From Candidatus Doudnabacteria bacterium (GTDB lineage: Bacteria; Patescibacteriota; Doudnabacteria; UBA920), in NCBI GenBank assembly GCA_903908535.1, contig CAIVSE010000084.1, positions 1-33,709 of the forward strand: 33,709 bases of DNA, given 5' to 3'. Positions 1-33,709 of the stretch are shown piece after piece. The notes under the pieces were generated by a model. It had not been told where the DNA came from and did no database searches. It saw only the letters and a program-made list of their open reading frames with translations. How positions within the stretch are numbered: position 1 is the stretch's first letter; every line of letters begins with the position of its first letter. A program made the position numbers and the translations under genes.

Positions 1-31
1 CCAGAAAAAAAGTGGTGAGGAAGAAGACTGT

Positions 32-445
32 ATGAATTTTACCGGTATCGTTTATTCTTTTTTCAATTTTTTAATTTCCCGTTTTTTCTTCTTAGGTTTT
101 TTATTGTGGCTGCTGCTGGCAGTGCTGAAAGCGGCGTTTTTGGGGACATCTGTGCCGCTGCAGGTCATCTTTTGTATTTTAGTCTTTTTGGCGGCCCTGG
201 CCTGCTGCCGCCGATTGGGCGTGCTCAACATTTTGGAAGGCGCCATGGTGTCCATAGTCTGGACCTTAGGGATTTTATTTGCTGACTGGATTATTTTCGG
301 CCATTTTTTTCACCTGGATATTTTTCATCAGGGTGTGGTGTGGATAAGTTATTTAATAGTTTTATGCGGCGTATTTTTTGGCCACAAAAAGCGGCATGTC
401 CAAATTCGCCAGGAGCTGGCGGCGCACAGCCATCATAGCCACTAG
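32..445 (+). CDS. Small polytopic membrane protein, unknown function
   Basis: 137 aa, almost entirely hydrophobic, with about four predicted membrane segments (residues 8-32, 42-60, 68-90 and 100-118) and a basic, histidine-rich cytoplasmic-type tail ending HSHHSH. A purine-rich GAGGAAG stretch lies about 10 nt before the ATG and supports this start. I do not recognise the family. It is followed by the dinB promoter region. The His-rich tail could bind metal, but there is no motif that proves it. The reading frame is convincing because of its composition and ribosome-binding site, not because of a known domain. Confidence 0.6.
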   Translation: MNFTGIVYSFFNFLISRFFFLGFLLWLLLAVLKAAFLGTSVPLQVIFCILVFLAALACCRRLGVLNILEGAMVSIVWTLGILFADWIIFGHFFHLDIFHQGVVWISYLIVLCGVFFGHKKRHVQIRQELAAHSHHSH

Positions 446-492
446 AGGGCGCCCCTCTTGACGTAACGTGAACGTTCGTATACCATAAAAGT
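444..492 (+). promoter_or_regulatory. dinB promoter region with GC-rich palindrome
   Basis: A near-palindrome AGAGGGCGCCCCTCT (444-458) overlaps the stop of the upstream gene. It runs into TTGACG (458-463), followed 17 nt later by TACCAT (481-486), a plausible weak sigma70 promoter only a few bases before the dinB ATG. AACGT-GA-ACGTT (465-476) resembles a damage-response operator half-site, but it does not match the standard LexA box spacing, so SOS control is only a guess. The GGGCGCCCC core also occurs inside dinB (1006-1040). Confidence 0.4.
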
Positions 493-1773
493 ATGACGGA
501 CGTCATTTTGCATATAGATATGAATTCGTATTTTGCCTCGGTGGAGCAGCAGGACAATTTAGCCTGGCGCGGCAAGCCTTTGGGCGTCTGCGAGCATTTG
601 GGCGGCATTATTATTGCGGCTTCAGTGGAGGCTAAACAATGGGGCATTAAAACCGGAACGCCGGTGTGGGAAGCCAAAAAGCTCTATCCTAAAATTATTC
701 TTACTAAAACCCACCCAGATCGGTATAGGCTGTATACCGGCCGCCTAATGAAGATTCTGCGCGATTACACCGGTTTGGTGGAGCAATATAGCATAGATGA
801 GGCCTTTATAGATGCTACGCGCGTCTGTAATGTTAAGGGGGTTAACCCTTTGGAAGAAGGCGCGGCTATTGGCCGTTTGATTAAGGCGCGCATGAAAACC
901 GAAGTCGGGGATTGGCTCCGCTGTAGTATTGGCGTGGCGGAAAATAAATTGCTTGCTAAAATTGCCTCGGACTTGCAAAAACCCGACGGCTTAACCGTGG
1001 TTTGTAAGGGCGCCCCTTGTGCAACACAAGGGGCGCCCTTGATCACCGTTGGCGATCTCTATAACCGTCTTTCCCTTACCGATATTCCCGGTATTGGCTA
1101 CCGCCAGGAAAAGCGGTTAAAAGAAATGGGTATTAAAACTTTAAAAGATTTGCGCGATTATCCCCGCAGTAAATTAATTGCGCGGTTTGGCTTAATGGGC
1201 CACCATTTGTACGAAATGGGGCAATTGCGCAGCAGCTGGAAGCCGACTGTAGACCAGGAAGACAACATAAAGTCTTTGGGCCACATGTATACTTTGCCTA
1301 AAGAGTATCGCGAAGCCAAATTTTTTGTGCCGGTGCTATACAAGCTGTCCGAAATGGTGGCCAGGCGCATGCGCGTCCAGCAGTTAGTGGGTAATATCCT
1401 GCATTTTCATATTCATGATAGTAACCATGAATGTTATGGGAAGTCTAAAAAACTTGGCTATTATTTGCGCGACGGGCGCGAGGTTTTTTATGAGGCGGTT
1501 AAAATTTTTGAGGCCGCCAATCTGCCGGCTGGCCGCCAGTTTAAGCTTATTGGCGTCACGGTGGCCGGCTTGATGGAAGAAACCGGGCAACAAAGCCTGT
1601 TTGAGCGGGATGAAAAAAGTAAACGGGTGATAAATGCTTTAGATAAGATTAATGAGAAATACGGGGATTCTACCGTCTGCCGTGTACCGGTTAAGCAGGC
1701 CGGGAATGTCTTTCGCGATTCCATTGGTTTTGGCCGCATAAAAGAGCATATAAAACTAGCCAGCTTTTTGTGA
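493..1773 (+). CDS. dinB: DNA polymerase IV (Y-family translesion polymerase)
   Basis: 426 aa. Translesion DNA synthesis past damaged bases; cytoplasmic. The N-terminal catalytic motif with D9 (LHIDMNSYFASVEQ) and the second catalytic motif YSIDEAFID with D102/E103 are both present. The conserved finger/thumb stretch SIGVAENKLLAKIASD (145-160) is followed by a helix-hairpin-helix (DIPGIG, about 199-204) and a C-terminal little-finger domain. An extra peptide, KGAPCATQGAPL (residues 172-183), lies between the palm and the HhH. It is encoded exactly by a perfect 16-bp inverted repeat at 1006-1040 and looks like an in-frame insertion of a palindromic element. The start is close behind the promoter, with no Shine-Dalgarno. 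The SpoU methyltransferase follows 13 nt downstream. Confidence 0.95.
   Translation: MTDVILHIDMNSYFASVEQQDNLAWRGKPLGVCEHLGGIIIAASVEAKQWGIKTGTPVWEAKKLYPKIILTKTHPDRYRLYTGRLMKILRDYTGLVEQYSIDEAFIDATRVCNVKGVNPLEEGAAIGRLIKARMKTEVGDWLRCSIGVAENKLLAKIASDLQKPDGLTVVCKGAPCATQGAPLITVGDLYNRLSLTDIPGIGYRQEKRLKEMGIKTLKDLRDYPRSKLIARFGLMGHHLYEMGQLRSSWKPTVDQEDNIKSLGHMYTLPKEYREAKFFVPVLYKLSEMVARRMRVQQLVGNILHFHIHDSNHECYGKSKKLGYYLRDGREVFYEAVKIFEAANLPAGRQFKLIGVTVAGLMEETGQQSLFERDEKSKRVINALDKINEKYGDSTVCRVPVKQAGNVFRDSIGFGRIKEHIKLASFL
1006..1040. repeat. Perfect 16-bp inverted repeat inside dinB
   Basis: Arms AAGGGCGCCCCTTGTG (1006-1021) and CACAAGGGGCGCCCTT (1025-1040) with a 3-nt loop CAA. The repeat starts exactly on a codon boundary and adds 12 residues to DinB without breaking the frame. 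The GGGCGCCCC core recurs at 444-458, and the CCCCTTGTGCA stretch resembles CCCATTGTGCA in the mnmA palindrome at 23985-24009. Confidence 0.85.
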
Positions 1774-1779
1774 TATAAT
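1771..1779 (+). promoter_or_regulatory. Extended -10 promoter for the SpoU methyltransferase, leaderless
   Basis: TGATATAAT (TG-N-TATAAT) overlaps the dinB stop codon and ends 7 nt before the ATG at 1787. Transcription would start at or next to the start codon, so the mRNA would be leaderless. No Shine-Dalgarno is present. Confidence 0.55.
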
Positions 1780-1786
1780 AGGCCAT

Positions 1787-2281
1787 ATGGCTAATAAAAG
1801 AGAATTCTTTGTTATTGCCCACAATATCCGATCCCTGCTTAACGTAGGATCATTTTTTCGGACAGCTGACGCGTTTGGGGTGAATAAGCTTTTTTTAACT
1901 GGTTATACCGGTACACCTACTAATCCTGTTAGTGGTCACAAAATCGGTAAAACTGCCCTGGGCGCGGAAAAGTTTGTGCCCTGGCAATATGCAAGATCGG
2001 CTATCAGAGTAATTAGCCAGCTGAAAAAAAATTATCCAGGCATAACTATTATAGGCCTGGAAAATAACGTCCCCGATTTGTTGCGGCCAAAAGTCACGGT
2101 TTTAGAGCAATTTAAGCCTAAGTTTCCGATTGTCCTGGTCTTGGGGGAAGAGGTAAATGGAATTCCGCCGGCTCTGATCAAACTGTGTGATCAAATTATT
2201 AATATTCCCATGGTCGGCAAAAAAGAAAGTCTAAATGTCTCGGTAGCTTTTGGTATTGCTACCTATGTTTTGAGATTTTGA
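1787..2281 (+). CDS. SpoU/TrmH-family RNA 2'-O-methyltransferase
   Basis: 164 aa, the length of a minimal SPOUT enzyme with no N-terminal substrate domain. It should use SAM to methylate a ribose 2'-OH in tRNA or rRNA. All three family motifs are visible: motif 1 NIRSLLNVGSFFRTADAFG (13-31) with the catalytic-type arginine, motif 2 LVLGEEVNGI (117-126), and motif 3 IPMVGKKESLNVSVAFG (140-156), which forms the SAM-binding knot. The target nucleotide cannot be told from sequence. It is transcribed from its own extended -10 element in the dinB stop region and is followed by a terminator at 2377-2404. Confidence 0.9.
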   Translation: MANKREFFVIAHNIRSLLNVGSFFRTADAFGVNKLFLTGYTGTPTNPVSGHKIGKTALGAEKFVPWQYARSAIRVISQLKKNYPGITIIGLENNVPDLLRPKVTVLEQFKPKFPIVLVLGEEVNGIPPALIKLCDQIINIPMVGKKESLNVSVAFGIATYVLRF

Positions 2282-2376
2282 CATTTTATGTTCTAATTAA
2301 TGATTAAATATTTATCCACCTGCAATAATATTTAAAACCTGTGGATAGCCAAGATTAGGATATTTTCAGATCTTTT

Positions 2377-2404
2377 AAAAGCCTGTGTTTATAGGCTTTT
2401 TCTT
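2377..2404 (+). terminator. Rho-independent terminator after the SpoU methyltransferase
   Basis: Stem AAAAGCCT (2377-2384) with AGGCTTTT (2393-2400), 8-nt loop, then a short T-rich tract. It lies about 95 nt beyond the stop codon and separates this gene from the dcw promoter. Confidence 0.75.
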
Positions 2405-2428
2405 ATGGTTTTACCATATTGGTGTAAG

Positions 2429-2457
2429 TTGACCAATGGTATTACGTGGATTATAAT
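2429..2457 (+). promoter_or_regulatory. Sigma70 promoter of the mraZ-ftsI operon
   Basis: TTGACC (2429-2434), 17-nt spacer, TATAAT (2452-2457). This is the best promoter in the gap. The predicted start, near 2464, leaves a leader of roughly 345 nt before mraZ. Confidence 0.75.
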
Positions 2458-2500
2458 GGTAAGGTAATGGTAAAAAGTGGATAAAAGTGGGGATAAGTGG
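2437..2500 (+). promoter_or_regulatory. Phased TGG-box array, probable MraZ operator
   Basis: TGG triplets at 2437, 2447, 2457, 2468, 2478, 2488 and 2498, spaced 10, 10, 11, 10, 10 and 10 bp. Known MraZ boxes are repeats of TGGG-type units with 10-bp periodicity upstream of mraZ. The array covers the promoter spacer, the edge of the -10 and the first 35 nt of the transcript, consistent with autorepression of mraZ and the division genes. MraZ binding is inferred. Confidence 0.7.
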
Positions 2501-2551
2501 TAAATTCTGTGGATGACGCAAGTCACCCTACAAACTTACGTGTTTCCCCAT

Positions 2552-2590
2552 CAGCGACCTTTTAGAATGTCTCCCTCTAAAAGGTCGCTG
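2552..2590. repeat. 15-bp perfect inverted repeat in the mraZ leader
   Basis: Arms CAGCGACCTTTTAGA (2552-2566) and TCTAAAAGGTCGCTG (2576-2590), 9-nt loop. There is no T-tract on either strand, so it is not a canonical terminator. It is the first of several hairpins in the long leader of mraZ. Confidence 0.75.
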
Positions 2591-2598
2591 AACACTAA

Positions 2599-2784
2599 GT
2601 TGGAATTTATACGCTCGCCGTTTGCGGCAATTAAGTAAATTAATTGCTTTACAAACGGCTCGCCCTAAAGGGTTTGTCCAATGACTTCGTTATTTTCCTT
2701 GCGTTGTTTGTCGTCGTACTCCAAGTACGCCTCCAAACATCCGCGGAAAATGCCTCGTCCTTGCCCAAACGCAAAAATTCCAAC
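2599..2784. repeat. Dispersed palindromic element, copy 1 (before mraZ)
   Basis: 186 bp bounded by GTTGGAATTT (2599-2608) and its inverse AAATTCCAAC (2775-2784). The core, 2672-2770, is homologous to the elements at 15801-15925 and 23217-23336 and folds back on itself around GTACTCCAAGTAC. A second hairpin, 2617-2659 (outer arms GCCGTTTG and CAAACGGC), is nested in the left arm and absent from the other copies. The element ends 23 bp before the mraZ ATG. Confidence 0.75.
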
Positions 2785-2807
2785 CCGTTTCATTTAACAG
2801 ATTTTAA

Positions 2808-3239
2808 ATGTTCATTGGCGAATATTCAGCTACAATTGACGACAAAGGCAGAATTTCGGTTCCGGCCAAGTTTCGGGCGCAATTAAAGACCCAGGTGGTG
2901 GTTACCCGCGGTTTGGACAGCTCCTTATTTTTATATTCCGTGGACGAGTGGACCAAACTGGCGGAAAAATTGGCCAGCCTGCCCATTGCCACGGCCAACA
3001 CCCGGGCCTTTGCCCGCTTAATGCTGGCCGGAGCCATGGACTGTGAAGTGGACAAACAGGGGCGCATTATTTTGCCGGGCTATTTGCAGGAATTCGCCAA
3101 ACTTAATAAAAAGATAATTTTTGCCGGATTGTTTAACCGCATTGAAGTCTGGAGCGAAGAATTGTGGAATAAGTACAAACAGCAGACAGAAAGGGATAGC
3201 AATAAGATAGCGGAGCAGTTGGGAACGATTGGAGTATAG
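2808..3239 (+). CDS. mraZ: MraZ transcriptional regulator
   Basis: 143 aa, standard length. It binds DNA at the head of the division and cell wall cluster and controls it. The two AbrB-like half-domains each carry the family signature: IDDKGRISVPAKFR near residues 9-22 and DKQGRIILPG near 83-92. The ATG lies 23 bp after the palindromic element, with no good Shine-Dalgarno. It heads the operon mraZ-rsmH-ftsL-like-ftsI. The promoter and the phased TGG boxes about 340 nt upstream indicate self-regulation. Confidence 0.95.
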   Translation: MFIGEYSATIDDKGRISVPAKFRAQLKTQVVVTRGLDSSLFLYSVDEWTKLAEKLASLPIATANTRAFARLMLAGAMDCEVDKQGRIILPGYLQEFAKLNKKIIFAGLFNRIEVWSEELWNKYKQQTERDSNKIAEQLGTIGV

Positions 3240-3278
3240 AAATTAATTTAATTCTGAATTGCCTGCAATAAATTTCCA

Positions 3279-4211
3279 ATGAGTGATTATCAACATGTCC
3301 CGGTTTTGCTGAAAGAAGTCCTTTTTTATCTTAATCCGAAGCCGGGCCAAAATATTGTTGATGCCACACTGGGCGGCGGCGGGTATACCGAGGAAATTTT
3401 ACAGATAGTGGGGAATAAAGGAAAAGTCCTGGCCATGGATTTAGATAAAGACGCCCTGGAAAATGCCGGGAAAAGTTTATCAAAATTTAAAAATTTAACT
3501 TTAGCGCATGGCAACTTCGCCCGCATTGACCATATAGTAAAAAGCCATAATTTTCCCGCCCCTGACGGCGTTGTGGCGGACCTGGGGCTGTCATCTTATG
3601 AGCTGGACCAGGGCGGCCGCGGTATGAGCTTCCAGAAACAGGAAATTTTGGACATGCGGTTTGACCAATCGGCAGAAACGGAAGATGCCAGGTGGCTGCT
3701 TAAGAACAAATCCGAAAAAGAATTAACCAAAATTTTTTCAGACTACGGCGAAGAAAAATTCAGCCGGCAGATAGCCGAAAAACTAAAACAATTGGGACAT
3801 GACCTAAAATATACCACAGACCTTTATCAAATTATTACCGACGCCCTGCCTAAACCGGTCAAGCATAAAGCAAACGACAGCGCGCGGAGGATTTTCCAGG
3901 CTTTACGCATTGCGGTTAATCATGAACTGGAGAATTTGGAAGCTTTTTTGCCCAAGGCCTTTGATTTATTGGTCCCGGGCGGCCGGCTGGTGGTTGTAAG
4001 CTTCCAGTCCCTGGAAGACCGGCAGGCCAAGCAATTTTTTAACGGTTTAGCCAAGGGCTGTGTTTGTCCCGTAGAGTTTCCCCAGTGTGTTTGCGGCCAA
4101 ACCCCGCGGGCTAAAATTTTAACCAAAAAACCCGTAAGTGCGTCCGAACTAGAAATCAGCCGTAATCCGCGGGGCAAATCCGCCAAATTGAGAGCCATAC
4201 AAAAAATTTAA
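3279..4211 (+). CDS. rsmH: 16S rRNA (cytosine(1402)-N(4))-methyltransferase
   Basis: 310 aa, normal length. It N4-methylates C1402 in the ribosomal P site using SAM. The N-terminal PVLLKEVLFYL, the SAM-binding loop DATLGGGGYTEEIL (28-41) and the substrate-side motif LGLSSYELDQGGRGMSF are all present. The late conserved motif normally written SFHSLEDR reads SFQSLEDR here (Gln near residue 243), an unusual change. A cysteine cluster (CVCPVEFPQCVCG) near residues 265-277 is common in the family. It is second in the mraZ operon, in the usual dcw order. Confidence 0.95.
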   Translation: MSDYQHVPVLLKEVLFYLNPKPGQNIVDATLGGGGYTEEILQIVGNKGKVLAMDLDKDALENAGKSLSKFKNLTLAHGNFARIDHIVKSHNFPAPDGVVADLGLSSYELDQGGRGMSFQKQEILDMRFDQSAETEDARWLLKNKSEKELTKIFSDYGEEKFSRQIAEKLKQLGHDLKYTTDLYQIITDALPKPVKHKANDSARRIFQALRIAVNHELENLEAFLPKAFDLLVPGGRLVVVSFQSLEDRQAKQFFNGLAKGCVCPVEFPQCVCGQTPRAKILTKKPVSASELEISRNPRGKSAKLRAIQKI

Positions 4212-4230
4212 AACTAAAACAAAAACCCAA

Positions 4231-4617
4231 ATGCGAGCTTTATCTATCCCCCAAATTTTCAGCGGTAAAAGAAAAGAAACCAAAAGTATCCAGTCCATTA
4301 AGTCCCAGGCCGTGGCCAGGCGCCGCGGCAACGTCCAATCATTTTGGTTGTACACCTCTTACGTTCTAATAACGCTTAATGTTTTGGTTATGCTTTCGTA
4401 CCTGCTTGGGGTTAATACCCAGGCAGCCAGCGGTTACGAAATCCAGCAGGAGCAGAACCAAATCCAGAATCTCGCCGATGCCGGCAAGCAGCTGAATTTA
4501 CAGCTGTCCGAGGCCACCTCCATTGCCAAAATCCAGACCGATTATTTAAATAGCGGCTATGTGGCGGCCGGACAGATTAGCTACCTCCAGGATAATAACC
4601 GCTATACAGAAAGATAG
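4231..4617 (+). CDS. FtsL-like division protein
   Basis: 128 aa bitopic membrane protein: basic cytoplasmic tail (1-36), one membrane segment (about 38-60), then a polar coiled-coil stretch (about 69-100) rich in Q, N and L. Size, topology and position between rsmH and the class B penicillin-binding protein match FtsL, which scaffolds the divisome with FtsB and FtsI. FtsL sequences are very divergent, so the call rests mainly on topology and gene order. The stop is 2 nt before the ftsI start, indicating tight co-expression. Confidence 0.7.
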   Translation: MRALSIPQIFSGKRKETKSIQSIKSQAVARRRGNVQSFWLYTSYVLITLNVLVMLSYLLGVNTQAASGYEIQQEQNQIQNLADAGKQLNLQLSEATSIAKIQTDYLNSGYVAAGQISYLQDNNRYTER

Positions 4618-4619
4618 TT

Positions 4620-6383
4620 ATGGTCAACCGTCCCCACCAAAAAAATAACAGTGATATTTTTGAGTCCCGCACAGTCCTGTTGACTGTGTTTTTGTTGCTG
4701 GTCTTCGTTGTGATTGCGGTTAAACTGTTCCGCCTGCAAATTATCCATGGCGGCCAGGCACAGGCCATTGCCGACCAGCAACACAGCATTTACCAGCGCC
4801 TGTTGCCCAGCCGCGGCGAGATTAGCATCACTGACAAATTTTCGCCCACCGGTTACCCCGTGGCCACCAACATTAAACATTATTTGGCTTATGCCGTGCC
4901 GCAAGACATTAAAAATTCCCAGGAAACCGCCCAGAGCCTGGCCAGCGTCTTAAGTTTGGATCCACAGGATGTTCTTGCTAAAATTACGCAGCCAGACAAA
5001 AAATATGTGGTCATCAAACAAAATTTAACAGACGCGGAACAGGCCGGCGTGACGGCCTTAAATTTATCCGGCATTTATTTTGATTCCCAGGACGCCAGGT
5101 TTTATCCGGAAAATACTTTGCTCAGCCAGGTTATTGGCTATGTGGGCTACACGGCCAGTTCCACCCAAAAAGTCGGGTTGTACGGCTTGGAGAGGTATTT
5201 CCAAAACCAGTTATCCGGCACGCCCGGGTATGTTAACGAACAGGCCGGCGTGGGCGGCAGCGTGATTTTTGGCGCCAAAAATGACATTGTGCCGGCCCAG
5301 GACGGCGTCAATTTAGTGCTGACCATAGATAAATCCATCCAGTTTGAGGCCGAGAGCGTGCTCCAGCAAACCGTGCAGCAGCACGGCGCCGACAGCGGCA
5401 GCGTCATTGTCATCAACCCCAAAACCGGCGCGATTTTGGCCATGGCCGGTTATCCGGATTTTGACCCCAACCAATATAATTTGGTCACTAACCCATCAGT
5501 ATTTTCCAATGAGCCTACGGTGGGCAATTACGAGCCGGGCTCAACCTTTAAGGCCATAACCATGGCCGCGGCCATTGATGAAAATAAGATTACGCCCCAA
5601 ACCACTTATGCCAATACCGGAAGTGTCAAAGTTGACGGTTTTACCATTAAAAACGCCGAGCCCGGGGAATTTATCGGTACGGAAACTATGGCGCAAGTTT
5701 TGGATTTTTCGCTGAACACAGGCGCTATTTATGCCGAAAACGAAATGAACAATGCTGACTTTTTAAAATATTTAAAGGCTTTTGGCTTTGGCCAGCCTAC
5801 CGGCATTACCCTGCCGGAAACAGCCGGGGATTTAAGCAATTTGGAAAATGGCAACATCGATGTTGAATATGATACCGCCAGTTTTGGGCAGGGGATTACG
5901 GTCACACCCATCCAATTGGTTCAGGCTTATTCCGCGTTTGTTAACGGCGGCAAGATGATGAAGCCGTATATTGTGCAGTCCCAAATTAGTTCCGATGGCA
6001 CCGCCGTGAATACCCAGCCGCAGGTGGCCGGCCAGCCTATTAGCGCGCAGACTGCCAATACAGTGACTGCCATGCTGGTGGATGTGGTGGAACACGGTTA
6101 TGGTACGCCGGCGGCCATACCTGGTTATTATTTGGCAGGTAAAACAGGCACTGCCCAAGTGGTCGGTACGGATGGTAAGTATGACCCCACTAACAATATT
6201 GGTTCGTTCATTGGTTTTGGGCCGGTGGAAAACCCGCAGTTTTTGATGATGGTGCGCATTGACCATCCCCGCGACGTCCAGTTTGCGGAAAGCACGGCCG
6301 AGCCGGCCTGGGCTCAAATCGCCAGGTTTATCCTAGGCTATTACAACATTCCGCCTACCAGGCCCATACCGCCGGGGAAATAA
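4620..6383 (+). CDS. ftsI: Penicillin-binding protein 2/FtsI, septal transpeptidase
   Basis: 587 aa class B PBP that cross-links septal peptidoglycan. A single N-terminal membrane anchor (about 17-37) is followed by the PBP dimerisation domain (starting near SRGEI, residue 64) and the transpeptidase domain. Active-site motifs: STFK with Ser308/Lys311, SLN with Ser364/Asn366, and KTG at 508-510. There are no PASTA repeats at the C-terminus. It is last in the mraZ operon and ends in a strong terminator. The usual mraY/murD/ftsW genes do not follow, so the dcw cluster is cut short here. Confidence 0.93.
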   Translation: MVNRPHQKNNSDIFESRTVLLTVFLLLVFVVIAVKLFRLQIIHGGQAQAIADQQHSIYQRLLPSRGEISITDKFSPTGYPVATNIKHYLAYAVPQDIKNSQETAQSLASVLSLDPQDVLAKITQPDKKYVVIKQNLTDAEQAGVTALNLSGIYFDSQDARFYPENTLLSQVIGYVGYTASSTQKVGLYGLERYFQNQLSGTPGYVNEQAGVGGSVIFGAKNDIVPAQDGVNLVLTIDKSIQFEAESVLQQTVQQHGADSGSVIVINPKTGAILAMAGYPDFDPNQYNLVTNPSVFSNEPTVGNYEPGSTFKAITMAAAIDENKITPQTTYANTGSVKVDGFTIKNAEPGEFIGTETMAQVLDFSLNTGAIYAENEMNNADFLKYLKAFGFGQPTGITLPETAGDLSNLENGNIDVEYDTASFGQGITVTPIQLVQAYSAFVNGGKMMKPYIVQSQISSDGTAVNTQPQVAGQPISAQTANTVTAMLVDVVEHGYGTPAAIPGYYLAGKTGTAQVVGTDGKYDPTNNIGSFIGFGPVENPQFLMMVRIDHPRDVQFAESTAEPAWAQIARFILGYYNIPPTRPIPPGK

Positions 6384-6397
6384 AACAAGTACGGCCA

Positions 6398-6429
6398 ACC
6401 AAAAACCCCGCGAAAGCGGGGTTTTTGGT
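6398..6429 (+). terminator. Strong rho-independent terminator after ftsI
   Basis: A perfect 14-bp stem (6398-6411 with 6416-6429) built on ACCAAAAACCCCGC, with a GAAA tetraloop and a T5 run inside the right arm. It sits 15 nt after the ftsI stop. Confidence 0.92.
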
Positions 6430-6489
6430 GCTCTGCATAATGCATCGAAGCAGGACCTACCATGTACCTACATTCTATATCCAACAATT

Positions 6490-6790
6490 ATTGTTGTCAA
6501 GTAAAATGGTGGAGACGAGGGGACTGTTCAAGTCCACGAACATAATTGACACTTTTAATGATAGGAATTAAGGCTTAAAACGCTGTCGATATGCTCCATT
6601 AGAGCGTTAATTTTCTCTTTCTTCTTTATACGTCTGGCCGTGTGTAGCCGTTTAGACTGTCTCTGTAAGTAGACCTGCCATTTGTCTTTGATTTTGTAAG
6701 CGGCCTTGGGGTCTGTTTTCCACAGTTCGTAAAACTCCATGGGAGTTAAATACCCCAAAGCCTGGTGGGTACCTTACACTTTGTTAAAGC
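6490..6790 (-). mobile_element. Insertion-sequence remnant, transposase C-terminus
   Basis: On the minus strand, 6555-6775 encodes the last part of an rve-type (IS3/IS481-like) transposase. The hallmark HQALGYLTPMEFYE is followed by a basic tail to the stop at 6555. A stop codon (TAA) lies just before GTHQALG, and only a few upstream residues (N-K-V) survive, so the catalytic DDE domain is missing. Beyond the stop, TTGTCAA (about 6493) and TTGACAC (about 6546) may belong to the element's end. The rest of 6430-6555 shows no gene. Confidence 0.7.
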
Positions 6791-6803
6791 AGATTTAATT
6801 CGG

Positions 6804-6809
6804 TATAGT
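6804..6809 (+). promoter_or_regulatory. -10 element TATAGT, leaderless start
   Basis: TATAGT ends 6 nt before the ATG at 6816 and no Shine-Dalgarno is present, as with several other genes in this window. Confidence 0.4.
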
Positions 6810-6815
6810 TAATTT

Positions 6816-7034
6816 ATGTTTATCCATCTCTTTTTAGTCCTTGGTTTAGTTTTTGGTATTTTTGCGGCGCTCGTTGCCTACTTGATCACTTATGGGGAAT
6901 ACCGGCACCATTATCAGGGTAGTAAACAGCCGCGCAGGCTGGCTTTGCAGGCCGCGGTTTTTACCTTTGTTGTGTTCTTTTTGATTGCGCTTTTGGGCGG
7001 ATATGTGCTTGTGAATTTTATCATCAACAAGTGA
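6816..7034 (+). CDS. Small two-span membrane protein, unknown function
   Basis: 72 aa. Two hydrophobic segments (about 3-25 and 47-69) are joined by a basic polar loop containing YRHHYQGSKQPRR. It is preceded by a -10 element 6 nt before the ATG and by the IS remnant. It is convergent with the ABC exporter, with 2 bp between the stop codons. No family recognised. Confidence 0.55.
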   Translation: MFIHLFLVLGLVFGIFAALVAYLITYGEYRHHYQGSKQPRRLALQAAVFTFVVFFLIALLGGYVLVNFIINK

Positions 7035-7036
7035 AA

Positions 7037-8908
7037 TTATTCCCCGTCAAATTGCGTGTGGTAGAGTTCGGCATACAAACCATTTTGCTCAATTAGTTCC
7101 TGGTGCTTGCCGCGTTCAACAATGCGGCCGTCTTTGACGACTAAAATTAAGTCGGCGTGGATTATGGTGGATAGGCGATGGGCAATGACTAACGACGTCC
7201 GGCCTTTTAAGGCTATATCAAAAGCGGCCTGGATGGCTTTTTCACTTTCCGAATCTAAATGCGCCGTGGCCTCATCTAAAATTACCAGTTGTGGCGCTTT
7301 GAGCAATAAGCGCGCAATGGCCAAACGCTGTTTTTCGCCGCCGGAAAGCCGGTAGCCGCGTTCGCCAACCATGGTATCTAATTTTTCCGGCAAAGATTCC
7401 ACCAACGGTAAAATTTGGGCGGCTTTTAAAGCCTCTTTGATTTCTTCATCAGTCGCGTCCGGTTTGGCATACAATAAATTGGCCTTGATAGTGTCATGGA
7501 ACATATGCGCGTCCTGGGTGACGTAGCCAATAACAGCGTGAGCGGAATCAAACGCAGCATCTTTTAAGTTTATGTTGTTGATGCTGACGCTGCCTTCCTG
7601 GGGATCATAAAACCTGCCGGCCAGCTGGATGATAGTAGTTTTACCGGCGCCGGAGGGACCGACCAAGGCCACCAACTGTCCGGCTTCAGCAACAAAACTT
7701 ACGTCGTGCAAAACCTGTTTTTCCTGGGCCTTGCTCAAAACGGCCACGGATTCCAAAGAGGCCAGAGAAATTTCCCCGGCTGTTGGGTAGCGGAAATTAA
7801 CATTTTTAAATGCAATTTTGGCAGGACCGGCGGGTATAATTACGGCGCCGGGTTTTTCCTGGACCTGGGGTTGTAAATCTAAAACTTCAAAAACGCGGTC
7901 AAACGCCACCAAAGTGGTCATAACGTCCACCTGGACGTTGGAAAGCGCGGTTAAGGGCCCGTATAAGCGTGTCAGGTATGCTGCTAATGCCACCAGGGTT
8001 CCCAAATCCAGCATGCCGTGGACCGTTAGTATGCCGCCCCAGCCGTAGACAAAAGCAATGGCAATGGCGGCTGTGAGCCCTAAAGCAATAAAAAAGAAAC
8101 GGGCGTAAACAGAGATGGTGGCGCTGATGTCCCGCACGCGGGCGGTTTTTTGTTCAAAAAAAGCTTTTTCGGTTTGCGGCCGTCCAAAAATTTTGGACAG
8201 CTGGGCGCCGGCCACATTAAAACGCTCTATCATTATATTATTCATCTCGGCCAAAAGATTATAATTCTCGCGGGTTAAAGCCTGGAGTTTTTTGCCTACA
8301 TAACGCGCCGGCCAAATGAACAGCGGCAATAAGATTAGCGAGACCAAACTCAACCGCCAGGACAAAACAAACATGGCCACTAAAGTTAAACCTACGCTCA
8401 CGGCGTTGCCCACGACGTTATTCAAAAAATCGGTAAAGGAGTCGCGCACGTCGTTGACATCGTTGTTGAGGCGGCTAACCAGGGCGCCGGTTTGGGTGCG
8501 GGTAAAAAAAGCCAGCGACATAGACTGCACATGGCTAAAAACCTTGACGCGCAAATTATAGACCATGCCGGTGCCAATTTTAGCGGCCAGCCAGCCGCGC
8601 CACAGGGTTTCGCCGGCATCAATGGCGGCCAGTATTGCCACTAAAATGGCCAAGTGGATAATTAACAGGGTGTTGTCTTTTAAAATGCCCTTGTCGATGA
8701 TCTCGCGGTAAATTAAGGGGTTGGCAATGGTCAAAAGCGCGTCTATGACCACTAAAACCAAAAAGCCGGCCAAGGCCCATTTCCAGGGTTTGGCAAATTT
8801 AACTATTCTCCACGTCGTGCCGGGCGTGACTTTTTGTTGGGTTACGGAAGCGTCGCGGGCAAAAGACCGCATAGATCCACGATTACCCATTCCAGGTGGC
8901 GGAGGCAT
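7037..8908 (-). CDS. ABC exporter, fused membrane and ATPase domains (MsbA/lipid-A or drug type)
   Basis: 623 aa half-transporter, expected to work as a homodimer exporting lipid, drug or peptide. The N-terminal cytoplasmic leader (1-40) is followed by a six-helix ABC membrane domain (about 45-340). The ATPase has Walker A GPSGAGKTT (about 418), signature LSGGEKQ (about 521), Walker B LVILDEATAHLDSES, and the H-loop VIAHRLSTI. A short extra segment between membrane domain and Walker A (SLASLESVAVLSKAQEKQ) lengthens the linker. Substrate cannot be predicted. It lies on the same strand as comF, which is just upstream. Confidence 0.9.
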   Translation of the reverse strand: MPPPPGMGNRGSMRSFARDASVTQQKVTPGTTWRIVKFAKPWKWALAGFLVLVVIDALLTIANPLIYREIIDKGILKDNTLLIIHLAILVAILAAIDAGETLWRGWLAAKIGTGMVYNLRVKVFSHVQSMSLAFFTRTQTGALVSRLNNDVNDVRDSFTDFLNNVVGNAVSVGLTLVAMFVLSWRLSLVSLILLPLFIWPARYVGKKLQALTRENYNLLAEMNNIMIERFNVAGAQLSKIFGRPQTEKAFFEQKTARVRDISATISVYARFFFIALGLTAAIAIAFVYGWGGILTVHGMLDLGTLVALAAYLTRLYGPLTALSNVQVDVMTTLVAFDRVFEVLDLQPQVQEKPGAVIIPAGPAKIAFKNVNFRYPTAGEISLASLESVAVLSKAQEKQVLHDVSFVAEAGQLVALVGPSGAGKTTIIQLAGRFYDPQEGSVSINNINLKDAAFDSAHAVIGYVTQDAHMFHDTIKANLLYAKPDATDEEIKEALKAAQILPLVESLPEKLDTMVGERGYRLSGGEKQRLAIARLLLKAPQLVILDEATAHLDSESEKAIQAAFDIALKGRTSLVIAHRLSTIIHADLILVVKDGRIVERGKHQELIEQNGLYAELYHTQFDGE

Positions 8909-8931
8909 ATACTATAAGCATAGCAGGACTT

Positions 8932-9657
8932 TTAATCTCTGGCTACCGTGAGACACCAAACTTTGGCGGCCCCATTTAACTTTAAGGTTCTTGCGGCTTC
9001 TAAAATAGTGGCGCCCGTGGTAATTACATCGTCAACTACAATGAAGTTTCGGTTTTTTACAGTGCCGTTAACTTTAAACGCGTCTTTAACATTAACTAAA
9101 CGTTCCGCGCGGTTGAGCTCTTTTTGGGTTTTGGTGGTTTTTTGGCGAACTAAAATATCGGCGACCGGAATATTTAATTGTTTTGATATAGCTTGGCACA
9201 AAATTGCCGCCTGGTTAAATCCGCGCCATTTATGGCGAGAAGGGGCCAGGGGGATGGGAACAAGGTTAAAATTTTCATCAATGATTTCCATAAATCCGGT
9301 TTTTTCGATATTTTCCGCGGCCAGCTTGCCTAAAAATTCGTAAATGCTTTGTATGTAATTATATTTTCCGTCTATAATCAATTTGGCAAGTTTTTGGTCA
9401 CGATAATCAAAAATACTAATCAATCCTTCGGGCGCGGATTTGGTCAGACAAGTCAAATGTGTTTTTCCCGCTACGGACGGTTTGCGGCACAAAATGCATT
9501 GTTGGAACCTGACCAATTTTAGTTTGCTTAAACACGGCACGCATAAAAATGCTCCTTCGGTTTGACATTCCACGCAAACAATAGGGAAGAGAGTTTCCAG
9601 GATAAAGTCTTTAATATCAAGAAATAAAGGTTTAATGAACATATATTTTGCAACCAA
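8932..9657 (-). CDS. comF: ComF family phosphoribosyltransferase-like protein
   Basis: 241 aa. ComFC proteins are needed for uptake of transforming DNA in competent bacteria, and CPR bacteria commonly keep com genes. The N-terminal part has a zinc-finger-like cysteine array (CVECQ, CVPC, CILC, about residues 23-58). The C-terminal phosphoribosyltransferase domain carries the PRPP motif VVDDVITTGAT (about 205-215). The start chosen is ATG/Met at 9657; an in-frame Met follows at residue 6. It lies between the tRNA-like sequence and the ABC exporter, all on the minus strand. Confidence 0.88.
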   Translation of the reverse strand: MVAKYMFIKPLFLDIKDFILETLFPIVCVECQTEGAFLCVPCLSKLKLVRFQQCILCRKPSVAGKTHLTCLTKSAPEGLISIFDYRDQKLAKLIIDGKYNYIQSIYEFLGKLAAENIEKTGFMEIIDENFNLVPIPLAPSRHKWRGFNQAAILCQAISKQLNIPVADILVRQKTTKTQKELNRAERLVNVKDAFKVNGTVKNRNFIVVDDVITTGATILEAARTLKLNGAAKVWCLTVARD

Positions 9658-9687
9658 AAACTCCGCTTTATAGTGTCAATAGCTTAG

Positions 9688-9756
9688 TGGACCCGAGAAG
9701 AGTTGAACTCTCAAGATCGGGTGTCAGACTCGACCTTATCAACCGCGATCGGGCCC
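9688..9756 (-). tRNA. Degenerate tRNA-like sequence (possible pseudo-tRNA)
   Basis: 69 nt. The 7-bp acceptor stem GGGCCCG/CGGGTCC is intact (one G-U) with A73 and no encoded CCA. A T-arm with loop TTCAACT follows the consensus but has weak stem pairs. An anticodon stem TCGAG/CCCGA (one mismatch) encloses TCTGACA, formally anticodon TGA, but position 33 is C rather than T and the variable loop is too short for tRNA-Ser. No normal D-arm can be drawn from the 17 nt available. A decayed tRNA or a tRNA-like RNA is more likely than a working tRNA. Confidence 0.35.
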
Positions 9757-9773
9757 GCGCATATTTAGTGTAG

Positions 9774-9825
9774 CAAGACGGAGATAACAAAACTTTAACA
9801 AAAAGTTAACGGAAACATAACAAAT
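9774..9825 (-). repeat. Four-unit 11-bp array, copy A
   Basis: Units ATAACAAAACT, TTAACAAAAAG, TTAACGGAAAC and ATAACAAAT follow one another at exact 11-bp steps. About 50 of 55 positions, starting at TAGCAAG (9771), match the inverted copy at 13549-13603. On the minus strand it lies between the clpC terminator and the tRNA-like sequence. Confidence 0.75.
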
Positions 9826-9851
9826 CCCGATAGCCGTTAGGCTATCGGGAT
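9824..9851 (-). terminator. Terminator of clpC
   Basis: A perfect 12-bp stem (9824-9835 with 9840-9851; arms ATCCCGATAGCC and its inverse) with a 4-nt loop. On the minus strand it lies 25 nt past the clpC stop and is followed by TTTGTTATG. Confidence 0.85.
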
Positions 9852-9876
9852 GGCTTATTTATAAGCAATTGGGTAT

Positions 9877-12438
9877 TTATGCAACTACGGCAACTTTTTC
9901 CCTGTGGACTGTTAAGATAATTTTGTCTTTTTTCACGTCCGCATTAATTATTGCGCCTTCCTTGGCCGTGCCGCCTATAATTTTTTCCGCCAGGGGATCT
10001 TCCAAAAAGTCTTGGATGTTCTTGCGCACAAACCGCGCGCCCTGGGCCGGGTCAAAGCTTTTGTCCGATATAAATTTAATTACCACGGGAGTAATTTTAA
10101 ACTGGACTTCCTGTTCCAGCAACCGTTTTTGCAGTAAAGCAATTTGCAGCTGGGTAATTTTTTCCAGCTCCTTCATGCCCAAGGGCTTAAAGACCACGAC
10201 TTTATCTATGCGGTTTAAAAATTCCGGCCTAAACGACTGCTTTAAGGTTTCCAGCACGCCATCTTTAATGTGCTCATATTCTTTTTCCAGCTTAGCCTGC
10301 TTATCCAGTTCTTCTTCCCGTTCCGCGAAGCCGATTTTTTTGGCCTGGTTGGTCAGTTCGCCCATACCCAGGTTGGAGGTCATAATAATGATGGTATTTT
10401 TAAAATTAACCTTTTTGCCGGCCGCGTCTGTTAACTGCCCGTCTTCCAGAATTTGTAGGAGGATGTTAAAGACGTCGGGATTGGCTTTTTCAATTTCATC
10501 AAACAGCACCACGGCGTAAGGCTTGCGGCGTACGGCTTCGGTTAACCGGCCGCCTTCTTCATAACCGACATAGCCGGCCGGCGCGCCAATTAAGCGGGCC
10601 ACGTTGTGGCGCTCCATAAGTTCGGACATATCCACGCGGATTAAAGCGTCGGCATCTTCAAAAATTTCCTGGGCCAGGGCTTTGGCGGTTTCAGTTTTTC
10701 CCACGCCGGTGGGGCCTAAGAAGATGAAAGATCCCAAAGGCCGTCCCGGGTCGGCAATGCCGGCGCGCGAGCGGCGGATGGATTTGGCGATTTCTTCCAC
10801 AGCCTCATTTTGCCCAATTATCCTGGATTTTAGGATTTTTTCCAGACTGGAGAGTTTAGAGACGTCATTTTTTGCCAGTTTATTCAGCGGAATTTTAGTC
10901 ATCATGGAAACCGTATGGGCAATGTCTTCACCGGAAATTATATGCGTGGGGGTTTCTTTTTCCGCCTGCAGGCCCTTGGTCAGTTCACTCTTTTGTCGTA
11001 ATAATTTTTCTTCCTGGGTCCGTAAATGCAGGGCCGTGGTAAAATCCTGGTTTAACACTGCTTTGGTTTTTTCTTCTTCCAAAGCCTGTAAATCGCCCTC
11101 TATTTTTTTAGTAGCGCGCAGTAGTTTGCTGTTGCTGTTAATGCTGCGCAAAAAGGCCGCGGTTTCATCTATTAAATCTACGGCTTTATCCGGCAAGAAC
11201 CGGTCCTGAATATAACGGCTGGAAAGTTCCACCGCGGATCTTATGGCTTCATCCGTAATAGTTACATTATGGTGCTTTTCGTAATTGGGTTTGATGCCCT
11301 TTAAAATTTCCACGGCTTCTTCTTTGCTGGGCTCATCCACCAAAATAGGCTGGAAGCGGCGTTCCAAAGCGGCATCGGTTTCTATGTGCTTTTTGTATTC
11401 GCTTAAAGTGGTGGCGCCAATGGCGCGTAATTCGCCGCGGGCTAAAGCCGGCTTCAAAATATTGGCGGCGTCTAAGGAACCGGTGGTGGCGCCGGCGCCA
11501 ACCATGGTATGTAATTCGTCTATGAACATAATAATGTTCTTGTCGTTTTTGACTTCCTCAATAACCTGCTTCAGGCGGTTTTCAAATTCGCCGCGGAACA
11601 TACTGCCGGCTACAATTAAGGCTAAATCTAAATTTAAGATTCTTTTATCCAGCAGGGAGTCGGGAACTTCACGTTTGGAAATAGCCAAAGCCAAACCTTC
11701 CACAATGGCGGTTTTGCCCACGCCGGCTTCGCCTATTAAAATGGGGTTATTCTTGGTACGGCGGTTCAAAATGGAAATCATGCGTTCAATTTCGCGGCGC
11801 CGGCCGATGACCGGATCTATCAACCCTTCTTTGGCCCGTTTGGTTAAGTCCGTGGTAAAATATTCCAGCACGCTTTGTTTTTTGGGCATTTGGTTGCCAA
11901 ACTGCTGGGGCGCGCCTTCCGGCTGTTGCTGCTGGCCCATTTGGCCGTTTGCGCCGGGGGAGTCCTGCGGTATTTCCGGGAATTTAGAAATATTTTCGAA
12001 CACGGCCATTAAATTTTGTTCCAGCTCAAAGCTGTTGATGCCCAACTTGGCCAAAATGGTTTTGGCTTTGCTTTGGGGCTGCGAAAGCAACCCATACAAA
12101 AAATGCTCGGTCCCAATGAACTGATAGCCGTACTGGCTGGCAATAATGGCCGACTTTTCTATTACGGACTTTAAATTTTCCGAAAGTACCGGTTTCCAGG
12201 CTGCAACTTTATGGCCCTCGTTAATGCTGACCAGCTCCTGTTTAATAATTTCCTGCGTCAGTTTGGTTTTGGTTAAAATTTCTGACGCAAAAGAGCTTTT
12301 TTCGGAAATTACGCCGTAAAGCAAGTGTTCGGTGCCAATATGGTCGTGCATAAGTTCTTCCGAAGCCAACTGGGCCATAATCAGGGCATTTTTGGCGCGG
12401 GACGACAGGCGTTCCAAAATGTAAGTGAAGTTAGTCAT
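9877..12438 (-). CDS. clpC: ClpC-type AAA+ chaperone/protease ATPase
   Basis: 853 aa Hsp100 unfoldase that normally feeds ClpP. Two Clp_N repeats occupy 1-150, followed by a Q/G/P-rich linker (155-185). AAA-1 has Walker A GEAGVGKT (236-243) and FIDELHTMVGAG. A UVR-like/middle coiled segment (EEEKTKAVLNQDFTTALHLR) marks the ClpC rather than the ClpB type. AAA-2 has GPTGVGKT (about 575) and VLFDEIEKA, and the C-terminal ClpB_D2-small domain is present. The promoter at 12507-12534 lies inside a CIRCE operator, so heat-shock control by HrcA is expected. Confidence 0.95.
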   Translation of the reverse strand: MTNFTYILERLSSRAKNALIMAQLASEELMHDHIGTEHLLYGVISEKSSFASEILTKTKLTQEIIKQELVSINEGHKVAAWKPVLSENLKSVIEKSAIIASQYGYQFIGTEHFLYGLLSQPQSKAKTILAKLGINSFELEQNLMAVFENISKFPEIPQDSPGANGQMGQQQQPEGAPQQFGNQMPKKQSVLEYFTTDLTKRAKEGLIDPVIGRRREIERMISILNRRTKNNPILIGEAGVGKTAIVEGLALAISKREVPDSLLDKRILNLDLALIVAGSMFRGEFENRLKQVIEEVKNDKNIIMFIDELHTMVGAGATTGSLDAANILKPALARGELRAIGATTLSEYKKHIETDAALERRFQPILVDEPSKEEAVEILKGIKPNYEKHHNVTITDEAIRSAVELSSRYIQDRFLPDKAVDLIDETAAFLRSINSNSKLLRATKKIEGDLQALEEEKTKAVLNQDFTTALHLRTQEEKLLRQKSELTKGLQAEKETPTHIISGEDIAHTVSMMTKIPLNKLAKNDVSKLSSLEKILKSRIIGQNEAVEEIAKSIRRSRAGIADPGRPLGSFIFLGPTGVGKTETAKALAQEIFEDADALIRVDMSELMERHNVARLIGAPAGYVGYEEGGRLTEAVRRKPYAVVLFDEIEKANPDVFNILLQILEDGQLTDAAGKKVNFKNTIIIMTSNLGMGELTNQAKKIGFAEREEELDKQAKLEKEYEHIKDGVLETLKQSFRPEFLNRIDKVVVFKPLGMKELEKITQLQIALLQKRLLEQEVQFKITPVVIKFISDKSFDPAQGARFVRKNIQDFLEDPLAEKIIGGTAKEGAIINADVKKDKIILTVHREKVAVVA

Positions 12439-12506
12439 AGGTTATGTTAATATATATAGTATACAATAACTGACGGATGTTTATATCTCTTCTTTAATCT
12501 AAATGA

Positions 12507-12534
12507 AGTATAACAAATTTAGCAGTCGTGTCAA
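12507..12534 (-). promoter_or_regulatory. clpC sigma70 promoter
   Basis: On the minus strand, TTGACA (12534-12529), 16-nt spacer, TATACT (12512-12507). Transcription would begin near 12500, giving a leader of about 60 nt. The -35 hexamer sits in the spacer of the CIRCE element. Confidence 0.75.
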
Positions 12535-12545
12535 GAGAGTGCTAG
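12519..12545. promoter_or_regulatory. CIRCE element (HrcA operator)
   Basis: TTAGCAGTC-N9-GAGTGCTAG against the consensus TTAGCACTC-N9-GAGTGCTAA: 16 of 18 positions match and the spacer is exactly 9 nt. It overlaps the -35 of the clpC promoter, so HrcA bound here would block polymerase. Confidence 0.85.
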
Positions 12546-12631
12546 ACCACAGATACACAGATTGGAACAAATCACACAGATGGAGACATTCGCAGCTTCA
12601 GTGTAATCAGTGATATCAGTGTATCTGTGGT
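12546..12631. repeat. Imperfect palindromic element upstream of recX
   Basis: Perfect 13-bp terminal arms ACCACAGATACAC (12546-12558) and GTGTATCTGTGGT (12619-12631) enclose further imperfect pairing (AATCACACAGAT with CAGTGTAATCAG). It starts at the base after the CIRCE element and ends 8 bp before the recX ATG. Confidence 0.7.
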
Positions 12632-12639
12632 AATATTTT

Positions 12640-13158
12640 ATGTTTAAACCCTCATCTAAAACCAAAGAGCCGGAAAATGGAGAAAAGGCATATGAATATG
12701 CTGTATTTTTACTGTCTTTAAAATTGCGCACCATCGGCGAAGTTTTAACCAAAATGTCAGAACGGGGTTATTCACAGGCTGTGATAGAAAAAACTATTGA
12801 TCAGCTAAAACAACAAAGATATTTAGATGACAACCGTTACGCGGAAATTTATTTGGAAAACCTTAAAGCTTACCGTAATTTTGGCTTTTACGGCATTAAA
12901 AAGAAATTGATGGAAAAGAAGCTGCCTTTAGCGTTGGTGGAAAAACTACTGGCGGAAAATTTATCAATCAAAGATGAACAAAAAATCGCGGAACGATTGC
13001 TAAAGCGGGAAGGTTTTGAGGTTAAAGCAAAATCTACCGACGAAGAGGTGCATTATAGGACCTATGATGAAGAAAGCGATAAAGAGAAAAACAAACTTTC
13101 CAATCGTTTAAGGGCAAGGGGATTCAGGAGCGAGGTTATTTCAAGATTGCTGTTTTAG
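12640..13158 (+). CDS. recX: RecX regulatory protein
   Basis: 172 aa. RecX modulates RecA filaments during recombination and repair. It is made of repeated three-helix modules, seen here: AYEYAVFLLSLKLRTIGEV, then a module with YLDDNRYAEIYLENL, the family's most conserved stretch, then GFYGIKKKLMEKKLP, and a C-terminal module ending RARGFRSEVISRLL. Length and order fit the family. The ATG is only 8 bp after a palindromic element and no Shine-Dalgarno is visible. It is divergent from clpC, and recA is not in the window. Confidence 0.85.
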   Translation: MFKPSSKTKEPENGEKAYEYAVFLLSLKLRTIGEVLTKMSERGYSQAVIEKTIDQLKQQRYLDDNRYAEIYLENLKAYRNFGFYGIKKKLMEKKLPLALVEKLLAENLSIKDEQKIAERLLKREGFEVKAKSTDEEVHYRTYDEESDKEKNKLSNRLRARGFRSEVISRLLF

Positions 13159-13173
13159 CCCTTACTCTACGAG

Positions 13174-13509
13174 TTAAAATAAGCTTGGTAACCCCCAATA
13201 CTTTCTCAAATCTGCTTGATTGTCGTGAAATTGTATATTTTCGTTTATGGCCTTTAAATCCAAAATTAGTTCGTCGTCGTTCATTATTTCATACGGAGCC
13301 GCCTTCCAATAACTTTTTTCACCAACAGTCCTGCGGAATGTCAGCCCCCATAATTGTGTGGCATAACCAGAACCAGCGGTATTACCTCTGTAGAAGTCGG
13401 TTATTTCCGTAGTAGGTATAGGCCAGATTTTTATGCCTAAGTAGGTACGTGAAAGAATTCCATTTTTCAATTTTAAAAATCCTGTCGCTGCAATTATAAA
13501 TTGCCCCAA
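13174..13509 (-). CDS. Hypothetical protein, possibly PH-domain-like
   Basis: 111 aa, composition typical of a real soluble protein. The beta-rich N-terminal half (LKNGILSRTYLGIKIWPIP then TTEITDFYRG) resembles bacterial PH-like domains in pattern only. The C-terminus is acidic and ends KYWGLPSLF. The first in-frame start is TTG at 13509, but a TGTTATAAT element lies directly beside it, so the true start may be further in. The gene is convergent with recX (16 bp between stops). Family unproven. Confidence 0.45.
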   Translation of the reverse strand: MGQFIIAATGFLKLKNGILSRTYLGIKIWPIPTTEITDFYRGNTAGSGYATQLWGLTFRRTVGEKSYWKAAPYEIMNDDELILDLKAINENIQFHDNQADLRKYWGLPSLF

Positions 13510-13548
13510 TTATAACATGTTTCCCAAATTCCCGCTTATTTTGGAAAA

Positions 13549-13603
13549 TTTGTTATGTTTTTGTTATCTTTTTGTTAAGGTTTTGTTATCTCCACCTTGC
13601 TAT
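13549..13603 (+). repeat. Four-unit 11-bp array, copy B
   Basis: Inverted copy of the array at 9771-9825: read on the minus strand, units ATAACAAAACC, TTAACAAAAAG, ATAACAAAAAC and ATAACAAAT at exact 11-bp steps. It lies directly upstream of the broken DUF3800 gene, in the same relative orientation as copy A has to the tRNA-like sequence. Confidence 0.75.
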
Positions 13604-13612
13604 GGTTAAAAG

Positions 13613-14030
13613 GTGAGAAGGCAAATCCAAAAATTATATTGCTTTGTGGATGAAACCGGCCAGGACGCGGGGCCGGATGTTTTTATTGTGGTCGCTGCCG
13701 TAATTATAAGGGATGTGGATAATTTTAGGCAGCTTTTGCTTAAAATAGAGAGCCATTAGTGGTGCCGTTAAAAATAGTAAAATTGATCCATATGTCGCTT
13801 CTGTATATGTTGATGGAATAGACAGGGCAAAGGCTTCTGAACTTACAGCCACGCTAAGGCAAGAAGGTTTGAAGCTTAGGCACGTTAAGTCGGCCAGGGA
13901 TGAGAGTGAGCCAATTATCAGGTTTGTTGATAGGTGGGCGGGTTGTATTCGTTTGGCTTTGAAAGGTGATAAGGAATTCCAAAAAATTGTTTCTAACTCA
14001 ATTAGTAATGGAGATTTACAACAAATGTAA
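13613..14030 (+). pseudogene. Broken DUF3800-family gene
   Basis: Two pieces in different frames. The first, GTG at 13613 to TAG at 13757-13759, encodes 48 residues with the family's opening YCFVDETGQDAG, an acidic (putative nuclease-fold) motif, then FIVVAAVII. The second, 13761-14030, shifted by +1, encodes 89 residues with DPYVASVYVDGIDRAKASEL, then a stretch ending VKSARDESEP and FVDRWAGCIRLALKGD, typical of the C-terminal half. The expected middle (roughly 70 residues) is absent, so an internal deletion plus frame change destroyed it. The DUF3800 assignment is from memory of the family. Confidence 0.7.
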
Positions 14031-14130
14031 AACAGGCCCCATAAAGGGGCCTGCCGTTCCCAGCTATTCCGATTGTTTTTAGAAACCGGACCAATCTCCG
14101 CCTACGACGGGCCTTCGCTGGAAATCCAAT
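14028..14130 (-). ncRNA. Candidate structured small RNA downstream of htpX
   Basis: A complete transcription unit of about 100 nt on the minus strand: promoter at 14164-14137, terminator at 14053-14033. Between them an outer stem (14117-14123 with 14057-14064, one bulge) encloses two hairpins (CCG-CGG near 14112-14100 and CCGGTT-AATCGG near 14089-14069). There is no open reading frame of note. It does not match my memory of SRP RNA, 6S, tmRNA or RNase P. It could also be an untranslated tail of htpX. Confidence 0.5.
14033..14053 (-). terminator. Terminator on the minus strand
   Basis: A perfect 8-bp stem, CAGGCCCC (14033-14040) with GGGGCCTG (14046-14053), 5-nt loop. On the minus strand it is followed by TTTTACATTTG. 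The plus strand lacks a T-tract, so it serves the minus strand (candidate RNA and/or htpX). Confidence 0.75.
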
Positions 14131-14136
14131 ATAATC

Positions 14137-14164
14137 ATTTTATCAGGCTCAATATAAATGTCAA
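14137..14164 (-). promoter_or_regulatory. Sigma70 promoter just after htpX
   Basis: On the minus strand, TTGACA (14164-14159), 16-nt spacer, TAAAAT (14142-14137). It begins 7 nt beyond the htpX stop codon and points away from it, toward the candidate small RNA. Confidence 0.6.
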
Positions 14165-14170
14165 GTAAAA

Positions 14171-15109
14171 CTACAAGTTCATCTCCCTTAACCTTTTTAC
14201 TCTGTCTTCAATTGGCGGGTGGGTGTTGAACAGCCCGGCGAACCAGCTGCGGCCGCCGTGGGCGGATTTTTGTTCATCAGAAGTTTCAGGACGGTCCTGA
14301 TGGAACGGGTTAACTATAAATAAATGCGCGGTGGCGTTGTTGGCTTCCACTAAAGGACGGGGGTCGGCAGAAATTTTTTCCAAAGCGCTGGCCAGGCCTT
14401 CCGGGTATCTGGTCAGTAATGCACCGGATGCGTCTGCTAGATATTCTCTTTGGCGTGAGACCGCCATTTTAATTAACACAGCAATAATAGGGGAAAGTAT
14501 AGCCAGTAATAATCCGGCTGCCAGCAAGATCATGCCAATGCCGCCATCATTTTTGTTGCCGCGCCCGCGTCCTCCAAAAAAGGAAAAACGCAAAAACATA
14601 TTGCCTAAAAGTGTTACTGTTCCCACTAACACGACCACCAAAGTCATGACCCGAATATCATAATTGCCAATATGGGAAAGTTCGTGCGCCGTGACGCCCT
14701 CCAGTTCGGTTTTGTTCAAACGGGAAAGTATACCGGTGGTGTAGCAAATTACCGCGTGCTTGGGGTCGCGTCCGGTGGCAAAAGCGTTAGGGGAAGGGTC
14801 GTTGATAATGTAAATTTTCGGCGTGGGTATGCCGGCGGTGATGCACAAATTTTCTACAATATTATAGAGGTCGCGGTTGGCGCTTTTGTCCACTTCCTGG
14901 GCTTTACTCACGGCCAAAGTTACGGAGTCCGAAAAGTAATAAGAAAACAGGGCGGAAAATAAACTAAAGAACACCGCAATATATAAAATGGCGGGATCCT
15001 GGAAGTAGTCCGCAAAAACGTAACCTATAAGGCTAATTACGATTAAAAAGCTGAATATTAAAATCCAGCTTTCGCGCTTGTTTTTATTGATGAACTGGTA
15101 GGTGGTCAT
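14171..15109 (-). CDS. htpX: HtpX-type membrane zinc metalloprotease
   Basis: 312 aa. Membrane-embedded M48 endopeptidase for quality control of membrane proteins. Two N-terminal membrane segments (about 15-35 and 40-60) precede the zinc site HELSH (His142, Glu143, His146). Two more segments follow (about 153-172 and 190-212), then SRQREYLADASG, which supplies the third zinc ligand. A C-terminal NTHPPIEDRVKRLR is typical. The start lies 27 bp after the lemA stop, so the lemA-htpX pair is probably an operon, a common arrangement. Confidence 0.93.
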   Translation of the reverse strand: MTTYQFINKNKRESWILIFSFLIVISLIGYVFADYFQDPAILYIAVFFSLFSALFSYYFSDSVTLAVSKAQEVDKSANRDLYNIVENLCITAGIPTPKIYIINDPSPNAFATGRDPKHAVICYTTGILSRLNKTELEGVTAHELSHIGNYDIRVMTLVVVLVGTVTLLGNMFLRFSFFGGRGRGNKNDGGIGMILLAAGLLLAILSPIIAVLIKMAVSRQREYLADASGALLTRYPEGLASALEKISADPRPLVEANNATAHLFIVNPFHQDRPETSDEQKSAHGGRSWFAGLFNTHPPIEDRVKRLREMNL

Positions 15110-15135
15110 AGTAAATTCGCCTTCGGTGACGCAAT

Positions 15136-15681
15136 TTAAAACTGTACCTTAACTGGCTGGGCTTCCGGGCCGCTTTCATCTATGCCAAAGAATTCGCGCT
15201 TGGTAAAACCAAACATAGCCGCAAACATGTTCCCCGGGAACTGCTGGATTTTAGTGTTAAAGGTGCGCACTGTGCCATTGTAGAAGCGGCGGGAAGCCTG
15301 GATTTTATCTTCAGTATCCGTTAAATCCGATTGCAACTGCAGAAAGTTTTGATTGGCCTTAAGTTCCGGGTAAGCTTCGGCTACTGCAAACAGGCTTTTT
15401 AAAGTGCCGGACAAAGCGTTTTCGTTTTTAAGTTTTTCATCCATACTGCCGGCGTTCATGGCCGCGCTCCGGGCTTCCGTGACCTTTTCGAACACGCCGC
15501 TTTCGTGCGCCGCGTAACCCTTAACAGTAGAAACCAAGTTAGGAATTAAATCGTACCGGCGCTTTAACTGGACGTTAATGTCACTCCAGGCTTCGTCCAC
15601 CTGGTTTTTACTGCGAACAATGCCATTGAAAGCAAATATCACAATAATAGCTAATATAATGACAATATATAGAACAATCAT
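15136..15681 (-). CDS. lemA: LemA family protein
   Basis: 181 aa, normal length. One N-terminal membrane anchor (about 2-19), then a helical domain with the conserved NQVDEAWSDINVQLKRRYDL (27-46), LIPNLV, and late AMFGFTKREFF before the C-terminus. Function is unknown; it often partners with HtpX-type proteases, as here. No clear Shine-Dalgarno. The upstream gap to secA contains palindromic element copy 2. Confidence 0.92.
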   Translation of the reverse strand: MIVLYIVIILAIIVIFAFNGIVRSKNQVDEAWSDINVQLKRRYDLIPNLVSTVKGYAAHESGVFEKVTEARSAAMNAGSMDEKLKNENALSGTLKSLFAVAEAYPELKANQNFLQLQSDLTDTEDKIQASRRFYNGTVRTFNTKIQQFPGNMFAAMFGFTKREFFGIDESGPEAQPVKVQF

Positions 15682-15800
15682 GGTTTTTAGGGGTTAATAA
15701 TACTGGTTGCTTATAGTATAGCACAAATCGTGCAATGTTAGTTACAAGGGGAATTTGGAAGATATTACATTTTATGGTATATTTAAGATACATAAATATG

Positions 15801-15925
15801 TCAGAATTTTTCGAACCGAGACAATTTCGAGGAATTTTCCGCGTATTTTACGAAGCGTACTTTACGTACGGTGAGTAAAAACGTAAGGGAAATGACAAAG
15901 AAATTGGCCGGTATGGAAATTCTGA
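15801..15925. repeat. Dispersed palindromic element, copy 2 (before secA)
   Basis: 125 bp with terminal inverted repeats TCAGAATTTTTCGAACCG (15801-15818) and CGGTATGGAAATTCTGA (15909-15925). The core, read on this strand, aligns with the reverse complement of the elements at 2599-2784 and 23217-23336. The central hairpin is GTATTTTACGAAGCGTAC (15843-15860) against GTACGGTGAGTAAAAACG, imperfect but long. It ends 12 bp before the secA ATG. Confidence 0.75.
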
Positions 15926-15937
15926 TACGAAACAAAA

Positions 15938-18265
15938 ATGGGCTTTATTGACGATTTAAAAAGCGACGTCAACCGGTTTATTGACGCGCGGGCAATAAAA
16001 AAGCTGGACGACCAGGTCAAGTTGGTTTTGCGCGAGCGCGAAGAGCTAAAAAACTGGACCGACAAGGAATTAAAACTTTCCACCCTGGCCTTTAAGCAGG
16101 ACTTGGAAAAAGGCAAGGAGCTGGACGATTTAATTGTCCCGGCATTTGCCGTGGTCAACGAAGTGGCCAGGCGCGTGCTAAAAATGTCACCCTTTGAGGT
16201 CCAGGTTTTGGCCGGTTTGGTCATTCACAGCGGCAAGGTGGCGGAAATGGGCGCCGGCGAAGGCAAAACTTTAACCGAAACCATGCCGGTGTATTTAAAC
16301 GCTCTGGAGGGTAAAGGCATGCATCTTATTACCACTAACGACTATCTTGCCGAACGCGACGCCAAAGCCATGGGCAAACTCTACGACTTTCTGGGGCTTA
16401 CAGTTGGTTATGTGACCTCGGATATGAAAAATCCGGAGCGGCGCAAATCTTATGCCTCGGACATTACCTACGTGACCAACCAGGAAGTGGGGTTTGATTT
16501 TTTGCGCGACAACCTGGTTTATACCCGGGCCGATCGAGTTTTGCGTCCGGAAAATTCTTTGCATTTCGGCATCGTGGATGAAATAGACAGCATCTTAATA
16601 GATGAATCGCGCACGCCGTTGATTATTGCCGAACCGGCCAAAGACACGCGCCAGTATTATGATCAGTTCACCAAAGTGGTGAACCAACTGGAAGAGGAAA
16701 AAGATTTTGAGGTGGACTATAAGAACAAAAATATTTCCATGACGGATGCCGGCTTAAACCATGTGGAGCAAATTTTGGGTTCGCCCGTGTTTTCCAAAGA
16801 CAATCCCATGTACGTTTTCTATTTGGATGTCTGTTTAAAAGCCCGGGTGATTTTTGAAAAAAACCGCGACTATATTGTCACGCCGGAAGGCGGTGTGGAA
16901 ATTGTGGATGAATTTACCGGCCGCGTTTTGCCGGGCCGCCGTTTTACCGACGGTGTGCACCAGGCCATTGAGGCCAAGGAAAAAGTCAAAATCAAGGAAG
17001 CCGACAGCACCCAGGCCAGCATTACCTTCCAGAATTTTTTTCCCATGTACCAAAAACTTTCCGGCATGAGCGGTACCGTGATGCAGGCGCGCGATGAATT
17101 TAACGAAGTCTATAAACTGGATGTGGTTAAAATTCCGCCCAACCGGCCGCTTATCCGCAAGGACCATAACGATTTGTTTTTCAAAACCGAAAAAGGCAAA
17201 TTTGAAGGTCTGGTTAAAAAAGTCCACGAAATCCATAACCACGGCCAGCCGCTGCTAATTGGCAGCCGCAACGTGGAAGTGGCGCACAAAGTGGCGGAGC
17301 TGCTGGATAAAGAAAACTTGCCATATCAGCTGTTAACAGCGGAAGATAATAAAGCCGAAGCCGGTAAAATTGCCAAGGCCGGGCAGGGCGGCATGGTCAC
17401 CGTGGCTACCAATATGGCCGGCCGCGGCACGGATATTTTGCTTGGCGACGGCGTGGAATTACGCGGCGGCTTGTATGTTTTGGGTACGGAACGGCACGAG
17501 AGCCGTCGCATTGATGATCAATTGATAGGCCGCGCGGGTAGGCAGGGCGACGCCGGGGAATCACAATTTTTAATTTCCATGGAAGACGAAGTCATGCAGC
17601 TGTTTGGCAGCGAGCGGATTATTGACGTCATGGAGCAATATGACATACCGGAGGATGAATATATTTCCGGCGCGTCCCTGGATAAAGCTTTTCGGAGAGC
17701 CCAGGAATTTATAGAGAGCAAAAATTATGACTCCCGTATTTATTTATATAAATACGACCGCGTGTTTAATTTTCAGCGTTCGGAAACCGCGACGCTGCGC
17801 GATAGGCTGCTGGAAAATGAGCCGGAGTTCCAAAAATATCTGGCGGAATGCGTTAACCAAACCGTGGAAGAAATTTTTACGCAAAAAGACCCCGAGGCTG
17901 TGGCGGCCAGTTTTCGCGCCGTCTTTAATATAGAGATAGACCCGGCAGAACTGAAAGTCCAGGGGCTGACTGAAAATGTTAAGCTAAAATTTAGCCAGTA
18001 TTTGGCGACCGGAGTTCTGGCTTTAAAAAAGCAGCCGGAAGTTTACGCGGCTGCGCAAAAGCTGATTCTAAGTTTAATTGATACGAACTGGAGCAGCCAT
18101 TTGGAGTTAATGGATATGCTCAAGGAAGAGTCAGGATTATTTTCCTATGCCAGTGAAGATCCATTAATCGATTTTATTACCCAGGGCGGCAAGCTCTACG
18201 CGCAAATGCAGCAAACCCTGCGCGGGCAGTTTTTGAAGGCCCTGTTTTTGCACGTCACGCATTAA
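15938..18265 (+). CDS. secA: Protein translocase ATPase SecA, short form
   Basis: 775 aa, against about 800-900 in most bacteria. It drives export through SecYEG. NBD1 carries Walker A MGAGEGKT (104-111) and DEAD-type VDEIDSILID (about 212-221). The preprotein cross-linking domain follows, then NBD2 with GSRNVEVAHKVAELL, VATNMAGRGTDI and IGRAGRQGDAG. The helical scaffold and wing domains appear shortened, and the C-terminal zinc/SecB-binding tail is absent: the protein stops at FLKALFLHVTH. The ATG directly follows a palindromic element; no Shine-Dalgarno is visible. A long inverted repeat lies downstream. Confidence 0.95.
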   Translation: MGFIDDLKSDVNRFIDARAIKKLDDQVKLVLREREELKNWTDKELKLSTLAFKQDLEKGKELDDLIVPAFAVVNEVARRVLKMSPFEVQVLAGLVIHSGKVAEMGAGEGKTLTETMPVYLNALEGKGMHLITTNDYLAERDAKAMGKLYDFLGLTVGYVTSDMKNPERRKSYASDITYVTNQEVGFDFLRDNLVYTRADRVLRPENSLHFGIVDEIDSILIDESRTPLIIAEPAKDTRQYYDQFTKVVNQLEEEKDFEVDYKNKNISMTDAGLNHVEQILGSPVFSKDNPMYVFYLDVCLKARVIFEKNRDYIVTPEGGVEIVDEFTGRVLPGRRFTDGVHQAIEAKEKVKIKEADSTQASITFQNFFPMYQKLSGMSGTVMQARDEFNEVYKLDVVKIPPNRPLIRKDHNDLFFKTEKGKFEGLVKKVHEIHNHGQPLLIGSRNVEVAHKVAELLDKENLPYQLLTAEDNKAEAGKIAKAGQGGMVTVATNMAGRGTDILLGDGVELRGGLYVLGTERHESRRIDDQLIGRAGRQGDAGESQFLISMEDEVMQLFGSERIIDVMEQYDIPEDEYISGASLDKAFRRAQEFIESKNYDSRIYLYKYDRVFNFQRSETATLRDRLLENEPEFQKYLAECVNQTVEEIFTQKDPEAVAASFRAVFNIEIDPAELKVQGLTENVKLKFSQYLATGVLALKKQPEVYAAAQKLILSLIDTNWSSHLELMDMLKEESGLFSYASEDPLIDFITQGGKLYAQMQQTLRGQFLKALFLHVTH

Positions 18266-18295
18266 AGGGGACATGACCCATTAATTTTTAGATTA

Positions 18296-18451
18296 GGCCG
18301 CCGTTGGCAGATTGCCAGACACGTTCGATTTTCTCCAGCGGAAAATCTCACTCATAACTTTGTCCAAAAACTTTATTTTGAATCGTCAGAACAAAATAAA
18401 GACCAAGCTTTTTGTACAAAGTTATGGTCTGTCAACTGCCAATCGGCGGCC
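18296..18451. repeat. 156-bp nested palindrome between secA and the methyltransferase gene
   Basis: Outer arms GGCCGCCGTTGGCAG (18296-18310) and CTGCCAATCGGCGGCC (18436-18451). Inner arms at 18354-18373 and 18405-18425 (ATAACTTTGT.. and its inverse), with innermost TTTATTTTG/CAAAATAAA around an 11-nt loop. The left arm also holds a small GATTTTC/GAAAATC hairpin. No T-tract follows on either strand. It lies between the convergent ends of secA and the next gene. Confidence 0.8.
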
Positions 18452-18465
18452 ATGTGGTTAAAAAA

Positions 18466-19377
18466 TTAAGCTCTTAACCGCATCACATAAACCACCGGCT
18501 TATCCAGCATGTCAGCGAGCATCTCCGGTGTAGTACCGAGTTTTTGTGGTGATATTAACTCAGTTTCAATTTCTCTAAAGGGATGAGCTTCAATTGTAAA
18601 ACCCAAATCTTCAAAAAACTTTCGGGCCTGTGCCTCATCCTCAAATAGATTAGCATTAACATCTATTCCCAAATCTTTGGACATTTGGCTTGTCCTGTCT
18701 TTAGCGGCTTCCATCATGCCCCTTAAAGTAATGTCCGGGGTAATCCAAACTCCGCCAAATTCTTTAAGCAGAATGGCTATATTTTTAGCATACTGTGTTT
18801 TCTGTTCGAAGGTCAGATACCGCATTAAGCCTTCATTAATAACCGTGACGGGTTTTTTATCAAAATGTCGGGCAGCGTATAGCAAGCTTTCTGAATTCAG
18901 CGCATCGCCGTCTTCCAAATATAGATTCTGCCTATCCTCAATTTTCTTTTGGGCAATTAAAGAGTTATGTATTTGTGTTTTTTCTTTTATTATTGGAGGC
19001 AAATCAAGTTCCACATATTTGGATTCCAGATCAGCTTCTGTCATAGCTAGGCCTCTAGGAGAAAACCCTGCAGCTACCTCAAGTAATTGATTAGTCCCAT
19101 ATTCTGCTAAAAGCTTATTTACCAGCTTATAACGCGCTTCAAAAAATGGCGTTAGTTCCGGAGCTTTCATTTTTTCCAAAATAGCGCCATCTTCTGGTGC
19201 GCCCATAGCCTTTAACCTTTCCAGTTCATCATAAATTTCTTGGGCGTATTCAATTCCAACTAAAGCACGCCTAAATGCAACGCCGTAGGCGGTGGGGCTT
19301 ATTTTAAAATGGGAAACATCTTTAATTTCCGAACTATATTCTTTGGGATATTCGGCAGACATATATTTATTAGCCAA
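18466..19377 (-). CDS. SAM-dependent methyltransferase, LCMT/TcmP type
   Basis: 303 aa from the TTG at 19377; an ATG at 19362 (MSAEYPKEY) is an equally likely start. The SAM-binding glycine motif reads LLEVAAGFSPRG (98-109), followed by YVELDLPP, the acidic end of the next strand, then NEGLMRYL, all characteristic of the leucine carboxyl methyltransferase/TcmP O-methyltransferase superfamily. The acceptor is unknown. It is divergent from gatC with about 97 bp between starts and has no evident operon partners. Confidence 0.75.
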   Translation of the reverse strand: MANKYMSAEYPKEYSSEIKDVSHFKISPTAYGVAFRRALVGIEYAQEIYDELERLKAMGAPEDGAILEKMKAPELTPFFEARYKLVNKLLAEYGTNQLLEVAAGFSPRGLAMTEADLESKYVELDLPPIIKEKTQIHNSLIAQKKIEDRQNLYLEDGDALNSESLLYAARHFDKKPVTVINEGLMRYLTFEQKTQYAKNIAILLKEFGGVWITPDITLRGMMEAAKDRTSQMSKDLGIDVNANLFEDEAQARKFFEDLGFTIEAHPFREIETELISPQKLGTTPEMLADMLDKPVVYVMRLRA

Positions 19378-19458
19378 TTACAGGTTAATCATATCAAAAA
19401 AATGCTAAACCGTGAACCCAAACCAAAACCCCGCCGACTGTTCAAATTATGGCTAATT

Positions 19459-19467
19459 TGTTATAAT
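19459..19467 (+). promoter_or_regulatory. Extended -10 promoter for gatC, leaderless
   Basis: TG (19459-19460), one base, TATAAT (19462-19467), then the ATG at 19474. The spacing of 6 nt puts the transcription start at about the first base of the codon. A TGTTCA hexamer lies 17 nt upstream of TATAAT. Confidence 0.6.
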
Positions 19468-19473
19468 TCCTGC

Positions 19474-19755
19474 ATGCTGACTAGAGAAGAAGTCATTAAA
19501 ATTGCCGAATTGGCGAGGATTTCACTCACCGAGGCTGAAGTGGAAAAGTTCCAAAAAGAACTGTCCGCGGTTTTAGACTATGTGGAAGAATTAAAACAGG
19601 TTAATGTAGACGGTTTGGAGGAAGTTTCCCAGGTCACCGGTTTAGTTAACGTCCAGCGGGAAGATAAAATAGTTATAACGGAAAATCGTGATGCTATTTT
19701 AGCGCAGGCGCCGGAACTGAAAGACGGATTTTACAAGGTTAAGGCTATACTTTAA
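19474..19755 (+). CDS. gatC: Aspartyl/glutamyl-tRNA(Asn/Gln) amidotransferase subunit C
   Basis: 93 aa. Small subunit that stabilises GatA in the complex converting misacylated Glu-tRNA(Gln) or Asp-tRNA(Asn). The opening LTREEVIKIAELARISLTE and the middle LDYVEELKQVNVDGLEEV are family hallmarks. The open frame extends upstream to 19309, but the family's N-terminus and the -10 element 6 nt before it show that ATG 19474 is the real start. The stop overlaps the gatA ATG by one base (TAATG), so the two are translationally coupled. Confidence 0.92.
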   Translation: MLTREEVIKIAELARISLTEAEVEKFQKELSAVLDYVEELKQVNVDGLEEVSQVTGLVNVQREDKIVITENRDAILAQAPELKDGFYKVKAIL

Positions 19756-21227
19756 TGAATTTTGAATTTTTAGAAATCGCGGAACTCCGCCAATTATTAG
19801 ATGACAAAAAAGTTTCTTCAGTAGAACTGACAAAATATTTTTTGCAGCGGATTAAAAAATCCGACTTGAACGCTTTTATCACCGTTACCGAAGACGAAGC
19901 CTTAAAGGAGGCGGCTAAAGCTGATGAATTTATTGCTTCGCCGGGTGAAAACCCGTTGTTGTGCGGCATCCCTTACGCGGCTAAAGATTTATTTTGTGTT
20001 AAAGGCACGCGCACCACAGCCGGTTCTAAAATTTTAGATAACTATGTTGCGCCTTTTGACGCCACATCCATTAGCAAAGTTAAAGATCAATACGGCGTTT
20101 TGTTGGGTAAAACTAATTTAGACCAATTTGCTCATGGCTCCAGCGGCGAGACTTCGGCTTACGGGCCGTCGCATAATCCCTGGGATGTAGAGCGAATGCC
20201 CGGCGGCTCATCTTCCGGTTCGGCCTCGGCTGTGGCGGCTGGATTATCACCCTGGGCCACGGCCACGGAAACCGGCGGCAGTATTCGCATACCCGCTTCT
20301 TTTACCGGCATTTGCGGTTGGAAGCCCACCTATGGCCGCGTGTCGCGTTATGGCGTTATTGCCATGGGTTCATCTTTGGATTCCATTGGCGCCATGGCTT
20401 ATTCGGTAAAAGATTTGGCCATACTGGCTGGAGTTTTAGCCGGCCGCGACGAAAAAGATTCCACCACCGGGCATCAGGATGTGCCGGCTTATTTAAAAAA
20501 CTTGAACACTGATGTAAAAGGTTTAAAAATTGGCGTGCCCAAACAATATTTTATAGACGGTATGGAAGCCGGCGTAAAGGAAAAAGTTACGTCAGCGGTG
20601 GAAGAATTAAAAAAACAGGGCGCGGAAATTGTGGAAGTGGACTTACCTAATACCAAATACGGTTCCCTGGTTTATGCTATTGTTTGTCCCTCGGAAGTTT
20701 CATCCAACCTGGCTCGCTATGACGGCATCCGCTATGGGCACGTGACAAAGGAAGCTAAAAATCTTTTGGAGGTTTACCAAAAGTCCCGCGCCGAGGGTTT
20801 TGGCAATGAAGCTAAGCGCCGCATTTTAACCGGTACTTACGTACTGTCAGCCGGCTACTACGACGCCTACTATAAAAAAGCGCAAAAGGTCCGGCAGTTG
20901 ATTGTTAATGAATTTGCGGAAGTCTTCAAATCGGTTGAAGTGCTGGCTTGCCCTTGTGCCCCGTCAGTTGCCCCTAAACTCGGCAAGGCCGCGGAAGACC
21001 CTTTGTTCGGCTATATTACAGACCAATTAAATATTCCCGGTTCTTTAGCCGGTTTGCCGGCCTTATCTATTCCCTGCGGTTTTGCAAAATCAGAAGATGG
21101 GGGAGAAGCGCAGTTGCCTGTGGGCCTGCAAATTATTGGCCCGCAGTTCGGCGAACAAAAAATTTTTAATGTTGGTCACGCCTACCAGCAAGCAACGGAC
21201 TGGCACAAAAAACATCCGGTAATTTAA
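19755..21227 (+). CDS. gatA: Aspartyl/glutamyl-tRNA(Asn/Gln) amidotransferase subunit A
   Basis: 490 aa, normal length. Glutaminase subunit that frees ammonia for the GatB kinase/transamidase. The amidase-signature triad is present: Lys77 in GIPYAAKD, the Ser in PGGSSSGSA (Ser152) and Ser176 in ETGGSIRIPASF, aligned by offset to known GatA enzymes. Late conserved LPVGLQIIGPQFGE supports an intact C-terminus. It overlaps gatC by one base. gatB is not in the window, so the complex is split across loci. ybaB follows 36 nt later. Confidence 0.96.
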   Translation: MNFEFLEIAELRQLLDDKKVSSVELTKYFLQRIKKSDLNAFITVTEDEALKEAAKADEFIASPGENPLLCGIPYAAKDLFCVKGTRTTAGSKILDNYVAPFDATSISKVKDQYGVLLGKTNLDQFAHGSSGETSAYGPSHNPWDVERMPGGSSSGSASAVAAGLSPWATATETGGSIRIPASFTGICGWKPTYGRVSRYGVIAMGSSLDSIGAMAYSVKDLAILAGVLAGRDEKDSTTGHQDVPAYLKNLNTDVKGLKIGVPKQYFIDGMEAGVKEKVTSAVEELKKQGAEIVEVDLPNTKYGSLVYAIVCPSEVSSNLARYDGIRYGHVTKEAKNLLEVYQKSRAEGFGNEAKRRILTGTYVLSAGYYDAYYKKAQKVRQLIVNEFAEVFKSVEVLACPCAPSVAPKLGKAAEDPLFGYITDQLNIPGSLAGLPALSIPCGFAKSEDGGEAQLPVGLQIIGPQFGEQKIFNVGHAYQQATDWHKKHPVI

Positions 21228-21251
21228 ATAAATTTATTTTGTATTAATAAA

Positions 21252-21258
21252 AAGGAGA
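21252..21258 (+). promoter_or_regulatory. Strong Shine-Dalgarno for ybaB
   Basis: AAGGAGA ends about 5 nt before the ATG at 21264. It is one of the few clear ribosome-binding sites in the window and fixes the ybaB start. Confidence 0.7.
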
Positions 21259-21263
21259 TATAT

Positions 21264-21542
21264 ATGGGTTTACTTGATAAACTTAAAGACGTTAATGAAA
21301 TGCGCAAGCAGGGCAAGCAGCTGGAAGCGGTGCTGGCCACGGAAACTGTAACCGGCCAGTCGTCCGGCGGCAAAATTAAAATTATCATGGACGGCAACCA
21401 AAACATTAAAAGCGTGGAAGTCAGTCCGGAAATTGCCGGCGACAAAAGCGAAATTGCCCGGCACATCCGCGCCGCTTTGGAAGACTTGTTTAAGCATCAT
21501 AAAAAAATGCTACAGTCAAAATTTGGCAATATGATGCAATAA
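21264..21542 (+). CDS. YbaB/EbfC nucleoid-associated protein
   Basis: 92 aa DNA-binding protein of the YbaB/EbfC family, which binds DNA as a dimer and affects nucleoid structure. An N-terminal helix (LLDKLKDVNEMRKQGKQLEAVLA), a central beta sheet with GGKIKIIMDGNQNIKSVEVSPEI, and a C-terminal helix ending KKMLQSKFGNMMQ match family layout. The usual partners dnaX and recR are not adjacent. The carboxypeptidase gene follows 15 nt later on the same strand. Confidence 0.88.
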   Translation: MGLLDKLKDVNEMRKQGKQLEAVLATETVTGQSSGGKIKIIMDGNQNIKSVEVSPEIAGDKSEIARHIRAALEDLFKHHKKMLQSKFGNMMQ

Positions 21543-21557
21543 GAGTAAAATTAAAAC

Positions 21558-22529
21558 ATGTTTAAAATAAAAATTGTTACAATTTTAATTACGGCCCTGT
21601 TGGTGTTTCCGTCCTCGGTCTTCGCCTTGAGCATGCCAAACCTGGCAACCACGGCAACTCCGTCCGCCGGCTTGACCATGCCCAGTTCCGGCAATGACCT
21701 GGCCGCCATGTACGGCATAGATGCCCAGGCTTATGTGGTCAAAGATATGACTACCGGGCAAATTTTGATAAATAAAAATGCCAATCTGTCCTGGACACCG
21801 GCTTCCTTAACTAAACTCATCACCGCCCTGGTCGTTTTGGATACCAAACCCAAACTGACGCAGGTGGTGACTATGTCTACGGCCGACCAAATCGCCGGCT
21901 TTTGCAGCCAGGGCGGGGCCTGCATTAAAAGCAAAGCCGGGGTTAAGTTTACTCTGGATGGTTTGTTCCACGCGGCCTTAATGCCATCCGCGAATAACGC
22001 GGCCAATGCCCTGGCCCGCAGCACCGGCCTGACACAGGCCCAATTTGTGGCCCGTATGAACGCTAAGGCGGCTTCTCTGGGCGCTATAAATACCCATTTT
22101 AACGAACCAACCGGCATGGACCCGACCAACCAAATTACCGCGGCCGATTATGTAAATATAGTCAGTGCCGCCTTTTCCAACCCATATTTACAAAGTATTG
22201 CGGGCTTAACCAACTTTAGCTTGCGTTCCATCAACAATTCCGGCTATAATCAGACTATTAAGAATACAGATAAATTGCTTACAGACGATGACGTCCAATT
22301 GATTGGGGCTAAAACCGGTTATTTGGATGAATCGCGGTATAATTTTGCTGCTTTGCTTAAATACCGCGGCGGGGATAACCTGGCCGTAGTCGTGTTGGGT
22401 GAGCCGCATTTGTACCAGGCTTTTGCCGAGACTAAGACTCTGGCCAGCTTGGCTGAAACCGCTAAATATTTGGCAATTATTAACCCGCTTGGCCAGGTAC
22501 TGGGCGCAAGTAAGTCCACCCCTAATTAA
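21558..22529 (+). CDS. D-alanyl-D-alanine carboxypeptidase (low-molecular-weight PBP)
   Basis: 323 aa exported enzyme that trims peptidoglycan stem peptides. An N-terminal signal segment (residues 4-24, ending near VFALS) precedes the S11 peptidase domain: SLTK with Ser83/Lys86, SAN with Ser144/Asn146, and KTG at 252-254 in IGAKTGYLDESRYNFA. There is no C-terminal amphipathic anchor like that of E. coli DacA; the protein ends with a linker GQVLGASKSTPN. No Shine-Dalgarno is visible. The thioredoxin-like gene follows 5 nt later. Confidence 0.9.
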   Translation: MFKIKIVTILITALLVFPSSVFALSMPNLATTATPSAGLTMPSSGNDLAAMYGIDAQAYVVKDMTTGQILINKNANLSWTPASLTKLITALVVLDTKPKLTQVVTMSTADQIAGFCSQGGACIKSKAGVKFTLDGLFHAALMPSANNAANALARSTGLTQAQFVARMNAKAASLGAINTHFNEPTGMDPTNQITAADYVNIVSAAFSNPYLQSIAGLTNFSLRSINNSGYNQTIKNTDKLLTDDDVQLIGAKTGYLDESRYNFAALLKYRGGDNLAVVVLGEPHLYQAFAETKTLASLAETAKYLAIINPLGQVLGASKSTPN

Positions 22530-22534
22530 TTATC

Positions 22535-23215
22535 ATGAAAAAAATCATCACCATAGTTATTATAGTGCTAGTATGCGTTGGCGTTGGCTACTGGCTATTT
22601 AAGCTTTCGCCGCAGGATCAAACTAACCAGTCAGTCGGTTATAATGCTTACTTAACCACAGCCGATGCCAAGCCTATTTCCACCCCGCCGCCGTTTGACG
22701 CCCAGACCGACCACTACCAGGGCAGTGCCACTGCCAAAAACCAGTTCATTGAATATGGCGATATGGAATGCCCGGCTTGCGCGGAATATTCACCTATACT
22801 TAAAGGCATAACCACGACTTTTCCGGATACCGTGTTCGTGTTTCGTTATTTTCCTTTAGTGCAAATTCACCCCAATACTGTGGAAGCTGTTTTGGCCTTG
22901 GAAGCCGCCGGCGCCCAGGGCGAGTATTGGCCCATGCACGATTTGATGTATGCGAACCAATCTAGCTGGGAAAGCCTCGCCGATCCTTTAAGCACTTTTG
23001 CCCAATACGCCCAGCAGGTGGGGGTTAAGGATATCAACCAGTTTAATAATGATGTGACCTCGCGTAAGTATTTACCTGCTATTATTGCCGATAATGACCA
23101 GGCTATTGGCTTGAATTTAGGAGGCACGCCAACTTTCTTTTTTAACGGCCACCAGCTGCAAAACGCGGATTTGCCGACTATGCTTGCCCAGGCTCAGCAG
23201 TGGGTTAATAAATAG
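22535..23215 (+). CDS. Membrane-anchored DsbA-like thioredoxin-fold protein
   Basis: 226 aa. One N-terminal membrane anchor (about 3-22), a flexible linker (25-60), then a thioredoxin_4/DsbA fold facing outside the cell. The active site is CPAC (Cys79, Cys82) in YGDMECPACAEYS. The inserted helical domain has YWPMHDLMYANQSSW and the cis-proline loop reads GGTPTFFFNG. It probably introduces or reshuffles disulfides in exported proteins. It is probably co-transcribed with the carboxypeptidase. Palindromic element copy 3 begins 1 bp after its stop. Confidence 0.88.
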   Translation: MKKIITIVIIVLVCVGVGYWLFKLSPQDQTNQSVGYNAYLTTADAKPISTPPPFDAQTDHYQGSATAKNQFIEYGDMECPACAEYSPILKGITTTFPDTVFVFRYFPLVQIHPNTVEAVLALEAAGAQGEYWPMHDLMYANQSSWESLADPLSTFAQYAQQVGVKDINQFNNDVTSRKYLPAIIADNDQAIGLNLGGTPTFFFNGHQLQNADLPTMLAQAQQWVNK

Positions 23216-23216
23216 T

Positions 23217-23336
23217 AAAACTCCCGCATCGGCCAATTTCTTCGTTTTTTCCTTTGCGTTGTTACTCGTCGTACGTTGAGTACGCCTCATAACATCCACA
23301 GGAAATGCCTCGAAATTGTCTCGGTGCGGAAGTTTT
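23217..23336. repeat. Dispersed palindromic element, copy 3 (before mnmA)
   Basis: 120 bp with terminal arms AAAACTCCCGCA (23217-23228) and TGCGGAAGTTTT (23325-23336). The core matches copies 1 and 2 over about 100 bp; shared blocks include GACAATTTCGAGG-type and CGTACG-type stretches. The stem centres on GTACGTTGAGTAC (23271-23283). It fills the gap between the thioredoxin gene and mnmA and ends 13 bp before the mnmA ATG. Confidence 0.8.
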
Positions 23337-23349
23337 TTAATGAGTTTGC

Positions 23350-24405
23350 ATGAAAAACAAGCATAAAAAGGTTTTAATTGCCCTTTCCGGCGGAATTGAT
23401 TCCGCGGTTTCGGCGTATTTGTTGCTGAAGCAAGGATATGAAGTTGAGGCTGCGTTTATGAAGAACTGGTCGTCCACGGCCGGCCTGTTAAAAAGCGATT
23501 GCCCCTGGCTGCAGGACCGTCAGGACGCTTTACGGGTGGCCGCTTTTTTAAAAATTCCTTTGCACACCCTGGATTTTGAAAAACAGTATGCCAATACCGT
23601 AATGAAATATTTTTTTAAGGAATACCAGGCCGGGCGCACGCCGAATCCCGACGTGATGTGCAATAAAGAAATCAAATTTAAACTTTTGTATAATTGGGCT
23701 CTAAAAAACGGCTTTAATTTTTTAGCCACCGGCCATTACGCGCAAATAAAAAATGGACAATTAATGCGCAGCAAAGATGAATTCAAGGATCAGACTTATT
23801 TTATTTATAACATTAAGACCAGCCAACTGCCACACATATTGTTTCCGGTTGGCGGCATGAAAAAGCCGGCCGTCAAAAAGCTGGCGGCAAAAATTGGTTT
23901 ACCCAATAAAGACAAAAAAGAGAGTATGGGATTGTGCTTTGTGGGGAAGATTCGACTGAAGGATTTTCTTGAACAAAAACTTAAGTGCACAATGGGACCC
24001 ATTGTGCACGAGGGAAAAAAGATAGGGGAACACCAGGGCTTATTCAATTATACCTTAGGCCAAAGGCAGGGGATTGCGGTTGGCGGCAGCGGTCCGTATT
24101 ATGTCTTTAAAAAAGATTTAAAGACTAATACTTTGTATGTGACTAATAATTCTAACGACAAACGTCTGGAGGTTTTGGAAGTAGAATTACATAGTGTCAA
24201 CTGGATAAGGTTTGAGCCTCAAAAAGAAAATCAGTTGATGGGTAGGTATCGGCATCAGGGTGACTTGATTCCGCTGACGGTCACCGGGATAGGCAAAGAT
24301 CGCTATCAGGTGAAATTCAAGAAACCGCAAAAAGCCGTGGCCAGCGGGCAAAGCCTGGTGTTATATAAAGGTAAACAATGCGTGGGCGGGGGAGTAATAG
24401 TTTAG
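23350..24405 (+). CDS. mnmA: tRNA-specific 2-thiouridylase MnmA
   Basis: 351 aa. It thiolates U34 of Lys, Glu and Gln tRNAs using ATP and a persulfide relay. The ATP-pyrophosphatase motif SGGIDS (13-18) is present, as are the catalytic Cys104 (PDVMCNKEIKF) and the partner Cys195 (MGLCFVGK). Conserved NYTLGQRQGI and a C-terminal barrel ending SLVLYKGKQCVGGGVI follow. A perfect 25-nt palindrome (23985-24009) lies in the GPIV region. The start ATG follows palindromic element copy 3; another ATG at 23340 is out of frame. Confidence 0.95.
   Translation: MKNKHKKVLIALSGGIDSAVSAYLLLKQGYEVEAAFMKNWSSTAGLLKSDCPWLQDRQDALRVAAFLKIPLHTLDFEKQYANTVMKYFFKEYQAGRTPNPDVMCNKEIKFKLLYNWALKNGFNFLATGHYAQIKNGQLMRSKDEFKDQTYFIYNIKTSQLPHILFPVGGMKKPAVKKLAAKIGLPNKDKKESMGLCFVGKIRLKDFLEQKLKCTMGPIVHEGKKIGEHQGLFNYTLGQRQGIAVGGSGPYYVFKKDLKTNTLYVTNNSNDKRLEVLEVELHSVNWIRFEPQKENQLMGRYRHQGDLIPLTVTGIGKDRYQVKFKKPQKAVASGQSLVLYKGKQCVGGGVIV
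23985..24009. repeat. Perfect 25-nt palindrome inside mnmA
   Basis: Arms GTGCACAATGGG and CCCATTGTGCAC around a single A. It encodes CTMGPIVH (residues 212-219) in a conserved stretch, apparently without changing protein length much. Confidence 0.8.
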
Positions 24406-24406
24406 C

Positions 24407-24434
24407 TTGTAATTTCCTCCATTAGTTGTATAAT
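24407..24434 (+). promoter_or_regulatory. Sigma70 promoter after mnmA
   Basis: TTGTAA (24407-24412), 16-nt spacer, TATAAT (24429-24434), directly after the mnmA stop. It gives a roughly 20-nt leader with a CCGG...CCGG mini-hairpin and a GGAG before the next gene. Confidence 0.6.
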
Positions 24435-24460
24435 GTAGTACCGGCAAGCGGCCGGAGAAA

Positions 24461-24811
24461 ATGGAGGAAAAAGACGTGGAATCGATGATACCGAACGAGA
24501 TGCAACCCGATCGAAGCAGCAAACCGACCTTCGAGCGTGCAATTTTAGTTGCGATTGCTATGTTTGCACTGCTTGCGGCCTTCGCCATCGGCGACTTCTA
24601 TGGCCATAGCGGCCCGGCCAAACAAGTCGTCGAGCTGACCAATCAGGCCAGCCAATTAAGGAGTCAGATTGCCGCCCTGAAGGCGGACAACAGCAATTTG
24701 GAAAACCAGGTTGCAAAGCTTAAACAGCAGTTGCGCAAAGCCACGGCCAAGCCGGCCAGAAAAAAGCCTGCTGCCAAGACAGCCCAAGCAGCTCATCACC
24801 GCCGCAAGTAA
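24461..24811 (+). CDS. Single-span membrane protein with coiled coil and basic tail
   Basis: 116 aa. Acidic N-terminus (1-25), one membrane segment (about 28-46), a coiled coil (about 55-90, heptads with LRSQIAALKADNSNLENQV), and a Lys/Ala/Pro-rich basic tail ending AAHHRRK, like histone-H1-type or ribosomal-protein tails. A GTG at 24476 has the better-placed GGAGG and is an alternative start. It has its own promoter and terminator. Topology resembles FtsL/FtsB-type or nucleoid-tethering proteins, but no family is recognised. Confidence 0.65.
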   Translation: MEEKDVESMIPNEMQPDRSSKPTFERAILVAIAMFALLAAFAIGDFYGHSGPAKQVVELTNQASQLRSQIAALKADNSNLENQVAKLKQQLRKATAKPARKKPAAKTAQAAHHRRK

Positions 24812-24835
24812 TTGCGCCGAAATCCACAACAAACC

Positions 24836-24868
24836 AAAAAGCGTCCCGGTAACCTGGGACGCTTTTCT
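24836..24868. terminator. Bidirectional terminator between the coiled-coil gene and hppA
   Basis: Stem AAAAGCGTCCC (24837-24847) with GGGACGCTTTT (24856-24866), loop including GG/CC pairing. T-runs flank it on both strands, so it can stop the plus-strand gene ending at 24811 and the minus-strand gene ending at 24876. Confidence 0.85.
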
Positions 24869-24875
24869 TATTGCC

Positions 24876-26933
24876 TTAGTGTTTTATAAATTTAACTAAA
24901 AGTAACGCCACAATGTTGATAATTTTAATCATGGGATTAATGGCCGGCCCGGCAGTATCTTTGTAAGGGTCGCCTACGGTGTCGCCGGTAACCGCGGCCT
25001 TGTGCGCATCCGAACCTTTACCGCCGTATTTACCTTCTTCAATATATTTTTTGGCGTTATCCCAGGCCGCGCCGCCGGTGGTCATGGAAATGCCCACGAA
25101 CAAACCGGTAACTATGCAACCAACTAATAATCCACCTAATGCCGCGGCACCTAACCATAAGCCAACAATTACCGGGATGACAACCGGGATCAAGGCCGGG
25201 ATAATCATTTCTTTAATAGCGGCTTTGGTTACAATATCCACGGCGCGGGAATAATCCGGTTTGGCAGTACCTTCCATAATCCCTTTAATTTCCCTAAACT
25301 GGCGGCGGACTTCTTCTACTACAGCCTTGGCCGCATTACCCACGGCAGACATAGCGATAGAAGCAAATAAGTAAGGCATTAAACCACCAATTAACAAACC
25401 AACTAAGACGCGGCTATTGGATAAATCAAAAGCTGTACCCAAACCACGGGCGGTAAGTTCCTGGGTATAAGCGGCAAACAAAACCATGGCGGCCAGTCCT
25501 GCGGAAGCAATGGCATAACCTTTGGTCACGGCTTTGGTGGTATTACCAACCGCGTCTAACGGGTCGGTGATGTCGCGGACTTCTTTAGACAGTTTGGCCA
25601 TTTCCGCAATGCCGCCGGCATTGTCCGTAATCGGGCCAAAGGCATCAATGGCAACTACAATACCCGTTAGCGATAACATAGACATTACGGTTAAGGCAAT
25701 GCCATATAGACCCGCAAAGTGGAAGGCGGTTAAAATAGCCAGCACAATCAGAATAATCGGTAACGCTGTGGATTGCATTCCTACAGCCAGGCCCTTGATT
25801 ATATTTGTGCCGTGGCCGGTGGTGGAAGCTGCGGCAATTTCTTGAACCGGGGAATAAGATTTGGAAGTGTAATATTCAGTAATCAGGGTAATTAATCCAG
25901 TAACAATTAAACCAATTAAGGTGCAGTAAAATAATGCATTAACCGAATAAAAACTATTATTGCCCATTAAAGCTTTAGTAATTGGATAAAAAGCAATAGC
26001 GGAGAGTATTCCGGTAACGGCAAAACCTTTATACATAGCGCCCATAATGTTTTTGGATTTGCCGAGTTTGACAAACCAAGTACCAATAATGGTGGTGACA
26101 ATGGAAACCGCACCAATGAGGAGAGGATAAACCAACGCGTTAGAGAACAGGGTAATATGGGTGACTAAATTACCGAAGTCATCCAAAGTCACAATTTTGG
26201 TGGTAAATACAAAACTGCCCAGCAAAATTACCGCAATAGTGGAAACTACATAGGTTTCAAAAAGATCAGCTGCCATGCCGGCGCAGTCGCCCACGTTGTC
26301 GCCCACGTTGTCGGCAATGACTCCAGGGTTGCGCGGGTCATCTTCCGGAATGTTGTTTTCCACCTTACCAATCATGTCTGTGCCCACATCCGCGCCTTTG
26401 GTAAAAATGCCGCCGCCCAAACGCGCGAATACGGAAATCAGGGACGCGCCAAAAGCCAAGCCGGCTAAGGCGGTTAAATCTTTGGTCAGCCAGTAAAAAA
26501 CTGTGACACTCATCAATCCCAAACCTGCTACAAACAAACCGGTGACGCTGCCGCCTTCAAAGGCTAAGGATAGCGCGGCGCCGAGCCCCGATTTGGCCGC
26601 TTCGGCCGTACGGACGTTGGCGCGGACCGAAATATTCATGCCCACAAACCCGGCGGTCGCGGAAAGTACCGCTCCAATCATGAATCCAATTATAGTATGG
26701 CCGCTAAAATGCGCCAGCCACATTATTAAAATAATAACTACGGCTACCATAGCTACCGTGCGGTATTGGCGCCTTAAATATGCTTTGGCCCCGTCCTGGA
26801 TAGCTTTGGCAATTTCCAGCATTTTGCCGCTGCCTGCCGGTTTTTTAACGATTTTAACAATTAAAAAAGCCCCATACAGGAGAGCAAGTAAACTAGCGCC
26901 CAGCGCCCAAGCGAGCAAATGATTTTCTGTCAT
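24876..26933 (-). CDS. hppA: Membrane-bound pyrophosphatase, K+-independent H+-pumping type
   Basis: 685 aa with about 15-16 membrane segments. It hydrolyses pyrophosphate and pumps H+ (or Na+) across the membrane. The substrate signature [20 protein letters not shown] and the acidic [26 protein letters not shown] are intact, and a second metal site DNAGGIAEM is present, as is a later block with [19 protein letters not shown] near the C-terminus. The determinant GNTTK (Lys near 464), where K+-dependent forms have Ala, points to the K+-independent class. Such pumps are common in fermentative CPR bacteria. Confidence 0.93.
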
Positions 26934-26958
26934 ATTTAACTAATTATTTAATTATTTT

Positions 26959-27021
26959 TTTTAACGATGTAGGTGAGACAAAGTAATTATTTGAATAATT
27001 ACTTTGCGAACCGAGGAGTTA
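26959..27021. repeat. Palindromic element upstream of hppA
   Basis: The core CAAAGTAATTATT (26979-26991) pairs perfectly with AATAATTACTTTG (26994-27006) around TG. Flanking TTAAC..GGT and ACC..GTTAA extend the pairing to about 63 bp. It lies between divergent genes. Confidence 0.75.
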
Positions 27022-27023
27022 AG

Positions 27024-27046
27024 AAAGGTTGTTTAAAACAACCTTT
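27024..27046. repeat. 11-bp perfect palindrome upstream of a small gene
   Basis: AAAGGTTGTTT and AAACAACCTTT around one A, 5 bp before the -10 element of the gene at 27068. Possible operator or transcript hairpin. Confidence 0.7.
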
Positions 27047-27048
27047 AC

Positions 27049-27057
27049 TGGTATAAT
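27049..27057 (+). promoter_or_regulatory. Extended -10 promoter, near-leaderless
   Basis: TG-G-TATAAT (27049-27057) with the ATG at 27068, leaving a 5' leader of only a few nucleotides. Confidence 0.5.
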
Positions 27058-27067
27058 TATAAGGGAT

Positions 27068-27235
27068 ATGATCAAATTTTACAACTCTAAAAATTATGCC
27101 CTTATTTGCGGCTTAATTTTGTTCGTTTTTGGCTTACTTGGTTTTGCTTTTCGTGGCGACTTTAATATTGCCGATAAATACCTGGTTTTAAGCCTAATCT
27201 TGGGCGCCTGGGGACTATATTGCGCTTTTATGTGA
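27068..27235 (+). CDS. Small two-span membrane protein, unknown function
   Basis: 55 aa from the ATG at 27068: MIKFYNSKNYALICG followed by a hydrophobic segment (about 12-30) and a second one (about 38-53) separated by FRGDFNIADKY. The open frame reaches back to a TTG at 27029, but the -10 element lies between the two and the upstream part is palindromic, so 27068 is preferred. Unknown family. A short hairpin (ATCGTGT/ACACGAT, about 27247-27262) lies between it and the convergent gene. Confidence 0.5.
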   Translation: MIKFYNSKNYALICGLILFVFGLLGFAFRGDFNIADKYLVLSLILGAWGLYCAFM

Positions 27236-27275
27236 ACAATGGAACCATCGTGTTTACACGATAGTCCTATTATAA

Positions 27276-27851
27276 CTAAAAACTAAAGGACTTCACCATG
27301 GCTTCAAAATCCGGTTTGATGCTTTGTGAAATGCCCTGGTCAAAAGTATAATAATTGCCGTTATACTGCAGGCCGTATAACACGCCTTCCACGTCCGTGG
27401 CGGTTTGGCCGGCAATGATGATTGCGGTGGAGGGCAAGCCGGCCATAGCAAAATAACCCTGCGAGCTAACGTAGATGTGAATATTAAAATAGCGCGCGCC
27501 CGGGTCTATGGTAACAACGTAATAACCATCCTGCTGGACAGGTTTTTTAATATTCCATTGCGCCGGGTAGTGAATAGTAAAGTTGTAGGTGCTGTCGGTA
27601 TAACTCTTCCAGCCGGTGGTGTCCACTGTAGTGGTGCTGTCCGTGGGCAGGAAGTTGTCGCCCATATCCGCGCGAGCTGTGGAAACAGTATCCAATTTTT
27701 GGTACTGGGCCAGCTGAATTCTTTCCACCGCCGCCAGACTGCCTGGGAAATCGGTATATTCTACTAAAATCAGACAAATATAGACGCCAACAAAGGCGAT
27801 AACAAATAAAATAATAAAACTTTTGGTTTGGGGAGACAATTTTATTTTCAT
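27276..27851 (-). CDS. Membrane-anchored hypothetical protein, PsbP-like pattern
   Basis: 191 aa. One N-terminal membrane anchor (about 12-32), a polar linker rich in T and S (60-78), then a globular outside domain that starts YTDSTYNFTIHYPAQWNIK, a pattern (Y-x-F-x-I-x-YP-x-W) seen in PsbP-like and related surface domains of CPR and Gram-positive bacteria. No catalytic residues are evident. TATAAT lies about 8 nt before the ATG, so it may have its own leaderless promoter. The 58-aa gene is 16 bp upstream on the same strand. Confidence 0.7.
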   Translation of the reverse strand: MKIKLSPQTKSFIILFVIAFVGVYICLILVEYTDFPGSLAAVERIQLAQYQKLDTVSTARADMGDNFLPTDSTTTVDTTGWKSYTDSTYNFTIHYPAQWNIKKPVQQDGYYVVTIDPGARYFNIHIYVSSQGYFAMAGLPSTAIIIAGQTATDVEGVLYGLQYNGNYYTFDQGISQSIKPDFEAMVKSFSF

Positions 27852-27867
27852 TTTTTTTATTATAAAA

Positions 27868-28044
27868 CTATTTGAACAAGTTGTCCAGCCCTGCGTTATT
27901 ACCGCAGTAGTAAAAGTTATTGGTTAGGTGTACGCAATAGCCGGGATTTTTTTGGATATAGCTGTATTTGGGCAAAAACCAATACAAAACCACAATAATA
28001 AGGATAATGACCAGATAAAAAAACCATTTCAATAATCGAAACAT
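27868..28044 (-). CDS. 58-aa single-span membrane protein
   Basis: MFRLLKWFFYLVIIL then further hydrophobic residues to about 24, followed by a polar tail GYCVHLTNNFYYCGNNAG with two cysteines and end DNLFK. The topology suggests a short anchor with an outward-facing tail that may form a disulfide. Its ATG (28044-28042) and the eno ATG (28063-28065) are both inside a perfect 26-bp palindrome carrying an extended -10 in each direction. No family recognised. Support comes from the start context and sensible composition. Confidence 0.6.
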   Translation of the reverse strand: MFRLLKWFFYLVIILIIVVLYWFLPKYSYIQKNPGYCVHLTNNFYYCGNNAGLDNLFK

Positions 28045-28066
28045 ATGATATAATTATATCATATGT
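28041..28066. promoter_or_regulatory. 26-bp perfect palindrome: divergent leaderless promoters
   Basis: The half-site ACATATGATATAA is followed by its exact inverse. On each strand it contains TGATATAAT (extended -10), and each ATG lies 8 nt after it: eno at 28063 (+) and the 58-aa gene at 28044 (-). A symmetric protein could bind it, or polymerase could fire in either direction but not both at once. Confidence 0.75.
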
Positions 28067-29316
28067 CAAATATTAAGTCTGTGCGGGCCAGGGAAATTTT
28101 AGCCAGCGGCGGGGAGCCGTCCGTTGAGGTGGAGGTAGTTTTGGAGTCGGGCGCCGTGGGTACAGCCTCGGTGTCTTATGGGGTTTCGGCTGGAAGCAAA
28201 GAGGCTTTTGTCCTTTTGGATGGTGACGCGCGCCGCTATCACGGCCATGGCATGTTAAAGGCTGTGGATAACGTTAATACCAAAATCGCGCCGTTGGTGG
28301 CAGGCAAAGAGGCCGCCGGCCAGCGGGAAATTGACGCTTTAATGATTACCGCGGACGGGACTGAAAATAAATCTAATTTTGGGGCCAATGCCATTTTGGG
28401 CGTGTCCATGGCTGTAGCCCGCGCCGCCGCGGCGCAGCAGCATTTGGAACTGTTTCAATATTTGCGCCAGGCCTATCAAATTAATTTACCTAACTGGAAT
28501 TTGCCCAAGCCCGTGGCTGTGTTTATAGAAGGCGGTAGGCATGCGGACAAATCCACAGATTTGCAGGAGTATGCCCTGGCCGCGCAAAAAGACCAGACTG
28601 CCGCGGAAAGTGTGCGCATGATGGAAGAAATTTACCGGTCGCTGAAGACAATTTTAAAAGAAAAGAATTTTTCCACCAACGTTGGTAATGAAGGCGCTTT
28701 TGCCCCGGAAGGCATCCAAAGCAACCAATTGCCGCTGGAATTAATTACCGGGGCCATTACCACGGCCGGCTACCAGCCTAAAACAGACGCCGGCATATAT
28801 ATAGATGCCGCGGCTTCGGAATTTTACCAAGACGGTAAATATAATTTAGCCTCTGAAAGCAGAGTTTTAACGACCGAAGAAATCATCCAAATGTATTTGG
28901 ATTGGCAAAAAAACTATCCTATTGTGCTGTGGGAAGATTTGCTTTCGGAATTTGACTGGGAACACTGGCCGGTTCTTATGGCGCAATCGCCCATTCCTTT
29001 GGTGGCCGATGATTTAACCGTGACTAATGTTAAACTTTGGCAAAAAGCCATAGATTTAAAAGCCGCCAACGCCATTTTAATTAAATTAAACCAGGCCGGT
29101 ACGGTGACGGAAACCGTGGATTGTTGTTTGCTGGCCAACCGGCATAATTATATAACCATCCCTTCGCACCGCGGCGGAGGGGAAACCAACGATACTTTTT
29201 TGGTGGATTTGGCCGTGGCCGTGGGAAGCCAGTATATAAAAGTTGGCCCCACCAGGGGAGAGCGCGTCTGCAAGTACAACAGGCTGATGTTAATAGAAGA
29301 ACTGCTGAATGGCTAA
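28063..29316 (+). CDS. eno: Divergent enolase
   Basis: 417 aa, near normal length. Interconverts 2-phosphoglycerate and phosphoenolpyruvate. Metal ligands Asp248, Glu291 and Asp316, catalytic Lys341 and Glu210, His160 and His369-Arg370 all align. Several loops differ from the usual consensus: SGASTG reads YGVSAG (39-44), NGGAHADN reads EGGRHADK (156-163), GDEGGFAP reads GNEGAFAP, DSRGNPT reads ASGGEPS, and SHRSGETED reads SHRGGGETND with an extra residue and loss of the PEP-contact serine. It is probably an active but divergent lineage form. Its stop overlaps the convergent gene's stop by 4 bp. Confidence 0.88.
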   Translation: MSNIKSVRAREILASGGEPSVEVEVVLESGAVGTASVSYGVSAGSKEAFVLLDGDARRYHGHGMLKAVDNVNTKIAPLVAGKEAAGQREIDALMITADGTENKSNFGANAILGVSMAVARAAAAQQHLELFQYLRQAYQINLPNWNLPKPVAVFIEGGRHADKSTDLQEYALAAQKDQTAAESVRMMEEIYRSLKTILKEKNFSTNVGNEGAFAPEGIQSNQLPLELITGAITTAGYQPKTDAGIYIDAAASEFYQDGKYNLASESRVLTTEEIIQMYLDWQKNYPIVLWEDLLSEFDWEHWPVLMAQSPIPLVADDLTVTNVKLWQKAIDLKAANAILIKLNQAGTVTETVDCCLLANRHNYITIPSHRGGGETNDTFLVDLAVAVGSQYIKVGPTRGERVCKYNRLMLIEELLNG

Positions 29317-30239
29317 AATTTGGCGGTGTCAATATGGAACAGGCTGCCAACCACATGGCCGACTACAAAGGTTATCACTGCCGTGCCCAGCATCAGGGCA
29401 GTCGATTCGCCCAGTTCCCGCCAGAATTTGCGGTCAAAAACAATGGCGCCGTAATAGGTAAAGGCGGCCAAAAGCAAGACTCCAAATATGGTAGATACGG
29501 TAAAGGCGCGGAACATTTCGTGAATAAAAAAGTAGGGCAGCGCCAGCACGATGACTGAACCTAAATAGGAAAGTCCGGTGGTAAAGGCCGAAACAAAAGC
29601 CGATCGCTCCGTTTCGTGTTTGGCTTGTATATAGGCTGCGCTGCCCATGGAAATAGCCGCGGACACGCCCACAATTACTCCGGCCACGCCGGCAATGAGC
29701 GGCGTACCGGTAACGCCCAAAAATCCGGCATGCACGCCGGTAATTTCCACAATGGCGTCGGAGAGGCCCAGGGCCACAAAGCTAATGTATTCCACGCGCT
29801 TTTCCTTGAGCTGGGAAAGCAGGGATTGTTCGTGGCCCTGTTCATCCGCGATAATTTTTTGTAGTTGCTCCTGTTGGCTGGCCGGGATGATTTTAGCCAC
29901 GGCCTGGTAGCGCTCTACGGCCAGTTCCTCATGCTTTTCCAAAAATTTGGCGGCAAAAGTCACGCCTAAAATCCTGCACAATATTGGTATTATATAAACT
30001 CCGGCGCGCGGGATAATTTCCGCGCCGTTGCTTAGGGATTTCCAAAATTCATAATGCCCGTGCTCCTCTTTGGCCATGTGCCGCAAAATTTCGGCGTTTG
30101 CGGGATTTTTTTGGATGCCAGCCAGCTTATTGTAAATAATAGATTCTGTGAGTTCGTTTTGCGCAAACCAAGCCGCGTGCCGCGCGAAATGGTCGGGATG
30201 GTTTGCTAAGTGTTTTTGGTGCAATTGATTGATGTCCAT
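29313..30239 (-). CDS. Ferritin-like/VIT1 fusion, MbfA-type iron or manganese exporter
   Basis: 308 aa. The N-terminal ferritin-like (rubrerythrin-type) domain (about 1-140) has paired carboxylates: NELTES (Glu29, Glu32), EEHGHYEF (Glu59/His62), EELAVERY and DEQGHEQ. The C-terminal VIT1/CCC1 membrane domain (about 150-305) has ALGLSDAIVEITG, a conserved helix start, then about five membrane segments. Fusions of this kind (MbfA) export Fe2+ or Mn2+ and protect against oxidative stress. Metal identity is inferred. Its end overlaps the end of eno by 4 bp in convergent orientation. Confidence 0.85.
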   Translation of the reverse strand: MDINQLHQKHLANHPDHFARHAAWFAQNELTESIIYNKLAGIQKNPANAEILRHMAKEEHGHYEFWKSLSNGAEIIPRAGVYIIPILCRILGVTFAAKFLEKHEELAVERYQAVAKIIPASQQEQLQKIIADEQGHEQSLLSQLKEKRVEYISFVALGLSDAIVEITGVHAGFLGVTGTPLIAGVAGVIVGVSAAISMGSAAYIQAKHETERSAFVSAFTTGLSYLGSVIVLALPYFFIHEMFRAFTVSTIFGVLLLAAFTYYGAIVFDRKFWRELGESTALMLGTAVITFVVGHVVGSLFHIDTAKF

Positions 30240-30622
30240 AAGCTTATCTTAGCAAAAAACCGCCGCTTAGGCGATAGAGATTGCTTGGCTGTGTGGCTCG
30301 GTTCAACACCTACCCCTTAGGGGTATTGTAAGGGGTTTTGAGGGGTTTTACTAGAGGCTGTTTGACGCTCCTCGGTCTGGGGTCTAACAATTCAAAATGC
30401 GACAAATAAGACACTTTTAGGGTGTGTTTTTTTAATGTCTTTTTTGACTTTTTTAAGTTAAAAAGCCTTGCAAATAAAGACGAAATTAAAATAAGACGCG
30501 GATAAAATCTGGTGTCTTGTTTGTGGTGCAGTGACCAGCTAAGCTAGTCTCTAATATCCCCCTTTTAAAATCGTAAAAGATAGTTAAAATTAAAAAAGTA
30601 GTAAATAATTAACCAAAATAAT
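30240..30622. other. Non-coding left flank of the phage module with repeated motifs
   Basis: No gene. It contains three GGGG runs (30320-30323, 30332-30335, 30342-30345), the first forming ACCCC-TTA-GGGGT, and a terminator-like ACACTTTTAGGGTGT followed by T7 (30411-30433). A motif AAATAAGAC(A/G)C occurs at 30404-30414 and 30489-30499, in a variant at 30472-30482, and inverted at 30512-30522. It may hold the attachment site and early regulatory region, but no att repeat can be shown here. Confidence 0.5.
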
Positions 30623-31951
30623 ATGCAAACTAAGGAAATGAAGATTGAGCAGGTCTCAATCAACAGCCTGAAAGCGGCTGAATACAACCCACGAAAGTGG
30701 GATAAAGAGGCGGAGGGGCAGTTAAGGGAAAGTATTAAACGCTTCGGCATCGTCGACCCCCTGTTGGTCAACTCGGCCAAACAGAGGAAAAATATCGTCA
30801 TCGGTGGCCATTTCAGACTGTCGGTTCTCAAGGAGCTGGGATTTAAAACCGTGCCGGTGGTATATATCAATATCCCAGATATTGAAAAAGAAAAGGAACT
30901 TAATATCCGGCTCAATAAAAATACCGGGGAGTTTGACTGGGATCTGCTGACTGACTTTGACGAGTCGTTCCTGTCAGATGTGGGTTTTTCCAGCCAAGAG
31001 CTGGATGATATTTTTGACCTTGGGGAAAATCCGGAAGTTTTTGATCTGGACAAGGAATTACGAAAATTGGACATCAAGCAAATCCGGCTCAAGACTGGCG
31101 ACCTGCTGGAGTTGGATGGCAGTAGGCTGTTAGTCGGCGATTCCACTAAAAAAGCCGATACGCTAAAGCTGTTTGGCAAGCAGCGGGCAGACATGTGCCT
31201 CTGTGATCCTCCCTATCTCCTGGATTATTTACACGGCAAAAAGAAAAAGAATGCTACGGCGGGCTTTGGCCTAAAGCGCGACCGAATATATTTAGGCACC
31301 ACGGCTCTGCCGGAAAACTTTACCGACCTGTGGATGGCCAACATTGCCAAAGTCCAGAAGCCGGATTTCTCCATTATTGTTTACGAAAATCCTAAAAATC
31401 TGCGGACTATCTGGAACGCCTTGGAAAAACACTGGAAGTACCGCAATACTATCATCTGGCATCTGCCCAACCGGGTGCAGGGTTTTGCGGCCAAGTATAA
31501 ATTCTTCAACAAATATGATTTTGCCATGGTCGGCACGTCCGGCAATGTGGCCTTAAACGACGAACCGGAAAGCGATGCCCTGCTCCAGGAAGAATACGAA
31601 ACCGCCCTGTTTGCCACCTCCGGTAAACCGCACTGGGAGGGTTACGAAAAAGGCAAAAAGTATTGTCCCACTGACCATATAGACTTTAAAGCCTCAGACG
31701 CAAAAAGCTCCGGCCAGGGCATTATTTTCGGCACCAAACCCACTGAAATTCTAATTCCATATATTAAAGTCCTGACCAAGCGGGGAGATTTGATAGCAGA
31801 ACCTTTTGGCGGCAGCGGCTCGACGCTGATTGCCGCAACCAAGATGAAGCGCCGCTGTTTTTTGATGGAAAAGTCTCCGGTCTACGCTGAAGTCATTAGG
31901 CACCGCTGGGAAAAATTAACCGGATTAACCGCTAAAAAAATCTATGGCTGA
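30623..31951 (+). CDS. ParB-like domain fused to DNA adenine/cytosine-N4 methyltransferase
   Basis: 442 aa. The ParB/Srx-type domain (about 6-95) contains NPRKWDKEAEGQLRESIKRFG and IGGHFRLSVLKELG (GGHFR being the nucleotide-binding-type box). The methyltransferase carries catalytic DPPY (195-198) before the SAM motif EPFGGSGSTLIAA (393-405), the order of the beta class. Such fusions are typical of phages and mobile elements, where they methylate phage DNA or guard against restriction. It overlaps the next gene by 8 bp. The target sequence is unknown. Confidence 0.85.
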   Translation: MQTKEMKIEQVSINSLKAAEYNPRKWDKEAEGQLRESIKRFGIVDPLLVNSAKQRKNIVIGGHFRLSVLKELGFKTVPVVYINIPDIEKEKELNIRLNKNTGEFDWDLLTDFDESFLSDVGFSSQELDDIFDLGENPEVFDLDKELRKLDIKQIRLKTGDLLELDGSRLLVGDSTKKADTLKLFGKQRADMCLCDPPYLLDYLHGKKKKNATAGFGLKRDRIYLGTTALPENFTDLWMANIAKVQKPDFSIIVYENPKNLRTIWNALEKHWKYRNTIIWHLPNRVQGFAAKYKFFNKYDFAMVGTSGNVALNDEPESDALLQEEYETALFATSGKPHWEGYEKGKKYCPTDHIDFKASDAKSSGQGIIFGTKPTEILIPYIKVLTKRGDLIAEPFGGSGSTLIAATKMKRRCFLMEKSPVYAEVIRHRWEKLTGLTAKKIYG

Positions 31952-32384
31952 TAATTCATCAAACAACAAAGCTATATTAGACCGGCAGACCAAGGACAAG
32001 CAGGCCTTGCTGGGAATCCTAAAAGAAATGCCCATAATTCAAGTAGCCTGCAAACGGGCGGGTATAGACCGCTCTACCTACTACCGCTGGCGCAAGGAAG
32101 ACAAGGAATTTTTAAGGCAGAGCGAGGACGCCATGAATCAGGGTTTTGAATTGATTAACGACATGAGCGAGTCGCAGGTTATTAGCTTGATTAAAGAAAA
32201 AAAATTACCAGCCATTGCTCTGTGGCTGAAACATCACCATCCACGCTATGGTTCTAAAGGACAAGGCTATACGCCCATCGCTTCTAATGAAGATTTAACT
32301 CCGGAAGAACAAAAAATGGTGCTGGATGCATTACAACTGGCGGCCGGCGGCTTGATCTTACCGGTTAAGAATAAAAGAAAATGA
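31944..32384 (+). CDS. Phage terminase small subunit-like HTH protein
   Basis: 146 aa. A helix-turn-helix of the phage small-terminase type is seen in MPIIQVACKRAGIDRSTYYRW (about 29-49), followed by a helical oligomerisation region (50-95) and a charged C-terminus LPVKNKRK. Small terminases recognise the pac/cos site and hand DNA to the large subunit. Position directly before the terminase ATPase and the 4-bp ATGA overlap with it support this. Recognition rests on context plus the HTH. Confidence 0.72.
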   Translation: MADNSSNNKAILDRQTKDKQALLGILKEMPIIQVACKRAGIDRSTYYRWRKEDKEFLRQSEDAMNQGFELINDMSESQVISLIKEKKLPAIALWLKHHHPRYGSKGQGYTPIASNEDLTPEEQKMVLDALQLAAGGLILPVKNKRK

Positions 32385-33550
32385 GGACTAAAATAGACCA
32401 GCATTATCTTGATGGAATCAGGGACAACGAGCGGGTTAGACAGCGGCTTGGCTTTGAAAGCTCCCTGTGGTTTAGCCTGCTCTATTTAAGACATCATTTT
32501 ACCTCTCCGCTGGCTCCCTTTCACTTGGAAATGTTCCGCCTGATTGAAGATCCAAAATATCCGATGATCGTTATGATGGCCTTTCGCGGTTCCGGCAAGT
32601 CCACAGTCATGAATACGGCCAACACCTTATGGTCGATTTTGGGCAAGCCGCAAAAGAAGCTGGTGGTGATTATGAGCCAGACCCAGGAACAGGCCAAAAA
32701 CCATTTTGCCAACATCAAGACCGAGCTGGAGCAAAACGAACTGCTCAAACAAGACTTCGGGCCCTTTACCGACAACCAGGAGTTTTGGAATAAGCTGTCC
32801 TTGGAGCTGGTCTACCATGGCGCGAAAATTATATCCATTACCCGTGAGCAGACAGTGCGGGGCCTAAAGCACGGCCAATTCAGGCCGGATTTGATTATTT
32901 GCGATGATTTGGAAGACAGCTCGGCCGGGCAAGACCGGGCGGTGGCGGAGGCCTTTGTCCGGCGATTTGAAAGCGAGATCCTGCCGTTAGGTGATGTTAA
33001 TACCAAAATCATTGTCCTCGGTAATCTTTTAAGCTTCTACTGGGGGGATCCTTGGATTGACGGGAGGACAGTAATTCTCAAGCTTCGGGATGGCATCGAA
33101 AACGGCAAACTTACAGGCATTGTTCGGGCTTACCCGCTGATTGACGATTTAGGCCAAAATCTTTGGTCGGCAAAATTTCCAAACCGCCAGACAGTGCTAA
33201 AACTACGCACCAAGCTCTCTTTGGAAACCTGGATACGCGAGTACCTTCTTAAATCCTATGCCCAGAATAACGTTGATGGGCCAAACATATCTTTTTGGAG
33301 TGATCCTTTGACTAAAGCAATTGTAGAAGATTACCCCAATGCCTTTAACCGAAAATCCTACCCGAAACAAAAAGCCCTTATTCCACAGATGAAGAAGTTT
33401 GCCATTAGGGCGCCGGAACACGCTATGCATGTTTTTAACAGCCCGGATGATTCGGAATACCGCAGGTTTTTGGATGACTGGTACTTCTACCCCAACAAAG
33501 AGGATTTAGAAAAAAGAATAGCGGGGGATAGGGAATATTACAGGCCGTAA
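32381..33550 (+). CDS. Phage terminase large subunit, ATPase part
   Basis: 389 aa packaging motor. The ATPase has Walker A FRGSGKST (68-75), an adenine/arm region VIMSQTQEQAKNH, and Walker B LIICDDLED (170-178) with the catalytic Glu. A late REYLLKS follows, after which most large terminases enter an RNase H-like nuclease domain. Here the remaining roughly 90 residues show no DxD-type nuclease motif and end at a TAA. It is shorter than usual (450-600 aa), so the nuclease is missing, split off, or too diverged to see. It overlaps the small subunit by 4 bp. Confidence 0.85.
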   Translation: MRTKIDQHYLDGIRDNERVRQRLGFESSLWFSLLYLRHHFTSPLAPFHLEMFRLIEDPKYPMIVMMAFRGSGKSTVMNTANTLWSILGKPQKKLVVIMSQTQEQAKNHFANIKTELEQNELLKQDFGPFTDNQEFWNKLSLELVYHGAKIISITREQTVRGLKHGQFRPDLIICDDLEDSSAGQDRAVAEAFVRRFESEILPLGDVNTKIIVLGNLLSFYWGDPWIDGRTVILKLRDGIENGKLTGIVRAYPLIDDLGQNLWSAKFPNRQTVLKLRTKLSLETWIREYLLKSYAQNNVDGPNISFWSDPLTKAIVEDYPNAFNRKSYPKQKALIPQMKKFAIRAPEHAMHVFNSPDDSEYRRFLDDWYFYPNKEDLEKRIAGDREYYRP

Positions 33551-33561
33551 AGGAATATATA

Positions 33562-33708
33562 TTACAAAACCAACAAAATAATTACAACGGCTATGATTAT
33601 AAAAATAATTATTGGGATAAGGTTCTTTTCCCTATCGGGATATTTGAAGGAATCAGCTTCGGCTTGCGTTATCTCGCCATGAGCCGCCTTGTAGTCTAAA
33701 ACCTGATT
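33562..33708 (-). CDS. C-terminus of a tail-anchored protein (partial)
   Basis: The minus-strand frame runs in from the window edge for 48 residues and ends in a TAA at 33562-33564. The sequence KAAHGEITQAEADSFKYP is followed by charged DREKN and a purely hydrophobic end (about 19 residues rich in I and V), typical of a C-terminal membrane anchor. It is convergent with the terminase. The start is outside the window. No family recognised. Confidence 0.5.
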   Translation of the reverse strand, partial: NQVLDYKAAHGEITQAEADSFKYPDREKNLIPIIIFIIIAVVIILLVL

Positions 33709-33709
33709 A

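What the first reader, a model, noticed from the sequence alone, without database searches (positions are those of the whole stretch)
14028..14164. Possible new structured small RNA behind htpX
A good sigma70 promoter 7 nt after the htpX stop and a terminator about 100 nt later bracket a sequence that folds into a closed outer stem with two inner hairpins. It does not look like a known housekeeping RNA.
Basis: partly seen in the sequence, partly recalled or inferred. Interest (0 to 1): 0.65.

Follow-up and report, generated by a model that had tools for sequence, protein, structure and literature searches.

The report
New class of DUF3800-partner small RNA
The small RNA is real, but it does not belong to htpX: it is a new class of the little-understood RNAs that sit tail-to-tail with DUF3800 nuclease-fold genes, left intact here beside a broken copy of its partner gene, and it probably binds and restrains that protein like an antitoxin.

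Summary
Observation confirmed. On the minus strand lie a near-consensus sigma70 promoter (TTGACA-16-TAAAAT, 14164-14137), a three-way-junction RNA (14124-14057) and a terminator (14055-14031). No Rfam family matches. The fold is evolutionarily real: 25 homologues, 15 of 19 pairs with two-sided changes, core junction bases invariant.

On the plus strand, converging on the RNA, lies a wrecked DUF3800 gene (13613-14030; about 50 codons lost plus a frameshift). Among 45 relatives of this gene found by protein alone, 43 have a small three-way-junction RNA convergent at the 3' end. RNA class follows protein clade exactly: type A (this one) with one clade, type B with the rest, branch support 100/100. 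Related loci carry the published DUF3800-II and -III RNAs. So this is a new class of a known kind, the DUF3800 RNAs.

The protein model has an RNase H fold. Genes almost never lack the RNA, while RNAs often lack an intact gene, and one orphan RNA is better conserved than its flanks in two species. This asymmetry, and the proven AbiF/RCd22 analogue, point to an RNA antitoxin or inhibitor, not yet shown. Here the RNA is probably orphaned.

The parts
14159..14164 (-). -35 hexamer TTGACA of the RNA's promoter
   Evidence: Consensus scan. A TTGACA-like promoter recurs at a similar distance upstream of most type A RNAs; mean best score 9.7 of 12 against 7.7 for shuffled sequence.
14137..14142 (-). 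-10 hexamer TAAAAT with extended -10 TG; start site inferred at about 14130
   Evidence: Consensus scan; start site is inference.
14022..14130 (-). inferred small RNA transcript, about 105-109 nt
   Evidence: Promoter and terminator positions; no expression data.
14057..14124 (-). three-way-junction core: P1 14124-14117 with 14064-14057; P2 14110-14106 with 14102-14098; P3 14090-14084 with 14074-14068; junctions GAAGGC 14116-14111, AGATTGG 14097-14091, ATA 14067-14065
   Evidence: Covariation over 25 homologues; junction bases AAGG, GA and TA invariant.
14031..14055 (-). intrinsic terminator hairpin; its short T-run overlaps the stop codon of the DUF3800 reading frame
13613..13759 (+). 5' fragment of the broken DUF3800 gene (GTG start inferred, VDETGQD motif, stop TAG at 13757)
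   Evidence: Pfam DUF3800 E 0.0023, below cut-off; 50-56% identical to residues 1-46 of intact type A relatives.
13749..14030 (+). 3' fragment of the broken DUF3800 gene in another frame, stop TAA at 14028
   Evidence: E 1.6e-23, 55% identity to an intact homologue; matches residues 95-187 of relatives, so about 50 residues are missing between the fragments.
14171..15109 (-). htpX (Peptidase_M48), upstream neighbour on the same strand; not a conserved neighbour of the RNA
   Evidence: Pfam E 4.7e-30; no htpX at the other fetched RNA loci.

Best explanation
The element is the RNA half of a two-gene unit: a DUF3800 gene (RNase-H-fold protein of about 190 residues) and a convergent, independently promoted small RNA made of one three-way junction plus a terminator. 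The RNA is a new class (called type A here: GAAGGC-[P2]-AGAUUGG-[P3]-AUA) of the known DUF3800-associated RNAs. Most likely working: the DUF3800 protein binds the conserved junction of its own RNA class, and the RNA keeps the nuclease-fold protein inactive until the balance is upset, as an RNA antitoxin does. In this genome the protein gene has been destroyed while promoter, RNA and terminator are intact, so the RNA is now an orphan: either a relic, or kept as protection against incoming DUF3800 units. Shown: the structure, the convergent linkage, the class-to-clade match, the RNase H fold of the model, the broken gene. Inferred: expression, binding, toxicity and neutralisation.
For: Structure and covariation. 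Linkage: of 45 loci found by DUF3800 protein alone, 43 have a type A or B RNA on the opposite strand, starting from 20 nt inside the stop to 177 nt beyond it, median about 30 nt; a 44th (L048) has one where the frame runs on past the match. Partner specificity: type A proteins form one side of a branch with 100/100 support, crossing several phyla; models R1 and R2 do not hit the same RNA, and meet only in tandem A+B RNAs and mixed clusters. Kind: published DUF3800-II (RF02961, E 1.4e-10) sits convergent at the 3' end of a DUF3800 gene in the same phylum with the same P1/P2/P3 layout, and DUF3800-III (RF02962, E 1.6e-6, just under its cut-off) lies next to a type A RNA. Fold: model pLDDT 91.4, pTM 0.88; best PDB matches RNase H2, RNase HI, EndoV, Argonaute. 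Asymmetry: genes almost never lack the RNA; of 13 strong type A RNAs in the phylum scan, 6 have no type A gene beside them and G365 has no DUF3800 in a genome rated 100% complete; a syntenic orphan in two species is 94% identical against 74-78% for flanks, p 7e-6. Analogue: AbiF_Cd is toxic and is neutralised by direct binding of the structured RNA RCd22 (PMC12373285).
Against: No expression, binding or toxicity data. The RNA is separately promoted and convergent, unlike type III or AbiF systems, where RNA and toxin share an upstream promoter. DUF3800 toxicity is nowhere documented in the papers found. No relative of the type A protein on plasmids or phages and none confirmed in viral contigs, where addiction modules are often seen. 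Orphan RNAs could also be simple relics or have other roles. Some broken genes in MAGs may be assembly errors, though the window's large deletion is not of that sort.
Confidence: 0.55

Rival explanations
1. The RNA is a guide or scaffold: DUF3800 is an RNA-guided or RNA-activated nuclease or recombinase (in the manner of IS110 with bridge RNA, TnpB with omegaRNA, or Argonaute), and the RNA is part of its active complex.
For: RNase H fold with Argonaute, EndoV and integrase among matches; near-obligate RNA partner; DUF3800 domains occur beside Cas12 (PMC10910872).
Against: The only strongly variable part is the short P3 helix and loop, itself base-paired with covariation, with no spacer-like stretch; few copies per genome, all divergent; no flanking inverted repeats in the window; orphan RNAs persist without a protein.
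Confidence: 0.2
2. A trans-acting small RNA with its own cellular role, merely travelling with DUF3800 genes.
For: Orphan copies, one under selection.
Against: Near-universal linkage and clade matching; patchy distribution, 14 of 380 phylum genomes.
Confidence: 0.15
3. The RNA is a cis-antisense (type I-like) regulator that pairs with a read-through 3' end of the convergent DUF3800 mRNA.
For: Strictly convergent, a few tens of bases from the stop codon.
Against: Antisense action needs no fold, yet pairs covary and junction bases are invariant across phyla; wobble polarity favours a folded minus-strand RNA; RNA class follows protein clade.
Confidence: 0.08
4. Only the 3' untranslated region and terminator of htpX, folding by chance.
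For: It lies directly behind htpX, and read-through transcripts would contain it.
Against: Homologues at 1e-18 to 1e-6 in other genomes, none beside htpX; covariation.
Confidence: 0.02

Closest known systems
DUF3800-I to -XI RNAs (Weinberg et al. 2017; Rfam, e.g. RF02961 DUF3800-II, RF02962 DUF3800-III)
   Same: Small structured RNA next to a DUF3800 gene; DUF3800-II has the same layout P1, 6-nt junction, P2, P3, short junction ending UA, P1', and lies convergent at the 3' end of its gene.
   Different: No Rfam DUF3800 model hits the type A sequence, even at E up to 10; its junction sequences (GAAGGC, AGAUUGG) and partner protein clade are distinct.
AbiF / RCd22 RNA antitoxin (abiF motif RF03085; PMC12373285)
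   Same: Structured RNA of about 100 nt with sigma70-type promoter and terminator beside a toxic protein; there shown to be an antitoxin by direct binding.
   Different: Abi_2 (Cas13-related) protein rather than RNase H fold; the RNA lies upstream and is co-transcribed, here it is convergent and separately promoted.
Type III toxin-antitoxin (ToxIN)
   Same: RNA presumed to restrain a nuclease-fold protein.
   Different: No repeat array in the short form, no co-transcription, unrelated toxin fold.
IS110 recombinase with bridge RNA
   Same: RNase-H-like protein with a structured partner RNA (PMC11208160, seen as an abstract).
   Different: No transposition features found; the protein is about 190 residues with the RNase H-like fold alone.

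Membership tests
DUF3800-associated RNAs (kind) | Located beside a gene with a DUF3800 domain | tested here: met
   Broken DUF3800 gene convergent in the window; 43 of 45 protein-found loci carry a type A or B RNA.
DUF3800-associated RNAs (kind) | Conserved secondary structure with covariation | tested here: met
   15 of 19 pairs changed on both sides, 0 of 500 shuffles.
Rfam DUF3800-I to -XI (existing classes) | Score at or above the Rfam gathering cut-off of one class | tested here: not met
   No hit to the type A RNA; so it is not a member of an existing class.
Type III / AbiF-like RNA toxin-antitoxin | RNA and toxin co-transcribed, RNA upstream | tested here: not met
   RNA on the opposite strand with its own promoter.
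Type III / AbiF-like RNA toxin-antitoxin | Protein toxic, neutralised by direct RNA binding | not testable with these tools
   Needs experiment; only the gene/RNA asymmetry was examined.
RNase H superfamily (partner protein) | RNase H-like fold | tested here: met
   AlphaFold2 model of the intact relative L038, pLDDT 91.4; RNase H2 3p5j E 6.2e-5, many RNase HI.
RNase H superfamily (partner protein) | Intact conserved residue set in the window's own copy | tested here: not met
   About 50 residues deleted, including the position of invariant K54/W55, and the frame broken.
IS110/bridge RNA or other mobile element | Terminal repeats or recent multicopy insertion | tested here: not met
   No inverted repeats; one or two divergent RNA copies per genome.

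The most novel reading that the evidence does not exclude
DUF3800 genes and their convergent three-way-junction RNAs form a widespread RNA-protein toxin-antitoxin or defence system of a new layout (separately promoted, convergent RNA inhibitor of an RNase-H-fold effector), with many co-evolving RNA classes and selectively kept orphan RNAs acting as anti-addiction or immunity genes.
Probability: 0.4. Interest if true: 0.8.

Novelty: new variant of a known kind. Interest (0 to 1): 0.6.

Why it matters
In the papers found here, DUF3800 RNAs still have no assigned function. The results give three testable handles: near-obligate convergent gene-RNA pairing, exact matching of RNA class to protein clade across phyla, and orphan RNAs kept without the gene. 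They add at least two RNA classes missing from Rfam and predict which RNA should bind which protein, so the binding and toxicity questions can be settled with small constructs in a laboratory strain.

Tried and rejected
DNA-level search of 60 relatives found only the window itself, so DNA similarity alone would have suggested an isolated RNA. Rfam scans of window, type A and type B loci gave no class match to the type A RNA; weak hits such as Atu_C8 and Phe_leader rest mainly on the terminator. htpX 3'-UTR idea rejected. Viral contigs: pattern matches but no confirmed relative. Plasmids and phages: none. PADLOC: only a weak DUF3800_VII match for a type B protein. PDB by sequence: nothing credible. 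Repeats around the unit: only short AT-rich ones. The 2017 paper that defined DUF3800 RNAs is not held, so its content rests on Rfam names and on citations in PMC10910872 and PMC11701678.

Full report
What is in the window. The minus strand carries, directly behind htpX (14171-15109), a sigma70-type promoter TTGACA-16-TAAAAT (14164-14137, 11 of 12 matches, extended -10 TG) and a terminator hairpin at 14055-14031. The stretch between folds into a closing stem with two inner hairpins. Energy alone is suggestive only: z is -2.8 with the terminator and about -1 without it. Rfam 15 has no match at the gathering score, and up to E 10 on this stretch only chance hits, mainly to the terminator.

The overlooked partner. 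On the plus strand, ending at 14030 and thus touching the RNA's terminator, lies a broken DUF3800 gene. Its 5' fragment (13613-13759) has the VDETGQD motif (Pfam DUF3800, E 0.0023, below cut-off); the 3' fragment (13749-14030) is 55% identical to an intact homologue of about 190 residues. Against relatives the fragments cover residues 1-46 and 95-187, so about 50 codons are gone and the frame is broken. It is the only DUF3800 detected in this genome, which is 88% complete.

Homologues of the RNA. A sensitive local search around DUF3800 homologues found the same RNA beside several of them. Five sequences gave model R1. In 380 genomes of the phylum R1 hits 14 genomes, including strong hits not used to build it (G365 7.8e-15; a second copy in the window's own genome, contig C52, 1.6e-10). 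Twenty-five homologues keep 94.1% of pair cells; 15 of 19 pairs have changes on both sides; the covariation score is 0.572 against 0.261 for shuffles, with 0 of 500 reaching it, and RNAalifold finds the same structure on that alignment. That alignment was fitted to the model, so it leans towards the structure, but the five-sequence MAFFT alignment behaves the same way. Junction bases AAGG, GA and UA are invariant, and G-U outnumbers A-C 30 to 8, which marks the minus strand as the RNA.

Linkage to DUF3800. Taking DUF3800 loci by protein alone (45 loci in GTDB genomes), 43 have a convergent RNA whose near edge lies from 20 nt inside to 177 nt beyond the gene's stop, median about 30 nt; L048 makes 44 if its read-on frame is allowed for; only L077 has none. 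Two classes appear. Type A (GAAGGC...AGAUUGG, the window's class) goes with one protein clade; type B (GAAUAC...GGUGNCC, model R2) goes with the others. A protein tree puts all 12 type A proteins that could be read through on one side of a branch with 100/100 support, although they come from MAGs labelled Uhrbacteria, Paceibacterota, Sungiibacteriota, Omnitrophica, Acidobacteria and Verrucomicrobia. MAG labels may include binning errors.

What kind it is. DUF3800-associated RNAs were reported in 2017 (cited in PMC10910872; Rfam names in PMC11701678). In the same phylum one DUF3800 gene has the published DUF3800-II RNA convergent at its 3' end with the same three-way layout, and DUF3800-III lies next to a type A RNA. 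Type A itself matches none of the Rfam classes. It is therefore a new class of a known kind.

The protein. An alignment of 38 relatives shows invariant or near-invariant D12, E13, E45, K54, W55, D118, D147, E148, D157. The AlphaFold2 model of L038 has pLDDT 91.4 and matches RNase H2, RNase HI, EndoV, UvrC and Argonaute folds, agreeing with a published statement that DUF3800 has an RNase H fold.

Mechanism. Near-obligate pairing and class-to-clade matching point to physical partnership (inference). The direction of the partnership is suggested by asymmetry: genes almost never lack the RNA, whereas of 13 strong type A RNAs in the phylum scan six lie without a type A gene within the fetched flanks and one more sits at a contig end. 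G365 has no DUF3800 at all. The window, L049, L053, L078 and L079 have disrupted genes but a detectable RNA, though some of these may be assembly errors. One orphan RNA is syntenic in two species (L035, L112) and 94% identical while flanks are 74-78% identical, Fisher p 7e-6. This is what an antitoxin-like inhibitor would show. The closest proven system is AbiF_Cd, toxic and neutralised by direct binding of the structured RNA RCd22 (PMC12373285). The layout differs: here the RNA is convergent and has its own promoter. Guide RNA, antisense and independent-RNA readings remain open and are listed as rivals.

For this genome the likeliest state is an orphaned RNA: promoter, fold (68.4 bits, within the 66-81 range of the best-scoring type A RNAs) and terminator intact, partner gene dead.

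Noticed in passing
L034 (window genome contig C52), about 19-203 minus; also L027, L030, L036: A longer RNA: a type A and a type B three-way junction in tandem, then a CCAAC/GUUGG hairpin and a CUAAG/CUUAG hairpin. Not in Rfam; seen in genomes of the window's own family; no type A DUF3800 gene beside them within the fetched flanks.
   Followed up: partly
L013, L075, L079: DUF3800 genes whose convergent RNA is a type B-like junction followed by the same two-hairpin tail.
   Followed up: no
L051-L082, model R2: Type B RNA, a second class absent from Rfam, convergent to DUF3800 genes in CPR, Chloroflexota, Planctomycetota and other MAGs; 15 of 380 phylum genomes.
   Followed up: partly
L093, L097, L099, L100, L102: Other DUF3800 subfamilies also have a promoter-like and structured-looking sequence convergent at the gene's 3' end; probably further unlisted RNA classes.
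   Followed up: no
L027 1588-1815 minus: Three tRNA genes lie directly upstream of a tandem A+B RNA on the same strand.
   Followed up: no
L007/L058 (G126:C14): A cluster of one type A and several type B RNAs around one type B DUF3800 gene.
   Followed up: no
L029 324-466 minus: LOOT RNA (RF03000), 50.7 bits, about 1 kb from an orphan type A RNA.
   Followed up: no
window 13174-13509 minus: Open frame of 111 aa with no Pfam match, next to the broken DUF3800 gene.
   Followed up: no
window 13549-13591: Short tandem TTTTTGTTAT-like repeats just upstream of the DUF3800 fragment.
   Followed up: no
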